Position numbers and translations under genes: made by a program
Shown here: one piece after another, positions 1-64,000 of the stretch
Layout of the letters: each line of letters opens with the position of its first letter
Numbering within the stretch: position 1 is the stretch's first letter
NCBI RefSeq assembly: GCF_000024465.1
Contig: NC_014010.1
Coordinates: 620,001 to 684,000, forward strand
Reading direction: 5' to 3'
From: Candidatus Puniceispirillum marinum IMCC1322
GTDB taxonomy: Bacteria > Pseudomonadota > Alphaproteobacteria > Puniceispirillales > Puniceispirillaceae
Length of the DNA stretch: 64,000 nucleotides
Notes under the pieces: model-generated
The model's database searches: none
Seen by the model: only the letters and a program-made list of their open reading frames with translations
Told to the model about the DNA's origin: nothing

Positions 1-52
1 TATCACCAGAAAAGTAGTTTCACTTTCGCTGTTACTTAAGAGAGGAATAACA

Positions 53-1096
53 ATGCGCTATAAAAAGCTTGGATCGTCTGATTTGAATGTCAGCATGATT
101 TGCCTTGGATCAATGACTTGGGGCACTCAAAATACGGTTGCCGAAGGCGCAGCACAAATTGACATGGCACTCGACCATGGGGTCAATATTATTGATACCG
201 CAGAAATGTATCCAACGACGCCGCTATCCAAGGAAACTCAGGGCGACACAGAGCGCGTTATTGGTGCATGGGTAAAGGCAAGCGGCAGACGCAAGGATGT
301 GATGCTGGCAACTAAAGTTGCTGGCCAAGGTTATGCTAATGTGCGTGATGGTGCCGCTATTTCGCCCAAAACAATAAAACTTGCTGTTGAGGCGTCGCTG
401 ACATCAATGGCAACCGACTATATTGATTTATACCAGCTTCATTGGCCAAATCGCGGATCATATATGTTCCGTCAGAACTGGACATATGACCCCACGCATC
501 AGAATAAAGAAGAAACGCTTGCGCATATGTATGAGGTTTTGCTGACCTTACAGGAACTCAAAAACGAGGGTAAAGTCCGTGAATTCGGATTGTCGAACGA
601 AAGTGCATGGGGCACCAGCCAATGGGTTCGTATGGCCGAACAGCACGACCTGCCCCGTATGGTAGCCATCCAGAACGAATATAGTCTGCTATGCCGGCTG
701 TTTGATACAGACCTGTCTGAAACAGTTCATAATGAAGATATTGGTTTGCTGGCATTTTCGCCTTTGGCCGCGGGGCTTCTTTCGGGCAAATATGCGCCCG
801 ATGTAACGCCAGCTGGTTCACGCCGATCACTTAATGAAAGTCTGGGGGGGCGTATCAATGAACATTTATGGCCTGCGATTGATAGCTATCGTGACATAGC
901 TAACCGCCATGGGCTTGACCTCTGCCAGATGGCAATTGCCTGGACTTTGACACGTCCTTTCATGGCCTCATCGATTATTGGTGCTACCAGCATGAACCAG
1001 TTAGACACCATTCTAGGCGCTGCCGATCTGGCGCTGTCTGATGAGGTCATGGCTGAAATTCAGGCTACTTTCCGCACACATCCAATGCCCTATTAA
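53..1096 (+). CDS. tas: Tas-like NADP(H)-dependent aldo/keto reductase
   Basis: A 347-residue aldo/keto reductase of the TIM-barrel superfamily, probably a cytosolic NADPH-linked reductase of small aldehydes or ketones. The catalytic tetrad is visible as Asp48 (NIIDTAEMY), Tyr53, Lys88 (LATKVAG) and His130 (YQLHWP). The TPLSKETQGDTERVIGAW stretch near residues 56-73 and the overall length resemble E. coli Tas. The start has a purine-rich AGAGGAAT site about 5 bases upstream. The next gene begins 28 bases after the stop on the same strand, so AKR, HIT and DUF952 genes may be one transcript. The substrate cannot be read from sequence. Confidence 0.9.
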   Translation: MRYKKLGSSDLNVSMICLGSMTWGTQNTVAEGAAQIDMALDHGVNIIDTAEMYPTTPLSKETQGDTERVIGAWVKASGRRKDVMLATKVAGQGYANVRDGAAISPKTIKLAVEASLTSMATDYIDLYQLHWPNRGSYMFRQNWTYDPTHQNKEETLAHMYEVLLTLQELKNEGKVREFGLSNESAWGTSQWVRMAEQHDLPRMVAIQNEYSLLCRLFDTDLSETVHNEDIGLLAFSPLAAGLLSGKYAPDVTPAGSRRSLNESLGGRINEHLWPAIDSYRDIANRHGLDLCQMAIAWTLTRPFMASSIIGATSMNQLDTILGAADLALSDEVMAEIQATFRTHPMPY

Positions 1097-1124
1097 GCCA
1101 ATAGCTTGTCAAGATTGCAAAACC

Positions 1125-1559
1125 ATGCCCTTTAGCCTCGATAAACAACTTGAAGCCGATAGCCTGTTTGTCACAAGTTATGATGACATTCAGATAAGGG
1201 TCATGAATGATGCGCGTTATGTCTGGGTTTTGTTGGTGCCGGAAATTGCCGATATGACGGAATTACATGATCTATCACCAGATAAACAACAAATTTTGTT
1301 GCAGCTGGCGGCATCAATAGGCGCAGGGATAAAAACCACGCCAATGCCAAACTTGCCAGCGATCACCAAAATCAATACGGCACTTATCGGTAATATTGTC
1401 AGCCAGCTTCATCTGCATATTGTTGGGCGGCATCCAGATGACGCGGCATGGCCAGCACCCGTATGGGGCATGGGTAGCGCTATCAAGCTTGACGAAAATG
1501 CCACCAATCACCGGCGGCAACTAATTCATAAAATCATGGATGCGTTTCAGGAAAATTGA
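1125..1559 (+). CDS. HIT-family hydrolase
   Basis: A 144-residue histidine-triad protein, probably a nucleotide phosphoramidase or hydrolase acting in the cytosol. The motif is QLHLHIVGRH (about residues 94-103), followed by DDAAWPAPVWG, a combination typical of a bacterial HIT subgroup. The first His of the canonical H-x-H-x-H triad is Gln here, while the middle (catalytic) and third His are kept. The open frame extends upstream to 1041 inside the AKR gene. I chose the ATG at 1125 because it follows the AKR stop and gives the normal family length. Its TGA overlaps the ATG of the next gene by one base, suggesting translational coupling. Confidence 0.85.
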   Translation: MPFSLDKQLEADSLFVTSYDDIQIRVMNDARYVWVLLVPEIADMTELHDLSPDKQQILLQLAASIGAGIKTTPMPNLPAITKINTALIGNIVSQLHLHIVGRHPDDAAWPAPVWGMGSAIKLDENATNHRRQLIHKIMDAFQEN

Positions 1560-1900
1560 TGAATTATATATATAAAATATGCCCTGCTGATATCTGGGCC
1601 AAGGCCGAAGAAAATGGTGTGTTTTCTGGCGCTGGCATTGATTTAACAGATGGGTTTATTCATTTCTCGACGCAAGCACAAACTGCCGAAACTCTGCGGC
1701 TTCACTTTGCTGGTATTGCTGGTTTGAGGCTTATTCAGATCGATGCTGATGCGATTGATATTATTTGGGAAGAATCAAGAGGTGGTCAGCTTTTTCCACA
1801 TCTCTATGAAACGTTACCCCTAACCAAGGTTGTTGCTGTTTTCGATCTGCCATTAGATGATGATGGGGTGCATATTCTTCCCGACATGCTTGGTGCCTAA
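1559..1900 (+). CDS. DUF952 family protein
   Basis: A 113-residue protein of the DUF952 family. It begins with the family-typical YKICPADIWAKAEENGVF, has the GFIHFSTQAQ segment around residue 35, and the W-E-E-S-R-G-G-Q-L-FPHLYETLPL block near residues 75-95. The family is small and cytosolic with no established reaction. The ATG at 1559 sits in a TGATG overlap with the HIT gene; an in-frame TTG lies three bases earlier but is not needed. It ends four bases into the convergent monooxygenase gene. Confidence 0.8.
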   Translation: MNYIYKICPADIWAKAEENGVFSGAGIDLTDGFIHFSTQAQTAETLRLHFAGIAGLRLIQIDADAIDIIWEESRGGQLFPHLYETLPLTKVVAVFDLPLDDDGVHILPDMLGA

Positions 1901-3426
1901 GCTGGTATAGTGGCCACCGCAGACGATAGAGATTTGATATCTTCAACAACAGCATGAATATAACGATCTGGCCGCATAATCACAGCCAAAGCCCCCAGAT
2001 CATCAAGCATCTTTGACAGCGCTGGCTCATGCGCGTCACTAACCACACATATATCATCGCGCAAAAGTGCCGGTGCATGGACATCCCTGCTGACAATACC
2101 CCATCGCAAACCAATAAAGTCGTCTAACAAACGACCATCAGCCATGAGTGGTTGCGGCGCGCGATAGCCCCGCAATGGATTCGTTGCATCGCCAATACCC
2201 GCACCAAGCCGTGGCGCGATTGATTGCATTTTTGCATTGCCTGCGACCTGTCCGTCATCTGCTTGAGGTTGGGGTGAGGATAAGGCAGTGCGCAACCCAT
2301 CAGCTGTTTCACAACTATTCAATAAATTGCCAAGATATGTTGCCATTTCGATATAAGCGCGCGCATGTGGTGCCCGTTCGCTATCATAGCTATCGAGTAT
2401 CGAAAATGCACCGCCGCGTAATATATGCGCCAGCTTCCAAGCCAAATTGGCAACGTCACGAATGCCGATACACATGCCTTGCCCCATAAATGGCGGCGTC
2501 AGATGCGCGGCATCACCAGCAATCATCACGCGGCCGCGACGCCAATAGCGCGCCAGTTTTGACTGAAACGTATAAACAGCACGCCGCTCAATCGATATAT
2601 CGTCAGCTGTCACACGCGGCGCCAGAAATGACCAGACAAATTCATCCGAACGGACATAATCGTCGGTTTCGTCATCTTTCAGGCTAACCTCCCACCGCCG
2701 CCAGTTTCCAGGTTGGCGCGCATAGGTGCTAGGGCGATCAGGATCGCATGTCTGAATGGTGAAATCACCAAGATCAGGACGCGGCCTTTTTAACAGCCCA
2801 TCAAGCACTAACCAGCGTTCCTCAAACCCCAGATCATGCATTTCATCATCACGGTTAATGCGCGTTATATCATCGCTGGATACAATATCCTTTGACGCGC
2901 ATATATAATGCCTGACGAGCGAACGTGCGCCATCACAACCAATTACAAATCGCGCCTTTGCCTGCGCTGTCGTACCGTCATCATCAAAAGTGATCAAAGC
3001 GTGATTTTCGGTCTGGCTGACCGATGTCAACGTCGCACACCAGCGCATATCAACAGAACTAAACCGCGTCATACCTTGATGTAGTATGGCTTCAATATCT
3101 GGCTGATGAAACCGATAGCTTGGATACCACCCATAAGGGCCAATCGATTGTGGCCTGGACCAATCAACCAGCATATTCTGTTCTTTATCAACAAAATGCA
3201 TGCCTGCATTGATACGCACTTTATCATTTATCGCATCGGCAAGCCCGATAGCCTGAAACACACGCATGACTTCATCATCAAGATGCACCGCACGCGGCAA
3301 AGGATAAGCCGAAGCTGCACGTTCCAAAACCAGAACACGGAACCCGTAAAGCCCCAGAAAATTGGCAAGACTGGCGCCAGATGGCCCACATCCAACGATT
3401 GCCACATCATACATGCCTTTAATCAC
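1897..3426 (-). CDS. FAD-dependent aromatic-ring monooxygenase (MhpA/PheA type)
   Basis: About 509 residues, a flavoprotein hydroxylase of the class that adds one oxygen to phenolic rings, as in 3-(3-hydroxyphenyl)propionate 2-hydroxylase. Seen: the Rossmann motif VGCGPSG near residue 12, LVLER ending the second strand, the DG motif VIGCDGARS near residue 165, and the FAD ribityl-binding motif MIAGDAAHLTPPFMGQG near residue 300. I prefer the GTG at 3426, which has AAAGGA 7 bases upstream and overlaps the dioxygenase stop by 8 bases; an ATG at 3414 is the alternative. The preceding extradiol dioxygenase supports a hydroxylation then ring-cleavage pair. Exact substrate unknown. Confidence 0.85.
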   Translation of the reverse strand: MIKGMYDVAIVGCGPSGASLANFLGLYGFRVLVLERAASAYPLPRAVHLDDEVMRVFQAIGLADAINDKVRINAGMHFVDKEQNMLVDWSRPQSIGPYGWYPSYRFHQPDIEAILHQGMTRFSSVDMRWCATLTSVSQTENHALITFDDDGTTAQAKARFVIGCDGARSLVRHYICASKDIVSSDDITRINRDDEMHDLGFEERWLVLDGLLKRPRPDLGDFTIQTCDPDRPSTYARQPGNWRRWEVSLKDDETDDYVRSDEFVWSFLAPRVTADDISIERRAVYTFQSKLARYWRRGRVMIAGDAAHLTPPFMGQGMCIGIRDVANLAWKLAHILRGGAFSILDSYDSERAPHARAYIEMATYLGNLLNSCETADGLRTALSSPQPQADDGQVAGNAKMQSIAPRLGAGIGDATNPLRGYRAPQPLMADGRLLDDFIGLRWGIVSRDVHAPALLRDDICVVSDAHEPALSKMLDDLGALAVIMRPDRYIHAVVEDIKSLSSAVATIPA

Positions 3427-4399
3427 GCAAAGTTCCTTTAAGTTGGTCATATAACCAAGGACAGTCAGCTATTCCAGGTGCGCGCATGCCGTTGCGTGCT
3501 ATTTTCAGACGCAATTCACGCATTTCTGTTCGGGGCGCTTCGGGTAGATGCAGACGTTCATGCCCCCAGAAGCTTGGACCGGCAAAGGTTTCTTGCGGCT
3601 CCCAGGTAGCTGGATCAATCACCCGTCCACCCCAGCCATTCTCTATAAAAAAATCTGATGGAGTGTGGGCATAAAACGACGTCATATAGTCATTCGTATG
3701 CCGACCAAGCGTATAGGCAATAGCGTTATCTTCAAGCTGAGCCAAATCATAACCTTGCCCCACATCGTCAAGATTTTCATATTCAATCATGAAATGATGA
3801 AACCCAGTCCGGCCAGTGCCAATCATTGCAAAGCTGTGATGCCGCCCGTTTACATGGAAGAAGAACAAAGGAATGGGTGACAAGGCATAGTCAGATACGT
3901 TGAATTCGAGAACATCACGGTAAAATGGCATTAGCGCATGTGCATCTTTAACATGAAGCACCGCATGCCCCATGCCATAGGCACCGGTTTTAAAACCTTC
4001 GATCGGACGACCCGAGACGAATGGATCCGTTGTGGTTTCCGGGGCGTGAAACAATTCGACACGATTCCCGTCAGGATCGTCAAAGTAAATCATATTATCG
4101 ACAAAACGCTGATCACATAGGGCACGGGACGCTGGCAAGACAGGTATGTCTGCCGCATCAACTCTTGCCGCATAGCGTTCAAGGTCTGCAACAGATGCAA
4201 CCTGCCAGCCCATGAAAGCAAGATCAGAACCAGGCTCGTTGGCAACAACAAATCTTTGACGCCAGTCATCCATACGGAAAGATAGGCTACCCGCACTCCG
4301 ATCACAGGCGTGCATGCCTAGCCTGCGAGTTGCAAAACTGGACCATTCATCCAATTTGTCACTGCGCACACCAAGATACCCAAGCGCTATAATTGACAT
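3419..4399 (-). CDS. VOC-family extradiol ring-cleavage dioxygenase (BphC-like)
   Basis: About 326 residues with two vicinal-oxygen-chelate modules, like 2,3-dihydroxybiphenyl 1,2-dioxygenase. Candidate Fe(II) ligands are the His in MGHAVLHV, the His in GFHHFMIEY and the Glu in FFIENGWGG, matching the family's 2-His-1-Glu facial triad in order and spacing. The frame extends upstream to 4489, but the ATG at 4399 begins the conserved MSIIALGYLGV and has GGTGGAG 5 bases upstream. It is the first gene of a two-gene unit with the monooxygenase; together they would hydroxylate and then open a catechol-like ring. Confidence 0.85.
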   Translation of the reverse strand: MSIIALGYLGVRSDKLDEWSSFATRRLGMHACDRSAGSLSFRMDDWRQRFVVANEPGSDLAFMGWQVASVADLERYAARVDAADIPVLPASRALCDQRFVDNMIYFDDPDGNRVELFHAPETTTDPFVSGRPIEGFKTGAYGMGHAVLHVKDAHALMPFYRDVLEFNVSDYALSPIPLFFFHVNGRHHSFAMIGTGRTGFHHFMIEYENLDDVGQGYDLAQLEDNAIAYTLGRHTNDYMTSFYAHTPSDFFIENGWGGRVIDPATWEPQETFAGPSFWGHERLHLPEAPRTEMRELRLKIARNGMRAPGIADCPWLYDQLKGTLRD

Positions 4400-4539
4400 A
4401 AAAACTCCACCGAAAAGCCCTTTCTGGAATAGTAACCTATGCTTAGCTAAGAGCAAGACAGAACCACACAAACTATCTATATGTATCATGCGTCAGAACG
4501 CCACTTGACCATAACGTTACTTAAATTCATTTTATAAAC

Positions 4540-5061
4540 ATGATTACGAATTCATCATCACATAAGTCCGCAGAAGCTGAGCGTTTGACGATCTGGCCGC
4601 ATAGATCATTATCGCCAAAGGGTTTTGGCATTGTAATGGCGGCAATTGGATCACTGGCCTTTATTATTGGTTTTGGGTTCTTTATGGCAGGTGCATGGCC
4701 TGTAATAGGGTTTCTGGGGCTGGAAATATTGATTGTGTGGGGTGCCTTCAAACTGAATTATCGCGCCGCACGCCGCCGTGAAACCCTGAAAACGGAGGCA
4801 GATGATCTGATCATCCAGCGAACCGACCCAAATGGCAAGATTGACATAGAAACGCTATCTACTGCCTGGTTACGCGTCCAGATAACCCCGTCGATTGCCC
4901 CAACGACTGCCCAGCGTTATCGCCAGCGTGTTATCCTGACAAGTCATGGTAAAAGCACCGAAATTGGGAGTTTTCTGCATCCAGCCGAGAAAAAGCATCT
5001 CGCCAATGAACTTACAAGCATGATTGGCAGGGCAAGAGAGCGTCAGCTTCACGGCGACTAG
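4540..5061 (+). CDS. DUF2244 inner-membrane protein
   Basis: A 173-residue protein with two close transmembrane segments (about residues 28-48 and 52-70, GIVMAAIGSLAFIIGFGFFM and VIGFLGLEILIVWGAF), then a soluble domain with WLRVQI and SFLHPAEKK. This is the layout of the DUF2244 family common in alphaproteobacteria, where it often lies near cytochrome oxidase or endonuclease III genes. Function unknown. It is divergent from the ring-cleavage pair, with about 140 bases between the two starts. No clear Shine-Dalgarno is visible before the ATG. Confidence 0.8.
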   Translation: MITNSSSHKSAEAERLTIWPHRSLSPKGFGIVMAAIGSLAFIIGFGFFMAGAWPVIGFLGLEILIVWGAFKLNYRAARRRETLKTEADDLIIQRTDPNGKIDIETLSTAWLRVQITPSIAPTTAQRYRQRVILTSHGKSTEIGSFLHPAEKKHLANELTSMIGRARERQLHGD

Positions 5062-5110
5062 GCTTATCACCCGTATCAATCAGACATTCCGATTTTATTC
5101 TGTTATTTTC

Positions 5111-5135
5111 GGCGCCAGATGATATTTATGGTGCC
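5111..5135 (+). other. hairpin in the tupB leader
   Basis: GGCGCCA (5111-5117) and TGGTGCC (5129-5135) can form a 7-pair stem with one G-U pair and an 11-base loop. The octamer CGGTACCG follows at 5141-5148. Both lie between the DUF2244 stop and tupB. There is no T-run, so a terminator is unlikely; it may be a leader structure or operator for tungstate control. Low confidence. Confidence 0.3.
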
Positions 5136-5169
5136 CTGTACGGTACCGACTTGAGCCGCAAAACAGGAG

Positions 5170-5883
5170 ATGTTTTTGGACTTTTGGACGCCTTTCAAAC
5201 TGGCATTTGATTTGCTGCTTTCGTCAGACACTGAATTGATGGGTATTATTGACCTGTCTTTAAAGGTGAGTTTGACAGCGGTTTTCATTTCGCTTGTCAT
5301 TGGCATGCCGCTTGGCGCCATTCTGGCCAGCAAGAAGTTTTTTGGCGCTCCCGTGCTGATTGTCATTTCAAATACCTTTTTGAGCATGCCGCCGGTGGTT
5401 GTCGGCTTGTTGATCTATATACTGATTTCGCGATCTGGCCCGCTTGGCTGGCTGGAAATTCTCTATACGCCTTATGCCATGATACTTGCGCAAAGCATTC
5501 TTGTCGTGCCTATGTCGATTGCCCTATCGCGGCAGATATTTGAAACGTTGAACAATGAATATAAGCCGCTTTTCACATCTCTTGGTGTCAATGCCTTTAG
5601 ACGCATCATGGTGCTGGTTGTTGACGCACGTATCGCGCTTATTACCATTGGACTGGCCTGCTTTGGGCGTGCTATTTCCGAAGTAGGCGCGGTTATTATC
5701 GTTGGCGGGAATATTCGTCATTCAACGAGGGTCATGACCACAGCGATTGCGTTAGAAACGTCCAAAGGTGAACTAGCTATCGCCATGGCCCTGGGACTGG
5801 TTCTTCTTTCGATTGCATTACTGGTCAATATCGCCAGCCAGTTCTTGCGGCATTACTTCAAAAAGGCGGCACTTGATGTCTGA
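5170..5883 (+). CDS. tupB: tungstate ABC transporter permease TupB
   Basis: A 237-residue permease with about five to six membrane helices. The segment from ISEVGAVIIVGGNIRHSTRVMTTAI is close to TupB/WtpB-type permeases, and the N-terminal region IDLSLKVSLTAVFISLVIGMPLG is typical of molybdate/tungstate permeases. It passes the oxyanion from the periplasmic TupA to the cytosol, powered by TupC. AGGAG lies only one base before the ATG at 5170, so the in-frame TTG at 5176 has better spacing and may be the real start. The stop overlaps tupC by 8 bases. Confidence 0.88.
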   Translation: MFLDFWTPFKLAFDLLLSSDTELMGIIDLSLKVSLTAVFISLVIGMPLGAILASKKFFGAPVLIVISNTFLSMPPVVVGLLIYILISRSGPLGWLEILYTPYAMILAQSILVVPMSIALSRQIFETLNNEYKPLFTSLGVNAFRRIMVLVVDARIALITIGLACFGRAISEVGAVIIVGGNIRHSTRVMTTAIALETSKGELAIAMALGLVLLSIALLVNIASQFLRHYFKKAALDV

Positions 5884-6553
5884 TACCATCATCATAAAAG
5901 CCGAGGCGCTGTCAATCATTAAAGATGGGTCTGCGATCCTGAATGCGGTCACAACACATATTTTGCAAGGCAAAATTACCATGCTCTTAGGGCATAATGG
6001 CGCGGGCAAAAGTCTATTGCTCCAAGCTTTGCATGGTATCATCGTACCCGATAGCGGTGTCATCACGGCACCACCAGCACATACTCAGAAAATGGTCTTT
6101 CAAAAGCCCATATTGTTGCGGCGTAGCGCGTCTCGACATTTTGACTTTCTATGCCCCGACATTAGCCAAACTGAAAAAATGGCATGGTTTGAACGCGCTG
6201 GATTGATAGGTCAGATGGATACCCCTGCCCGCCAGCTATCTGGAGGCGAACAGCAAAAACTGGCATTTATCGGCGCGCTGGCAAGCAAACCAGACCTGTT
6301 GTTTCTGGATGAACCTTCGGCCAATCTTGATTTTGAAGCCAGCGCAAAAATCGAATCTTTAATCAGCGACGCGCATAAAAACGGTGTAACGATCATCATG
6401 ACAACGCATAATATAGCCCAGGCACATAGACTGGCTGATCATGTGCTGTTCATTGAGCATGGCAAACTGATCGAAGATAGAAACGCAAAAGACTTCTTTG
6501 CAAACCCATTGCATGATGCAGCACAAGCCTATATTGCCCATCATCATGCCTGA
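5876..6553 (+). CDS. tupC: tungstate ABC transporter ATP-binding protein TupC
   Basis: A 225-residue ABC ATPase. Walker A is GHNGAGKS near residue 40, the signature is LSGGEQQK near residue 120, Walker B is LLFLDEPSANLD near residue 142, and the switch His is in MTTHNIAQAH near residue 178. The frame is open from 5813, but the ATG at 5876 overlaps the tupB stop by 8 bases and gives the normal N-terminus. Short for an ABC ATPase, with no C-terminal TOBE domain, as is usual for the tungstate-specific system. Confidence 0.88.
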   Translation: MSDTIIIKAEALSIIKDGSAILNAVTTHILQGKITMLLGHNGAGKSLLLQALHGIIVPDSGVITAPPAHTQKMVFQKPILLRRSASRHFDFLCPDISQTEKMAWFERAGLIGQMDTPARQLSGGEQQKLAFIGALASKPDLLFLDEPSANLDFEASAKIESLISDAHKNGVTIIMTTHNIAQAHRLADHVLFIEHGKLIEDRNAKDFFANPLHDAAQAYIAHHHA

Positions 6554-6581
6554 TTATCTGTTGCTTTTTGAAAGTCAATCC

Positions 6582-7418
6582 ATGCACATATTTCGTCAAT
6601 TGAAGCGTTTTATCATCGTGATAATGGTCATGGCATCTACAACCATATCCAGTCACACCTTTGCCGAAACACCCTTTATTATTCTGCAATCGACGACATC
6701 AGCACAAAATTCCGGACTTTATGATCATCTGTTACCGCATTTCAAAAAACAAAGCGGTATTGATGTACGTGTTGTTGCTGTTGGCACCGGTCAGGCATTG
6801 CGTAACGCCCAAAATTGTGACGGAGACCTTTTACTGGTTCACTCCAAACCTGACGAAGAAAATTTTGTACAAGCTGGATATGGCGCAACGCGGCGCAATG
6901 TCATGTATAATGATTTTGTCGTTGTTGGCCCACATGATGATCCAGCTAGCATCAGACAGGCAGATACCGTCGCCGAAGCTTTGCGAATGATCTACGCACA
7001 GCAAAGCAAATTTGCCACCCGCGGTGATAACAGTGGCACACATAAAGCTGAATTACGTTTATGGGAAAGTGCTGGGCTAAAACCTGATGCGCGTCATGAC
7101 CAATGGTATCTGGATACAGGACTTGGCATGGGCGCGACACTCAATTTCGCTGTTCAGGCTGATAGCTATGCCATCAGCGATCGGGGCACATGGATCGCAT
7201 TTGCCAATAAAGTGAACCACAGAATTCTGTTTGAAAGTGACCCGCCTTTGTTCAATCAATATGGCGTGGTGACAATCAATGCGGATCGATGCCCTTATGT
7301 AAAACAGGATCTGGCAGAAACATTTGCAAGCTGGCTTGTATCGCCAGCTGGTCAAAAGCATATCGGCGCCTATCGCCGAAATGGGGTGCAACTGTTTTTC
7401 CCGAATGCCAGCCGATAG
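6582..7418 (+). CDS. tupA: tungstate-binding periplasmic protein TupA
   Basis: A substrate-binding protein of about 278 residues. A signal peptide is visible as MHIFRQLKRF, then a hydrophobic core IIVIMVMASTT, then a cleavage-like SHTFA-ETP. The mature part starts with the family motif LQSTTSAQNSGLYDHLLP, where Thr/Ser residues bind the oxyanion, and has GDLLLVHSKPDEE. An earlier ATG at 6546 overlaps tupC by 8 bases but would put 12 extra residues before the signal peptide. The gene order B-C-A differs from the usual A-B-C. Tungstate rather than molybdate specificity is inferred from the TupA-type motif. Confidence 0.88.
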   Translation: MHIFRQLKRFIIVIMVMASTTISSHTFAETPFIILQSTTSAQNSGLYDHLLPHFKKQSGIDVRVVAVGTGQALRNAQNCDGDLLLVHSKPDEENFVQAGYGATRRNVMYNDFVVVGPHDDPASIRQADTVAEALRMIYAQQSKFATRGDNSGTHKAELRLWESAGLKPDARHDQWYLDTGLGMGATLNFAVQADSYAISDRGTWIAFANKVNHRILFESDPPLFNQYGVVTINADRCPYVKQDLAETFASWLVSPAGQKHIGAYRRNGVQLFFPNASR

Positions 7419-7446
7419 CCAAACAATTGTGAACCGACGAGATCAT

Positions 7447-8664
7447 CTAAGAGTGCCGTTCATAAGCGGACATAAATACCGCACCCGCAGCAATGAGACA
7501 AAATATCCCGGATAAAATCCACAATATATTATATGACCCCGTATTTGTGCGAATAATAGCGCCTGTAAATGCCATTGCACCCGCACCTATCTGATGAAAA
7601 GCATTGATCCACCCAAAAATGGCTGGACCATCTCTGCCAAAAATGCGGTTGCATAAAACAATTATTGGGGGAACAGTCGCTACATCGAGTACCCCAAAAA
7701 ATACCCCAAAAATTATCAATCTAGGATCAAATCCAGATACAAGTATAAGGGGTAACCAAAGCAAGGTTCCTGCACGTCCAACAAAAATAAAAGCAAGAAT
7801 GAGTCGTGAACTCATCCTATCCGAAAGCCACCCTGCCCCAATAGTTCCAACAATGTTAAAGACGCCAATCAGAAATAAAATTGAGGACGCCACAGTTACA
7901 TCAATTCCACAATCAACAGCGGCAGGTGTAAAATGGCTCCACATAATTCCATTTGTTGTTGCACCGCAAATCAGGAACAACAATACCAACACCCAAAATG
8001 CAGGGCTTCGCATTGATAATAATAGAGTTTCTATAACCCTATAGAGACCATCCTCAAAGGGTCTGGTAACAGCGGCCGTTTCAGGTGATGGCTTGTCATG
8101 CACAAAGACGATAACAGCCAATATCGCCAAAAAACTCAATGTGGCACATCCAAAGAGTGGCGCACGCCATCCAAATATATCTGATAGTGTCGACCACAGT
8201 GGTAAAAGAGCGAACTGCCCAACCACCGCTGAGGCTGTCAGAACACCCGTTACAATACCTATTTTCTCTTTAAACCATCGACGCGCAACATATGCACCAT
8301 ATGCCATTGTCAGCAAACCGGTGCCAAAGCCAACGAGCAAACCCCAAGCAACATTGAAAAGACCAATATTAGGAATCAAACAGACAGCACTACCAACAAT
8401 GAGCAAGCATAATGCCGTGATTGACACATGCCTAACACCATATCGTTCCATGAAAAAAATGCCAAATGGTGCTACAAGGCCATACATAATCATATTCACC
8501 GCAACACCAGTACTTATGCTGGTTGCATTCCAAGCATAGGCCAAGGACAATTTCGTTAATAACAGACCAGCAAGTGTTGTATATGATCCAGCGGCAATGA
8601 CCGCCAGAGTCGTTGCAAACAATATTGCCCAATCATCTAGTTTAACGCGTACTGTTTTTATCAA
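7447..8664 (-). CDS. MFS transporter (OxlT/monocarboxylate-type)
   Basis: A 405-residue major facilitator with about 12 hydrophobic helices. The first two are near residues 12-70. FFMERYGVRHVS lies in loop 2-3 and ARRWFKEKIGIVTGVLTA in the middle, like OxlT/monocarboxylate-carrier relatives. It probably moves a small organic acid across the inner membrane; the substrate is unknown. It converges with tupA and is divergent from the TauE gene. Its base composition is a little more AT-rich by eye than the neighbours, which may hint at separate ancestry. Confidence 0.8.
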   Translation of the reverse strand: MIKTVRVKLDDWAILFATTLAVIAAGSYTTLAGLLLTKLSLAYAWNATSISTGVAVNMIMYGLVAPFGIFFMERYGVRHVSITALCLLIVGSAVCLIPNIGLFNVAWGLLVGFGTGLLTMAYGAYVARRWFKEKIGIVTGVLTASAVVGQFALLPLWSTLSDIFGWRAPLFGCATLSFLAILAVIVFVHDKPSPETAAVTRPFEDGLYRVIETLLLSMRSPAFWVLVLLFLICGATTNGIMWSHFTPAAVDCGIDVTVASSILFLIGVFNIVGTIGAGWLSDRMSSRLILAFIFVGRAGTLLWLPLILVSGFDPRLIIFGVFFGVLDVATVPPIIVLCNRIFGRDGPAIFGWINAFHQIGAGAMAFTGAIIRTNTGSYNILWILSGIFCLIAAGAVFMSAYERHS

Positions 8665-8786
8665 TGGGGTGAAACTGTTTTCAATTGATTAAATAACCTA
8701 GCATATTGCTAAATCATTTGTCCTTGCTAAGCCAATCACAATAAGGTGAACACCAATCAAGGGTCTGTAATCTAGCTAGAGGCAAT

Positions 8787-8888
8787 ATAAAATTTAAATT
8801 TGTCCAGATCACATCAGTATATTTTACATGAAATCCATAGCACCCGCCGTAAAACAGGCTTATTGAATAGATATGATAAAATTTAAAT
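8787..8888. repeat. 13-base direct repeat in the MFS/TauE divergent promoter region
   Basis: ATAAAATTTAAAT occurs at 8787-8799 and again at 8876-8888, 89 bases apart start to start, inside the 266-base gap between two divergent transporter genes. The core ATTTAAAT is itself palindromic. It could be a paired binding site, or chance in an AT-rich gap. Confidence 0.4.
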
Positions 8889-8930
8889 ATCATGCGTGCC
8901 CCAGCTGAACCAAACGTTTGATTGAAACAT

Positions 8931-9692
8931 ATGACTCTATCTGATCCTGTTATTCTGACTGCCAGCCTGATTGCGGTTGCGTTTGTAGGCCTGTCCAAAG
9001 GCGGCCTTGGCGGAGCCTTTGGGCTTTTAGGGGTGCCTATAATGGCGTTATTCATCCCCCCTCTTCAAGCTGCGGCCTTGCTTTTGCCAATCTATCTGCT
9101 GATGGATGCGGTAAGTTTATGGTCTTGGCGCGGTCAATGGGACAAACGCATATTATGGCAGATGGTACCTGCCGGACTTGTAGGCATTACAATTGGCTGG
9201 CTTACAGCATCGATTGTTTCAGACGCGGCCGTGCGGCTTCTGGTTGGGCTTGTGGCTCTGGGCTTTGTTGTTTTGACGTTCATAAGAGCAAGATATAAAA
9301 CAGCAGATAAAGCTAGAGCCGATAACCCGCTTTCAGCGCGTTTCTGGGGTTTGCTATCGGGTTTTACCAGCTTTGTTGCCCATGCTGGTGGCCCAACATT
9401 CCAGATCCATGTTATGCCCATGCGCTTAACGCCTAGTCTTTATACAGGCACCAGCGTGGTCTTTTTTGCCTTTATGAATGCCAGCAAAATTATTCCCTAT
9501 TACGCATTAGGACAATTTGGTTTCTATAATGCCTCAGCACTGCTACCAATGTTGCCGGTGGCGGTCATTGCCACCCTAACCGGTGCCTTCATAGTCAAAC
9601 GGATGGAAGCTAAAATATTCTACCCCTTCATGTACAGCATGGTCAGCATCGTATCGATTAAACTGATTTATGACGGTATGAGCGCATTATGA
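8931..9692 (+). CDS. TauE/SafE family anion exporter
   Basis: A 253-residue membrane protein with about seven to eight helices in two repeats. The N-terminal VGLSKGGLGGAFGLLGVPIMAL is the family hallmark, and the second-half motif SGFTSFVAHAGGPTFQIHVMP completes it. The family exports sulfite, sulfoacetate or related sulfur anions, or acts as an uncharacterised permease. The ATG at 8931 is preferred over a TTG at 8922. The 3' end overlaps the convergent desaturase by 6 bases. Substrate unknown. Confidence 0.85.
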   Translation: MTLSDPVILTASLIAVAFVGLSKGGLGGAFGLLGVPIMALFIPPLQAAALLLPIYLLMDAVSLWSWRGQWDKRILWQMVPAGLVGITIGWLTASIVSDAAVRLLVGLVALGFVVLTFIRARYKTADKARADNPLSARFWGLLSGFTSFVAHAGGPTFQIHVMPMRLTPSLYTGTSVVFFAFMNASKIIPYYALGQFGFYNASALLPMLPVAVIATLTGAFIVKRMEAKIFYPFMYSMVSIVSIKLIYDGMSAL

Positions 9693-10835
9693 TGTTGCAC
9701 GTTGGTCAATATCACCAACTGATGCCTCAAGATTAGCTTCCTGTTTGATCGGATTTACCGCTGGGCTTGGGACAAATGTATCGAAAGCATAATCAGGGTC
9801 AGTCTTTTGTCGGTGCCAGGTTTCACGCATTTCCCGCCAGGCGCCCCACAATGTCCGCGGCTTTGGCATATCTGCGGCAGTCGCGCGATGTAATTTTTCA
9901 AGATTATAGCATGGCACCCCAGCGAACATATGGTGCTCAAGATGCCAGTTCATATGCCAATATAAAAATTCAGACAGCGGATCCAATGTTATTGTCCGGA
10001 CGCATTTACGAAAATCGGTTTCATCATGCTTCAGACCACAATGCATTGTTACGCCAACAAAATATCGGTGTGCATTCGCGATAAATACCGAACCAGAAAT
10101 CAAAACCGCAAGAATAGGATGACCAATAGCAACCGCACCTCCGATCACACAAGTATGAAAGAGAAGAACAATTCGTGCCCAGTTTTTGGCTTTGGCACGA
10201 TGCTCGTCACATCCTTCATATAATTCGCCCCCCCAAAAATTATAGGGATTATCAAAACGATTTGAGGCAATTTGGATAAAATTGACTAGCGTTGGCAAGA
10301 TCGCTTTAGACTGATAACCACCAGTAATATTGACAGTGAAAAGTTGCACTAAATACCAGATACGTAAGGATGGTGCAGCAGGCATTACTTCTTCACGATC
10401 ACCTTCAATATGCAAGGTATAGCGATGGTGATAATTATGGCTGAACTGATAAACACGAAAATTCTGCCAGCTCAGAAGCGCAAATACATACAAAAAGAAA
10501 TCATTCAGCCATTTGGTTTTGAATACGGTCTTATGGCATAACTCGTGATGCGGTGCGGTGAAAAATGATGCTACAGTGCCTTGAAGAAACAAGGCAGCAA
10601 AAAAGGCAAGCCATATTTCCTGAACGAACATATAGAACGCAAAGGTACCTGTAGCCCCCCATAAAGCCAGATGCCCGATTGCATGATATAAGCCCTTGAT
10701 ATCATCTGGCTTCATCAAGTCGCGCAGCAGCACTTTGTCCACTGGGCATCTATACCAGCGAATATTCAAACTTTTACTGGTATTTATCATCGGTTCGAAC
10801 GTATTGTCCGCTACTCTTTTGGAATTGAGACTCAT
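9687..10835 (-). CDS. membrane fatty acid desaturase-like protein
   Basis: A 382-residue membrane di-iron enzyme. The three histidine boxes are HHELCH (about residue 97), HNYHH (about 135) and HLEHH (about 305), spaced as in acyl-lipid desaturases. Several membrane helices lie between boxes one and three. It probably introduces a double bond or hydroxyl into a lipid chain in the inner membrane. The histidine boxes alone do not separate desaturase from hydroxylase or ketolase. It lies 25 bases downstream of yaaA on the same strand, so the two may be cotranscribed. Confidence 0.8.
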   Translation of the reverse strand: MSLNSKRVADNTFEPMINTSKSLNIRWYRCPVDKVLLRDLMKPDDIKGLYHAIGHLALWGATGTFAFYMFVQEIWLAFFAALFLQGTVASFFTAPHHELCHKTVFKTKWLNDFFLYVFALLSWQNFRVYQFSHNYHHRYTLHIEGDREEVMPAAPSLRIWYLVQLFTVNITGGYQSKAILPTLVNFIQIASNRFDNPYNFWGGELYEGCDEHRAKAKNWARIVLLFHTCVIGGAVAIGHPILAVLISGSVFIANAHRYFVGVTMHCGLKHDETDFRKCVRTITLDPLSEFLYWHMNWHLEHHMFAGVPCYNLEKLHRATAADMPKPRTLWGAWREMRETWHRQKTDPDYAFDTFVPSPAVNPIKQEANLEASVGDIDQRATS

Positions 10836-10860
10836 CGCCTAACCCTCACAAACTATGCTG

Positions 10861-11622
10861 TTACGCAGGATAATCGCGCAAGAAAACCCATTTTTGCGCA
10901 TCCGATTGATCTGGCTGATAGCTATAACCACCGCTATTAAAATCACGTAAATCATCCGACTGTGTCAACCGATTCTGAATGATGTAGCGCGCCATTGCCC
11001 CACGCGCCTTTTTTGCAAAAAAGCTGACGATTTTAGCTTTGCCCGCCTTATATTCCATAAATACAGGCGTAATGACTTGTGACGTAAGAGCAGACAGATC
11101 GACAGCACCAAAATACTCTTGTGATGCACAATTAACCAAAATCTGGGATTTGGTCGCGGAGGCTTGTTCATTCAAGGCTTCGGATATCTGGTGTCCCCAA
11201 TAGTCATATAGCGAAGAACCACGAGAGGTTCTCAACCGGCTTCCCATTTCGAGTCGATAAGGCTCGATCGCATCCAAAGGGCGCAAAATGCCATATAGGC
11301 CAGATAATATACGCAAATGATTCTGTGCCCACGCCATCTCGTCAGCATCAAGCGATGCTGCCTCTAGCCCCTGATACGTATCACCGGCAAAAGCCAAAGC
11401 GGCAGGTTTCCTGTCTTGGCTTCCAAAAGCAGCAAAGCGATCAGCGTTCAATTGCGCTAGGTTCATGCTTAGTCCCATCAGGCTTTGCAGATCTTGCAAG
11501 CTTAGCTCACGAGCGATAGCGGCTAGCTCATCTGCATGACGGGCAAAAACTGGTTCGCTGGGCAACACGCCATCCGCAGGTTGCATATCTAATTTTTTAG
11601 CCGGCGAAACCACAACAAGCAT
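10861..11622 (-). CDS. yaaA: peroxide stress protein YaaA (UPF0246)
   Basis: A 253-residue protein of the YaaA/DUF328 family, which in E. coli limits Fenton damage during peroxide stress and binds DNA. Seen: the N-terminal MLVVVSPAKKLDM motif, SGLYGILRPLDAIEPYRLEMG near residue 115, and KAKIVSFFAKKARGAMARYI near residue 195, all diagnostic. Full length. It is read first, ahead of the desaturase gene. The 204 bases upstream are shared with the divergent M20 hydrolase gene. Confidence 0.92.
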   Translation of the reverse strand: MLVVVSPAKKLDMQPADGVLPSEPVFARHADELAAIARELSLQDLQSLMGLSMNLAQLNADRFAAFGSQDRKPAALAFAGDTYQGLEAASLDADEMAWAQNHLRILSGLYGILRPLDAIEPYRLEMGSRLRTSRGSSLYDYWGHQISEALNEQASATKSQILVNCASQEYFGAVDLSALTSQVITPVFMEYKAGKAKIVSFFAKKARGAMARYIIQNRLTQSDDLRDFNSGGYSYQPDQSDAQKWVFLRDYPA

Positions 11623-11749
11623 TGCACTATCCTCTCAATATTATGCTAAATTAACGTGCTATTAACTAAACGTCCAGAATTGCATCAGCAATATTTAATA
11701 AAACGGATTTGTAGATTAGCATCAATATCTATTAACAATAAACATTCAG

Positions 11750-11778
11750 TTGGGTTTGCCCATGATCGGGTTTATCAT
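11750..11778 (+). promoter_or_regulatory. possible sigma-70-type promoter before the M20 hydrolase gene
   Basis: TTGGGT (11750-11755), a 17-base spacer and TATCAT (11773-11778) lie about 50 bases upstream of the ATG at 11827, in the gap shared with yaaA. The -35 matches only partly, so this is tentative. Confidence 0.3.
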
Positions 11779-11826
11779 TATCAGATTGAGTGACTTCAAC
11801 GCATACTTCAAAAGTCGAGGATAGCT

Positions 11827-13104
11827 ATGACCGAAACCAATATATCAGCACTGGACATGCGCGGAAAAAACCTTCGGATCAATAGTGACCGTCTTTGGGA
11901 TTCGTTGATGGACATGGCCAAGATTGGCCCAGGTGTTGCCGGTGGTAATAATCGCCAGACACTGACCGATGAAGATGCTGAGGGTCGCCGTGTGTTTCAG
12001 CAATGGTGCGAAGCTGAAGGCATGACCATGGGGCTGGATAAATTGGGAAATATGTTCGCCCATCGTGACGGTACTGACCCAACATTACCGCCTGTAATGA
12101 TTGGTAGCCATCTCGACACCCAACCCACCGGCGGTAAATATGACGGTGTTCTTGGTGTCCTCGCCGGATTGGAAATTATCCGCACCCTGAATGATACAGG
12201 CATTAAAACCAAACATCCAATTGAGGTTGTAAACTGGACAAATGAAGAAGGCGCCCGCTTTTCACCACCCATGATGTCATCCAGCGTGTTCGCCGGTATG
12301 TATTCGACAGAATGGGTCTATGACCGCGAAGATGCAGACGGCAAAACCGTAGGCGACGAGCTTGCCCGAATTGGCTGGTTGGGTGACGAGGATGTCGGTG
12401 CCCGTAAAATGGCGGCTTTCTTTGAACTTCACATCGAACAAGGCCCCATCCTTGAAGATGAAAATATCGATGTTGGTGTCGTCACCCATGGCCAGGGTTT
12501 GAAATGGCTTCAGGTGACATTAACAGGCAAATCATCGCATACCGGTTCAACGCCAATGAAAAACAGGGTCAATGCCGGTCTGGGTATGGCACGGATAACA
12601 CAGTTGGTTGATGAAATTGCCTGGTCGCATGCGCCGCTTGCCGTTGGCGCAGTAGGGCATTGCGATGTGTATCCTAACTCTCGTAACATCATTCCGGGCA
12701 AGGTCGTGTTCACAATTGATTTTCGCCATCCAACGCAGGAAGTCATTGATGATATGGAACAGCGCTTTCGCAAAGGTGCCCAAGTCATTATCGATGAAAT
12801 TGGCCTGACGATGGAGATTGAACAGGTCGGACAATTTGATCCTGTTACATTTGACGAGGGCTGTGTGTCTGCCGTGCGCCGCGCCGCTGAACGGCTTGGT
12901 TATGCACATCGCGATATCGTTTCCGGCGCTGGTCATGACGCCTGTCTTATCAATCGTGTGGCACCAACCGCTATGGTTATGTGTCCATGTGTTGATGGCT
13001 TGTCGCATAATGAAGCAGAGGAAATAAGTAAAGAGTGGGCGGCGGCCGGAACTGATGTTCTGTTTCATGCTGTTCTGGAAACAGCAGGTATCGTCGATGA
13101 TTAG
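11827..13104 (+). CDS. M20-family amidohydrolase (N-carbamoyl-L-amino-acid hydrolase / beta-ureidopropionase type)
   Basis: A 425-residue di-zinc hydrolase of the HyuC/AmaB/allantoate amidohydrolase group, which cleaves carbamoyl or ureido groups and releases ammonia and CO2. Metal-ligand motifs in order: GSHLDT (about residue 95), KYDGVLGV (about 106), NEEGARF (about 139), ELHIEQGP (about 200), and the late LSHNEAEE near the C-terminus. The SGAGHDA motif near residue 375 is also typical. GAGG lies about 8 bases before the ATG. Placed ahead of a DMFase-like gene, it suggests a role in nitrogen release. The exact substrate cannot be told. Confidence 0.87.
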   Translation: MTETNISALDMRGKNLRINSDRLWDSLMDMAKIGPGVAGGNNRQTLTDEDAEGRRVFQQWCEAEGMTMGLDKLGNMFAHRDGTDPTLPPVMIGSHLDTQPTGGKYDGVLGVLAGLEIIRTLNDTGIKTKHPIEVVNWTNEEGARFSPPMMSSSVFAGMYSTEWVYDREDADGKTVGDELARIGWLGDEDVGARKMAAFFELHIEQGPILEDENIDVGVVTHGQGLKWLQVTLTGKSSHTGSTPMKNRVNAGLGMARITQLVDEIAWSHAPLAVGAVGHCDVYPNSRNIIPGKVVFTIDFRHPTQEVIDDMEQRFRKGAQVIIDEIGLTMEIEQVGQFDPVTFDEGCVSAVRRAAERLGYAHRDIVSGAGHDACLINRVAPTAMVMCPCVDGLSHNEAEEISKEWAAAGTDVLFHAVLETAGIVDD

Positions 13105-13127
13105 ATATAAAACCTGCTAAACCATTC

Positions 13128-13179
13128 ATATAGCTTCATATCAAAGGCATAGTTAATATGCAAAATTCATAAGCTATAT
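13128..13179. repeat. 9-base inverted repeat between the M20 and DMFase-like genes
   Basis: ATATAGCTT (13128-13136) and AAGCTATAT (13171-13179) are exact inverted copies, 34 bases apart, in the 120-base gap before the DMFase-like gene. It may be a split operator for that gene; a terminator is unlikely because the arms are AT-rich and far apart. Confidence 0.35.
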
Positions 13180-13224
13180 CTGTTATAGATTTTACGTTGC
13201 GACGACTTAAGTGAGGATGCAGGC

Positions 13225-15348
13225 ATGATTGTTGATCTGATTGGCTATACTGACAAATTGTCAGGACGACCTGGCGATACCATAAATTTCAAGGTATCCA
13301 GCCAGTTAGATGCCCCCGTCAAAGCCCAGCTTTTGCGTTCAATATGTGCAGATGCAAATCCAGCTGGTATGGGCATTGTCGAAACAAACTGTGATGATCT
13401 CTTTACGCCGCAACAATTCACTGCCAAAAATCAGCCCTTTCAGTCTGGATCCTTTGCCAAAACCGCGATCCCATTACAGCACCATGCCAAGGACAATATT
13501 CAGATATCGGTTTCAGTATTTCCAACCTTATTGACAGCAGATAGTCAGACCATTCTATCGATTGGCGAAACCCGACTTGATCTCGACGCCAGTGGCCTTG
13601 TGAGCTTCACAACGCAACAGGACCAAATCACCTGCAAAACAGCTTTAACCTTGCATAAATGGCATATGATAACCGCACATATTAAGGTGAATGGTGAACT
13701 TAGGCTTAGCGTCAGGCGGCTTGATAATGACAATAGCGAAACCGTAACGCAGCAATCTAACACGGCTTCGGATATAATAAATCTTGATGGTCTTGTTTGT
13801 CTTGCCGCCATGATAGGCGCACAAGGACCAAGTCAGTTTTTCAATGGTAAAATCGAAGCGCCATCAATTAGTGCCGATAACACAGCTATAGCCAGCTGGA
13901 ATTTGGCCACAAACATGAACAGTCTGAAAGTGCCTAGTGCCTTGGCGCACTCTGACAGCGACCATTCGTTAACTCTGGTGAACGCGCCAACACGTGCGGT
14001 ATGTGGCAGCAAGTGGGACGCCAGTGAACTTAACTGGCGGCACAAGCCCGAACATTATGCGGCTATCCATTTCCATGATGATGATATTTATGACTTTGAC
14101 TGGGAGACGAGCTTTTCATTTTCGATCCCCGATAATATGCCATCTGGCATTTATGTGATGCGCATTACCTGCGGCGACCATGAAGATGCCATGCCGTTTT
14201 TCGTTTGTCCGCCCAAGGGTATTCGCCGAGCTAAATTATGTGTTCTTGTTTCAACATTTACCTATGCCATATATGGAAATCACGCGCGGCCAGATTACGT
14301 TCCAGCATGGCAGGAACGTATTAAAGAGTGGGGTGCCTATCCGCATAATCCAGCAGCCTATCCACAATATGGTTTATCAACCTATAACAACCATAGTGAT
14401 GGTGCGGGCATCTGCCATGCGTCGCATAAACGTCCACTTTTCAATTTGCGTCCGGGATATATAACTTTTGGCGCCGCGAATTGTTCCGGCCTGCGCCATT
14501 TTCAGGCTGATAGCCATTTGATTGCGTGGCTTCATAACCAGAATATTGACTATGATATTATCACTGATGATGAAATTGACCGTGATGGCCTTGCAGCTAT
14601 AGCGGGTTATGACGCGGTGACAACAGGCACACATCCAGAATATCACACAAGTAATACGCTTGATGCGCTGACAGCCTACCGCGATGCGGGTGGTGCGCTG
14701 ATCTATCTTGGTGGTAACGGCTTTTACTGGCGCATAGTCCGTCATACTGAAGACCCTGATCTTCTGGAAATTCGGCGTGCGGAAGATGGACTTCGCGCTT
14801 GGGCATCTGAACCTGGTGAATATTATAATGGGTTTGATGGATCATATGGCGGATTATGGCGCCGAAATGGACGCCCCCCGCAAAAGCTTGTTGGTATCGG
14901 CTTTACCGCACAAGGTGTTTTTGAGGGTATGCCCTATAAACGTGTTTGTGATGACAGCACCTTTGACTGGGTTTTTGATGGCATTGATGATGGCCCAATT
15001 GGTGATTTCGGCTTTAGCGGCAACGGCGCAGCTGGGTTTGAACTTGATCGCATCGACACAAAGTTGGATGAAGGTCAAGAAATAACCATACTGGCGCAAT
15101 CCTATGATACACGCGATACGTTCATGTTGGTGCCCGAAGAACAATTGACACATTTGACCAATCTGTCTGGTGGCAGCGAAAGCGAAGCCAAGCGCGCAGA
15201 TATGGTCTATTTCAAAACGCCATCTGGTGGACAGGTGTTTTCCGTCGGATCAATAACCTTTTGCGGAAGCCTACCCTGGAACAATTTCGATAACAATGTA
15301 TCAAGATTGCTACGCAATGTCATAGATCGCTTTACCGGCGTCCGATAG
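13225..15348 (+). CDS. N,N-dimethylformamidase large-subunit homologue
   Basis: A 707-residue protein resembling the large (beta, DmfA2) subunit of N,N-dimethylformamidase, which splits dimethylformamide to dimethylamine and formate. The N-terminal half has a beta-rich LamG-like part (about residues 100-215). The C-terminal half carries the catalytic-type domain with DYDIITDDEID, TTGTHPEYHT and GGALIYLGGNGFYW (about residues 445-500). Known DMFase holds a single iron by two Tyr and one Glu; the HPEY region is a likely part of that site but I cannot assign ligands. No small-subunit gene was found nearby. It lies 120 bases after the M20 hydrolase. The true substrate may be another amide. Confidence 0.8.
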   Translation: MIVDLIGYTDKLSGRPGDTINFKVSSQLDAPVKAQLLRSICADANPAGMGIVETNCDDLFTPQQFTAKNQPFQSGSFAKTAIPLQHHAKDNIQISVSVFPTLLTADSQTILSIGETRLDLDASGLVSFTTQQDQITCKTALTLHKWHMITAHIKVNGELRLSVRRLDNDNSETVTQQSNTASDIINLDGLVCLAAMIGAQGPSQFFNGKIEAPSISADNTAIASWNLATNMNSLKVPSALAHSDSDHSLTLVNAPTRAVCGSKWDASELNWRHKPEHYAAIHFHDDDIYDFDWETSFSFSIPDNMPSGIYVMRITCGDHEDAMPFFVCPPKGIRRAKLCVLVSTFTYAIYGNHARPDYVPAWQERIKEWGAYPHNPAAYPQYGLSTYNNHSDGAGICHASHKRPLFNLRPGYITFGAANCSGLRHFQADSHLIAWLHNQNIDYDIITDDEIDRDGLAAIAGYDAVTTGTHPEYHTSNTLDALTAYRDAGGALIYLGGNGFYWRIVRHTEDPDLLEIRRAEDGLRAWASEPGEYYNGFDGSYGGLWRRNGRPPQKLVGIGFTAQGVFEGMPYKRVCDDSTFDWVFDGIDDGPIGDFGFSGNGAAGFELDRIDTKLDEGQEITILAQSYDTRDTFMLVPEEQLTHLTNLSGGSESEAKRADMVYFKTPSGGQVFSVGSITFCGSLPWNNFDNNVSRLLRNVIDRFTGVR

Positions 15349-15367
15349 CATTAAAAATGCAAACGGC

Positions 15368-16750
15368 TTAAAGCGGAGCACGGCCGATTGACGCGGTCAC
15401 TGACTCAACAGCGGCACCAATGCGGATCGCCATGGCTTCATCATGCGCTCTTGCAATAATTTGCAGGCTAAGCGGCATACCATCACTAGCTAGCCCTGTC
15501 GGCACACTCAATCCACACATCGCCAGATAATTAAACGGGCGCGTGAAATGGCCTGGTGAAATGGCCTGATCTACATCGGTAATGATGGGGGCAGTGCTTG
15601 TCATTGATGGCGTCAGTATGGCATCAAAGCCGCTAATAGCTTCGTTAAATTCAACACAGCGTTGACGGCGGGTTTCCAGCATCCGCACATATTCATGCGC
15701 CAGATACGTCTTGCCTGTCAGCATACGTTTACGAACATCTTCATCCATTGGCGCGGTTTTATCTTCATAAAGATGCCCATGATTGTTATAGGCTTCAACC
15801 GCAGTTATGGCGCCATTATCATCAGCTAGGCTGGCATAGCCAAATGGTGATGAAAACACCTCTATATCCGCCCCAAGGCGTTGCAGTGAATCTATCGCCT
15901 GATCGTAACCAGCCAGAATGTCAGCCGTACAATTCGCGCGTTCCGACTGTGCCATCTGCCCTAACTTTAAGCCGCGGACACCTTTAGCCAGCATTTGATA
16001 AAGCCCATTATGGGTGCGCATGTCATCGTCAATAGCGCCCCCTTCCCGACCCATCATGATTTCATATAGCATCACAGTATCGGTAACTGTCTGGGTCATT
16101 GGACCAGGTGAGTCAAGTGTTTGCGCCAACGGGGCGATGCCATCACATGGCAATTGACCCTCGGTTACTTTCAGACCTGTGATACCGCAATAGGCCGCTG
16201 GTAGCCTTACCGAACCACCTGTATCCGATCCAATACCGCATACAGCCAGCCCAGCTGCTGTTGCAACGCCTGAGCCTGAAGACGAACCACCAGGAATACG
16301 ATGATTTTTCAAATCCCAAGGATTCCATGGCGTTCCCATTTTCTGGTTTGTACCCCAACCACCAAAAGCTGACTCAACCGTTTTACTTTTACCAAGGACA
16401 ATGCCACCAGCGGCAATCAAGCGCCGAACCACAGTGCCTGATTTCGGTGACACACGATCTTTAAGCGCCATGGACCCATTCGTGCATATATGGCCTTCAA
16501 GGTCATATATATCTTTTAGCGCAAAGGGAATGCCATGAAATGGCCCGATCCGATAGCCTGACATAAACGCCTTGTCTGCTGCCGCGGCCGCTTGCATGGC
16601 CTGATCAAAAAACACGGTTTGATAGGCATCAATATGTGCATTGTGTTTTTCAATCGCCTGCAAATGGGCATCAACCACTTTCGATGGTTTCAACTGTTGC
16701 TTTGCATAGGCCGCTGACAGGCTTTCAATAGTGCCAAACAAATTAGTCAT
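15368..16750 (-). CDS. amidase-signature hydrolase
   Basis: A 460-residue member of the amidase-signature family. The Ser-cisSer-Lys catalytic triad is visible: Lys in GIPFALKDIYDLEG (about residue 80), then the Gly/Ser-rich GGSSSGSGVATAAG and the nucleophile Ser in GSDTGGSVRLPAAYCG (about residues 155-190). It hydrolyses an amide to an acid and ammonia; the family sequence does not fix the substrate. GGAGA lies about 6 bases before the ATG. It converges on the DMFase-like gene and lies 50 bases downstream of the peptide ABC operon on the same strand, so its product may act on imported compounds. Confidence 0.88.
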   Translation of the reverse strand: MTNLFGTIESLSAAYAKQQLKPSKVVDAHLQAIEKHNAHIDAYQTVFFDQAMQAAAAADKAFMSGYRIGPFHGIPFALKDIYDLEGHICTNGSMALKDRVSPKSGTVVRRLIAAGGIVLGKSKTVESAFGGWGTNQKMGTPWNPWDLKNHRIPGGSSSGSGVATAAGLAVCGIGSDTGGSVRLPAAYCGITGLKVTEGQLPCDGIAPLAQTLDSPGPMTQTVTDTVMLYEIMMGREGGAIDDDMRTHNGLYQMLAKGVRGLKLGQMAQSERANCTADILAGYDQAIDSLQRLGADIEVFSSPFGYASLADDNGAITAVEAYNNHGHLYEDKTAPMDEDVRKRMLTGKTYLAHEYVRMLETRRQRCVEFNEAISGFDAILTPSMTSTAPIITDVDQAISPGHFTRPFNYLAMCGLSVPTGLASDGMPLSLQIIARAHDEAMAIRIGAAVESVTASIGRAPL

Positions 16751-16800
16751 GCAGGTCTCCTGCTAGAAATGAGAGATCAGGAACGTTTGGTGGCCACCTT

Positions 16801-18480
16801 CTAATTAGCAGTGGTTTTTTTAGCTGTAGCCTTCTTCTTTGATGCAGCTTTCTTTGGCTTCGGGCTGCTTTTCCAATCTTTACCGGGTACAGCCGCCAGA
16901 AGATCGCGCGTATATTCATGTTGCGGATTAGCAAAAACATCTGCTGTTGCGCCTGTTTCAACAACCTCGCCATAGCGCATAACCGCCAGCCTGTCGCATA
17001 CCTGTGCTGCGACCCTCAAATCATGGGTAATGAAAATCATAGACAGATTCATCTGGTCTCTGATCTCTTCCAATAGATCAAGAATCTGTGCCTGAATAGA
17101 CACGTCGAGAGCCGACACCGGTTCATCAGCGATTAATATTTCCGGCTTTAAGGCTAAAGAACGGGCAATACCAATCCGTTGACGCTGACCACCCGAAAAT
17201 TCATGTGGGTAACGATCAAATGCACGTTCATCAAGCCCAACAATTGAAATAAGTTCACGCGCTCTTTTATCGGCTTCTATTTTACTTATGCCTTGCGTTA
17301 CCGGCCCCTGAGCAATGATATCTCCAACCTTGATACGTGGATTTAACGATGCAAAGGGATCCTGAAACACCATCTGAATTTTGTTACGCCATAACCGCAT
17401 CTCTGCACGGTTGAGTGCATTTATCTGCGTGCCTTCGATGCTGATTTCACCTGAGTCAGTATCCATCAGACGGATGATACAGCGTGCCAATGTTGACTTG
17501 CCTGACCCACTTTCACCCACAATACCCAGCGTTTCACCCTTATGAAGATCAAGAGTCACATTCTTGACAGCCTTTACTTCACGTGTTGCTGCACCAAACC
17601 CAAAAAGCCCGCGACCACCACCGAATGTCTTGCACACATCCTTTGCCGTCAGCACCTGGGATTCTGAACGTTTTCGTGCCTTTCGAGGAGAAAGGCTAGG
17701 AACCGCGCCAATAAGGGCCTGTGTATAGGGATGAGTCGGGTTATTCAGCACCTGTTGCACTGTCCCACTTTCAACGACAAGACCATGTTGCATAACAGCA
17801 ACACGATCTGCAATATCAGCCACCACACCAAAATCATGCGTAATGAAAAGCACGCCTGTATCGTTGGCTTTCTGCATATCACGGATCAGTTTTAGAATTT
17901 GTGCCTGCGTCGTGACATCAAGGGCTGTTGTGGGCTCGTCAGCAATCAGAATTTTAGGCTTAAGCGCAAGCGCCATCGCAATCATCGCACGTTGGCGTTG
18001 TCCACCAGACAATTCATGTGGATAGGCATTCATGATATGTTCAGGATCAGGAAGATTCACATCTTCCAAAAGCGCAATCGCCTTTTTTGAACGTTCAGCA
18101 CTAGGCATATCGACATGATAACGGAAAATTTCATCAATCTGAGCCCCAATAGACATCACCGGATTAAGGGCGGTCATGGGTTCCTGAAATATCATCGATA
18201 TTTCACTACCTCGAATTTCCCGTAACCGGTCATAGCTGGCCTTGGTAACATCTTCACCATTAAAGTTGATCTGACCGTTTGAAACCTGCACATGCGGTGC
18301 TGGTAGCAATCCCATGACAGCTCGCGCCGTGAGCGACTTTCCCGACCCACTTTCACCAACCACGCATAGGGTTTCACCCTGAGCCAGCTCAAGATTGACT
18401 TTTTGCACAGCATATGTGCGATCAGCACCAGCGGGTAACTGGATGAAAAGATCATTGATATCCAGAAGTTTGTTTTTCAA
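16801..18480 (-). CDS. fused double ATPase of an oligopeptide-type ABC importer (YejF/GsiA-like)
   Basis: A 559-residue protein with two ABC ATPase domains in tandem, equivalent to DppD plus DppF joined. Domain 1: Walker A GESGSGKS (about residue 40), signature LSGGQRQR, Walker B LIADEPTTALD. Domain 2: Walker A GESGSGKS (about residue 325), signature FSGGQRQR, Walker B LIADEPVSALD. A Lys/Ala-rich tail closes the protein. The start is a TTG at 18480, overlapping the permease stop (TTGA), and no ATG precedes Walker A. It powers the two permeases encoded just upstream. Confidence 0.9.
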   Translation of the reverse strand: MKNKLLDINDLFIQLPAGADRTYAVQKVNLELAQGETLCVVGESGSGKSLTARAVMGLLPAPHVQVSNGQINFNGEDVTKASYDRLREIRGSEISMIFQEPMTALNPVMSIGAQIDEIFRYHVDMPSAERSKKAIALLEDVNLPDPEHIMNAYPHELSGGQRQRAMIAMALALKPKILIADEPTTALDVTTQAQILKLIRDMQKANDTGVLFITHDFGVVADIADRVAVMQHGLVVESGTVQQVLNNPTHPYTQALIGAVPSLSPRKARKRSESQVLTAKDVCKTFGGGRGLFGFGAATREVKAVKNVTLDLHKGETLGIVGESGSGKSTLARCIIRLMDTDSGEISIEGTQINALNRAEMRLWRNKIQMVFQDPFASLNPRIKVGDIIAQGPVTQGISKIEADKRARELISIVGLDERAFDRYPHEFSGGQRQRIGIARSLALKPEILIADEPVSALDVSIQAQILDLLEEIRDQMNLSMIFITHDLRVAAQVCDRLAVMRYGEVVETGATADVFANPQHEYTRDLLAAVPGKDWKSSPKPKKAASKKKATAKKTTAN

Positions 18481-19310
18481 TTTCTTTCTCTCAACCGCGG
18501 GTTTAACGCATCATTCAAACCTTCACCAACAAGGTTGATCGCCAGCACTGTAATAAGAATGGCAATGCCGGGGAACGTACAGACCCACCATGCTGACCGA
18601 AGCATGGTGCGCCCCGCCCCAATCTGGAACCCCCAACTCATAATGTTTGGATCACCAAGCCCTAAAAAAGCAAGGCCACTTTCAATCAGGATAGCTGTTG
18701 CCACCATCAATGAACCAACCACAATAATAGGGCTTAGACAATTTGGCAGAATTTCACGCATCATGATCCGTAGATCATTCATACCCAGCGTATGACATGC
18801 TTGCACAAATTCCCGGTTTTTCAGAGCCAGAAATTCACCCCTTACAAGTCGTGCCACACTGGGCCATGACACAACAGCGATTGCAATCACAATACTGATA
18901 ATTGATGGCTTCATAATCGCAACCAGCAGAATGGCGAAAATAAATGAAGGAATGGTTTGAAAAATTTCGGTGACGCGCATCAGCAAGTCATCCAAGCGAC
19001 CACCATAATATCCAGAAAATGCGCCAAAAAGCACACCTATGAATACGGCAACCAATGTCGCCACCAAGCCAATCAGCAATGATGTTTTGGCACCATGAAC
19101 AATCCCCGCTGCCACATCGCGCCCCAGCGAGTCACTGCCAAGCAGGAACCCGTTTGTGCCTGGGCCGGATAATGGTTTGCCAGCTAGACGAAACGGATCA
19201 AACCCATACAACAAGTCAGCAAAACCCGCCATCAAAACAACCAATATGATGACAAACAATCCAAAAACGGCAGATTTGTTGCGTTTATATCTTCCCCAGA
19301 ATTCCAGCAT
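18477..19310 (-). CDS. ABC importer permease, DppC/OppC type
   Basis: A permease of about 277 residues with an N-terminal helix (GLFVIILVVLMAGFADLLYG) and a core of five more. The EAA-loop region is VARLVRGEFLALKNREFVQACHTLGMND, as in DppC. The frame is open to 19409, but the ATG at 19310, one base after the previous gene's stop, gives the family-typical N-terminus. It pairs with the DppB-type permease to form the membrane channel for peptides or similar solutes. Confidence 0.9.
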   Translation of the reverse strand: MLEFWGRYKRNKSAVFGLFVIILVVLMAGFADLLYGFDPFRLAGKPLSGPGTNGFLLGSDSLGRDVAAGIVHGAKTSLLIGLVATLVAVFIGVLFGAFSGYYGGRLDDLLMRVTEIFQTIPSFIFAILLVAIMKPSIISIVIAIAVVSWPSVARLVRGEFLALKNREFVQACHTLGMNDLRIMMREILPNCLSPIIVVGSLMVATAILIESGLAFLGLGDPNIMSWGFQIGAGRTMLRSAWWVCTFPGIAILITVLAINLVGEGLNDALNPRLRERN

Positions 19311-19311
19311 A

Positions 19312-20298
19312 TTAAGAAACCTCAATTCTAGGATCCAAGAAACAATAGATGATATCGACAACCAGATTAACAGCAATGACCAAAATTGATGACAACATGA
19401 AAATACCAAGCAACAGGTTTAGGTCGCGCGCAAATAGTGATTCAAAAGCCAGCATGCCTAACCCGGGCCAAGCAAACACTGACTCAACAATTACTGATCC
19501 ACCAATTAGTGCACCCACCTGCACACCTGCCATTGTAACAACAGGAAGCAGAGCATTCCGTAGAACATGGACGAAGGTAATCCGACGTTCGGTTAATCCT
19601 TTGGCACGAGCGGTAATGACATAATCCTGACCATATTGTTCCAGCATCGAGGCACGCATCATGCGCGTATAAAGCGCTAGATAGAATAAGGACAAGGTAA
19701 TCGTTGGCAAAACCAGATGCACTGCAATGTCTTTGACTTTATCCCAGCCTTCATAAAAGGCGGCGACATTCTCCATACCACTGGTTGGGAACCAGCCCAG
19801 TTTCAATGAAAACACAACAATCATCATCAGACCAACCCAGAATAAGGGGGTGGCATAAGTGATAAGCGCAAACACTGTGATCACAGCATCTTTCCAAGTG
19901 TTCAATCGCATTGCAGCAAGCAAACCAAGCAGAACGCCAAAACCAACGGCCAGAATGATTGTGCTTGTCATCAACAAACCTGTGGCAGCAAAGCGATCAA
20001 AAATCAGATCACTAACCGGCATATCATGACGGAACGAATAGCCTAAATCCAGCACAGCTACATTCTTCAGATAAACCATAAGCTGAACTGGAAGCGGTTG
20101 ATCGAGGCCAAACTTCGCCCGAAGCTGCGCCATATATTCAGGCGTCGCCGAGCCAGCCTCACCTGCCAGCACATCAACGGCATCGCCTTCGGCCAAATTT
20201 AAAAGGAAAAAATTAATAACAACAATGGCTAGGATAATCGGGATGCCCTGAAGCAACCGTTTCCCGACATACTTAAAAATTTTGGAGGATCGTGTCAT
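19312..20298 (-). CDS. ABC importer permease, DppB/OppB type
   Basis: A permease of about 328 residues starting MTRSSKIFKYVGKRLLQGIPIILAI, the first helix of the DppB family. The EAA region is MLEQYGQDYVITARAKGLTERRITFVHVLRNALLPVVT near residue 225. The frame extends to a TTG at 20322; the ATG at 20298 is preferred. A strong hairpin separates it from the binding-protein gene upstream, which often goes with lower expression of the permease genes than of the binding protein. Confidence 0.9.
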   Translation of the reverse strand: MTRSSKIFKYVGKRLLQGIPIILAIVVINFFLLNLAEGDAVDVLAGEAGSATPEYMAQLRAKFGLDQPLPVQLMVYLKNVAVLDLGYSFRHDMPVSDLIFDRFAATGLLMTSTIILAVGFGVLLGLLAAMRLNTWKDAVITVFALITYATPLFWVGLMMIVVFSLKLGWFPTSGMENVAAFYEGWDKVKDIAVHLVLPTITLSLFYLALYTRMMRASMLEQYGQDYVITARAKGLTERRITFVHVLRNALLPVVTMAGVQVGALIGGSVIVESVFAWPGLGMLAFESLFARDLNLLLGIFMLSSILVIAVNLVVDIIYCFLDPRIEVS

Positions 20299-20349
20299 GT
20301 TACATCTGCACTCAAAAGGCAAAAAATTAGATTAAAATAATAAAGTAAA

Positions 20350-20376
20350 TCGGGCCAGAAAAGTATTCTGGCCCGA
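20350..20376 (-). terminator. intra-operon hairpin between binding protein and permease genes
   Basis: TCGGGCCAGAA (20350-20360) and TTCTGGCCCGA (20366-20376) form a perfect 11-pair stem with a 5-base loop. Read on the minus strand it is followed by a T-rich but interrupted tract. This fits a leaky terminator or an RNA-stabilising hairpin that keeps the binding protein more abundant than the permeases. Confidence 0.7.
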
Positions 20377-20387
20377 CCATAAAGACT

Positions 20388-21974
20388 TTAGTCGTCCAAA
20401 TATGCTTCTCTGAACGAACCATATGCACCCATTGCCGAGCCATATGCACCTTTTAGTTTGGTGTTGTAAACAGTAAGGAATTCCAACTCAAACAGGTTAA
20501 CGACAGGCATGTCGTTGGCCAGAATTGTCTGAATTTCCTTATATGTAGCTGTACGCTTGGCGGCATCTGGCTCTTTCGAACCTGAGTCAAGCAATGCGTC
20601 CAACGTTGGGTTGCTATACCGTGATGAGTTCACAAAATGTGTACCCTGACGGATCTGGTTAGTACCATAGTGGCGATGAACACCCAGAACCGGATCTGGC
20701 AACTGGTAGAAATAGTTAATGTTCATTGCAAAGTCATAACGGTGATAAACACGCTTCAACCATGTTGGCACGTCTTCGTAACGAAGTTCCAGCTGGATGC
20801 CAATGTCACCCATTGCCTGCTTCATATACTCACCAGCGCGTCTCCAGTCCTCACCATAAGGGATAAGATCCAGAACCGCGGTCATGCGAACGCCATTGCC
20901 ATCTTTCTTGAAGCCGGCTTTGTCGAGAATAGCGTTAGCCGCTGCAACGTCGCCTCTTTCTGGATAGTTTGGCATTTCAGCATGCAGGTTTGTTGCCTTG
21001 AAGTTACTGCTGAGCGCACTTGTCGCTGGCTTACCATAACCAAAGAAGATCGTATCAATCATGAAACGACGATCGATTGCTGTAGAAATCGCACGACGAA
21101 CGGCAGGATCAACAAAAGCACCTTCTTTGGTGTTGAATTCGATCAAAGCCATAGGATTGATCATTGAATAGCCATCAGTTGTGACATCAATGTCATCGCG
21201 CTCTTTCAAACGAACTGCATCGATATTAGGAATGGCGTTATAAGCCGCATACAAAACTTCGCCATTTTCCATTGCCGCTGTACGTGTTGACGCATCAGGG
21301 ATAAAACGACCAACAATACGGTCAAGGTGAGGCAAACCTTCTTGCCAATAGTTTTCATTCTTATCTAGGCGGATATACTGGCCTTTTTTCCACTCGACAA
21401 ACTTGAATGGACCTGTGCCAACAGGGTTATTTGCCAATGGAGCAGATTTAACATCCTGGCCTTCAAGAAGATGCATTGGCACCATCGGTGATTCATAGGC
21501 AGAGAATGATCTCATCATATATGGTGCAGGGTTATCAAGATTGAAGATAGCTGTATGCGCATCCGGTGTCTCGATACTGCTCACTTCTCTGAAAGAGTTA
21601 GGGCCACGAGGGTGTACCTTCTTCAACACTTCCATAATAGTGAATTTGACGTCAGCAGAGGTAAATGGTTTACCATCATGCCATGTAACGCCCTTGCGAA
21701 GATTGAATGTAACGGTCTTACCGTCTGCACTCATATCATAGCTTTCAGCAAGAATAGGAATCATCTTGCCGTCATTATCGTAATCAAACAGACCCTCATA
21801 CACTTTTGGCATAACCAAACCGATAGGCCCTGATGTTGATACGTAAGACGCCAATGTTGGTGGCTCAGGCTGAACCAAAAACGCAAGTGTTCCACCGTCT
21901 TTTGCGGCATGCGCAGACACTGAACTCAACAACAGCGATGCAGCGAGTGCACAGCTTCTTAATAGTGTTTTCAT
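20388..21974 (-). CDS. periplasmic substrate-binding protein, family 5 (oligopeptide type)
   Basis: About 528 residues. A signal peptide is clear: MKTLLRSCALAASLLLSSVSAHA-AKDGG. The mature domain has the family-5 features VTFNLRKGVTWHDGKPFTSADVKFTI (about residues 95-120) and the NPVGTGPFKFVEWKKGQYI segment. The ATG at 21974 has GGGAGA 6 bases upstream, better than the frame start at 22001. It leads the importer operon (binding protein, permease, permease, fused ATPase). Such proteins bind di- or oligopeptides, but also nickel, opines or other amides; the ligand is unknown. Confidence 0.92.
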   Translation of the reverse strand: MKTLLRSCALAASLLLSSVSAHAAKDGGTLAFLVQPEPPTLASYVSTSGPIGLVMPKVYEGLFDYDNDGKMIPILAESYDMSADGKTVTFNLRKGVTWHDGKPFTSADVKFTIMEVLKKVHPRGPNSFREVSSIETPDAHTAIFNLDNPAPYMMRSFSAYESPMVPMHLLEGQDVKSAPLANNPVGTGPFKFVEWKKGQYIRLDKNENYWQEGLPHLDRIVGRFIPDASTRTAAMENGEVLYAAYNAIPNIDAVRLKERDDIDVTTDGYSMINPMALIEFNTKEGAFVDPAVRRAISTAIDRRFMIDTIFFGYGKPATSALSSNFKATNLHAEMPNYPERGDVAAANAILDKAGFKKDGNGVRMTAVLDLIPYGEDWRRAGEYMKQAMGDIGIQLELRYEDVPTWLKRVYHRYDFAMNINYFYQLPDPVLGVHRHYGTNQIRQGTHFVNSSRYSNPTLDALLDSGSKEPDAAKRTATYKEIQTILANDMPVVNLFELEFLTVYNTKLKGAYGSAMGAYGSFREAYLDD

Positions 21975-22085
21975 GAATATTCTCCCTTTTTGACCAGCCA
22001 AAAATTACAATTAAAATTAAGGCATGGATACGATAATTTAGCGTTAAACAAACCGTACATTCTGTCAAATAATAAATATATGAAC

Positions 22086-22132
22086 TGGTTAGAAAATAAC
22101 CAATATTAAAGAAAAGTTCAGTTCAAACTGAA
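22086..22132 (-). promoter_or_regulatory. two dyads upstream of the peptide importer operon
   Basis: TGGTTA-GAAAA-TAACCA (22086-22102) and TTCAGTT-CA-AACTGAA (22117-22132) are exact inverted repeats about 111-158 bases upstream of the binding-protein start, in the only promoter-sized gap for this operon. They are good operator candidates for one or two repressors or activators. The regulator is not identified. Confidence 0.45.
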
Positions 22133-22211
22133 ATTTAAGTCTTAATTATCATTTAAATTTTATGTCTGGTTATATAATTTAAGGCTTCGGATAAATTGCC
22201 ACTTCAACATC

Positions 22212-23216
22212 TCAGCAATAGATTTCAGGCCCTACCCATTGTTGCGTTGAATAGCGATCTCCATGAGCCCATCCTATTGGTAATGTGTCTTCGATTATGC
22301 GCATGTCCGTATCCGACAACGAGACGTTTGCCCCTTCGCAAAGTTCAAGAAAATGCGCCACTGATCTTGTGCCAGGTATCGGAATAATATGCTCGCCCTT
22401 ATGGATCAACCAGGCAATGGCCAACCCAGCAGCTGACAACCCCATATCAGCCGCCAAATTGCGGAAATTGATTCCAGCTTTGATATTTGCCGAATAATTA
22501 GGCTCGATAAAGCGTGGGTTTTGTCTTAACCACTCCATCCCGCTTATGGCGTCAAGAGTTAGTGGATTGTCCGTTAGCAATGACCGGCCAACTGGCGAAA
22601 AAGCGACCAAGGCTGTGCCAAGCTCCTTGGTTGTTTGCACCAGTCCCATTTCAGGACTACGTACCGAAAGCGAATATTCTGACTGTACAGCTGCTACATG
22701 ATGGATTGCATCTGCGCGCCGCAAGGACGCGGGTGCAATTTCCGAAAAACCAAAAGATTTGATTTTGCCTGATTTCACAAGCTCGACCAGTGTCTCAGTA
22801 ACGTCTTCAATCGAGGTCTGGGCATCGCGGCGATGGATATAATAGAGATCAATAGAGTCAAGTTGAAGCCGGGCTAACGTCTTATCTAGCTCAGCTATTA
22901 GATATGCAGGGCTGTTATCAAAGTAACGCTTACCTGTTTCTGGATCCTTGGCAATGCCTACCTTTGACGCAATCGAAAAAAGATCATTTCGGCGTGCGCC
23001 CTGTTTGGCTAAAAATGTACCTATGACCGTTTCTGATACGCCGCCGCCATAAACATTAGCGGTATCAATATGTGTGACTCCCTGATCAAGTGCTGTGGAC
23101 ATCAACCGATGTGATTCAGACTCGTTGGTTTCGCCGTAAAAATTCGAAAATGACATCGCACCGATACCAATAGCTGAGACCATAGTCCCATTTTTACCCA
23201 AACGCCGTTGCTTCAT
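22212..23216 (-). CDS. aldo/keto reductase
   Basis: A 334-residue aldo/keto reductase distinct from the Tas-like one at the window start. The tetrad is visible as Asp in HIDTANVY, Tyr in the same motif, Lys in SIASKVG and His in YYIHRRD. It belongs to the group of YajO/PLR-like enzymes. The ATG at 23216 has GAGG 5 bases upstream, so the frame start at 23258 was not used. It is single, upstream of but well separated from the peptide importer operon. The substrate is unknown. Confidence 0.88.
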   Translation of the reverse strand: MKQRRLGKNGTMVSAIGIGAMSFSNFYGETNESESHRLMSTALDQGVTHIDTANVYGGGVSETVIGTFLAKQGARRNDLFSIASKVGIAKDPETGKRYFDNSPAYLIAELDKTLARLQLDSIDLYYIHRRDAQTSIEDVTETLVELVKSGKIKSFGFSEIAPASLRRADAIHHVAAVQSEYSLSVRSPEMGLVQTTKELGTALVAFSPVGRSLLTDNPLTLDAISGMEWLRQNPRFIEPNYSANIKAGINFRNLAADMGLSAAGLAIAWLIHKGEHIIPIPGTRSVAHFLELCEGANVSLSDTDMRIIEDTLPIGWAHGDRYSTQQWVGPEIYC

Positions 23217-23522
23217 TCTTGCCTCACTAGGATAATTGAGTGACATATAAATCTTCATGTCGCATTCAAGATGTTATTTTTGACCGGACACTGACTTAGC
23301 GATTAGACGATGACCATCATAGCCACCCTAAACAATGGAGGCGTGAAAGCTAGCTTAATAGTCTCTATTCGTCATGGAAACTTATACGCTGCCTATTTTG
23401 AAAGGGCTTAGAAATACCAGCAATGACCGACACGCAGTGACGATCCGGCAAGCTTGAAAGTAGCCACACGGCCAATCTCTGAGCAAATTTGAATTTTTCT
23501 TTGGCTTGCGTTATATTAGATA
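23217..23522. other. 306-base intergenic gap
   Basis: Divergent gap between the aldo/keto reductase and the small membrane protein gene. Apart from the promoter-like element described at 23489-23517 I see no gene or RNA here. Confidence 0.5.
23489..23517 (+). promoter_or_regulatory. sigma-70-type promoter abutting the start codon
   Basis: TTGAAT (23489-23494), a 17-base spacer and TATATT (23512-23517) form a good promoter. The expected transcription start (about 23524) falls on the ATG at 23523, and no Shine-Dalgarno is present. This suggests a leaderless mRNA. Confidence 0.5.
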
Positions 23523-23930
23523 ATGCTTAAGGCAGTTCATATATCAAATCTTATAATTATTTGTCTATCAACATGGGCAATATACATTTCTGCGTCTGCA
23601 TTTTGGGGGATTACCGTTTATTTCCCATTTATAGTTAGTGATGAGGCCAATATCCCATTTCACCGTATGCAAATTGTCAGAATTTCGGTACTTTTGACCT
23701 TTGCTTATTTTGGTATTATGCATCTTATCAAGGGTAGCGATCCCCTATATCCAATCCAATTTCTATCCGTTTACCTAAAGTTTCTCGTCATTGCCGGATT
23801 GCCAATTTGCTTTATTCACGGTGTTCCCTTTTTGGAATACAGCATTTGGTTATTTTTCTTTATTTGCTCTGTTATTCTCCACATTGCGTCAAAACCAAAA
23901 TATCGAAAATATTTTTCCACAAAAAAGTAA
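23523..23930 (+). CDS. small four-helix membrane protein, unknown function
   Basis: A 135-residue protein with about four hydrophobic segments (roughly residues 8-33, 50-65, 78-95 and 98-118) and a short basic tail ending KPKYRKYFSTKK. I do not recognise the family. The good promoter just upstream and the absence of a competing frame support a real gene. It converges with the FNR-like regulator, 40 bases between the stops, with no obvious terminator. Its codon use is AT-richer than that of the housekeeping genes. Confidence 0.6.
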   Translation: MLKAVHISNLIIICLSTWAIYISASAFWGITVYFPFIVSDEANIPFHRMQIVRISVLLTFAYFGIMHLIKGSDPLYPIQFLSVYLKFLVIAGLPICFIHGVPFLEYSIWLFFFICSVILHIASKPKYRKYFSTKK

Positions 23931-23970
23931 TTTCATAGATGTTGAAAATCTTTGCCCTGGCTTGTAAAAA

Positions 23971-24729
23971 TTAGAAATGGCAGTGTGGACAGTTTTCTTT
24001 ACCTGCCTGCGAACAGTTTTTTGCGATTTCAAGATCACAAAAATGGCATAGGGCAAAAGCATCACTCATCCTAATTTTGTTTCCATCAACAGTGATACCC
24101 ATTTTCCGTATTTTTTTTAAGGCTCGCGAAAATGTTTCAGGCGTCATGCCAAGATGGCTGGCGATGGTCGCTTTCTTGAAGCTCAACTCAAACGACATGC
24201 TGTTTGCGCCTTGTTCAATATGCTTTTGAAGTAAATAATGGCCAATTCGCTGAAATGGCGTTTTTATGGAAATATTATCAACCTGATCTATGGCACTTTC
24301 GTAATGTGTGGCCAGCGTTTTAAGCATATTTATCGAAAATTGGCTGTCTTTGAGTACAAGATTTTTGACAAATGTTGCAGATATTTCCAATATACGTGAC
24401 TTCGCTGTTACCTCTACCGCAAAGGGTGAATTACCACCCATAAAAACAGTAGCCGCCATGCAACTCTCGCCCTGATCAAGCATACGAAGCGTCACTTCGT
24501 CCCCCTCTTTACCAGAGCGAAAGGTACGCAAATGCCCTTCCAATAGGATGAAAATGCACCATACGTCATCACCCTGTTGAACAAGCATTTTTCCACCTTC
24601 ATACTCCTTGACCACCGAATGAGAAAGAATGTCTTGCAGGGCTGATTTATCCAATCCCTGAAAAAGTTGTGGTTTACCTTTCGCAAATAATAATGGTGGA
24701 AACCAAGTTTCGGTTTCAAGATTTGTCAT
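23971..24729 (-). CDS. FNR-like Crp-family regulator with a C-terminal cysteine cluster
   Basis: 252 residues: a cyclic-nucleotide-binding-type sensor domain (about 20-140), a dimerisation helix (about 133-165) and a winged helix (about 170-222). The recognition helix reads HLGMTPETFSRALKKIRKMG, and E198-x-x-S201-R202 is the residue pattern by which FNR reads TTGAT half-sites. There is no N-terminal cysteine cluster. Instead the last 25 residues hold Cys228, 231, 239, 247 and 250 (C-x2-C-x7-C-x7-C-x2-C). Bacillus subtilis Fnr also carries its [4Fe-4S] ligands at the C-terminus, so an oxygen or NO-sensing cluster is plausible. A perfect FNR box lies 52 bases upstream of the start. ATG at 24729 preferred over GTG at 24732. 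Confidence 0.87.
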   Translation of the reverse strand: MTNLETETWFPPLLFAKGKPQLFQGLDKSALQDILSHSVVKEYEGGKMLVQQGDDVWCIFILLEGHLRTFRSGKEGDEVTLRMLDQGESCMAATVFMGGNSPFAVEVTAKSRILEISATFVKNLVLKDSQFSINMLKTLATHYESAIDQVDNISIKTPFQRIGHYLLQKHIEQGANSMSFELSFKKATIASHLGMTPETFSRALKKIRKMGITVDGNKIRMSDAFALCHFCDLEIAKNCSQAGKENCPHCHF

Positions 24730-24758
24730 CACCTAAATCCATCAATTGAACCTGCATT

Positions 24759-24780
24759 GATCAGATAAAATTATCTGATC
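24759..24780 (-). promoter_or_regulatory. perfect 22-base palindrome next to the FNR box
   Basis: Arms GATCAGATAA (24759-24768) and TTATCTGATC (24771-24780) are exact inverted copies around a 2-base centre. It directly abuts the FNR box, between it and the start codon 30 bases away, so it would overlap the core promoter. It is a likely operator for a dimeric repressor; the regulator is not known. Confidence 0.6.
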
Positions 24781-24794
24781 TTGATTTCAATCAA
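24781..24794 (-). promoter_or_regulatory. perfect FNR/DNR box (TTGAT-N4-ATCAA)
   Basis: TTGATTTCAATCAA matches the FNR consensus at all ten defined positions. It lies upstream of the FNR-like gene itself, its only plausible target, and the encoded protein has the matching E-x-x-S-R recognition residues. Autoregulation is inferred; activation versus repression cannot be told without the transcription start. Confidence 0.8.
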
Positions 24795-25083
24795 TTGCAT
24801 TTCGTCAACGCTATGGCCATTAACTAAAATTGGTCAAGACATTGTCGGCAATGTTTGGGCTTGGGTTTATACATTGCGGCTTGAATTAGGGTTGGCATTG
24901 ATATGACATATTTTACCGTTAATTTTTACCATCAACATTTGTCCCAATGTTTACCCCAATTTGTTGCTGGAATGGGTGTAAAACCATCCGCTATAGTGAC
25001 GTCTTACGGAAACCAAAAAACACAATAAAAACAATGTTTACAGGGTATTAAAGGGTGTTTTCGAGAGATAAAAAGGGATAAAA

Positions 25084-25175
25084 TGGCGGAGGGGAAGGGA
25101 TTCGAACCCCCGAAAGGAATTTCTTCCTTTAACGATTTAGCAAACCGCCGCCTTCAGCCACTCGGCCACCCCTCC
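25084..25175 (-). tRNA. tRNA-Ser (anticodon GCU)
   Basis: Read on the minus strand: acceptor stem GGAGGGG (25169-25175) pairing with CCCCTCC (25088-25094), discriminator G and encoded CCA (25084-25086). It has a D-arm of the GGCCGAGTGGC type, an anticodon loop TTGCTAA with GCT at 25139-25141, a long variable arm as expected for tRNA-Ser, and a T-loop GGTTCGAATCC. It decodes AGC/AGU. Confidence 0.96.
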
Positions 25176-25552
25176 GCAGGGTGATGCGCATTCTACAGAA
25201 CAGGCACCAAACATTTACACGGCGTATGCAGGCTTATCTCTAGCCATGAAAGCAAAATCTGTCAAACCGAAATGCGCGTATCCGGCACGCAAATCGTCTC
25301 TTATTTACTGCCGATGATCTACTGTTGAGTTTCCGGCCGATGGTAATCTGTCAATGCATGGGCATGACGGCATAAACCCTGTTAGCGTAAACCCTGTTAT
25401 ATGGGCGTCATGCAAAACATGAGGCACTTTTATCGATTTACAGTATCGGGTGCGGCCTCAATATTTATACAATGATTTATATTAGCAAATATTGATATTA
25501 TATAATAATTACAGTATCTTGACAGCCTGCAAAACAAAACCATAGTGTTTCC
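25176..25552. other. 377-base gap between tRNA-Ser and the ABC-2 exporter genes
   Basis: No gene seen. The first part would hold the tRNA promoter. A compact repeat structure lies at 25362-25413. The last 90 bases are very AT-rich, with TTGACA-like TTGACAG near 25519-25525 but no convincing -10. Confidence 0.5.
25362..25413. repeat. inverted repeat enclosing a 12-base tandem direct repeat
   Basis: TAAACCCTGTTA occurs at 25373-25384 and 25388-25399 (15-base period). This pair is flanked by the exact inverted arms GCATGACG (25362-25369) and CGTCATGC (25406-25413). The whole element is 52 bases and lies 140-190 bases upstream of the ABC-2 permease. It could be a cooperative operator or a small mobile remnant. 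Confidence 0.5.
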
Positions 25553-26278
25553 ATGATCGCCTTCATTCAGAATATATATTATTTATCACTACTGCTTCTG
25601 CGCGAAGAAATGCGCGAGCCAGGCTGGCTGTTCTGGTCAGTCACCTTTCCATTCATCATAATGGTAGCCTTGTTTCTGCAAACCACCGACTCATTGAACG
25701 CAAAATTGTTTCCTATTATGTTGAGTTTTGTAAGTGTGGTAACAGCCATACGAAGTACAGGCGCGTATCTTGTCGGACGCCGCGAAGCAAATTTTCTGCA
25801 AGCTTTTGTGTCCTTTCCAGTAGCGCAGAAACGCTACGTTCTCGCTCAAATTATTGCAGGGTTTGTTTTCACAGGCATTATCGTAGCCGCTTTCGGCACC
25901 CTCAGTAGTCTTTTCTTTAATGATGTTACAATTGCTGAAAATCTCCATCAGATTATGCGCGCACTTGGTGTCGTATTTTGTGTAATTTGCGCTGGTAGTG
26001 TGCTGAATCTAATACCTCTAAAATTTCAAACGATCATGGGGTTAGTGACATCAACATATGCCCCCATGTTGCTGCTTACGTTCGCGGAGTTAATTCGGTT
26101 CCCGAACAATATGGCACTCGCTTTAATAAATACTATCAATCCGATAGCTGTCGGCGCTTCATTTATCGGCAATAACAACACATCATGGTTGGTGCTAACC
26201 ATCTGGTTAATAGTGTGCCTTGGATTGCTTAGCGCAACCATCACTTGGTTTAATCTAGAGACACGGTGGGACAAATGA
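25553..26278 (+). CDS. ABC-2 type exporter permease
   Basis: A 241-residue integral membrane protein with about six helices and the ABC-2 layout: a short cytosolic N-terminus LLREEMREPGWLFW, then paired helices. The region VGRREANFLQAFVSFPVAQKRYVLAQ is the usual interfacial segment of such permeases. The ATPase gene follows with an ATGA overlap. Substrate unknown; relatives export drugs, lipids or peptides. No clear Shine-Dalgarno. It faces away from tRNA-Ser. Confidence 0.8.
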   Translation: MIAFIQNIYYLSLLLLREEMREPGWLFWSVTFPFIIMVALFLQTTDSLNAKLFPIMLSFVSVVTAIRSTGAYLVGRREANFLQAFVSFPVAQKRYVLAQIIAGFVFTGIIVAAFGTLSSLFFNDVTIAENLHQIMRALGVVFCVICAGSVLNLIPLKFQTIMGLVTSTYAPMLLLTFAELIRFPNNMALALINTINPIAVGASFIGNNNTSWLVLTIWLIVCLGLLSATITWFNLETRWDK

Positions 26279-27015
26279 ACATGAAAGGCACGAAAGTTCT
26301 GCAATCTTTCACCTGCCAAGTTAATGCGTTGCATTTTAGCTACAGCAGTAAGCAAATATTCTCAGATGCAAACTTCAAATTTGAGTCAGGCAAAATTTAC
26401 GGCATATTGGGACCGAATGGCATTGGAAAAAGTACCCTGTTTAATATACTTTTTGGCCAGATCAAAACAGATGCAGGCTCAATAAACTGGCAGATCAAAC
26501 CCGAAGATATGTTCTATGTTCGCCAGCATGTTTCCATTCCTCACGCACTAAGGATTGGTGAATTTATCGAAATGATATTTCGAATCAATCAAGGGGCATT
26601 TAGTCTTGATGAATTTTTCAAATCTGTTCCGCAAGAATGGCATGAACGACTCGAACGACTGTTAGAGTTAACGCCTAGCAAAGCTAGTTTTGGTGATGGC
26701 AAATGGGCAACAACACTTGCCACACTTAGTCTGAACCGGCAGTTTCTTGCACTGGACGAACCTACCGCCGCAATGGATGTCCATACACGCGCAGGATTAT
26801 GGAATTGTATCACCGAGCGCAGAAAAAATGGTGCGACAATACTTGTATCCTCACACTATCTTGAAGAGTTTACTGATACGGTCGATGGTATTTTGGCGTT
26901 GAAACATGGAAAGCTGAACTTTTTTAACTCAGTCCAAGATTTTGTGGCCCAAACTGGGATTGATGCCAAGGCTAAGAACGTAAATGAGGCCTTCATGGGC
27001 TACTATAATTATTAG
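26275..27015 (+). CDS. ABC transporter ATP-binding protein with degenerate signature
   Basis: 246 residues. Walker A GPNGIGKST (46-54), Q-loop Gln84, Walker B RQFLALDEPT (156-164) and switch His194 in LVSSHYLEEF are all present. At the spacing where LSGGQ should stand the sequence is SFGDG (138-142): the Ser that touches ATP across the dimer is Phe, and only the middle Gly is kept. The ATG at 26275 overlaps the permease stop (ATGA), so the two are translationally coupled and form one exporter. The protein may hydrolyse ATP slowly or dimerise atypically. Confidence 0.82.
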   Translation: MNMKGTKVLQSFTCQVNALHFSYSSKQIFSDANFKFESGKIYGILGPNGIGKSTLFNILFGQIKTDAGSINWQIKPEDMFYVRQHVSIPHALRIGEFIEMIFRINQGAFSLDEFFKSVPQEWHERLERLLELTPSKASFGDGKWATTLATLSLNRQFLALDEPTAAMDVHTRAGLWNCITERRKNGATILVSSHYLEEFTDTVDGILALKHGKLNFFNSVQDFVAQTGIDAKAKNVNEAFMGYYNY

Positions 27016-27026
27016 CCACAGGCACC

Positions 27027-28481
27027 CTAACCATCCAGTTTGGAGCGCAACAGCTGATTAACCATGCCCGGATTGGCCTGACCCCCAGACTGTTTCATCA
27101 CCTGACCAACAAAGAAGCCAAACAATTTGTCCTTGCCACCGCGATATTCGGCAACCTTATCTTCATTAGCCGCCATGACATCATCGATCAGAGTTTCAAT
27201 GGCACCACTATCCGACACCTGCTTCAGCCCCTTCTCTTCGACAATATCGGCAGCCTGCTTGCCCGACAGCATCATATCGGCAAACACATCCTTGGCGATG
27301 CGCCCCGAAATCGTGCCATCGCTGATCATATCGACCAACCCGCCAAGCGCATCCGGCGATACGGGCGAACGCGCCAGATCAAGTCCGGCCTTGTTCAACG
27401 CGCCAAACAATTCAACAGTCATCCAGTTTGCTACCAGCTTGCGGTCACGCCCCTTACTTGCGGCTTCATAGAAAGCAGCTGTCTCGCGTTCTTCGGTGAT
27501 AACCGCCGCATCATAGGCGGATAGACCATAGTCATTCATCAAGCGGTCTTTGATCGAATCTGGCAATTCGGGCAGTTCTGCCGCCAGCTTATCAACATCG
27601 CTTTGTGTGATTTCTAGCGGCAACAGATCCGGATCGGGGAAATAACGGTAATCATGCGCATCTTCCTTGCTGCGCATGGTGCGGGTCATGCCGGTATTGG
27701 TGTCAAACAGACGGGTTTCCTGATCAATCGTGCCTCCATCCTCGATGACTTCAATCTGGCGGGCAACTTCATAGTCAATGGCTTGCTGGATGAAACGAAG
27801 TGAGTTCAGGTTTTTGGTCTCGGTTCGCGTGCCCAGTTCATCACCTGGACGCCGAACCGATACATTGACATCGGCGCGCATCGAGCCTTCTTCCATATTG
27901 CCATCGCATGTACCCAGATAACGTAGAATCGACCGTAATTTCCGCACATAGGCCGCCGCTTGCGTTGCCGAACGAATATCAGGTCGGGACACAATTTCCA
28001 TCAAGGCAACGCCAGTTCGATTCAGATCAATATAACTTTTGCTTGGATGCTGATCATGCATTGATTTGCCTGCATCCTGTTCCAGATGCAAACGCTCAAT
28101 ACCGATATCCTTACTTGATCCATCGGCAAGATCAATCCGCAAGATGCCCTCGCCAACGATAGGCTGTTTGAACTGGCTAATCTGATAGCCTTGCGGCAGA
28201 TCCGCGTAAAAATAATTCTTCCGGTCAAATACGCTGAACAGATTTATCTCGGCTTTCAGACCAAGACCGGTGCGAACAGCCTGATAAACGCATTCGCTAT
28301 TGATAACCGGCAACATGCCTGGCATGGCCGCATCAACCAAAGATACATTTTGATTGGGCTCAGCACCAAATTTTGTTGGGGCGCCTGAAAACAGCTTGGC
28401 AGATGATGAAACCTGCGCATGCACTTCAAGACCAATCACAACTTCCCAATCGCCTGTGCGACCTGCAACTAGATCACTCAT
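27027..28481 (-). CDS. gatB: Asp-tRNA(Asn)/Glu-tRNA(Gln) amidotransferase subunit B
   Basis: A 484-residue GatB. It binds mischarged Glu-tRNA(Gln) or Asp-tRNA(Asn) and activates the acid for amidation. The N-terminal [23 protein letters not shown], the [10 protein letters not shown] segment and the [17 protein letters not shown] block near residue 85 are diagnostic. The C-terminal helical and YqeY-like domain ends with [17 protein letters not shown]. The start ATG at 28481 has GGAGG 5-6 bases upstream and overlaps the gatA TGA by one base (TGATG). Confidence 0.97.
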
Positions 28482-29959
28482 CACGCACCTCCTGCCATGC
28501 GTTGCGGCATAGAGCTTATCGCGGCCGAGTCCTCGATAACTTTTCCAACTTTATATATAGAGGCCTCGTCAAATGGCTTGGCCAGCACCTGCAAACCAAG
28601 AGGTAGCCCCGCCTGATTAAAGCCAGCTGGCACAGACATACCCGGCAAACCAGCCAGATTTGCTGGCACCGTAAAGACATCATTCAGGTAATTTATAACA
28701 GGATCATCAACCTTGCGTCCCACTGGGAATGCGGCAGATGGTGTTGCTGGCGTTAGAATGGCATCAACCGTTGCAAAAGCCTCGTCAAAATCATTTTTGA
28801 TTAATCGTCTGACGCGCTGGGCCTTGAGGTAATAAGCGTCGTAATAACCAGCAGACAACACATAAGTACCAATCATAATGCGGCGCTGGACTTCATCACC
28901 AAAGCCTTCAGCACGCGTTAACCCATACATCTCGTCAAGCGAATCTGCTTCGATGCGATTGCCATAGCGCACCCCGTCATATCGCGCCAGATTAGATGAC
29001 GCCTCAGCCGGGGCAATAATGTAATAAGCTGGCAAAGCGTATTTGGTATGCGGCAAAGAAATATCAACCAGCTCAGCACCAGCATCTTTCAGCCATTCCT
29101 GACCCTGTTGCCAGAGTTTTTCAACATCACTATCCATACCATCCATGCGATATTCGCGTGGAATTCCGATTTTCATTCCTTTGACGCCCGCGTTAACCGC
29201 CGCGACAACATCCTGAAGCGGAGTGGCAGCCGAAGTCGAGTCCTTGGCATCATGACTTGCCATCGCACTCAACAATAGCGCGTTATCGGCAACATCGCGT
29301 GAAAATGGCCCTGCCTGATCAAGCGATGAGGCAAAGGCAACAATGCCCCAGCGCGAACAACGCCCATAGGTTGGCTTCAGCCCGACAATACCACAGAAAG
29401 AGGCTGGCTGGCGAATTGAGCCGCCTGTATCGGTACCCACACTCAGTAAAGCCGATCGCGCGGCCACTGACGAAGCTGATCCGCCTGATGATCCCCCTGG
29501 AACCAGATCAACACCATCGCCAGCATCCCATGGGTTTATAACCGGCCCGGCAAAGCTGGTTTCATTAGCCGACCCCATGGCAAATTCATCACAATTGAGC
29601 TTGCCAAGCATCACACCGCCCTGTGCCCACATATTCGCGGTTACGGTGCTTTCATAAACAGGGGTGAAACCATCAAGAATTTTTGAACAAGCCGTTGATG
29701 TAACGCCTTTGGTGCAAAACATATCTTTGACGCCAATTGGCAGGCCTTCCAAGACGCCACCATTACCAGCGGCCATTCTTTTGTCGGCATCGCTTGCCAT
29801 ATCAAGTGCTTTGTCTGCGGTAAGCAGAACATAACTGTTCAAAGAGGCCGTATCTTCAGCAGCCTGAATATAGGCGCTGGTCAATTCAACCGATGAAATA
29901 TCTTTTGCGTCAAGGGCAGCACGCGCCTCAACAGCTGATAAAGCGAGCAAGTCCTGCAT
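28481..29959 (-). CDS. gatA: Asp-tRNA(Asn)/Glu-tRNA(Gln) amidotransferase subunit A
   Basis: A 492-residue amidase-signature glutaminase that supplies ammonia to GatB. The catalytic Lys is in [13 protein letters not shown] (about residue 76), and the cis-Ser and nucleophile Ser are in [14 protein letters not shown] and [16 protein letters not shown] (about residues 150-185). Full length. Its ATG overlaps the gatC stop by one base (TAATG). The order C-A-B with one-base overlaps points to tight stoichiometric expression. Confidence 0.97.
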
Positions 29960-30246
29960 TATTCAACAACCTTTGGTACAACAAAAAATCCACTTGCCGA
30001 CTCAGGCGCATTGGCCAGCACATCATCAACATAGCCACCGTCGGTAACAACATCTTCACGCATCGGCAACGAATGTCCCGTTACGCTTGCCAAAGGCTCT
30101 ACATTGTCTGTATTCACTTCATCAAGTTCGGCGATCCATGCGAGGATACCGTTCAATTCGTCGGCAATAGCCTCCTGACGCGCTTCATCAACATGAATCC
30201 GGGCCAGACGGGCGATTTTAGCGACTGTGCTCTTGTCAACGGACAT
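29959..30246 (-). CDS. gatC: Asp-tRNA(Asn)/Glu-tRNA(Gln) amidotransferase subunit C
   Basis: A 95-residue GatC, the small belt-like subunit that stabilises GatA-GatB. It begins [17 protein letters not shown], the usual start of the family, and contains the [10 protein letters not shown] segment. The open frame extends to 30297, but the ATG at 30246 gives the normal length. It is the first gene of gatCAB, divergent from ruvX with a 56-base gap that must hold both promoters. Confidence 0.95.
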
Positions 30247-30302
30247 ATCACTGTGCTTTTTGCTGTTAGTGGGTAAGTTCAACAAGCGAAATATCATTCA
30301 CC

Positions 30303-30782
30303 ATGCCGATCTGCAAGCTAAACGATGTAAAACAGTCAATTTCTGATGGCCAGCGCCTGCTTGGGCTCGATATTGGCAAAAAAACCATCGGTTTGGCCTT
30401 ATCTGATGCTGGGTTGAAAATCGCAACACCGGTTAAAATCCTGTACCGCACAAAATTTACACCAGATGTAGCCGAGCTATTTAAGCTGGTGGATGAGCAA
30501 AATGTGGGTGGGTTGGTTCTTGGATGGCCAGTGAATATGGATGGATCGACTGGACCACGATGTGACTCGACGCGGGACTTTGCCTATGCCCTCATGCGGA
30601 TCAGAGATGTTCCGGTGTTTTTCCAAGATGAACGCCTATCAACGCAGGCGGTCGAAAGCGCTATGATTGCTGCTGACATGACCCGCGCCAAACGCGCAGT
30701 GCGGCGTGATGCCCTTGCCGCTGGCTGGATTTTGCAATCAGCACTCGATACAATTCATGATCGCGCAATCACGCCTGAGTAA
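30303..30782 (+). CDS. ruvX: RuvX/YqgF-type Holliday junction resolvase-like nuclease
   Basis: A 159-residue RNase H-fold protein acting in rRNA 5' maturation and possibly junction resolution. Acidic metal-binding positions are in LLGLDIGKKTIGLALSD (about residue 23) and FFQDERLSTQAVES (about residue 105), with a further Asp in VRRDALAAGWILQ. The order gatC-divergent-ruvX-pyrB is common in alphaproteobacteria. A slightly extended N-terminus (about 18 residues) is not unusual. Confidence 0.93.
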   Translation: MPICKLNDVKQSISDGQRLLGLDIGKKTIGLALSDAGLKIATPVKILYRTKFTPDVAELFKLVDEQNVGGLVLGWPVNMDGSTGPRCDSTRDFAYALMRIRDVPVFFQDERLSTQAVESAMIAADMTRAKRAVRRDALAAGWILQSALDTIHDRAITPE

Positions 30783-30861
30783 AAGTTTCGTAACATGGTA
30801 TTCTGCCAATTCGAAATATAGCTAGACCAAAAGCATCAGTTTCGATTATACACTAATTTTC

Positions 30862-31842
30862 ATGAACAAGACGTCATCTAAACACTCTGCTTCGGTTGAT
30901 GCCTCGGTGCCAGTAAGCCTTCCATCAAAACACCTACTTGGTATTGAGGGCATGTCCCCACTTCTAATCCGCGCCCTTCTCGACCGTGGCGACATGTTTG
31001 CCAGTAATCCGCAGTCAGACATATCTGCGGCGCTCAAAGGCAAAACAATAGTCAATCTCTTTTACGAAAATTCAACGCGGACCCGCGTTTCTTTCGAATT
31101 GGCCGCCAAACGTCTTGGCGGTTCGGTATTAAACATTGCGGTGGCTGGATCGTCGGTCAAAAAAGGCGAGACCCTGCTTGATACAGCTACCACATTAAAC
31201 GCAATGCACCCTGATATTCTGGTTGTTCGCCATAATTGTGCTGGCGCCGCCAAATTACTAAGCCAGCATGTTGACGCGGCGGTGATCAATGCCGGCGATG
31301 GCAGACATGAACATCCCACACAAGCGTTACTTGACGCCCTGACCATTCGCCGCCGTATTGGTCGTATTGAGGGATTAAGGATCGCCATATGCGGCGATAT
31401 TGCCAATAGCCGCGTCGCCCGATCAAATATTCACCTGCTGGGTACATTGGGTGCTGAAATGCGTCTGGTCTGTCCATCAACCTTGTTGCCTGCGGCTGTT
31501 GACCAGATGGGGGTCAGTGTCTTCACCGATCTGGAAACAGGCATCAGAGATGCAGATATCGTCATGATGCTTCGTTTGCAAACCGAACGCATGGCCGGTA
31601 CCGAAACACCATCACAGCGCGAATATTTCAATTTCTTTGGCCTAGATAAAGCCAAACTCGAACGGTCGGCACCAGATGCCCTGATCATGCATCCCGGGCC
31701 GATGAACCGTGGCGTCGAGATTGACTCGACAACTGCTGATGATGTTGAAAAAAGCCTGATACGCACTCAAGTTGAAATGGGGGTTGCGGCGCGTATGGCC
31801 TGTCTAGAAGCGCTGGCTCTTGGATTGGATAATGCCTCATGA
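30862..31842 (+). CDS. pyrB: aspartate carbamoyltransferase catalytic subunit
   Basis: A 326-residue enzyme that joins carbamoyl phosphate and aspartate in pyrimidine synthesis. The carbamoyl-phosphate motif is [20 protein letters not shown] (about residue 62); [12 protein letters not shown] (about 148) and [12 protein letters not shown] (about 275) are also present. It overlaps the following dihydroorotase-like gene by 4 bases (ATGA), consistent with the class A complex of PyrB with an inactive DHOase homologue. No pyrI gene is present. Confidence 0.96.
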
Positions 31843-33125
31843 GTGATATCCAGTTTATAAACGCCCATATCATCGACCCATCTCAAGATATGGATGGTAT
31901 CGGCTATGTATCTGTTGAAGACGGCATCATTACCGACTGTCGCCTAGGCGATGCGCCCAAACCATCTAAAGATGCAAAAATTGTTGATTGTACCCATGGG
32001 TATCTGGCTCCAGGCTTGGTTGACATGCGTGTTCAGTCTGGTGACCCGGGTGCAGAACATCTTGAAGACCTGAACAGCCTTTTGTCCGCGGCAGCGGCGG
32101 GCGGCGTTACAGCTTTTGCCTGCTTGCCAAACACCTTGCCGATAATTGATGATCCCGCCATGATCGACTCGCTATGCCTTCGCGCATCGCGTCAGGGTGG
32201 GTCACGGCTATATGTTTACGGCGCAGCTACAAAAGGGCTTGCTGGCAAAGAAATGGCTGAATTAGGCATGATGGCGGAATCCGGTGCAATTGGATTTAGT
32301 AACGGCCTAACATCAATTCAGGATGCACTGGTGATGCGACGGTTACTTTCCTATGCCAGTATGATTGACAAACCTGTCATTCAACATTGTGAAGATGCGT
32401 CACTAACAGCCGATGGTGAAATGAATGAAGGCGAAACATCAACCCGCCTTGGCCTAATCGGCAGCCCCTCAGTTGCCGAAGTTATCATCATTGACCGCGA
32501 TCTGCATCTGGTTCGCCTTACCGGTGGCCGTTACCATGTAGCGCATATCAGCACCCGTGCCGGCATTGACGCTGTACGCAAAGCCAAAGCAGAAGGCTTG
32601 CCCGTTACGGCAGATACCGCTCCACCATATTTTATCCTGAACGAACTGGCTGTAAGCACTTATGATACGGCTATGAAATTATCGCCGCCTTTACGAAGCG
32701 AAGACGACCGACTTGCTGTTATAGAGGGGCTGGCAGATGGCACAATAGATGCGGTTTCATCGGATCATACGCCCGTCGATGGTGATGCAAAGATGCAGCC
32801 ATTTGGGCCTTCACAGCCAGGCGCATCGGGCATTGACACGTTATTTGCACTGACGATGAGCCTTGTGCATGCTGACCATATTTCCATGATGCGCGCAATT
32901 GAAATTCTCAGCCTTGCACCTGCTACCATACTTGATGTGCCTGGTGGCAGTCTGGTGCCCGGAAGCATGGCCGATGTCATTCTATTCCGTCCAGATACAG
33001 GATGGATTGTAAAAGGGGTGAACTTTGCCTCGGCTTCGCGTATCACACCTTTTGAAGGACAGCCCGTTCAAGGCGTTATTGACGCGACCTATGTCAGCGG
33101 CAAAGAAACCTTTAGACGCGATTAA
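31839..33125 (+). CDS. pyrC: dihydroorotase homologue lacking the metal ligands (PyrC'/PyrX type)
   Basis: A 428-residue amidohydrolase-fold protein. The canonical D-x-H-x-H metal motif reads D62-M-R-V-Q66, and the Lys that is normally carboxylated is Ser154 (AIGFSNG). QHCED, HISTRAG and SSDHTP remain. Loss of the HxH pair is known for the non-catalytic PyrC' of pseudomonads and related alphaproteobacterial proteins, which scaffold PyrB. It overlaps pyrB by 4 bases. I infer a structural role, with an active dihydroorotase elsewhere in the genome. Confidence 0.85.
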
Positions 33126-33139
33126 ACAAACGTTACGGT

Positions 33140-33769
33140 ATGCTTATGTCAGGTTTTGATTATATATGGATAGGCCTAGCTGCCTATGTAATGGGCTCGA
33201 TTCCATTTGGCCTTGTTCTGACACGTTTGTTCGGCGGGGGAGATATTCGTGATATCGGCAGTGGCAACATTGGTGCTACAAATGTATTACGAACGGGAAA
33301 ACGCTCTGTCGCCGCCCTCACCTTAATCCTAGACGCGGGCAAGGGGGCTGTTGCCGTTCTGCTGGCAAAGCATTTTGCAGATGGAAATGTAGCCGCACTT
33401 GCTGGTTTGATTGCCATCATTGGACATTGCTTTCCTGTCTGGATTCGCTTCAAAGGGGGGAAAGGTGTCGCCACATATCTGGCCGTCATGAGCGCTTTGG
33501 ACATCCGGTTTGGTCTTATATTTGCTGTGCTATGGCTTGGCACTGCTTTTATCGCCCGCTATTCGTCACTGGCGGCACTTGTTGCCACAATGGGAGCAAC
33601 CATTGGTGCCTTTGTTCTTGATAGCGACAGCATGGATAATGCCCATTTAATCCCGGTTTTCATGATCGTGATGACAGGCCTGATCTGGACGCGCCATCAT
33701 GCAAATATTGGCCGATTGCTATCCGGTCAGGAAACCAAAATCGGCCAGAATGGCAAAACGAAAAAATAA
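33140..33769 (+). CDS. plsY: acyl-phosphate:glycerol-3-phosphate acyltransferase PlsY
   Basis: A 209-residue inner-membrane enzyme that acylates glycerol 3-phosphate, the first step of phospholipid synthesis. The three family motifs are GSIPFGLVLTRLFG with GSGNIGATNVLRTG (about residues 20-52), KGGKGVATYL (about 108) and HHANIGRLLSGQE (about 187). About five to six helices. An ATG at 33146 is an alternative start. It lies 14 bases after the pyrC-like gene. Confidence 0.95.
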   Translation: MLMSGFDYIWIGLAAYVMGSIPFGLVLTRLFGGGDIRDIGSGNIGATNVLRTGKRSVAALTLILDAGKGAVAVLLAKHFADGNVAALAGLIAIIGHCFPVWIRFKGGKGVATYLAVMSALDIRFGLIFAVLWLGTAFIARYSSLAALVATMGATIGAFVLDSDSMDNAHLIPVFMIVMTGLIWTRHHANIGRLLSGQETKIGQNGKTKK

Positions 33770-33790
33770 AGCATATTATACTTCTGAGTT

Positions 33791-33807
33791 AACCTTTAGT
33801 TAAGGTT
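33791..33807. promoter_or_regulatory. short dyad before dprA
   Basis: AACCTT-TAGTT-AAGGTT is an exact inverted repeat in the 58-base gap between plsY and dprA. It could be an operator or part of a weak attenuator. There is no T-run. Confidence 0.3.
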
Positions 33808-33827
33808 ACTGCTTTATAGCTATAGGG

Positions 33828-34931
33828 ATGGAACATTCCGAAAAACTGGCACGTATTCGGTTAATCCGCACGCAAAATGTCGGGCCAATGACATATAAAT
33901 TGCTGATGCGTCGTTACAAAACGGCAAAAGAAGCCCTGCGGGCCATACCCGAACTAGCCAAACGCGGGGGCAGAAAACTGGTTCCTGCCAGCCTTGCCGT
34001 TGCCGAAGCCGAATTTAACGCTAATGAGGCCGCTGGGGCGACATTACTGTTTCGCGGCACCGAGCAATATCCTCGGCAGCTTGATATGTTTGATGATGCA
34101 CCAGCCTTATTGTCGGCCAAGGGAAATATACATCTGTTGCAAAAGCCCATGCTGGCAATGGTTGGTGCACGTAATGCCTCGATAAATGCCATGCGATTAT
34201 CCGAAAAGCTAGCCAGCGAACTTGGCACACATGGCTATATCATAGTATCGGGGCTCGCCCGCGGCATTGATACTGCGGCTCATAATGGCGCTCTTGATAC
34301 CGGTACCATTGCGGTCATCGCCAGTGGTATAGATCTGGTCTATCCGCAAGAAAACGCTGATCTTTTTGACTCGATCATTGAGCGTGGCCTGTTATTGGCC
34401 GAAATGCCGCCTGGTACGCAACCAACACCGCGGCATTTTCCAATCCGCAACCGCATTATCGCCGGTTTATCACATGGCGTTATTGTGGTTGAAGCTGCCG
34501 CCAAGTCTGGCTCGTTAATAACAGCACGAGAAACTGGGGAACGTGGTGGCGAGGTAATGGCAATTCCTGGCTCTCCACTTGATCCAAGATCAGAAGGCTG
34601 TAACAAGCTGATCCGCGAAGGCGCGACATTGGTGCAAAACACATCCGATATCCTTGAATGTCTGAGTCGGCCCTATACCGCATCCCAGCCGCCGCCGCCG
34701 CCTGTTCAAGATGCCAATGCACCTGAACCCAATAGCAATGCAGTTAACAAATGCCGTAACATTATCACTGAAGGTGTTGGCCCCGATCCAGTGGCAATTG
34801 ATGATATCATTCATCTATGCGATATGCCGGCTTCAATTGTATGGGCGGCGTTGCTTGAGCTGGAACTTGCGGGGGTCATTTTGCGACACCATGGTAACCG
34901 GGTGTCTAAAATAGCGGCATTCAAGGCATAA
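33828..34931 (+). CDS. dprA: DNA-processing protein DprA
   Basis: A 367-residue DprA, which loads RecA onto incoming single-stranded DNA during natural transformation. A short SAM-like N-terminal part is followed by the Rossmann-like core with MVGARNAS (about residue 110), SGLARGIDTAAHNGAL (about 140) and FPIRNRIIAGLSHGVIVVEAAAKSGSLITA (about 205-235). A proline-rich linker and a C-terminal winged-helix DML1-like domain follow. Full length and intact. No other competence gene is in view. Confidence 0.95.
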   Translation: MEHSEKLARIRLIRTQNVGPMTYKLLMRRYKTAKEALRAIPELAKRGGRKLVPASLAVAEAEFNANEAAGATLLFRGTEQYPRQLDMFDDAPALLSAKGNIHLLQKPMLAMVGARNASINAMRLSEKLASELGTHGYIIVSGLARGIDTAAHNGALDTGTIAVIASGIDLVYPQENADLFDSIIERGLLLAEMPPGTQPTPRHFPIRNRIIAGLSHGVIVVEAAAKSGSLITARETGERGGEVMAIPGSPLDPRSEGCNKLIREGATLVQNTSDILECLSRPYTASQPPPPPVQDANAPEPNSNAVNKCRNIITEGVGPDPVAIDDIIHLCDMPASIVWAALLELELAGVILRHHGNRVSKIAAFKA

Positions 34932-35024
34932 ATATGCGTCAAATAGACAAAAACGCATCAGATATTTTGACAAATCACATTTTACGTTATATCGGATGGC
35001 CTCCACCATTAGTCGGATCATCCA

Positions 35025-37622
35025 ATGAAAGTTGTTATTGTCGAATCACCTGCTAAAGCAAAAACCATTAACCGTTACCTCGGTGATGGCTATAAAGTGC
35101 TTGCCTCATACGGGCATGTTTGTGATTTGCCAAGCAAGGACGGATCCGTTTCCCCGGAAAATGATTTCGAGATGAAATGGCAGATTTCATCTGGTTCTGA
35201 AAAACATCTCAAGGAAATCACCAGCGCGCTTAAAAATGCTGACAAGTTAATCCTTGCGACTGACCCTGACCGTGAAGGGGAAGCGATTAGCTGGCATGTA
35301 TTAGAACAGTTAAAAGCCAAAAAGCTTGTAAATGACATGCCTGTCGAGCGCGTTGTTTTTAACGAAGTCACCAAATCGGCAATCTTGACAGCGATGGACA
35401 ACCCGCGCGCGCTAGATGAAGAATTGATCGATGCCTATCGTGCGCGACGTGCGCTTGACTATCTGGTTGGTTTTTCTATTTCGCCTGTTCTGTGGCGCAA
35501 ATTGCCAGGATCAAAATCAGCTGGCCGTGTCCAATCGGTTGCCTTGCGCCTGATTTGCGAACGTGAAGCCGAAATTGAAGCCTTTATAACCGATGAATAT
35601 TGGAGCGTGGATACCAGAATGGCTAAGGCCGATGGCCGTGAGTTCACAGCCCGCCTGACCCATATTGATGGTGAAAAACTTGGCAAATTGGATATCCCAA
35701 ACGAAGCCGCCGCAAAAGCCGCTGAAGCCAAGATCAATGCTGCTGATTTATCGGTTAAAACGATTGAGACCAAACGCGTCAAACGTAATCCATCACCACC
35801 ATTCACTACATCGACCTTGCAACAGGAAGCTTCGCGCAAGCTTGGCTTTTCAGCAAGCCGCACAATGCAGATTGCCCAGCGCCTTTATGAAGGTATAAAT
35901 ATTGGCAGTGACACAACAGGTCTGATTACCTATATGCGAACCGATGGCGTTCAGCTTGGCAAGGAATCCATAGCTGCCTTACGGGACGATATTGGATCGC
36001 GCTTTGGTAACCGCTATCTGCCAGATAGCCCTCGTATTTACAAGACCAAGGCCGCTAATGCACAAGAAGCGCACGAGGCTATCCGCCCGACAGATATTAC
36101 CCGCGACCCGGAAGCGATGCGTAGCTTTCTGGATCATGACCAGTTCAGACTTTATGAGTTGATCTGGAAACGTACGATTTCCAGTCAGATGCAATCTGCC
36201 GAACTAGACCAAACTGGTGTTGATATTACTGATCCTGCGGGAACTGTTACCTTGCGCGCCAATGGCCAAGTGATGGTTTTCGATGGTTATTTGTCCGTAT
36301 ATATGGAAAGCCAAGACGATAAAGATGAAAAGGACGAAACCCGTTCTAATCTGCTTCCAGAAATGAAAGAAGGCGAAAATCTGGATACACAGAACGTGTC
36401 ACCAGAACAGCATTTTACCCAGCCACCTCCACGTTTCACCGATGCCAGCCTTGTCAAACGTATGGAAGAGCTTGGCATTGGCCGACCTTCGACCTATGCT
36501 TCAATTATTCAGGTCTTGCAGAATCGTGATTATGTCGTCAAAGACCGTAATCGCTTCATACCTGAAGATCGCGGCCGTCTTGTTTCGACGTTCCTTGGCA
36601 ACTTTTTTGACCGTTATGTCGAATATGATTTCACTGCACAGCTTGAAAGCCAGCTTGACGAAGTCTCGGCTGGCCGACTGGACTGGAAAGCGTTGCTTGC
36701 CAATTTCTGGCGTGATTTTAAATCCGCTATCGATGGCACCAAAGACCTGACGATTACAAACGTCCTTGACGTTCTGGACGAAGAGTTGGGGCCGCATTTT
36801 TTCAAAGCTGATGAAAATGGCGCTTTGATGCGCTCATGTCCGAATTGTGACGATGGACGGCTTGGTCTAAAGCTTGGAAAATTTGGTGCTTTTGTGGGCT
36901 GTTCAAATTATCCTGATTGTAAATTCACTCGCAAACTAACCGATAGTGATGGTACTGAGGATGATGCACCCGTGGGTGATAAAAATCTCGGTATTGATCC
37001 GGCAACCGAACTGCCAGTATTCCTGCGAAAAGGCCCCTATGGGCCTTATGTTCAGATTGGTGACCCTGAAACCAAGAAGCCGAAACGTGCGTCCTTGCCA
37101 AAAGGAGAAAGCGCTGCCGCCATTGATCTTGATCGTGCATTGTCGCTATTGGCACTTCCACGTGAGGTGGGGGCACATCCCGAAACAGGCGACATGATTC
37201 AGGCTGGGCTGGGACGCTTTGGCCCTTATCTGAAATATCAAGGCGGTTTTACCAGCCTGCCTGCTGATGACGATTTATTGACTGTAGGCATTAATCGGGC
37301 CGTTGATTTGCTTGCCGAATCGGCCAAGAAAAAGGGGCGTGTACTTGGCGCACATCCAGCCAAAGGCGATGTTTATGTCAAAGCTGGCCGCTATGGCGCC
37401 TATGTTGAACATAATAAACTTCGCGCGACACTGCCAAAAGACGTTGATATAGCAGATGTGACGCTGGAACAGGCGATTGAGCTTCTCGCCGAAAAAGCCG
37501 CCAAAACGCCAGCAAAGAAACCGGCCAAAAAGGCCGCAGCCAAGAAGAAAGCCGCACCTAAGAAGAAAGCCGCAACCAAGAAAAAAGCGACCGCTAAAAA
37601 GAGCGCCAAGAAAGATAGCTAG
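35025..37622 (+). CDS. topA: DNA topoisomerase I
   Basis: An 865-residue type IA topoisomerase that relaxes negative supercoils. The Toprim domain starts VIVESPAKAKTINRYLG and has the metal motif DPDREGEAISWH (about residue 85). The active Tyr is in GLITYMRTDGVQL (about residue 305). One four-Cys zinc ribbon is seen (CPNCDD...GCSNYPDCKF, about 605-635), then topoisomerase C-terminal repeats, then a long Lys/Ala tail (last 40 residues). The stop TAG overlaps the rnr GTG by one base. Confidence 0.97.
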   Translation: MKVVIVESPAKAKTINRYLGDGYKVLASYGHVCDLPSKDGSVSPENDFEMKWQISSGSEKHLKEITSALKNADKLILATDPDREGEAISWHVLEQLKAKKLVNDMPVERVVFNEVTKSAILTAMDNPRALDEELIDAYRARRALDYLVGFSISPVLWRKLPGSKSAGRVQSVALRLICEREAEIEAFITDEYWSVDTRMAKADGREFTARLTHIDGEKLGKLDIPNEAAAKAAEAKINAADLSVKTIETKRVKRNPSPPFTTSTLQQEASRKLGFSASRTMQIAQRLYEGINIGSDTTGLITYMRTDGVQLGKESIAALRDDIGSRFGNRYLPDSPRIYKTKAANAQEAHEAIRPTDITRDPEAMRSFLDHDQFRLYELIWKRTISSQMQSAELDQTGVDITDPAGTVTLRANGQVMVFDGYLSVYMESQDDKDEKDETRSNLLPEMKEGENLDTQNVSPEQHFTQPPPRFTDASLVKRMEELGIGRPSTYASIIQVLQNRDYVVKDRNRFIPEDRGRLVSTFLGNFFDRYVEYDFTAQLESQLDEVSAGRLDWKALLANFWRDFKSAIDGTKDLTITNVLDVLDEELGPHFFKADENGALMRSCPNCDDGRLGLKLGKFGAFVGCSNYPDCKFTRKLTDSDGTEDDAPVGDKNLGIDPATELPVFLRKGPYGPYVQIGDPETKKPKRASLPKGESAAAIDLDRALSLLALPREVGAHPETGDMIQAGLGRFGPYLKYQGGFTSLPADDDLLTVGINRAVDLLAESAKKKGRVLGAHPAKGDVYVKAGRYGAYVEHNKLRATLPKDVDIADVTLEQAIELLAEKAAKTPAKKPAKKAAAKKKAAPKKKAATKKKATAKKSAKKDS

Positions 37623-39922
37623 TGGCTGATCAAGACAATAGCGATGACAAGACTATAACCGGGCTACCCACGCAACAGGCCATTACTGATTATGTGAATA
37701 GCTGTGCTACCCCTCCTACCCAGCGTGAGATTGCCCGCGCGTTCAATATTGGACAGGACTATCGCGCGCCCTTGCGACGGCTTTTACGAAGCCTGAGCGA
37801 ACAGGGTATTCTGGCGCGCCGCGATGGACGACGTATCGCAACGCCTGATCAATTACCCGAAGTCACTGTGCTTGAACTCGTATCATTCGACGATAATGGT
37901 GATGGTATGGCACGTGTTGCCGGTGAAAATAGTGATGATGAAGCCGATGCCCCCGAAATACGTGTCATCCTGAGTCGCAAAGCAGGACGCGCGCCATCTG
38001 TTGGCCAGACAATCTTAGCGCGCCTCGCCCGGGTCGGCCCCAATCTATATGAAGCACGCATTATCAAAGTTCTTGAACGCCAGCAAAAAAGGCTGTTTGG
38101 CGAGGTCATTGCATCAAATAAGGGCTTTAAGCTCATGCCTGCCGAACGCGGCAAACGCGACGCCATTAATTTACAGACATCATCATCAGCACCTTGCGTA
38201 GCTGGCGACCTTGTCGAAGCCGAATTACTGCCCTCAAAAGGGTATCTGGCAAAGACCGCTAGAATCATTCGCAATCTTGGATCATCCAGTAATACAGGCG
38301 CATTCAGCGCGCTGGCGATTGCTGAATTCAACATACGCCACCATTTCCCTGATGCTGTCATCAGTGAAGCCAATGCGCTTAAGACACCACCTGCGAAAGG
38401 GCGGCTAGATTTACGTGATACCGCACTTGTCACCATTGACGGTGCCGATGCCAAGGATTTTGATGATGCGGTCTTTGCCGAGCCAACTGACACTGGTGGT
38501 TGGCGGCTTTTGATCGCTATCGCTGACGTATCACATTACGTACGGCAAGGCTCCGCCCTTGATAAGGAAGCCAGAACAAGGGGAAATTCTGTATATCTGC
38601 CAGATTTGGTGGTGCCCATGTTGCCTGAAGCTATCTCGAATGATCTATGCTCATTGCGGCCACATGAAGATAGAGCCGCCATGGTAGCCGAGATATTTAT
38701 CGATAATGAGGGACAAAGGATTAGTCATTCAATACAGCGCGCCTTGATCAAATCTCATGCTCGTCTGACCTATGACACGGTACAGGCCGTATTTGATGGC
38801 ACGCTTGATGAAGCTGATGCCGACGTACCACACGGCACATTGCATGCGCTGTTTGGCGCATGGCATGCGTTAAATATTGACCGCACCGCCCGCGAGCCAC
38901 TTGCACTTGATCTTCAGGAACGCCGCGTCGAGTTTGATGACAGTAATAATGCTGTTGGCATTGCCCTACGTAAACAAAGCGAGTCACAACGACTGATTGA
39001 AGATTTCATGATCGCCGCCAATGTTGCCGCCGCAGATACGTTGATAGCTGCCAAACGCCCATGCGTATTTCGCGTTCATGATGCACCTGATCCCAAAAAA
39101 GCGGATAGTCTGCACAAACTGGCAGATGCTATTGGTGGTAAATTTACCCGTGGACAGGTTTTACAACCACATCATTTCAACAAATTACTTGCCCATGTTA
39201 AAGACACAACCGATGAATTGATGGTTAATGAAGCTGTATTACGCAGCCAATCTAAAGCTGTCTATGATATTAATAACATTGGTCATTTTGGTTTATCCCT
39301 AAGAAATTATGCCCATTTCACATCACCTATTCGCCGCTATGCAGATTTGCTGGTTCACCGCGCACTTGTCGATCACGCCGCAAAAGGGAAAAAGGCACCG
39401 GTTGATGGGCTTTTAGATATGCCGCTTGAGATAATGGGTGAAATTTGCACGCATATTTCTGAAACCGAAGCGAATGCCGCCGGAGCAGAACGACGAAGTA
39501 TTGACCGGTTCGCAGCGGCATTTTTTGAAAGTCGCATAAATGAAACAATGGATGCTGTCATTGTTGCCATTACTGGCTTTGGCGCCTTTTTGCGTCTTGA
39601 TGATGGCAAGGCTGACGGATTTCTGCCGCTAAAAAATCTGCCTGATGATTATTATGATCTGGACGCATCAGGTCAATGGCTCGAAGGGCGTCATACCGGC
39701 TGGACATTCGGCATCGGCACCGAACTGGGCGTTCAGATTGCCGAGGTTAATGCCGTTTCTGGCGGCATTCTGCTACGCTGGGTCAGCGGCGGATTAAGTG
39801 GCGACCGCCCAAACCGAAATAGCCGAATGGCGCATAAAAAGGGTGAAAACCGATCATCAGCAAAAGCGGCTAAACGATCCAGTCACAGAAAAAACAAATC
39901 AAGCCGCCGAAAAAGCCGATGA
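37622..39922 (+). CDS. rnr: ribonuclease R
   Basis: A 766-residue 3'-5' exoribonuclease. An N-terminal winged helix (TQREIARAFNIGQDYRAPLRRLLRSL) and cold-shock-like domains come first. The RNB catalytic motif TIDGADAKDFDDAVFAE (about residue 270) carries the metal-binding Asp cluster. An S1 domain (DAVIVAITGFGAFLRLDDG, about 645) and a basic Arg/Lys/Ser tail end the protein. The start is GTG in a TAGTG overlap with topA, so translation is probably coupled. Confidence 0.96.
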   Translation: MADQDNSDDKTITGLPTQQAITDYVNSCATPPTQREIARAFNIGQDYRAPLRRLLRSLSEQGILARRDGRRIATPDQLPEVTVLELVSFDDNGDGMARVAGENSDDEADAPEIRVILSRKAGRAPSVGQTILARLARVGPNLYEARIIKVLERQQKRLFGEVIASNKGFKLMPAERGKRDAINLQTSSSAPCVAGDLVEAELLPSKGYLAKTARIIRNLGSSSNTGAFSALAIAEFNIRHHFPDAVISEANALKTPPAKGRLDLRDTALVTIDGADAKDFDDAVFAEPTDTGGWRLLIAIADVSHYVRQGSALDKEARTRGNSVYLPDLVVPMLPEAISNDLCSLRPHEDRAAMVAEIFIDNEGQRISHSIQRALIKSHARLTYDTVQAVFDGTLDEADADVPHGTLHALFGAWHALNIDRTAREPLALDLQERRVEFDDSNNAVGIALRKQSESQRLIEDFMIAANVAAADTLIAAKRPCVFRVHDAPDPKKADSLHKLADAIGGKFTRGQVLQPHHFNKLLAHVKDTTDELMVNEAVLRSQSKAVYDINNIGHFGLSLRNYAHFTSPIRRYADLLVHRALVDHAAKGKKAPVDGLLDMPLEIMGEICTHISETEANAAGAERRSIDRFAAAFFESRINETMDAVIVAITGFGAFLRLDDGKADGFLPLKNLPDDYYDLDASGQWLEGRHTGWTFGIGTELGVQIAEVNAVSGGILLRWVSGGLSGDRPNRNSRMAHKKGENRSSAKAAKRSSHRKNKSSRRKSR

Positions 39923-39928
39923 TCTGAC

Positions 39929-39957
39929 TTGACATTAGCGTCATAATCACGCAATTT
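39929..39957 (+). promoter_or_regulatory. possible rpmG promoter
   Basis: TTGACA (39929-39934) is a perfect -35. A 17-base spacer leads to CAATTT (39952-39957), a weak -10. It lies about 48 bases before the rpmG start. Confidence 0.35.
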
Positions 39958-40004
39958 GCGGCCAGTTTTACGGCGTTAACGCGCCCCTATCCGGAGTTAG
40001 TGAC

Positions 40005-40172
40005 ATGGCAAAGCCTGCTACCCTTCAAATCAAGCTCGTTAGCACAGCCGATACAGGCTATTTCTACGTGACCAAAAAGAACCCACGTACAAAGCCAGAA
40101 AAGCTGGAGCTCAAGAAATTTGATCCTCGCGCACGCAAACATGTCCTGTTTCGTGAAGCAAAAATCAAGTAA
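40005..40172 (+). CDS. rpmG: 50S ribosomal protein L33
   Basis: A 55-residue L33, too short for a long-ORF scan. It reads [20 protein letters not shown], then YVTKKNPRT and [18 protein letters not shown], the alphaproteobacterial form without zinc-binding Cys pairs. CGGAG lies about 9 bases before the ATG. It follows rnr by 82 bases, the usual place for this class. Confidence 0.97.
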
Positions 40173-40193
40173 TAGCCAAGTGCTGGTTTCAGC

Positions 40194-41081
40194 ATGCGTC
40201 TTGGTTTAGACATTGGATCGCGTTTTATCAGCACCGCCATTCTTTCGGATGGCGGTGAATTTTTATGTCTAAAACAGGCCGCAACACCTTTAGATAGTTA
40301 TCAAGACATTCTTCGTACCATCGCCAGCCTGATAGCCACAGTAACAGCAGACATATCCCATGATGATATTGTCGGCGTTGCAGTGCCAGGTTTTGTGCAT
40401 GAAGGCGTGGCACAAAATAGCTATCTGGAGTCGTTAAACGGTAAAAACCTGCAAGCTGATCTTCAGGCATCTTTGGGACGGCATGTGACGCTGGCCAATA
40501 GTGGGGCGTGCTTCACCTTATGGGAAGCACGACATGCTGGGGCCAAGGACCATGAAAATGTCTTTGGTATGCTGATAGATGACAGTAGCTGGGGCGGGCT
40601 GGTGATCGATAAAAAATTGATACGGGGCCGTAATGACATTGCCGCAAACTGGAGCCATATCCCCCTTCCATGGCCAGTACCACATGAACTGGACGGACAT
40701 GATTGTTGGTGTGGACGTGTTGGATGTCTTGACAGCTTTGTGTCAGCGCGCGGCATGGAAGATGATTATTTCCGCATTACCGACAGCCAACTATCTGCCA
40801 CCGCAATCGCAACAGCGGCACATAGTATGGACATTGTCGCCGAGAGTGCCTTGCAGGTTCTAGAAGACCGTATTGGCCGCGCAACCGCTTTGATCATCAA
40901 TATGGTTGATCCGGATGTTATAATACTTGGGGGCGCTGTAGGGTGCTTTGAAAGGCTATTAACCACTGTACCACGCAAATGGCCAGGATATGTTCACACC
41001 GCAAAGGTCAAAACCCAGCTTTTACAGTCACAATCAGGGCATAATGCTGTTGTGGCAGGTGCGGCCTTTTTAAACGGATAA
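40194..41081 (+). CDS. degenerate ROK-family protein (probable pseudokinase)
   Basis: 295 residues with the ROK sugar-kinase fold. The zinc motif H169-x-C-W-C-G-x2-G-C178 is intact. The kinase motifs are not: the phosphate loop DxGGT reads D6-I-G-S-R; the catalytic N-D-A-N reads N102-S-G-A, so the base Asp is Ser; the GTGxGGG adenosine loop reads D129-D-S-S-W-G-G; and the sugar-binding E-x-G-H reads N152-W-S-H. This looks like a ROK protein that no longer phosphorylates. No HTH is present, so it is not an Mlc/NagC-type repressor. It lies 21 bases after rpmG. Function unknown; sugar sensing or scaffolding are possibilities. Confidence 0.75.
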   Translation: MRLGLDIGSRFISTAILSDGGEFLCLKQAATPLDSYQDILRTIASLIATVTADISHDDIVGVAVPGFVHEGVAQNSYLESLNGKNLQADLQASLGRHVTLANSGACFTLWEARHAGAKDHENVFGMLIDDSSWGGLVIDKKLIRGRNDIAANWSHIPLPWPVPHELDGHDCWCGRVGCLDSFVSARGMEDDYFRITDSQLSATAIATAAHSMDIVAESALQVLEDRIGRATALIINMVDPDVIILGGAVGCFERLLTTVPRKWPGYVHTAKVKTQLLQSQSGHNAVVAGAAFLNG

Positions 41082-41093
41082 AACCAACCAGCT

Positions 41094-41906
41094 TTAATTG
41101 CATACTGGCAAGCTGACATCTTCGATATTTAGTAAATTGGCCTTAATGCTGAATTCGCCATAATCAATTTCATAATCACGAACGACACCGTTCGACTGTA
41201 ACGAAAAATTGATTTCATAAGATGGTTCAGACGCTGTTGCCAAAGGCTTGAAATAGGCAACATGAACTGGCCAAAAACCTTTGTCAGCAAAGCCACCAAA
41301 AGAATTTGGCGCTGCGCTTGAGCGCCAGCCCCCAATAACCGTGTTTGTTGTCATCAAGGCATCTTCTGGTTCGGCACCCGTGAACACACTGGCCGCAATA
41401 ATCCTAGTTCCCGCATTTGCCGATTCGATTATTTCCTCAACATGCTGCATCGGGAAATAAGTATCACTAGGCAAAACAATTTTATCATTTAATTCATTCG
41501 TAAAAACCGCGTCCCCACCCTGTTCTGTCATTTGGGCAAAGCCACCAAATTGCTTATCACCTTCAAAAGTGCTTTTTTCCTCAATATCAAAACTGTATTT
41601 GTCACCGGCGTCAGCTTCCCATGACTCGAAATGCGATAGAATGCGTTGAACATTACCGCCTGCACCGCCGAATTCGATGACATAATCTTCAACTGAACGC
41701 CAGCCATCACAATCGCGCTCAACCGAATAGGCTGACCGACCTGACACACTTAACACCGACGAGTTTTTATTCATCTCGCCAATTGTCATTTCATAAAACG
41801 CACGATGCGCAACAACAGCCCCAGCCAGACCAGGTTGTACGACGGAAAAAAACATCATTCCTGAGAGAAGCGTGACGCATCCGGTTTTGATATATTGTGA
41901 TTTCAT
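41094..41906 (-). CDS. eipB: EipB-like periplasmic envelope-integrity protein (DUF1849)
   Basis: A 270-residue protein with a signal peptide (MKSQYIKTGCVTLLSGMMFFSVVQPGLAGA). The mature region starts AVVAHRAFYEMTIGEM, the DUF1849 hallmark, and has SVSGRSAYSVERDCDGW. Cys near residue 65 and Cys near the C-terminus (LPVCN) match the conserved disulfide of Brucella EipB, a beta-spiral periplasmic protein needed for envelope integrity. Single gene, convergent with the ROK gene and divergent from rnd. Confidence 0.85.
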   Translation of the reverse strand: MKSQYIKTGCVTLLSGMMFFSVVQPGLAGAVVAHRAFYEMTIGEMNKNSSVLSVSGRSAYSVERDCDGWRSVEDYVIEFGGAGGNVQRILSHFESWEADAGDKYSFDIEEKSTFEGDKQFGGFAQMTEQGGDAVFTNELNDKIVLPSDTYFPMQHVEEIIESANAGTRIIAASVFTGAEPEDALMTTNTVIGGWRSSAAPNSFGGFADKGFWPVHVAYFKPLATASEPSYEINFSLQSNGVVRDYEIDYGEFSIKANLLNIEDVSLPVCN

Positions 41907-42002
41907 ATTAGAAATTTATGAACGCGCGTTGATGATTTCAATAGGTTTATCTTTGCCATGCCGATTTTTTACCTTATACACACGATTGAGGATTGAGGTA
42001 AA

Positions 42003-43232
42003 ATGGATCAAAATCACAAAAAATATTCCCACGCAAAGCGCAATGAGCCCGATAATTCCATCCCACTCGAAAAGCTACCGCCCGACGCCCTGATAACAAC
42101 GAATGCAGATTTGTTACGTGTGGTCGATGAATTTCGGGGCAAGCCCTTCCTCGCCATTGATACAGAATTCATGCGCGAACGCACCTATTACCCACAACTT
42201 TGCCTGATACAGGTCGGTGATGGCACCAAGGCGGTGGCTATTGATCCTTTGGCTAAAAACTTAAATCTGGAACCCTTGTGGAGCCTTATGCGAGATGAAA
42301 GTATCATCAAGGTGTTTCATGCTGGCAATCAGGATATGGAAATTTTTCTAAATGAAATGGGTGGGTTGCCAAGCCCTGTTTATGATACCCAAATTGCAGG
42401 TTTGGTATGTGGACATGGCGACCAGATTGGCTATGACAGTCTGGTAAAGTCCATTCTAGGTAAAAATGTCGATAAGACATCGCGCTTTACTGACTGGTCA
42501 AAGCGCCCTCTTACCGACAGACAGATTTCCTATGCGTTGGACGATGTTATTTATCTGGCACAGATATATCCAATCATGCTGGACAAGATTGCTAGTGAAA
42601 ACCGAACTAATTGGCTCGATGAAGAATTCAAAAAATTCTCTGATCCGGCAACCTATGTCACCAAACCTGAGAATGCCTGGAAACGTATTAAAATTAGGCA
42701 TTTGAAAGCACCTGCATTAATGCGGTTAATGCGACTGGCCGCCTGGCGCGAGATTGAAGCGCAGAATCGTAACGTACCACGCAATCGGGTGATACGTGAT
42801 GAGACTTTGATTGACCTTGCCGGTACAGCGCCCAATACAATCAACGAATTCAGCAAAATCAGGAATTTTCCCGGTGGCACTGATGGCAAATTTGTTAAAC
42901 CTGTACTCAAAGTCATTCAAGATGTTGCGTCTATTCCCGAGAGCGAATTACCTGTCATCCCATCACGGGGCAAGCCTGTTAAGCCGCCCCAAGCTGTTAT
43001 GGAATTACTTCGGGTATTGCTGAAATATACGACCGATCAACATAATATTGCGCCAAGACTCATTGCTTCGAGTGACGATTTAGAGTTACTGGCCACTGAC
43101 GATAACGCACCGATAAGAGCGCTACAAGGCTGGCGCCGCGAGGTATTTGGCAACACCGCCTTGAAACTGAAATCGGGCGAGATTGGTCTTGCCGTTAAAA
43201 ACGGCAAAATCAGGGTAATCGAGCTTAGCTAG
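42003..43232 (+). CDS. rnd: ribonuclease D
   Basis: A 409-residue DEDDy exonuclease for tRNA 3' trimming. Exo motifs: AIDTEFMRER (about residue 52), HAGNQDMEIF (about 108) and SYALDDVIYLAQIY (about 178). At least one HRDC domain follows (about 225-300), and a second weaker one lies to about 380. GAGG lies 5 bases before the ATG. It converges with the SDR gene, with one base between the stops. Confidence 0.95.
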   Translation: MDQNHKKYSHAKRNEPDNSIPLEKLPPDALITTNADLLRVVDEFRGKPFLAIDTEFMRERTYYPQLCLIQVGDGTKAVAIDPLAKNLNLEPLWSLMRDESIIKVFHAGNQDMEIFLNEMGGLPSPVYDTQIAGLVCGHGDQIGYDSLVKSILGKNVDKTSRFTDWSKRPLTDRQISYALDDVIYLAQIYPIMLDKIASENRTNWLDEEFKKFSDPATYVTKPENAWKRIKIRHLKAPALMRLMRLAAWREIEAQNRNVPRNRVIRDETLIDLAGTAPNTINEFSKIRNFPGGTDGKFVKPVLKVIQDVASIPESELPVIPSRGKPVKPPQAVMELLRVLLKYTTDQHNIAPRLIASSDDLELLATDDNAPIRALQGWRREVFGNTALKLKSGEIGLAVKNGKIRVIELS

Positions 43233-43233
43233 A

Positions 43234-44016
43234 CTATAGCGTACTGTTAAATTTACCACCATCCATCAGGATGTTCTGGCCTGTTAGAAAGCCTGAATGC
43301 GCGCTACACATCCACGCACAGGCAAACCCGAACTCCTCAATCTCGCCAAGCCGTTTAGCCGGCGTAGCCTGTTCAAAGCTAGTGCGCACATCATCAGGTG
43401 AGCGACCGTCATTTTTAGCTGAATTGGCAATTAATGATTCTATCCGGTCTGTATTGAACTGACCTGGCAGTAACCCGTTAATGGTAACATTATGCTCCGC
43501 TACCTGACGCGAAAGACCAGCGCAAAATCCAGTAAGCGCCGCACGCGCACCATTTGAAAGACCAAGTGCCGGGATTGGTGATTTAACCGACCCTGACGTG
43601 ATATTGACAATACGCCCAAACTTTCGTTCGATCATCGGATCAATCACAGCCTGAATCAGCGAGAACGCAGCCAGCATGTTCGCATCAAGCGCCGTGATCC
43701 ATGTCTCACGTGTCCAATCACGAAAATCACCCGGAGGGGGGCCACCAGCATTATTAACCAAAATATCAACATCACTGGTAGCATCAAGCAATGCGGCGCG
43801 GCCTTCATCTGTGGTCACATCGCAAACGACTTCTGTCACCTTTACATTATGCTTGTCACGAATAAGCTTTGCCGCATCACGAAGCACATCACCACCCCTT
43901 GCGCACATCGTTACATTGACGCCAGCCCCTGCCAAAGCGTCGGCACAGCCAAAGCCGAGCCCCTTACTTGACGCACAAACAATGGCATTTCTATTCGCAA
44001 TTCCAAAATCAAGCAT
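43234..44016 (-). CDS. atypical SDR-family oxidoreductase without the Tyr-Lys pair
   Basis: About 260 residues with the SDR Rossmann fold: the cofactor motif CASSKGLGFG (about 14-23), CDVTTD and NNAGG (88-92). Ser141 (NITSGS) is present. Where Y-x3-K should stand the sequence is S154-N-G-A-R158, so both catalytic residues are replaced. A subgroup of FabG-annotated SDRs shares this LGLSNxAR block. Function unknown. AAGGTG lies 6 bases before the ATG at 44016, so this start is preferred over GTG at 44025. It follows hdaA by 48 bases. Confidence 0.83.
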   Translation of the reverse strand: MLDFGIANRNAIVCASSKGLGFGCADALAGAGVNVTMCARGGDVLRDAAKLIRDKHNVKVTEVVCDVTTDEGRAALLDATSDVDILVNNAGGPPPGDFRDWTRETWITALDANMLAAFSLIQAVIDPMIERKFGRIVNITSGSVKSPIPALGLSNGARAALTGFCAGLSRQVAEHNVTINGLLPGQFNTDRIESLIANSAKNDGRSPDDVRTSFEQATPAKRLGEIEEFGFACAWMCSAHSGFLTGQNILMDGGKFNSTL

Positions 44017-44064
44017 GCTATTCACCTTATTAATTTTTTTGCAATCTTCTTTGAAAGCAATGTT

Positions 44065-44751
44065 TTAAATGTCTATTTCTAGTTGTTTATGCAGAACGTC
44101 TCGCGCCAGATTAACCGACAAACTCTTTTTACTGGCTAGGGCTTCACGATCTAATGCAGCACCAATCTGATGCACCGCACTGAATGATCTATCCATCCGA
44201 CTAACAATATAATGAAGCATATTATGGGGCGCGACAAGCTGTCGTTCAGCAAAGTATTTTTCCAGTAATGCAAATAACAGCATATCGTCAGGCAATTCGA
44301 TCTGCGCCACGTTGATGGCTTTCAAGCGCGACATTAAATCAGCCAGCTTCCAATTCATCAAAGCGATGGGCATGGATGACAAAATCAATAACGATCCCTG
44401 AACCGACTTGATTGCATTCAAAAAATGGAAAAGTGCCTCTTCGTCGCTATTTTCTGCGGATAAATTATCAAGAATAAAGCATGGTGCCTCAGCATTTTTT
44501 TCCATCAACCTATGAACCATATCCGCATCAGCTTTGGATAGTGACACCGAACCGGTTTGTTCTTGCCAAACAGCCGCAAGATGTGATTTTCCAGAACCGG
44601 GCTCTCCGACAATATTTAGCGCCTGCATCTGGCCAGGCCAATCAGGCCAGCGATCAATCCAATCAGCCGCAAGCTGGTTGCTTGCACTAATGAAAAAATT
44701 GTCTCGGTCCTGTGCTGACCGGAAAGACAAATCCATTGGAATTTGCTGCAT
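44065..44751 (-). CDS. hdaA: DnaA-related regulatory inactivator HdaA
   Basis: A 228-residue AAA+ protein related to the DnaA ATPase domain without the DNA-binding domain. P-loop GEPGSGKSH (about residue 47), Walker B FILDNLSAEN (about 92), and an arginine-finger region near MSRLKAINVAQIELPDDML. With the sliding clamp it promotes DnaA-ATP hydrolysis and limits re-initiation. It begins MQQIPMDLSF; family N-termini carry a clamp-binding motif of this Q-x2-[LM] kind. The DUF2066 gene ends 8 bases upstream, which suggests one operon. Confidence 0.9.
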   Translation of the reverse strand: MQQIPMDLSFRSAQDRDNFFISASNQLAADWIDRWPDWPGQMQALNIVGEPGSGKSHLAAVWQEQTGSVSLSKADADMVHRLMEKNAEAPCFILDNLSAENSDEEALFHFLNAIKSVQGSLLILSSMPIALMNWKLADLMSRLKAINVAQIELPDDMLLFALLEKYFAERQLVAPHNMLHYIVSRMDRSFSAVHQIGAALDREALASKKSLSVNLARDVLHKQLEIDI

Positions 44752-44759
44752 ATTAGATC

Positions 44760-45941
44760 CTAATTACCCTGCGCCACAGTCAAGACAGGCAAGCCATCAT
44801 CCTTCATGCGTAACTGCAGGTTATGAACTGCCAGAGCATTTTCAAGTGCCGTAACGGGCCCAACAAGTTGCAGTGAAATGATTGCCGAAGTTATATCTAA
44901 TTTATGAATTTCCATTTTATCAATCACAGCAATCGCACGTAACGTCTGCAGACGTGATGCCCAGTCAGTCAAAGTGTCAATGGGCACCTCAACAGTCAGT
45001 CGGCTCGAAACGGGGTCCCCCATCAAATTAGCAGCATGCCAGCCTTCTTCCATTGATTTGGCAATGCTAACAATATGGCGATTAACGATCGTAGCGAGAT
45101 CATTCTTACCTGCAACTTTGCCTATCGCTGATTTGCCATGTTTGAAAACTGCGGATAAATATTTGCCATCACTATCATACAAGTCAGCAGATACATCTAT
45201 TAGGCGGGTGCTGCCCTCGTAATCTTCATTGGCAATAACCAAAAGCACCTGCTGTGCTTCAGCCAGAACCGCCGCGCTGGCCAGATGTTGCTGATTAGCA
45301 GCAGACAAATCTTCGGCGCGTAACCGGCGCTCACGATATAGAGTTGGTCGCAGAATACGAAAAGAAACCAGACCTGTATTATTACCGACAAATTGATGCC
45401 AAGCACCAATCCACTTGTTTTTCAATTGCCATGCGCGGGCACCATCTGTGCCATTCCAAACTGGCACCACAAGGATCGGTGGGCTTTGCAATTCTGACCA
45501 GCGAAGATTAGCCTGCTTTAGCGCCGTGCGAAGGCGCTGGGCATCAAAACAAAAATCAAGGCGACCTATGTAGCGCTTTGGTAGATTATTTTCTTCAATG
45601 ATGTGAACAAAATCCGTGAACTCATCTAGATCATGCTTTTGCAAAAACGCATCACGACGTTCTGGTGCCATTAATAGCCGATCAAGCACGATCGTGAACG
45701 CCCTTTCAGCAGCCAAACGCATCCCTTTTGTCCGTGCGGCATTGGCATTGTCCGCCGTCTGGTCAATTACGATGTCAGCAACCCCAAAAACAGGTTCGAC
45801 ACAACGTTCAGAGGCATTGGCAGCCGATGTCATGATCAGACCGATGCTCATCAAAAAGCCAATACGAAAACAAAAAGCAGAGACGAGATACCGATAAAGG
45901 TCTGCTCGAAGACGTAAAAATGAAAATAACGTTACAGACAT
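44760..45941 (-). CDS. DUF2066 domain protein, exported
   Basis: 393 residues with an N-terminal membrane or signal segment (FRIGFLMSIGLIMTSAANASE, cleavage near residue 43). The body starts with VADIVIDQTADNANAARTKGMRLAAERAFTIVLDRL, typical of the DUF2066 family found next to hda and purM in alphaproteobacteria. Two Cys flank the first domain. Function unknown, probably periplasmic. An internal ATG at residue 31 would leave a shorter but still adequate signal peptide. It is divergent from purM. Confidence 0.82.
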   Translation of the reverse strand: MSVTLFSFLRLRADLYRYLVSAFCFRIGFLMSIGLIMTSAANASERCVEPVFGVADIVIDQTADNANAARTKGMRLAAERAFTIVLDRLLMAPERRDAFLQKHDLDEFTDFVHIIEENNLPKRYIGRLDFCFDAQRLRTALKQANLRWSELQSPPILVVPVWNGTDGARAWQLKNKWIGAWHQFVGNNTGLVSFRILRPTLYRERRLRAEDLSAANQQHLASAAVLAEAQQVLLVIANEDYEGSTRLIDVSADLYDSDGKYLSAVFKHGKSAIGKVAGKNDLATIVNRHIVSIAKSMEEGWHAANLMGDPVSSRLTVEVPIDTLTDWASRLQTLRAIAVIDKMEIHKLDITSAIISLQLVGPVTALENALAVHNLQLRMKDDGLPVLTVAQGN

Positions 45942-46013
45942 ACGTACAACGCCTATGATCCTGATGCATAAAAGACTATACTTCTTATATCACTCAAATG
46001 CGCCGAGACCAGC

Positions 46014-47099
46014 ATGTCTAACCAACAAAACAATACAAATTCGCTAAGTTACAAAGATGCTGGTGTCGATATAGACGCGGGTGACGCCCTTGTGCGTGAA
46101 ATTGCCCCGCATGCAAAGCGCACAAGACGAAGCGGTGCTGAGGCAGATCTTGGTGGTTTCGGTGGCCTGTTCGATTTGAAAGCTGCTGGCTTTTCCGACC
46201 CTATTCTGGTAGCTGCCACCGATGGCGTGGGCACAAAGCTGGAATTGGCCAAAGCAATCAATATTCATCGTGGCCTTGGCATTGATTTGGTTGCCATGTG
46301 CGCTAACGATATTCTAGCACAAGGCGCTATGCCCTTGTTCTTTTTGGATTATTTTGCGACAGGCAAGCTGGAACCGCGTGTGGCTGCTGACGTGATTGCT
46401 GGCATTGCCGATGGTTGCATTGAATCCGATTGTGCGCTGATCGGCGGTGAAACGGCTGAAATGCCAGGGCTTTATGGGGCTGGCAGTTATGATCTAGCAG
46501 GCTTTTGTGTTGGCGCTGCTGAGCGTGGCACCTTACTGGCTCCTGGCCAACCCAAGGCTGGTGATGTTGCAATTGGCATCCCATCTTCTGGCGTTCATTC
46601 AAACGGTTTCTCACTTGTCAGAAAAATTATTGACGTCACTGGTGCCGATCTATCCGCAGCAGCACCGTTTGACCCAGCACAATCGCTTGGTGAGGCCTTA
46701 ATAACCCCTACCCGTATTTATCAGAAAGCCGCCAAAACCGCCCTTGCGCATGGCGGCGTATCAGGCATTGTGCATGTGACTGGTGGTGGATTGATTGAAA
46801 ATCCACCGCGCATCTATGCCAATGATCTGACTTTTGACATTGATTGTGCACTTTATGATTTGCCGCCGGTTTTTGGCTGGCTTCGTGATAGTGGTAATAT
46901 GGAATTACACGAAATGGCGCGCACCTTTAATTGTGGAATCGGCCTCATCATTTTCACCAGCCCTGATCAAGCCGAAACCATGCTGGCCAGCTTACATGAC
47001 GGTATTGAGCCAGATGCCACCATCATGGGTAGCTTGCGTCCTCGTGAGAACTCACCTCCGGTGGTTTTGAATAATAGCCATCATTGGCAAGGCAAATAG
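46014..47099 (+). CDS. purM: phosphoribosylformylglycinamidine cyclo-ligase
   Basis: A 361-residue AIR synthetase, fifth step of purine synthesis. SYKDAGVDIDAGDALV at the start, DGVGTKLELA (about residue 66), DILAQGAMPLFFLDY (about 98), GGETAEMPGLY (about 143) and the VTGGGLIENPPRI motif (about 255) are diagnostic. Full length. purN follows 8 bases later, the usual pair. Confidence 0.97.
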   Translation: MSNQQNNTNSLSYKDAGVDIDAGDALVREIAPHAKRTRRSGAEADLGGFGGLFDLKAAGFSDPILVAATDGVGTKLELAKAINIHRGLGIDLVAMCANDILAQGAMPLFFLDYFATGKLEPRVAADVIAGIADGCIESDCALIGGETAEMPGLYGAGSYDLAGFCVGAAERGTLLAPGQPKAGDVAIGIPSSGVHSNGFSLVRKIIDVTGADLSAAAPFDPAQSLGEALITPTRIYQKAAKTALAHGGVSGIVHVTGGGLIENPPRIYANDLTFDIDCALYDLPPVFGWLRDSGNMELHEMARTFNCGIGLIIFTSPDQAETMLASLHDGIEPDATIMGSLRPRENSPPVVLNNSHHWQGK

Positions 47100-47107
47100 A
47101 TCGTTCC

Positions 47108-47776
47108 ATGACACGCGTCGCCATTCTTATTTCTGGACGTGGTAGCAATATGGAAGCGTTAGCTGACGACATTGAAGCTAATCATCACAGTACGATTTGT
47201 CTGGTTGTCGCAAACAAACCATGTACAGGCATCGATAGTGCCGCTGCACGCGGCATTCCAACCAAAATTGTCAATCGTTCGAATTTTGACACACGTGAAG
47301 ATCATGACCACGCCATGTGCGCCATTCTGGCTGATGCTGAGCCTGATTATATTTTCATGGCTGGATATATGGCCATCGTCGGCGCCGCATTCATCGACCG
47401 ATTTACGGCCCGCATTCTGAACATTCACCCTTCGCTTTTACCCGCCTATAAAGGGCTTGATACGCATGAGCGCGCGCTAGCGGATGGTGCCAAACAGCAT
47501 GGCGTTAGCGTCCATATTGTTTCAGAACAACTCGATGACGGCCCAATCATTCTGCAAGCGGCGCTCACTATAAATCCAGAAGATACCGCCACAACATTGG
47601 CTACACGCGTATTAGCGCTTGAGCATATTTTATATCCGCTTGTGCTTAGCAGTCTGGCCCATGGTGATCTTGAACTCAGCCACTCAGGCGTTAAGTGGCA
47701 TAACAGAGAAGCCGCGCTTAGCCGCCTTGGCCATAAAGCGCGACTTCAGATTGAAACGGCATTAATTTGGCCTTAA
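47108..47776 (+). CDS. purN: phosphoribosylglycinamide formyltransferase
   Basis: A 222-residue GAR transformylase using 10-formyl-THF. It starts MTRVAILISGRGSNMEAL, the phosphate loop. NIHPSLLPAYKGLDTHERAL (about residue 108) carries the catalytic Asn-His pair, and VSEQLDDGPIILQ (about 140) the catalytic Asp. A TTG at 47084 would overlap purM; the ATG at 47108 matches the family N-terminus. Confidence 0.96.
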   Translation: MTRVAILISGRGSNMEALADDIEANHHSTICLVVANKPCTGIDSAAARGIPTKIVNRSNFDTREDHDHAMCAILADAEPDYIFMAGYMAIVGAAFIDRFTARILNIHPSLLPAYKGLDTHERALADGAKQHGVSVHIVSEQLDDGPIILQAALTINPEDTATTLATRVLALEHILYPLVLSSLAHGDLELSHSGVKWHNREAALSRLGHKARLQIETALIWP

Positions 47777-47863
47777 TGCCGCATTGATTTTTACGATGGT
47801 ATGGGTCATAAAATAGGTAATTAACAGTTTAAAAAGCAATGTATACTGTAGGAGAGAGTAAAC

Positions 47864-47995
47864 ATGGACACTTCAGATTTTGACAAGCAGGCCAAGTCGC
47901 ATCTGGCTATTTATAATGGCTTTATGACCGCCTCAAAGATTGTTATCGGCTTGGTGATTGTTACGCTTATAGCCATGGCAGCAACCTTGCTCTAG
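47864..47995 (+). CDS. aa3-type cytochrome c oxidase subunit IV
   Basis: A 43-residue single-helix membrane peptide: MDTSDFDKQAKSHLAIYNGF, then a hydrophobic helix (about residues 24-42). The H-x3-Y-x2-F motif before the helix is characteristic of the short bacterial aa3-oxidase subunit IV (pfam Cox_IV-like). AGGAGAGAG lies a few bases before the ATG. A TATACT -10-like hexamer lies at 47842-47847. The gene stands alone, away from other oxidase genes. Confidence 0.85.
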   Translation: MDTSDFDKQAKSHLAIYNGFMTASKIVIGLVIVTLIAMAATLL

Positions 47996-48037
47996 GCTAA
48001 CTTCATATAAATAAATAGATAAATAATAATATATACA

Positions 48038-48061
48038 AAAGGCGGGATTTCACCCGCCTTT
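48038..48061. terminator. bidirectional hairpin terminator
   Basis: AAAGGCGGG (48038-48046), loop ATTTCA, CCCGCCTTT (48053-48061): a perfect 9-pair stem with A and T runs on each side. It lies between the convergent oxidase subunit IV and ndk genes and can serve both. Confidence 0.85.
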
Positions 48062-48099
48062 GTGCTTTTGAAGTGGACACGCCTTTTCGGCATATTCAT

Positions 48100-48522
48100 T
48101 TAGCCAGTGATTTCTGAACCAGCAAAGAAGTAGGCAATCTCGATCGCCGCATTTTCAGGGCTGTCTGATCCATGAACAGAGTTGGCTTCGATTGATTCAG
48201 CAAAATCTTTACGAATTGTGCCATCCGCTGCATCTGCTGGGTTAGTTGCGCCCATTGTCTCGCGATTTTTAGCAATAGCGCCATCGCCTTCAAGGACCTG
48301 CAGAACAACCGGACCCGATGTCATAAATGACACCAGATCATTGTAAAACGGGCGTTCGGCATGAACTGCGTAAAATTCTTTAGCTTCGCGGTCACTAAGA
48401 AGAACGCGCTTTTGTGCGACAATGCGTAGGCCTGCAGCTTCGAGGCGGGCATTGACCTGACCTGTCAAATTACGGCGTGTTGCATCAGGTTTGATGATGG
48501 AAAAAGTTCTTTCGAGTGCCAT
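48100..48522 (-). CDS. ndk: nucleoside diphosphate kinase
   Basis: A 140-residue Ndk. The phospho-accepting His is in [13 protein letters not shown] (about residue 117), and [15 protein letters not shown] opens the protein. The frame extends to 48597; the ATG at 48522 with AGAGGA about 8 bases upstream gives the family length. It transfers the gamma phosphate among NTPs and dNTPs. It is downstream of holC on the same strand, about 100 bases away. Confidence 0.97.
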
Positions 48523-48626
48523 GTTGCGATCCTCTGATATCAGCGATAATGGAATATTCGGCTTCAATACAAGAGCAGACCGTTTGGCACAAGTCATAAC
48601 TTCATAGATTTATCAGACAAATGGAT

Positions 48627-49079
48627 TTAGGCCTTTTTCTCCCATCGGCCATCATCCGTTTCGGCAAAGTAACCACGCTCTACAGTGCCAAGATCAGCCC
48701 AGCTTTTCCATTGGATACGCGCATGCTGAACCTGAGCCTCGGATCGGCCATCAAACAGATTAAAGACTCTTTCAAATTGGCTAATTTCGGCAGGCACACT
48801 TCCATGCAACAAAAACACAAATTCGGCCTTGATTGGATTAACAGCCATATCGGTTGAAATCCAGATTTTGGCAATATCTTGCCCATCTGCATCATCCAGC
48901 CCATGCGCAAACCATGAGTCCGGTTCGCGCGTCCATAAATCTGTATCAAGAGCCGAGGCGGCAGGCTGGGGACATAGAATGAGTGCCTTTTTCCCCGCTG
49001 CCAGTGTTTTTTTGAGCAGCATCAACAGAACAGTTTCCATATCCGTCTGGGTAAGGTGATAAAAATCTATTTTACTCAT
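48627..49079 (-). CDS. holC: DNA polymerase III chi subunit
   Basis: A 150-residue HolC, which links the clamp loader to SSB. MSKIDFYHLTQTDMETVLLMLLKKTL opens the protein, and DTDLWTREPDSWFAHGL (about residues 45-61) is the diagnostic middle block. Full length. It follows pepA by 43 bases on the same strand, an order seen in many proteobacteria. Confidence 0.92.
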   Translation of the reverse strand: MSKIDFYHLTQTDMETVLLMLLKKTLAAGKKALILCPQPAASALDTDLWTREPDSWFAHGLDDADGQDIAKIWISTDMAVNPIKAEFVFLLHGSVPAEISQFERVFNLFDGRSEAQVQHARIQWKSWADLGTVERGYFAETDDGRWEKKA

Positions 49080-49122
49080 TCGGCGCCATACCCGATGCCT
49101 TTACTGTTTCAAAGCTTCACTT

Positions 49123-50595
49123 TTAACCGTCATTTGCCGTGATATGGGCTGTTGTCCAATTATCAACAAGACGATTCAGCAACCGGACACCAAAACCAGT
49201 GCCACCTTTTGGCACCGTCGCCGTGGCCTTGTCCGACCATGCTTTACCAGCAATATCAAGATGTGCCCAAGGGGTTTTGGAAACAAACCGTTCAAGGAAA
49301 CAGGCTGCCGTAATCGAACCACCATAAGGGCCGCCAATATTCTTCATATCCGCAATATGGGATTTGAGCATCTTATCATAGGCCTTGCCCATTGGCAGAC
49401 GCCACAGCTTTTCTTCGGTTGCCATACCAGCTTGGGTCAACTGTGCGGCCAACTCATCACTATTGCTGAACAGTCCCCCATATTCCTTGCCCAGTGATAC
49501 AATGATAGCGCCGGTTAAGGTTGCAAGATTAACCATCATTGCTGGTTCAAAGCGCGTTTCCGTATAATGCAATGCGTCGGCAAGCACTAAGCGGCCTTCT
49601 GCATCGGTGTTGATAACTTCAATCGTTTTACCAGACATTGCCGTGACCACATCCCCGGGACGCTGTGCATTACCGTCAGGCATGTTCTCAACTAGGCCAA
49701 TGACACCAACTACATTTCGTTTCACTTTACGCCCAGCAATAGCGGCCATAGCCCCCGTTACCGCCGCCGCGCCACCCATATCCCATTTCATATCTTCCAT
49801 GCCTTTGGCAGGTTTGAGCGATATGCCCCCCGTGTCAAAGGTCACCCCTTTTCCGACAAGCGCTAACGGGGCTTCGTCTTTACCACCACGCCAGTTCATC
49901 ACCACCATACGTGATTCACGACGTGACCCCTGACCGACACCAAGAAGTGCTCCCATACCAAGAGCTTCCATATCAGCTTCACCGAGAATTTCGACATCAA
50001 GCCCCAAGTCTGACAAGGATGCACAGCGGTCAGCGAAAGCTTCTGGATAGAGTTTATTAGCCGGTTCAAAAACCAGATCGCGCGCCAGCGCTACCCCGTT
50101 AGCCAGCGCCTGACGGTCAGCAAGATCACGATCATCTTCGGTAATAAATTCATTGGAAACAGTTAGCTGAACTGATGCTTCGGCACTATCCGTTTCGGTA
50201 AAATACTGTTCGAAATGATAAGCAGCCAATTCAACACCAAAGATGATATCAGCTGCCACTTCATCAGCAAGCTTGAGAGCTGGAATCCAGCCCTGCTTAT
50301 GAGGTGTCGCCGCAAGTGCCGTAAACAAATTGCCGCCGACTGTCTCGGCATGGATTCCCGCCTTGATCATCTCGCCAACGCCAATAAGCAGATACACACC
50401 TACATCAAGATACAGACTCAGGCTTGTGCCCTTTTTACCCGTGAATTGTGCGCTTGCCATCTTTGCAATCAGCTGAGCCGCAACATCCTTATCGAGCTTC
50501 GGGATAATCACACTGTCTGTAGAAATAAGACATATGGTTACGCAATCCCCCTCGGGGGCATCGTTGGAAAAAGTGAGCTTCAATTTACTGGTCAT
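49123..50595 (-). CDS. pepA: leucyl aminopeptidase (M17)
   Basis: A 490-residue di-metal aminopeptidase of the cytosol. Metal and catalytic motifs: VGKGVTFDTGGISLKPAKGMEDMKWDMGGAA in the middle (about 255-285, written as overlapping family blocks VTFDTGG and KWDMGG) and NTDAEGRLVLADAL (about 335). An N-terminal macro-like domain precedes the catalytic part. It lies divergent from lptF, the standard alphaproteobacterial arrangement, and leads pepA-holC. Confidence 0.96.
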   Translation of the reverse strand: MTSKLKLTFSNDAPEGDCVTICLISTDSVIIPKLDKDVAAQLIAKMASAQFTGKKGTSLSLYLDVGVYLLIGVGEMIKAGIHAETVGGNLFTALAATPHKQGWIPALKLADEVAADIIFGVELAAYHFEQYFTETDSAEASVQLTVSNEFITEDDRDLADRQALANGVALARDLVFEPANKLYPEAFADRCASLSDLGLDVEILGEADMEALGMGALLGVGQGSRRESRMVVMNWRGGKDEAPLALVGKGVTFDTGGISLKPAKGMEDMKWDMGGAAAVTGAMAAIAGRKVKRNVVGVIGLVENMPDGNAQRPGDVVTAMSGKTIEVINTDAEGRLVLADALHYTETRFEPAMMVNLATLTGAIIVSLGKEYGGLFSNSDELAAQLTQAGMATEEKLWRLPMGKAYDKMLKSHIADMKNIGGPYGGSITAACFLERFVSKTPWAHLDIAGKAWSDKATATVPKGGTGFGVRLLNRLVDNWTTAHITANDG

Positions 50596-50771
50596 AAAAA
50601 CCTCTTGTTCTGGCTAAGATCTGTTTGGGCTGATGTTACCGCACCAATATTGGATAGATATCACATATCATTACAGAAACATCATCATTTTCGCATTTTT
50701 AGACTGTCATATTTTTTGCGTTTTGGCAGGCGTATGTGGTATTGACTCTATGAATGGAGAGTTGCTCTATC

Positions 50772-51866
50772 ATGCAGTTTAATATCTACATTTTCAACCA
50801 GCTGTTTCGTGCCACCTGCGTTATCTCAATGGTGCTTATTGGCATCATGTGGCTGTTTCAGACGATTAAGTTACTTGAACTTGTTGTGAATAAGGGCGCG
50901 CCCATTTTTGATTTTCTTCTGATGTCAATAACTGTAATTCCCCTTTGGTTAACTATCGCGCTTCCCATTGCCGGTTTTGTAGCGGTAAACTGGGTCTTTC
51001 ATCGTATTCTTGCAGACCGTGAACTCACCGTAATGCAGGCTGTCGGCCTCAGCCCAGCTCAACTTGCCAAAGCACCTATAGCTTTGGGCATGTTACTAAC
51101 TAGTGTTCTGTATTTTAATTCGGTATATCTGTTGCCAACTTCATTTGGCATATACAAGGATCTCCAATTCAACCTTCGAAACGGCATACCCGTAATTCTT
51201 TTGCAGGATGGTGTGTTTACCGAAGTGGTACCGGGGCTAACCATGTTTATTGGCTCGCGTGAAGAAAATGACGTTGTAAGCGATGTATTCATTCAAGATA
51301 CGCGAACGATTGATAAAACAATCATCCTGACTGCAGAAAATGGAAAATTCGTGGGAAAAGACTACCACCCAACATTAATTCTGGGCAATGGTCAACGATT
51401 AGAAGTGAATAGTGACGGCGAGTCAGGTGCTTTACTTTTATTTGAAACGCATTCGCTTTCACTTGTCACAAACGAGAAAAAACCAAGTGAGCGCATCGCA
51501 AACGACATGAATGAAGATAGCATAAGCAACTTGCTTGATGCCAAAAAATCACCCTATGCAGATTACGCATTTCAGAGAATAGCCGAAGGACATTACCGCA
51601 TAGCCTCGCCTGTTCTGGCATTGGCGCTCATTATGATGGTTATTGCCATTACTTTGCATGGCCAGTTACGCCGGGATCTCTGGTTGCGGCGATCTCTAAT
51701 AAATATCAGTTGCTGCCTTGGCCTTATTGTTGCGTTAATCCTTGCCCGAAGCTGGACAATTACAATGCCTCACTTATGGATTTTGATTCATATTGTTACC
51801 ACATTGCCTATTTTGATTTGCGGTATTGCATTAGCTAGACCACTGAAATTTGCAAGAAATGTGTAA
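50772..51866 (+). CDS. lptF: LPS export ABC transporter permease LptF
   Basis: A permease of about 364 residues that extracts lipopolysaccharide from the inner membrane with LptB and LptG. Two N-terminal helices (CVISMVLIGIMWLFQTI; a second about residues 55-75), a third near 100, a periplasmic jelly-roll (about 130-260) and three C-terminal helices. FHRILADRELTVMQAVGLSPAQLAKAP is the cytosolic coupling region. ATG 50772 has GGAGAG about 10 bases upstream; ATG 50754 is the alternative. lptG follows after 3 bases. Confidence 0.92.
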   Translation: MQFNIYIFNQLFRATCVISMVLIGIMWLFQTIKLLELVVNKGAPIFDFLLMSITVIPLWLTIALPIAGFVAVNWVFHRILADRELTVMQAVGLSPAQLAKAPIALGMLLTSVLYFNSVYLLPTSFGIYKDLQFNLRNGIPVILLQDGVFTEVVPGLTMFIGSREENDVVSDVFIQDTRTIDKTIILTAENGKFVGKDYHPTLILGNGQRLEVNSDGESGALLLFETHSLSLVTNEKKPSERIANDMNEDSISNLLDAKKSPYADYAFQRIAEGHYRIASPVLALALIMMVIAITLHGQLRRDLWLRRSLINISCCLGLIVALILARSWTITMPHLWILIHIVTTLPILICGIALARPLKFARNV

Positions 51867-51869
51867 AGC

Positions 51870-52976
51870 ATGAACCCGTTCTTTATATTTGGCACATTAT
51901 TTCGCTATTTCGCCTTTTACTACACGCGATGGATATTGCTGTGTCTTTTTGGACTCACCGTCATTATTAGCGTAATCCAAAGCGTCGAGCTTATGCGCCA
52001 GAAAAGCGTCAATAAATCCGATGTCGAAGAGATCAGCGTATCTGTGCTGGCAATGCTCAACTTACCAAATATTATTGAAGTAATTTTACCATTTGCAGTG
52101 CTTATTGGCACAATGCTGTGTTTTCACGCTTGGAATAAATCAAATGAATTTGTTGTAACTAGGGGCTTTGGGCAATCTATCTGGGTGTCATTGAGTCCCG
52201 TTTTAGTGTCGGCACTAGCCATAGGCGTTCTGTTCGTTATGGTAATAAATCCGATTGGTGCGGTAACGTCCAAAAGATACAATAGCCAGATGGCCACCCT
52301 AAATGATGATATTTCAAATAATTTAACAATATCTGAAAGCGGGATCTGGCTTCGTGACATGCAGGATAATGTAAAAATCATTATCAATGGCGATGCGCTG
52401 GATATGAAAACAGCGCAAATAAGTAATCCGACAATATACAGTTTTGTGAATGGGTTTGAGCTGAATTGGCGCGTTCAAGCCCAGTCAATACAATTGACTC
52501 AGATGGGTTGGGAAGTCGTTGACGGTATTAAATGGGACAGTGATGGGTTACAGAACGAACTTGGCACATTCATCATCCCAACCAATCTGGAAGCTGTTGA
52601 CCTGACGCGATCTGGTCAATCCCCCCATTCAATCTCGATTTATGCGCTTCCGCATTTTATAACGGTTCTTGAACGAGCTGGGTTGCCAACAATCAACCAC
52701 GAAATACATTTTAACAAAATATTGGCGTTTCCATTTTTACTTGTTGGCATTTCAATGATAGCAACGCGTATCACCGTTCGTTCAATAAATCGAGGACGAC
52801 AGATGAAATTAGTCATCAAAGGCCTTGGTATAGCAACATGTATTTTTATTTTTAGTTACCTAATGCATGTCATGGGCACTTCGCTTACTGTGCCAGCATT
52901 AGTGGCTGGCTGGACACCAGCTATTACTGTATTGCTTATTGGCTCGATCATGTTGGCACGACTTGACGAAAATTGA
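51870..52976 (+). CDS. lptG: LPS export ABC transporter permease LptG
   Basis: A 368-residue partner of LptF with the same six-helix, jelly-roll layout. N-terminal WILLCLFGLTVIISVIQSVELMRQ, NIIEVILPFAVLIGTMLCFHAWNKSNEFVVTRGFG (helix 2 and coupling region), and three helices at the C-terminal end. surA begins only 12 bases after its stop; lptD, which lies here in most alphaproteobacteria, is absent. Confidence 0.92.
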   Translation: MNPFFIFGTLFRYFAFYYTRWILLCLFGLTVIISVIQSVELMRQKSVNKSDVEEISVSVLAMLNLPNIIEVILPFAVLIGTMLCFHAWNKSNEFVVTRGFGQSIWVSLSPVLVSALAIGVLFVMVINPIGAVTSKRYNSQMATLNDDISNNLTISESGIWLRDMQDNVKIIINGDALDMKTAQISNPTIYSFVNGFELNWRVQAQSIQLTQMGWEVVDGIKWDSDGLQNELGTFIIPTNLEAVDLTRSGQSPHSISIYALPHFITVLERAGLPTINHEIHFNKILAFPFLLVGISMIATRITVRSINRGRQMKLVIKGLGIATCIFIFSYLMHVMGTSLTVPALVAGWTPAITVLLIGSIMLARLDEN

Positions 52977-52988
52977 CTGGAAAATGTG

Positions 52989-54263
52989 ATGAAACAATAT
53001 TCATTATTCCGAATTTTTACCACATCCATCATGCTCATTGGCATGATGGCTTTAGGGGGGCTCAATGCTTCTGCAAATATTAAAATAGTTGCAAAGGTAG
53101 ATGGCAAACCGATCACCAACTATGATGTTGATCAACGTGTTTTGTTTTTGAAAGCCGTGACAAATCTCCCAGAGACTGAGAATATCGAAAAGCAGATTCG
53201 CAAAGACGCTCTACAGATGCTTGTTGATGATACGTTAAAGATGCAAGCGGCTCTATCGACAAACCCTCTAGTACAACAACAGGCTAACAGGCCAGCTACC
53301 GATCTGATTGACCAGTCATTTGCTTCAGATAGTGAGTCAGGGTCAGCAGCCCTTAGACGCCTTAATCTGAATTATGACGCGGTGAAAACAAAATTTGCTG
53401 CCGACCTTATATGGAGTGGTTATTTACAGGATAAATTTGCTGACATATTTGCAGAAATAGACGGAAAAATTGATCTTGAACTTGAACGTATTAGGGCTGA
53501 TGCATCACAACCACAGGTAAATATCAGTGAAATTGTTCTTGCGCCTGAACCCAATCGTCCTTTGGCGGCGACAATGGCGCTGGCCACCGAAATGGTAAAA
53601 GCTGTTAAAAAAGGGGCTGATTTTAACGCCATTGCCCAGCAATATTCTGCCGCCGGCACAGCCCAACAAGGCGGACGTTTAGGATGGGTTTTATTAGAAC
53701 GCCTTCCTGAAAAGCTACAAGCCATGATCGCCCCACTTGATGTTGGCGGCGTAAGTGATCCAATACAGCTTGATGGTGCGGTTTATATTTTCAAAAAAAC
53801 CGGTGATCGTAAAGATGGCGCAAATGATATTTCACAGTCACGTATTTGGCTGGTTCGCGCAGTTCTGCCTGTCAATGCAGAGGCCACAAAGTCTGACAGA
53901 TTGGAAGCTGCAGCCCAGCTAGGACGTGATGTCACAGACATCAATGACTGTGACTCTATGGTTGCTCTACATGAAGAATATGGATCGGGCACCGCGCCAA
54001 GGTTGGAAGATCTTCGTCTTGGCGAACTTGCGCCGCAAATGCAAAATCTAGTTAAAGAGCTGAATGTTGGTGAGCCTAGTGAAGCTTTGTCTTTTAGCGA
54101 GGGTGTTGCATCATTCATGGTATGTAAACGTCTCAAGCCTGAATTGAATTTGCCAACGCGTGACGACATATATCGTGTTCAGTTCAATCGCCTTTTTGGA
54201 TCCTTAAGCGAGCGTTATCTGTTGCGGCTTAGGCGCAAAGCATCAATCGAGTTTATAGACTGA
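52989..54263 (+). CDS. surA: SurA-type periplasmic chaperone/PPIase
   Basis: About 424 residues with a signal peptide (MKQYSLFRIFTTSIMLIGMMALGGLNASA). The SurA N-terminal domain follows: IVAKVDGKPITNYDVDQRVLFLKA and RKDALQMLVDDTLKMQAA. A parvulin domain is seen at about 185-270 with VNISEIVL and GGRLGWV. Only one clear parvulin repeat is present, as is common in this class. It helps outer-membrane proteins fold. An ATG at 52989 is preferred over the GTG at 52986. Confidence 0.9.
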   Translation: MKQYSLFRIFTTSIMLIGMMALGGLNASANIKIVAKVDGKPITNYDVDQRVLFLKAVTNLPETENIEKQIRKDALQMLVDDTLKMQAALSTNPLVQQQANRPATDLIDQSFASDSESGSAALRRLNLNYDAVKTKFAADLIWSGYLQDKFADIFAEIDGKIDLELERIRADASQPQVNISEIVLAPEPNRPLAATMALATEMVKAVKKGADFNAIAQQYSAAGTAQQGGRLGWVLLERLPEKLQAMIAPLDVGGVSDPIQLDGAVYIFKKTGDRKDGANDISQSRIWLVRAVLPVNAEATKSDRLEAAAQLGRDVTDINDCDSMVALHEEYGSGTAPRLEDLRLGELAPQMQNLVKELNVGEPSEALSFSEGVASFMVCKRLKPELNLPTRDDIYRVQFNRLFGSLSERYLLRLRRKASIEFID

Positions 54264-54272
54264 GGCTTTGTA

Positions 54273-55274
54273 GTGGCACAAACACCAATCATTGTAACGC
54301 CCGGAGATCCTGCAGGTATCGGTGCGGAAATTGCGCTAAAAGCATGGCAAAATGGATGTAAAGATTTTGTTATTTTGGACAATGTTCCAAGGCTTGAATC
54401 TCTTGCCAGCACCCTTGGCATAGAGATACCGATTATCTCTATCTCACAACTTGATGCCTTTAGTCCTGATTGTGGCGCGCTTCAAGTCATGCCCGTTTCA
54501 TGGGCTGTCTCACCCCAAGCTGGCAAGCCTGATATAGCTAACGCACCCGTGGTTATCCAAGCCATTAAAGATGCGGCAACTTATGTACAATCAGGGCAAG
54601 CCGCCGCAATGGTGACCAACCCGATTGCCAAAGCAACCTTATATGAAGCTGGCTTTACCTATCCCGGCCATACGGAATTTCTTGGCAGCCTATCCTCGCT
54701 GGATAAAGGCGCGCCATTAATGATGCTTGCATGTGATCAATTGCGCGTTGTCCCGCTGACCATTCATATCCCGCTTACTGAGGTCGCCCCCACAATCACC
54801 AGCGCAATGATTATCGATGCGTGCCATCTGATAGCAAAAAGCCTGCATAGGTTGGAAGGCATCAAAGACCCACATATAGCAGTGTGCGGACTCAATCCCC
54901 ATGCCGGTGAGCAAGGCTCTATTGGCCAAGAAGATGAAAAGGTCATAGCCCCGGCCATTGCTACTCTTCGTGCCGAGAACATCAATGTGACGGGCCCCCA
55001 TTCAGCCGATACTTTGTTCCATGCCGAAGCCAGAGCCACTTATGATGCTGTTTTGGGCATGTATCATGATCAGGTTCTTATACCTATAAAAACAATTGAT
55101 TTTTATGGGGGCGTTAACATTACACTTGGTCTTGATTTCATTCGGACATCGCCCGATCATGGTACCGGTTTTGATATCGCTGGCAAAGCTATTGCCCGGC
55201 CAGACAGCCTAATCGCCGCGCTTAAACAGGCGCGTCATATGGCAACAAGGCAGGCATCAAATAATGCGCGATAA
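54273..55274 (+). CDS. pdxA: 4-hydroxythreonine-4-phosphate dehydrogenase
   Basis: A 333-residue NAD-dependent enzyme of pyridoxal phosphate synthesis. VTPGDPAGIGAEI at the start, TNPIAKATLYEAGFTYPGHTEFL (about 110-135, metal His), CGLNPHAGEQGSIGQEDE (about 205, metal His) and GMYHDQVLIPIKT (about 260, metal His). The start is GTG with GAGG 7 bases upstream. It overlaps rsmA by 11 bases. Confidence 0.96.
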   Translation: MAQTPIIVTPGDPAGIGAEIALKAWQNGCKDFVILDNVPRLESLASTLGIEIPIISISQLDAFSPDCGALQVMPVSWAVSPQAGKPDIANAPVVIQAIKDAATYVQSGQAAAMVTNPIAKATLYEAGFTYPGHTEFLGSLSSLDKGAPLMMLACDQLRVVPLTIHIPLTEVAPTITSAMIIDACHLIAKSLHRLEGIKDPHIAVCGLNPHAGEQGSIGQEDEKVIAPAIATLRAENINVTGPHSADTLFHAEARATYDAVLGMYHDQVLIPIKTIDFYGGVNITLGLDFIRTSPDHGTGFDIAGKAIARPDSLIAALKQARHMATRQASNNAR

Positions 55275-56151
55275 ATCTGCCACACCACAGCCAGACCAAG
55301 CTGATATCGACGCCAGCAATAGTGAAATCGACAATTTGCCATCCTTGCGTGACCTTGTTGGCGCGATGGATATGCGTGCGCGTAAATCCCTTGGGCAAAA
55401 CTTTTTGTTTGATCTCAATTTAACGCGACGCATTGCACGGTCTGCGGCCCCTCTGACAGGCACAACAATAGAAATAGGTCCTGGACCGGGTGGATTGACA
55501 CGCGCCCTGCTTCTTGAAGGTGCTACAAAGGTGCTGGCCATCGAAAAGGATTGGCGGGCCCCAGATGTTTTGGCTTCACTATTATCTGCATCCAGAGGAC
55601 GACTGGAACTGACTGAAGCTGATGCCATGGATTTCCCGATCTGGGATATTGAACCAGCGCCGCGACGCATCATTGCCAATTTACCATACAATATCGCTAC
55701 AACCTTGCTGATCCGCTGGCTCGAACATGCCGCAGACTTTGAGTCCATGACATTAATGTTCCAACGAGAGGTAGCTTTACGTATCACAGCCAAACCTGGT
55801 GATAGTGCCTATGGTCGGTTAAGCGTACTTGCCGGATGGTTAGCCGATGCCGAAATCTTGTTCGACATCCCCCCCGAAGCCTTTGTACCTGCACCAAAGA
55901 TAACATCGTCAGTTGTCCAAATCATACCGCTGGCTGCGCCCCGTTTTCCTTGCAGACAACAATATCTTGAAGATGTGACACGACATGCCTTTGGCCAAAG
56001 ACGCAAAATGCTACGAAGTTCTTTGAAAAAAATTGGTGGGGAAGCGTTGCTTTTGGCGGCTGGCATTGACCCAGAAACCCGCCCACAAGACCTTGATATA
56101 GAGTCATTTTGCAAGCTTGCCGAGCTACATGAAACCAAAGCCTTCGGCTAA
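55264..56151 (+). CDS. rsmA: 16S rRNA (adenine1518/1519-N6)-dimethyltransferase
   Basis: A 295-residue KsgA. ARKSLGQNFLFDLNLTRRIA opens the fold; the SAM motif is IEIGPGPGGLTRALL (about residue 70), and the catalytic NLPYNIAT motif lies near 140. It dimethylates two adenines near the 3' end of 16S rRNA. An N-terminal extension of about 35 residues precedes the core. It overlaps pdxA by 11 bases and converges with gmk. Confidence 0.96.
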   Translation: MRDKSATPQPDQADIDASNSEIDNLPSLRDLVGAMDMRARKSLGQNFLFDLNLTRRIARSAAPLTGTTIEIGPGPGGLTRALLLEGATKVLAIEKDWRAPDVLASLLSASRGRLELTEADAMDFPIWDIEPAPRRIIANLPYNIATTLLIRWLEHAADFESMTLMFQREVALRITAKPGDSAYGRLSVLAGWLADAEILFDIPPEAFVPAPKITSSVVQIIPLAAPRFPCRQQYLEDVTRHAFGQRRKMLRSSLKKIGGEALLLAAGIDPETRPQDLDIESFCKLAELHETKAFG

Positions 56152-56167
56152 ATAATAATTAGTCTGG

Positions 56168-56830
56168 TTAAATTTGGTCACGAAGTTCTTTGACAAAATC
56201 AGTCAGGCCGACCTGTCGATCACGTTTTAGCCTTTCGGCTACCATGATGGCCTTAATATCACTGATCGCTTTATCGACATTTTCATTAACCAGAATATAA
56301 TCATATTCACGATAATGGCTAATTTCATCTGCCGCCTTTGACATACGTTTGGCGACCACTTCTGCACTATCCTGAGCGCGGTTTAAAAGGCGTTTTTCGA
56401 GATCTTGGGTGGATGGGGGCAGAATAAAGACTGATACAAGGTCATCTCGGCTTTTATCAGCAATTTGCTGGGTACCCTGCCAGTCTATATCAAACAGAAT
56501 ATCGCGCCCTTCACTCAACGCATTCATCACCGGTACCGCAGGCGTGGCGTAATAGTGATCAAAGACGTTGGCATGCTCTAAAAATTCACCACGATTGGCC
56601 ATTAAATGAAAAGTTTCGTCCTCGACAAAATAATAATCCTTGCCCTCAACCTCACCAGGTCTTCGTGGTCGTGTCGTTGCTGAAACGGACATATATAGAC
56701 CATTTTCTTCTTCGATCAGACGTCGTGCAATTGTGGTTTTACCAGCACCTGATGGAGATGAAAGGACAAGCATAAAGCCGCGACGACCTATAATGTTTGA
56801 TTGCATCTTTGAATCTTCATTTTTGGCCAT
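56168..56830 (-). CDS. gmk: guanylate kinase
   Basis: A 220-residue enzyme phosphorylating GMP. P-loop SSPSGAGKTTIARRL (about residue 25), GMP-binding SVSATTRPRRPGEVEGKDYYFV (about 48-70), and ILFDIDWQGTQQI (about 112). AGGA lies 7 bases before the ATG at 56830, preferred over the frame start at 56869. It is downstream of mltG by 22 bases. Confidence 0.96.
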   Translation of the reverse strand: MAKNEDSKMQSNIIGRRGFMLVLSSPSGAGKTTIARRLIEEENGLYMSVSATTRPRRPGEVEGKDYYFVEDETFHLMANRGEFLEHANVFDHYYATPAVPVMNALSEGRDILFDIDWQGTQQIADKSRDDLVSVFILPPSTQDLEKRLLNRAQDSAEVVAKRMSKAADEISHYREYDYILVNENVDKAISDIKAIMVAERLKRDRQVGLTDFVKELRDQI

Positions 56831-56852
56831 AATAACGTCCTGCCCTATCGCT

Positions 56853-57848
56853 CTATTTTTTTGCCGCACGCTGAAATTGTCTGAATAATCTTACATTCCG
56901 GTTGTGTGCGTCCAGTGTTTTTGCAAATCGCGACCCACCTTTACCGTCTGAGACGAAATACAAATAATCACTATCTGCTGGATTTAATGCCGCAAGAATG
57001 GATTCGCGACCCGGATTGGCAATTGGTGTTTTTGGCAAGCCTTTGATAACATATGTATTCCACGGGGTTTTGCGTTTCAAATCTGCCTTGGTGATAACCC
57101 TGCTCATATCGATTGCTGGATTGGTGTCATAAACAACCGTCGGATCGGACTGTAGCCGCATACCTTTTTTGAGTCGGTTCACCAGAACCGAAGCCACCAT
57201 AAGCCGTTCACTAGCGATGCTCGACTCCTTTTCGATGATCGATGCCATAATTACTGCATCTTGCATTCGTTTATAAGGTAAATCATCAGCTCGTGATGCC
57301 CAGGCTTCGGCTATTGTGATGGCCATTACATCCTGCATCCGCGCAATAAGCGCCGAACGTTTTGTATTATGTGTGAAAAAGTAAGTTTCGGGTAATAGAC
57401 TACCTTCATCGGGAATCTTGTCGATCGTACCCGATAGATGATCCATCGCCATGATCTGGGCAACCACTTCAGATGAGCGCAAGCCTTCAATAATCGTAAT
57501 CCGTCTTTGATAACTTCGTCCTGAATGCAGAATATCCATTACTTCGTTCAGGCTTGATGCGGCGGGAAGCAGATATTCACCTGCTTTGGGTACAAATTGA
57601 TCCCCAGCCATGATGCGTGCGGCATCATAATGATAGGTCTGATGGATCACCCCCGCACTTTTCAGACGATAGCGCAAAGTCGCATGTCCATTGCCCGCTT
57701 CAACAATAAACATGACATCTTCTGAATGCGGACCTGGGGCGTCAAGCACCTGTGCGCGCCAGGCCCATAATCCGCCAGTCGTAATCGTAAGGATGATAAC
57801 GCCAACAACAACCGACCAGATTAACCAACGGATCGGTGTCGGCATCAT
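56853..57848 (-). CDS. mltG: endolytic murein transglycosylase MltG
   Basis: A 331-residue single-pass inner-membrane protein: a helix at about 8-28, a LysM-like part, then the YceG catalytic domain. The catalytic Glu is in VIMASIIEKESS (about residue 205). NPYVIKGLPKTPIANPG-like block near 270 (here NTYVIKGLPKTPIANPG). It cuts nascent glycan chains. The start ATG overlaps the fabF stop by one base (TAATG). Confidence 0.95.
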   Translation of the reverse strand: MMPTPIRWLIWSVVVGVIILTITTGGLWAWRAQVLDAPGPHSEDVMFIVEAGNGHATLRYRLKSAGVIHQTYHYDAARIMAGDQFVPKAGEYLLPAASSLNEVMDILHSGRSYQRRITIIEGLRSSEVVAQIMAMDHLSGTIDKIPDEGSLLPETYFFTHNTKRSALIARMQDVMAITIAEAWASRADDLPYKRMQDAVIMASIIEKESSIASERLMVASVLVNRLKKGMRLQSDPTVVYDTNPAIDMSRVITKADLKRKTPWNTYVIKGLPKTPIANPGRESILAALNPADSDYLYFVSDGKGGSRFAKTLDAHNRNVRLFRQFQRAAKK

Positions 57849-59110
57849 TAGGTAACCTGACCCATGATAAGCGAGGCATTTGTACCGCCAAATCCAAACG
57901 AATTCGACATAGCATTCCGTACAGTACGTTTTTTAGATGTCAGTGGCACAAGGTCAAAATCTGCGACAGCATCTTCGGCGTCATTCAAATTCAAAGTCGG
58001 TGGCACCTCGCCGGTTTGCACGGCTTTAAGCGAGAAAATTGCTTCAATGGCGCCAGCCGCCCCAAGCAAATGTCCGGTCGCGCTTTTGGTTGACGACATT
58101 GAAATATCCTTGACGGCATCACCCAGCAGACGCGCAACGGCGCGCGCCTCAATAACGTCACCAAGCGGTGTAGATGTTCCGTGCGCATTCACATAGTCAA
58201 TATCGTCAGGCGAAAGACCTGCACGTTTTAAGGCTGCCTGCATAGCGCGGAATCCGCCATCACCATCATCTGCAGGCGCCGTAATATGATGCGCATCACC
58301 CGAAAGACCATAGCCTTTGATTTCACCATAGATAGTCGCGCCGCGTGCTTTGGCATGCTCCAGTTCTTCCAGAACAACAACCCCAGCACCCTCGCCCATC
58401 ACAAATCCATCACGGCCTTTATCCCACGGGCGTGAACCGAGTTCAGGTGTATCATTATAGCTTGTAGATAATGCGCGGGCTGCCGCAAAACCAGCCATAC
58501 CAATTCGACATACTGCGGCTTCTGCACCACCCGCAACCATCACGTCGGCATCATCAAGCATGACCATCCGTGCTGCATCACCAATGGCATGCGCACCAGT
58601 TGAACATGCCGTTACGACCGCATGGTTAGGGCCGCGAAAGCCGTATCGTATTGAAACAAAACCAGAAATAAGATTGATCAAAGCTGATGGTATAAAGAAC
58701 GGGCTAATACGCCGAGGTCCCTTTTCATGCATCAACTGATCTGTTTTAACAATCGAGTCCAGACCACCAATACCTGACCCAATCATCACGCCAGTGCGGT
58801 TCTGATCCTCACGGCCTTCAGGCATCCATCCTGAATTTTCAACCGCTTCAATCGCAGCAACCAGTCCCAGCTGGATGAAACGATCTTGTTTGCGCTGATC
58901 ACGAGGATCAACGAAATCATCCATTTGCAATCCGCCTGCGACGCCAGCTTCAGGCACTTGGCCTGCAATCTGGCAAGATATATCTGACACATCAAAATTA
59001 GTGATGCGGGATATACCGCTGTTTCCGGCAATAATATTAGACCAATTATGGTCAACGCCAACACCTAGCGGTGTAACCATTCCCATTCCAGTAACAACAA
59101 CGCGACGCAA
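57848..59110 (-). CDS. fabF: 3-oxoacyl-ACP synthase II
   Basis: A 420-residue elongation ketosynthase. Active-site Cys in TACSTGAHAIGDA (about residue 168), His in NAHGTSTPLGD (about 310) and KSATGHLLGAAG with the second His (about 345). The start is a TTG at 59110 with GGAGG 6 bases upstream. It follows acpP with a hairpin between, the standard acpP-fabF arrangement. Confidence 0.96.
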   Translation of the reverse strand: MRRVVVTGMGMVTPLGVGVDHNWSNIIAGNSGISRITNFDVSDISCQIAGQVPEAGVAGGLQMDDFVDPRDQRKQDRFIQLGLVAAIEAVENSGWMPEGREDQNRTGVMIGSGIGGLDSIVKTDQLMHEKGPRRISPFFIPSALINLISGFVSIRYGFRGPNHAVVTACSTGAHAIGDAARMVMLDDADVMVAGGAEAAVCRIGMAGFAAARALSTSYNDTPELGSRPWDKGRDGFVMGEGAGVVVLEELEHAKARGATIYGEIKGYGLSGDAHHITAPADDGDGGFRAMQAALKRAGLSPDDIDYVNAHGTSTPLGDVIEARAVARLLGDAVKDISMSSTKSATGHLLGAAGAIEAIFSLKAVQTGEVPPTLNLNDAEDAVADFDLVPLTSKKRTVRNAMSNSFGFGGTNASLIMGQVT

Positions 59111-59140
59111 ACTGTCCTCCGGGTCTGTTTAGGCGATAAT

Positions 59141-59168
59141 ACGTAGCCCTATTTAGACAGGGCTACGT
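59141..59168 (-). terminator. hairpin between acpP and fabF
   Basis: ACGTAGCCCT (59141-59150) and AGGGCTACGT (59159-59168) form a perfect 10-pair stem with an 8-base loop. No T-run follows on the minus strand, so it is probably a partial terminator or a 3' stabiliser giving much more acpP than fabF mRNA. Confidence 0.6.
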
Positions 59169-59190
59169 TAAACATTCTTGCACTCTAACT

Positions 59191-59427
59191 TTAAGATGCG
59201 CTCTCTTCCAAGAATGACACGGCGTCTTTCACAGTGAGAATTTTTTCTGCAGCATCATCAGGAATTTCGACACCGAATTCTTCTTCAAATGCCATTACCA
59301 ATTCCACTGTATCAAGGCTATCTGCGCCAAGATCATCGATGAAGCTTGCGCCCTCAACAACCTTATCTGCATCTACACCAAGATGTTCAACTACGATGTT
59401 CTTAACACGATCTGCGATATCGCTCAT
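59191..59427 (-). CDS. acpP: acyl carrier protein
   Basis: A 78-residue acidic carrier for growing fatty acids. The phosphopantetheine Ser is in [21 protein letters not shown] (about residue 37). AAGGGG lies about 6 bases before the ATG. Full length, between fabG and fabF. Confidence 0.98.
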
Positions 59428-59624
59428 ATTGTGCCCCTTTAAGAAGGTTGATTCTTGCCGATTAAACGACTCAGAAATTTAAAATTGGGCGGCAATTACC
59501 ATAATTTCTTGTCTTGTGCCACCCCTTACAAGCTTTAAAAATCAGCTTTTATGTATTTTAACGCTAATAACATGCCAAGTCATTGGCGATATATTGAAAT
59601 AAATCCATGTAAAGTAAGGTGATG

Positions 59625-59663
59625 TCTATATTAAGCACATCTATATTATACACATCTATCTTT
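59625..59663. repeat. 15-base tandem repeat downstream of fabG
   Basis: TCTATATTAAGCACA (59625-59639) is followed directly by TCTATATTATACACA (59640-59654), 13 of 15 identical, then a partial third unit TCTATCTTTA reaching the fabG stop codon. It lies at the fabG end of the 234-base fabG-acpP gap. Confidence 0.6.
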
Positions 59664-60399
59664 ACAGCATTGCCATACCACCATTCACATGCATCGTTGC
59701 CCCTGTAATGTAAGCTGCCTCATCGCTGGCTAAAAATACTACGGTTGCCGCGATTTCTTCGGGATTGCCAAGCCGGTTTGCCGGCACGCGCGTCAAAAGG
59801 CTTTCTTTTTGGGTATCGTCCAGCACATCAGTCATCGGCGTCGCAATAAATCCGGGCGCCACCACATTTACGGTGATACCCCGACTAGCCACTTCCTGCG
59901 CCAAAGATTTACTATAGCCGATCATACCTGCTTTTGATGCCGCGTAATTGGTTTGCCCGGGATTACCCGTCACACCAACAACCGAAGAAACAGAAATAAT
60001 ACGACCTGACCGCGCTTTCATCATGCTACGCAGAGATGCGCGGCACAATGCCATCGTTGATGTCATATTGACTTCAAGAACACTGTCCCAATCTTCATCC
60101 TTCATCCGCATGGCCAGACCATCACGGGTAATGCCAGCATTATTGACCAGAATGGAAATGGGCCCGGCAAGTGCGGCTGCAGCATCTATCAAACCAGCTA
60201 CAGCCTCTCGGTCAGATAAATCTGCCGTACAAACATGTGCACGGTCACCAAGTGATGCTTTCAAGGCTTCAAGTGCCGCGGCACGCGTGCCATGAAGAAC
60301 AACTGTTGCCCCTTGCTTGTGTAACGCTGTCGCTATAGCCGCGCCGATACCGCCACTGGCACCGGTGATTAGGGCAACTTTGCCAGTTAGATCGAACAT
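59662..60399 (-). CDS. fabG: 3-oxoacyl-ACP reductase
   Basis: A 245-residue SDR that reduces 3-oxoacyl-ACP with NADPH. GASGGIGAAIA (about residue 13), NNAGITRDGLAMRM (about 86), Ser in ISVSSVVG (about 138) and Y-A-A-S-K (about 151-155). All catalytic residues are present. GGGAGA lies upstream of the ATG. Downstream of fabD by 66 bases. Confidence 0.97.
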   Translation of the reverse strand: MFDLTGKVALITGASGGIGAAIATALHKQGATVVLHGTRAAALEALKASLGDRAHVCTADLSDREAVAGLIDAAAALAGPISILVNNAGITRDGLAMRMKDEDWDSVLEVNMTSTMALCRASLRSMMKARSGRIISVSSVVGVTGNPGQTNYAASKAGMIGYSKSLAQEVASRGITVNVVAPGFIATPMTDVLDDTQKESLLTRVPANRLGNPEEIAATVVFLASDEAAYITGATMHVNGGMAML

Positions 60400-60465
60400 T
60401 CACTATTCTCCCGTAGATAGATTTTCAATTCTGCAGTCTTTAAAAAGCGCAGGTTTCAGTCTGTT

Positions 60466-61416
60466 CTAGAATTGTGACAGAACCTTGTCCAGATCATCTG
60501 TACCATCAAGGTTAGCGATGCTGACATCTTCCAATGTTCGCTTAACCAGACCCGATAAAACTTTACCAGTACCAAGCTCGATAAAATGCGTTATCTCAGA
60601 TTGCCCCAACAGCATCAACGTCTCTCGCCAGCGCACACGACTACAAATTTGGGTTATAAGATTTGCCCGCAACATATCAGCATCCGTTTCAGCGGCAGCA
60701 CTAACATTACATATAACAGGTACAATCGAATCGAACATAGACACTGATCCAAGGGCAGACTGCATGGTATCGGCAGCAGGTGCCATCAGGTCACAATGAA
60801 AAGGCGCACTGACTGGTAATTTGATAGCGCGGCGAATGCCTGCATCCTTGGCAATATCGATCGCTGCATCAACTGCGTCTGTCATGCCGCTAATAACAAT
60901 CTGACCTGGCGCATTATCATTTGCGATTTGTACAAGACCTTTGGCTGACGCCTCAGTCAGAATGGCATCAATCTGCGCTTCATCTGCACCAAGTATGGCG
61001 GCCATGGCCCCATCACCATCAGCAACCGCCGCCTGCATAGCATCACCTCGCTGGCGCAAAAGCTGTGCAGCATCAGCAATGCCAAGGCTACCTGCCGCCG
61101 CAAGTGCTGCATATTCACCCAATGAGTGACCAGCAACATATGTAGCCACCGCGGTCAACGGCTTGCCAATTTCAGTTTCTAGCACGCGTACCGCCGCCAT
61201 TGACGCCGCAAACAAGGCTGGCTGGGCGTTTCGTGTCAAACGTAGAACATCTTCGGGGCCATTTTGCATTAGTGCGAACAGATCCTCACTTAGCGCATCA
61301 TTCACCTCTTCAAACAGATGCCGTGCCACGTCATGCGATGCGGCAAGTTGACGTCCCATACCTATAGCTTGCGCCCCTTGACCCGGAAACAAAAACGCCA
61401 TCTTGGTTGTAGTCAT
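60466..61416 (-). CDS. fabD: malonyl-CoA:ACP transacylase
   Basis: A 316-residue transacylase. FLFPGQGAQAIGMG at the start, the nucleophile in AGHSLGEYAAL (about residue 95), and the catalytic His in SAPFHCDLMAPA (about 205). GAGGG lies 5 bases before the ATG. It is the first gene of fabD-fabG-acpP-fabF-mltG-gmk and lies divergent from rpsF. Confidence 0.97.
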   Translation of the reverse strand: MTTTKMAFLFPGQGAQAIGMGRQLAASHDVARHLFEEVNDALSEDLFALMQNGPEDVLRLTRNAQPALFAASMAAVRVLETEIGKPLTAVATYVAGHSLGEYAALAAAGSLGIADAAQLLRQRGDAMQAAVADGDGAMAAILGADEAQIDAILTEASAKGLVQIANDNAPGQIVISGMTDAVDAAIDIAKDAGIRRAIKLPVSAPFHCDLMAPAADTMQSALGSVSMFDSIVPVICNVSAAAETDADMLRANLITQICSRVRWRETLMLLGQSEITHFIELGTGKVLSGLVKRTLEDVSIANLDGTDDLDKVLSQF

Positions 61417-61515
61417 ATGTCCCTCACAATGTTCAAAATAACTTGTTTCAGTCTGTCACTAGTAGCAGACAGGTGCCGTCATGTCATCTGGGCACATGAT
61501 ATATGGCCGAAACGC

Positions 61516-61543
61516 TTGCATCTGCCAGATATTTGTGTATGGT
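61516..61543 (+). promoter_or_regulatory. possible rpsF promoter
   Basis: TTGCAT (61516-61521), a 16-base spacer and TATGGT (61538-61543), about 120 bases before the rpsF start. It fits a leader long enough for ribosomal-protein feedback control. Moderate match only. Confidence 0.35.
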
Positions 61544-61602
61544 GCGGCACAAGTTGATGCATAGAAATCTATCACCAGCTTTTGAAATCTTTGAAATCCT
61601 TG

Positions 61603-61614
61603 CCGGGAAACCGG
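61603..61614 (+). promoter_or_regulatory. GNRA hairpin in the rpsF leader
   Basis: CCGG-GAAA-CCGG forms a 4-pair stem with a GAAA tetraloop about 50 bases before the rpsF start. rpsF leaders of many bacteria carry an S6:S18-binding element; whether this hairpin is part of one is inference. Confidence 0.3.
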
Positions 61615-61664
61615 TTGGTCTGTTCATAAATCGATGTTCAGACAACGAGCCAGAAGGAGTTATC

Positions 61665-62105
61665 ATGCGCTTGTATGAAAGCGTGTTTATTGCACGTCAG
61701 GATGTTTCGTCTACCCAGGTTGAAGCCATGGCCGACGAATTTGCCGGAATCATCACATCCACCGGCGGTTCAATCAAAAAACGCGAATATTGGGGTCTTC
61801 GCACCCTTGCTTACCGGATCAAAAAGAACCGGAAAGGCCATTATGTCATGTTCAACATGGAGACCGATAGTGACACGCTAAAGGAATATGAGCGTATCAT
61901 GGGTCTTAATGAAGATGTTCTGCGTTTCATGAACATTCGTATCGAAGAAGTTGATGAAGCCCCATCGATCATGATGCAGGCCAAATCAGAGCGCCCATCA
62001 CGTGGACCGCGTGATGATGACCGCCGCGACGATCGCCCTAGAAGTGACGACAAACCCGAAGCATCTGCTGACAGTGCCGTAGTTGCCGAGAAAGAGGAGG
62101 CATAA
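61665..62105 (+). CDS. rpsF: 30S ribosomal protein S6
   Basis: A 146-residue S6. MRLYESVFIARQDVSSTQVEA opens the fold, with GLRTLAYRIKKNRKGHYVMFN near residue 45-65. After the conserved core (about residue 100) comes a charged tail of some 40 residues, first Arg/Asp-rich, then acidic. The frame is open to 61503, but AAGGAG 4-5 bases before the ATG at 61665 settles the start. rpsR follows immediately. Confidence 0.97.
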   Translation: MRLYESVFIARQDVSSTQVEAMADEFAGIITSTGGSIKKREYWGLRTLAYRIKKNRKGHYVMFNMETDSDTLKEYERIMGLNEDVLRFMNIRIEEVDEAPSIMMQAKSERPSRGPRDDDRRDDRPRSDDKPEASADSAVVAEKEEA

Positions 62106-62360
62106 ATGACTCAGCTAGAAATCAAACGCGAAGCCCTTCGCAAGCCATTTAATCGCCGCCGCAAGTCTTGTCCATTTTCTGGCGCAAACGCGCCAAAGAT
62201 CGACTATAAAGACACCAAGCTTCTGGCACGCTACACGTCAGAGCGCGGTAAAATCATTCCTTCACGTATTTCGGCTGTATCTGCGAAAAAGCAGCGTGAA
62301 CTGGCAACCGCAATTAAGCGTTCGCGCTTTTTGGCGCTTATGCCTTACGTCATGTCATAG
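62106..62360 (+). CDS. rpsR: 30S ribosomal protein S18
   Basis: An 84-residue S18. [14 protein letters not shown] and [24 protein letters not shown] are the family blocks, and [22 protein letters not shown] closes it. The ATG directly follows the rpsF TAA, with GAGGAGG in the end of rpsF as its binding site. Confidence 0.98.
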
Positions 62361-62390
62361 AAACAGCCATTCGATTTTAGGAGATACGAT

Positions 62391-63047
62391 ATGCAACTCA
62401 TTTTGCTAGAACGCGTGGAAAAACTTGGACAGATGGGTGATCTCGTCACCGTCAAGCCAGGCTATGCACGCAACTTTCTGTTGCCACAGGGCAAAGCGCT
62501 ACGTGCCAACAAATCCAACCGCGAACGGTTTGAAACCGAACGCGCCCAGCGTGAAGCTGATAACCTTTCCCGCCGTAGTGAAGCCGAGACCGAAGCTGGT
62601 AAAATGGCTGGTCTGGCTGTCAATATGGTACGAGCAGCCTCAGAAATGGGTCAGTTATTTGGTTCGGTGACATCGCGTGATATTGCCGAAGCTGTTAGCG
62701 AAGCTGGTTTTACCATTACCCGTTCACAGGTTGTTATGGACAAGTCGATTAAAACCCTTGGCCTGACCGACACGCGCATCCGGCTTCATCCAGAAGTGCA
62801 TGTTGACATCATCGTCAATATTGCGCGCTCACTTGAAGAAGCCGAAACCCAGCTGAAAACAGGTGTTGCCGTTACCGGTGGTGTTCAGGATATTGACGAT
62901 GAAGACGACAATATCAATGTTGCGGTTGCTGCTGTTGAAGCTGTTGAAGAAGCCGCGTCAGCCGAAGTTGAGACTGCCGAAGTTGAGGCCGAAAGTGCTG
63001 AAGCAGACGCATCTACAGACACAGACGAGTCATCTAAAGACGCTTAA
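62391..63047 (+). CDS. rplI: 50S ribosomal protein L9 with acidic tail
   Basis: A 218-residue L9. MQLILLERVEKLGQMGDLV, then KPGYARNFLLPQGKA, and the C-terminal domain ending near residue 150. The usual length is about 150; the extra 65 residues are Ala/Glu/Val/Asp-rich (repeating VE-AVEEA and VE-TAEVEAES units) and very acidic. TTTAGGAG lies before the ATG. Confidence 0.96.
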   Translation: MQLILLERVEKLGQMGDLVTVKPGYARNFLLPQGKALRANKSNRERFETERAQREADNLSRRSEAETEAGKMAGLAVNMVRAASEMGQLFGSVTSRDIAEAVSEAGFTITRSQVVMDKSIKTLGLTDTRIRLHPEVHVDIIVNIARSLEEAETQLKTGVAVTGGVQDIDDEDDNINVAVAAVEAVEEAASAEVETAEVEAESAEADASTDTDESSKDA

Positions 63048-63068
63048 AACTACATTTTAATGCACATC

Positions 63069-63096
63069 AAAGCCGGAGCCTGTCTCCGGCTTTTTT
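63069..63096 (+). terminator. rho-independent terminator after rplI
   Basis: AAAGCCGGAG (63069-63078), loop CCTGT, CTCCGGCTTT (63084-63093), then T residues to 63096. A 10-pair stem and T-run 22 bases after the rplI stop mark the end of rpsF-rpsR-rplI. Confidence 0.92.
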
Positions 63097-63215
63097 CTGT
63101 TCTGCCGCGCCCAAAAACTATCCACAGGCTAAGAGATGATTTTAAGGCACTTATCCCCATCAAACTTAATCTTAACACCTCCTAATAACCAAAAAATTAG
63201 CCTACTATCTGGTTC

Positions 63216-64000
63216 ATGGCTGAAGAACAAACCAACATAAAACCCTTTCCAACTGGCGTATCTGGCACTGGCCCGACCCGGCAAATGCCACATAATTTGC
63301 CAGCCGAGCAAAATCTGCTTGGCGCGTTGTTGCTTGATAACAGTGTGATGGAGCGCATTGACGACCGTCTGCGCGCCGAACATTTTTACGATCCCCTTCA
63401 TGGGCGTATTTTCCAGACAATCATGCGGATGATCGAACGTGGGCAACTGGCGAATCCGGTAACGCTGAAAAGCTTTTTCACCGGCAGTGATGAATTCCCG
63501 GATTCGGACACCCAGAATTACCTTACAGATCTTGCCGATGGTGTTATCAGCATCAGTCAGGCACCCGATTATGCCCATACCATCCATGAGGCGCATCTGC
63601 GCCGTGAATTGATCCTGATCAGCGATCAGGTCATAACTGATGCAATCCAGCCTGAAGTCGATACCCCGGCATCAACCCAGATTGAAACGGCCGAAGCACA
63701 TTTGTTCCGTCTCGCTGAAAATGATACAGCCAGCACCGGATTACGCGGATTTGATACCATTGTCGCTGCCAGTGTTAATCAGGCAGATCTTGCGCGTAAG
63801 AATGATGGACATCTGTCAGGCTCCAGCACTGGTTTAACCGATCTGAATAATCTCTTGGGTGGTTTACAGCGGTCGGATCTGATCATTCTGGCTGGTCGTC
63901 CCGCAATGGGTAAAACCGCACTGGCAACGAATATCGCCTTTCATGCCGCAACAACGACAAAGACAGGTGAAGTCGCCAGTCCGGTTGCCTTTTTCTCACT
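63216..64000 (+). CDS. dnaB: replicative DNA helicase DnaB (5' part, cut by window end)
   Basis: 261 complete codons are visible. It begins MAEEQTNIKPFPTGVSG. The DnaB N-terminal domain follows: PHNLPAEQNLLGALLLDNSV and LRAEHFYDPLHGRIFQTI. The linker and RecA-like domain start with TGLTDLNNLLGGLQ and the Walker A motif AGRPAMGKTALA (about residue 228). The frame is still open at base 64000. No Shine-Dalgarno is evident before the ATG at 63216. Confidence 0.95.
   Translation, partial: MAEEQTNIKPFPTGVSGTGPTRQMPHNLPAEQNLLGALLLDNSVMERIDDRLRAEHFYDPLHGRIFQTIMRMIERGQLANPVTLKSFFTGSDEFPDSDTQNYLTDLADGVISISQAPDYAHTIHEAHLRRELILISDQVITDAIQPEVDTPASTQIETAEAHLFRLAENDTASTGLRGFDTIVAASVNQADLARKNDGHLSGSSTGLTDLNNLLGGLQRSDLIILAGRPAMGKTALATNIAFHAATTTKTGEVASPVAFFS

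Follow-up and report, generated by a model that had tools for sequence, protein, structure and literature searches.

A Crp/Fnr-type regulator of a marine alphaproteobacterium with a conserved C-terminal four-cysteine tail, and the nitrate-respiration genes that accompany its relatives

According to PMC5398030, the ligands of the E. coli FNR cluster are C20, C23, C29 and C122. The Fnr proteins of Bacillus carry a C-terminal [4Fe-4S] cluster (PMC3520743 and PMC12937710), and the former source gives C227-x2-C230-x4-C235 together with Asp141 as its ligands. NarR of Paracoccus, which controls narKGHJI in Alphaproteobacteria, is also a Crp/Fnr protein and is reported to lack a [4Fe-4S] cluster (PMC8139620). 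The regulator described here shares with canonical FNR, FnrL and FnrP the E-x2-S-R residues, the TTGAT-N4-ATCAA boxes and the type of target genes, but has tail cysteines instead of the E. coli ligands; with the Fnr of B. subtilis and B. cereus it has in common the FNR type and putative cluster ligands in a C-terminal extension, whereas its spacing, C-x2-C-x7-C-x7-C, differs from that of the Bacillus proteins, which were compared by description. Most of its relatives share the genomic neighbourhood of NarR but, in contrast to that protein (likewise compared by description), have four conserved tail cysteines. The window, that is, the whole stretch of 64,000 nucleotides that was analysed, comes from Candidatus Puniceispirillum marinum IMCC1322, which we take to belong to the SAR116 clade.

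The regulator gene lies on the minus strand of the window at positions 23971 to 24732, and its product comprises 253 amino acids when counted from the GTG at 24732 and 252 when counted from the adjoining alternative ATG at 24729. Both the cNMP-binding beta-roll (Pfam cNMP_binding) and the HTH_Crp_2 domain scored above the Pfam gathering cut-offs, which places the protein in the Crp/Fnr superfamily. Its cysteines, in ATG numbering, are residues 58, 90, 228, 231, 239, 247 and 250. An earlier sequence-only reading of this DNA had claimed FNR recognition residues, a missing N-terminal cysteine cluster and five cysteines near the C-terminus, and all three claims agreed with the protein sequence: the recognition helix (TPE198-T-F-S-R202, with E198 to R202 encoded at 24124-24138, minus strand) resembles the VETISR of E. 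coli FNR, only Cys58 and Cys90 precede the tail, and the tail itself reads C228-x2-C231-x7-C239-x7-C247-x2-C250 (23980-24048, minus strand). Cys90, which belongs to the beta-roll (window positions 24460-24462), was invariant in the four closest sequences and was found in further relatives, though some tail-bearing ones lack it. An AlphaFold2 model of the regulator, built from two sequences, had a mean pLDDT of 46.9 and was too poor to reveal whether the thiols come together.

We compared the tail across 45 distinct tail-bearing sequences, chosen by the pattern LC.[FYVI] near the end of the protein. Cys1, which is part of that selection pattern, Cys2, Cys3 and Cys4 were present in 45, 44, 45 and 45 of them, respectively, and the gap between Cys3 and Cys4 was exactly 7 residues in 40. 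One relative, L033, had neither Cys2 nor Cys5. The four core cysteines were also found in L147 and L168-L170, which were missed by the helix motif and stand outside the count of 45. Judged from these relatives, the conserved core is C-x2-C-x7-C-x7-C, and the fifth cysteine is dispensable because it was found, as CxxC, in only 31 of the 45. The proposal of a five-cysteine cluster thus held for its first four members, conserved together in 44 of 45 relatives, but not for the fifth, which is optional, and a five-cysteine ligand set was rejected in favour of four. The three closest homologues, at 45-55% identity, nevertheless retain all five cysteines, in agreement with the pattern expected by the sequence-only reading.

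Other alphaproteobacterial Crp/Fnr proteins (L069:12738-13484, L070:12550-13308 and L171-L183) had a tail of a second type, which reads C-x2-C-x4-5-C and in many cases C-x2-C-S. The spacing of this type II tail resembles that of Bacillus Fnr, and of its genes that of L070 stands beside cbb3-type oxidase genes and that of L069 near Hsp20 and Usp genes. A TTGAT-N4-ATCAA box was present upstream in one of the nine type II rows tested.

Several assignments to described groups were considered and rejected. The arrangement had been called Bacillus-like, which holds for its C-terminal position but not for its spacing of x2, x7 and x7 with four cysteines, which does not follow the x4/Asp scheme and sets the protein apart from the Bacillus-type Fnr. 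Membership of canonical FNR was discarded on the missing N-terminal cysteine cluster, on a score of 40.5 bits against a cut-off of 228 with the NCBIfam Fnr model, and on the tree, a quick one with long branches, in which E. coli FNR and two N-terminal-Cys proteins split off at support 99. The NCBIfam equivalog models of FtrB were likewise missed (123.3 bits against a cut-off of 211, and 94.1 against 300). A protein of Mesorhizobium (L026), encoded beside an annotated nitrate reductase and an MFS transporter, had no tail and fell outside the tailed group. Among solved structures the core was nearest to the Crp-like 3fx3 and to DNR, followed by FNR; with profile A2 the DNR structure 3dkw matched at E 5e-42 and the FNR structure 9qlt at 1e-20. 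This closeness to the DNR/NnrR type concerns the core, since none of the solved chains, DNR included, reached beyond profile position 234 among the 60 tabulated of 129 matches, so that the tail was left uncovered.

In front of the regulator gene, a TTGAT-N4-ATCAA box that is a perfect palindrome was found at 24781-24794, separated by 48 bases from the GTG at 24732; the 10/10 match claimed for the promoter was therefore correct. In the regions from -200 to +20 of the non-fusion tail-bearing genes, L032 being left out on account of a broken frame, a perfect box with spacer 4 occurred upstream of 34 of 41, the window's gene included, whereas a box with any other spacer from 0 to 24 occurred in 2 of 41. 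The 34 boxed regions are not independent, since they come from related sequences and in many of them a divergent narK shares the upstream stretch, but the contrast between spacer 4 and the other spacers does not depend on their independence. The seven regions that had no perfect box included those of two SAR116-type relatives, with one and two mismatches. Over the whole window genome 15 perfect boxes had spacer 4, while all spacers from 0 to 24 taken together gave 398, or about 16 for each, so spacer 4 stands at the level of the other spacers and a genome-wide excess of FNR boxes was rejected. A control with the reversed pattern, which gave one match, would suggest such an excess; this control is unfair, since the reversed pattern contains TAG. 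On these comparisons we take the regulator's own box to be more than chance through its position and its conservation in relatives, not through the genome count.

The autoregulation proposed from this box gained support from its conservation, although for most relatives its target may instead be the divergently transcribed narK. When the upstream sequences were aligned on the box, the best match to a -10-like hexamer was situated 29 bp from the box centre in the direction of narK. It was a weak match (mean 2.91 of 6, or 2.7 sd above the 47 positions tested, with 3% of sequences reaching 5 of 6), and the distance hints at class II activation of narK. Towards the regulator gene itself, no fixed -10 stood out in the same box-aligned sequences. 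A 22-bp element directly between the box and the gene, at 24759-24780, consists of a perfect 10-bp inverted repeat with a gap of 2 nucleotides and was scored terminator-like on the plus strand. Repeat arms of at least 8 within 40 bases after the box were present only in the window sequence among the 34 tested and in none of the 33 others; the element may act as an additional operator or form a small hairpin.

Most relatives were found within a nitrate-respiration neighbourhood. A narK homologue was present in 37 of the 44 loci examined and moeA in 33, and narG was detected in 13 of the 18 loci with larger fetched context, one of which is a contig of 7.6 kb; the NarR-type place beside narK and narGHJI is thus common among relatives, whereas the window genome had no NarG match. 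NarK, NarG, NarH, NarJ, NarI, NrdD, HemN and MoaA exceeded the NCBIfam cut-offs in the reference loci, in which NnrS was named by Pfam; the MoeA match stayed below the NCBIfam equivalog cut-offs, with a molybdenum cofactor domain above its own cut-off. Where a larger context had been fetched, the stretch that separates the regulator gene from narK often contained the box, and locus L064 had two further boxes between nrdD and moaA. The loci without narK were those of the SAR116 trio, L065 and L066 (from a single family; in L065 the regulator adjoins cbb3-type oxidase genes), L067, a fusion on a short contig, and L165, a short stretch.

Seven of the 13 genomes with this tail type, the window's included, gave no other HTH_Crp_2 match at E 1e-5, and reading of the sequences identified an N-terminal-Cys FNR in only one of the 13 (G352). 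In three loci the nar cluster is flanked by the tailed regulator at one end and, some 14 kb away at the opposite end, by an untailed Crp/Fnr paralogue (L058:19263-19970, L060:18676-19377 and L063:3290-3991); it stands near NnrS and moaA genes, and the copy in L060 has an FNR box of its own. In L094, a paralogue of Dnr-like type, three cysteines occur early in the protein, where the beta-roll begins.

An N-terminal nitrate-sensing NIT domain lengthens three of the 45 proteins with the tail, namely those of G352 (Pfam E 1.5e-30), G738 (1.2e-40) and G782 (4.9e-28), and the genes of the latter two are divergent from narK1-narK2-narGHJI. Searching 296 genomes of its order with the G738 protein returned matches at E 1e-40 or better in 41, of which 38, G738 included, had a single match spanning NIT, beta-roll and helix-turn-helix (in one case from query residue 105); in one of the remaining genomes the match was in two pieces, and in two only the Crp part matched. 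Among the 14 best-scoring of these 38 that were read as further fusions, C-x2-C-x7-C-x7-C was present and narK lay in the locus in 14 of 14, and 12 had no cysteine after the fourth; the Pfam NIT domain was found in all three of those tested for it. The fusions with the four-cysteine tail (L157:8007-9668, L158:8748-10298, L067:2-1438 and L233-L246) thus adjoin narK in 16 of 17 cases, the exception being the short contig L067. A box with spacer 4 was located near the start in 5 of 16 fusions and boxes with other spacers in none, leaving 11 of 16 without a box. No match covering over 80% of the fusion was obtained in the plasmid collection, and a word-match search of the open-licence literature yielded no report of a C-terminal four-Cys Crp/Fnr protein in Alphaproteobacteria or of a NIT-Crp fusion.

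Relatives were sought in 385 genomes of the class, 398 of the phylum and 142 of the order to which one relative belongs, with profiles that included the tail, so that untailed close relatives would score lower, and with several of the genomes incomplete. One relative from named contigs, at 55% identity, belonged to an Alphaproteobacteria MAG. Of the 61 genomes of the window's family, three have the regulator, one of them being the window's own; a further match, with 22% identity, belongs to a different protein. A homologue on a Sinorhizobium plasmid was dismissed as a tailed relative, since its tblastn match reached the tail region but its reading frame ends before it. The copy in G178 (L063:17360-18113) is split over two frames, either by an assembly error or in a broken gene.

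The tree was built without the tail, by a quick search in which long branches were noted, and the row L151_none82 was dropped beforehand. The nar-linked sequences formed one group of 39 rows (SH-aLRT 94) with no untailed row inside, and the SAR116 trio (support 98) fell within this group, so that the three sequences of the window's family nest among those of another order. Five other tailed rows, three NIT fusions and two loci of one family, stood apart. With the 14 fusions added, all 58 rows with the tail described here (type I) lay on one side of a branch, weakly, at support 59, and a topology that holds type I and type II tails together was not rejected (p-AU 0.87); a single origin of the tail is thus neither established nor refuted by this tree. 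The regulator's patchy presence (3 of 61), together with its nested place in the tree, suggests transfer or wide loss in the window's family.

In the window genome the regulator was the sole match over the HTH_Crp_2 cut-off and also the sole match of its own sequence, and two weaker HTH_Crp_2 matches were read as GntR and DtxR/MntR types; the search for another fnr- or fixK-type gene recommended by the sequence-only reading therefore found none over that cut-off. For NarG, one search of this genome found nothing beyond weak, short partial matches (best E 8e-6), and one search with a query for subunit I of the cbb3-type oxidase, which we label CcoN and which Pfam names COX1, gave no match. A survey of SAR116 describes the clade as obligately aerobic and reports no evidence of anaerobic respiration (PMC12262181).

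The genome scan for further FNR boxes, also recommended earlier, was carried out and located some of the 15 perfect boxes before stress genes. Spacer-4 boxes were intergenic in 7 of 15 cases and sites of other spacers in 5 of 40 (one-sided Fisher p 0.011), the control sites having been drawn consecutively from the first 400 kb, not at random, and with ten that lay close to another site omitted. Intergenic was defined by the longest open frames, not by annotation, and the Hsp20 box was counted as coding owing to an upstream in-frame TTG. Besides the regulator gene, those preceded by a box include a universal stress protein gene, whose ATG lies about 60 bp from the box, and an Hsp20 gene with nnrD after it; Pfam identified the products as Usp, HSP20 and NAD(P)H-hydrate dehydratase (NnrD). 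In the relative G054, the regulator gene has a universal stress protein gene on one side and the divergent Hsp20-nnrD pair on the other, and a box with one mismatch separates it from that pair; the proteins are 49% (USP), 37% (Hsp20) and 51% (NnrD) identical to those of the window genome. FnrL of Dinoroseobacter regulates its own gene as well as universal stress genes (PMC5398030). In the window genome, the probable targets of the regulator are a small group of low-oxygen or stress genes, those for the universal stress protein and Hsp20.

The explanation that we regard as best, and as fairly probable on these comparisons, is an activator of narK and narGHJI with a Dnr/NarR-like core and a C-terminal four-cysteine sensor of O2 or NO of the [4Fe-4S] type. 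The protein would be a dimeric activator that acts at FNR boxes with its sensor behind the DNA-binding domain, in which Cys228, 231, 239 and 247 would most likely hold an oxygen-labile [4Fe-4S] cluster and Cys250 would serve as a reserve or stabilising thiol. As long as the cluster is in place, at low O2 and without NO, it would bind TTGAT-N4-ATCAA and activate class II promoters; loss of the cluster would switch it off by moving the DNA-binding domain and not by splitting the dimer. The cluster would thus couple O2 or NO to DNA binding, as described for Bacillus Fnr with other ligands (PMC3520743 and PMC12937710). The main lineage would use it to control narK-narGHJI, divergent from the regulator gene, along with moeA, moaA and nrdD; in the window genome the protein keeps the box at its own promoter, through which we infer autoregulation, and probably runs the small low-oxygen/stress set. 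Counting against this explanation are the chance-level number of perfect boxes in the window genome, the relative L033 without Cys2 and Cys5, the 7 of 41 non-fusion regions and 11 of 16 fusions that have no perfect box, the lack of a -10 towards the regulator gene and the description of the SAR116 clade as obligately aerobic. The interpretation given in the sequence-only reading was right in outline, although the core has four cysteines instead of five and the ancestral context was probably nitrate respiration.

Cysteines of the CxxC type could equally hold zinc, and the 31 of 45 tails with two CxxC pairs do look like a zinc knuckle. A tail that is a structural zinc site, shaping the C-terminus or a protein contact, would place sensing elsewhere, for instance of NO via haem in a Dnr-like core, in line with the nearness of that core to 3fx3 and DNR among solved structures. 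However, the fifth cysteine and with it the second pair are often missing, and the fusions keep the four cysteines in 14 of 14 cases while 12 of 14 have none after the fourth; moreover, 7 of 13 genomes had no other HTH_Crp_2 match able to sense O2, and we regard the zinc site as unlikely. A metal-free thiol-redox switch, in which disulphides in the tail would report oxidative stress or the general redox state, would suit a genome that has boxes before the USP and Hsp20 genes and no NarG or CcoN match. Yet both the regular C-x2-C-x7-C-x7-C (a last gap of 7 in 40 of 45 relatives, and the full pattern in 14 of 14 fusions) and the nitrate-respiration context fit a set of metal ligands better, which makes such a switch very improbable in our estimation.

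The remaining alternative concerns the window gene more than its tail. It might be a relic or a newcomer that has no real regulon, with its own box inherited and the other boxes due to chance; the presence of the regulator in only 3 of 61 family genomes, the nesting of the trio among another order, the chance number of perfect boxes and the missing NarG and CcoN matches in the window genome would all be expected in that case. Against this, the frame and all five cysteines are intact, the boxes lean to intergenic places and the link with USP and Hsp20 recurs in a second genome, so that we consider it distinctly unlikely that the gene is such a relic or newcomer.

Returning to the four-cysteine cluster sensor, the proteins would constitute an unnamed branch of one-component regulators of nitrate respiration with an O2/NO-responsive four-Cys cluster behind the DNA-binding domain, in which the NIT fusions, a feature of one order, would read nitrate at the N-terminal end and oxygen at the opposite end of one polypeptide before they switch on narK-narGHJI. 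The window protein would belong to this branch, without the nitrate genes it once had, and would be the sole Crp/Fnr switch in a marine bacterium that has neither NarG nor a cbb3 oxidase; for this wider picture our judgement is evenly balanced. The sequence mark LCxFC-x7-C-x7-C could flag such regulators in genomes, where they are otherwise called only Crp/Fnr family. If the tail binds a cluster, it would represent a further FNR-like arrangement for O2 sensing, in Gram-negative bacteria and with four cysteines behind the DNA-binding domain, and it would explain the control of nitrate respiration in small-genome Alphaproteobacteria that have no N-terminal-Cys FNR. The NIT fusions, if this is true, would be a compact nitrate-and-oxygen switch in one protein.
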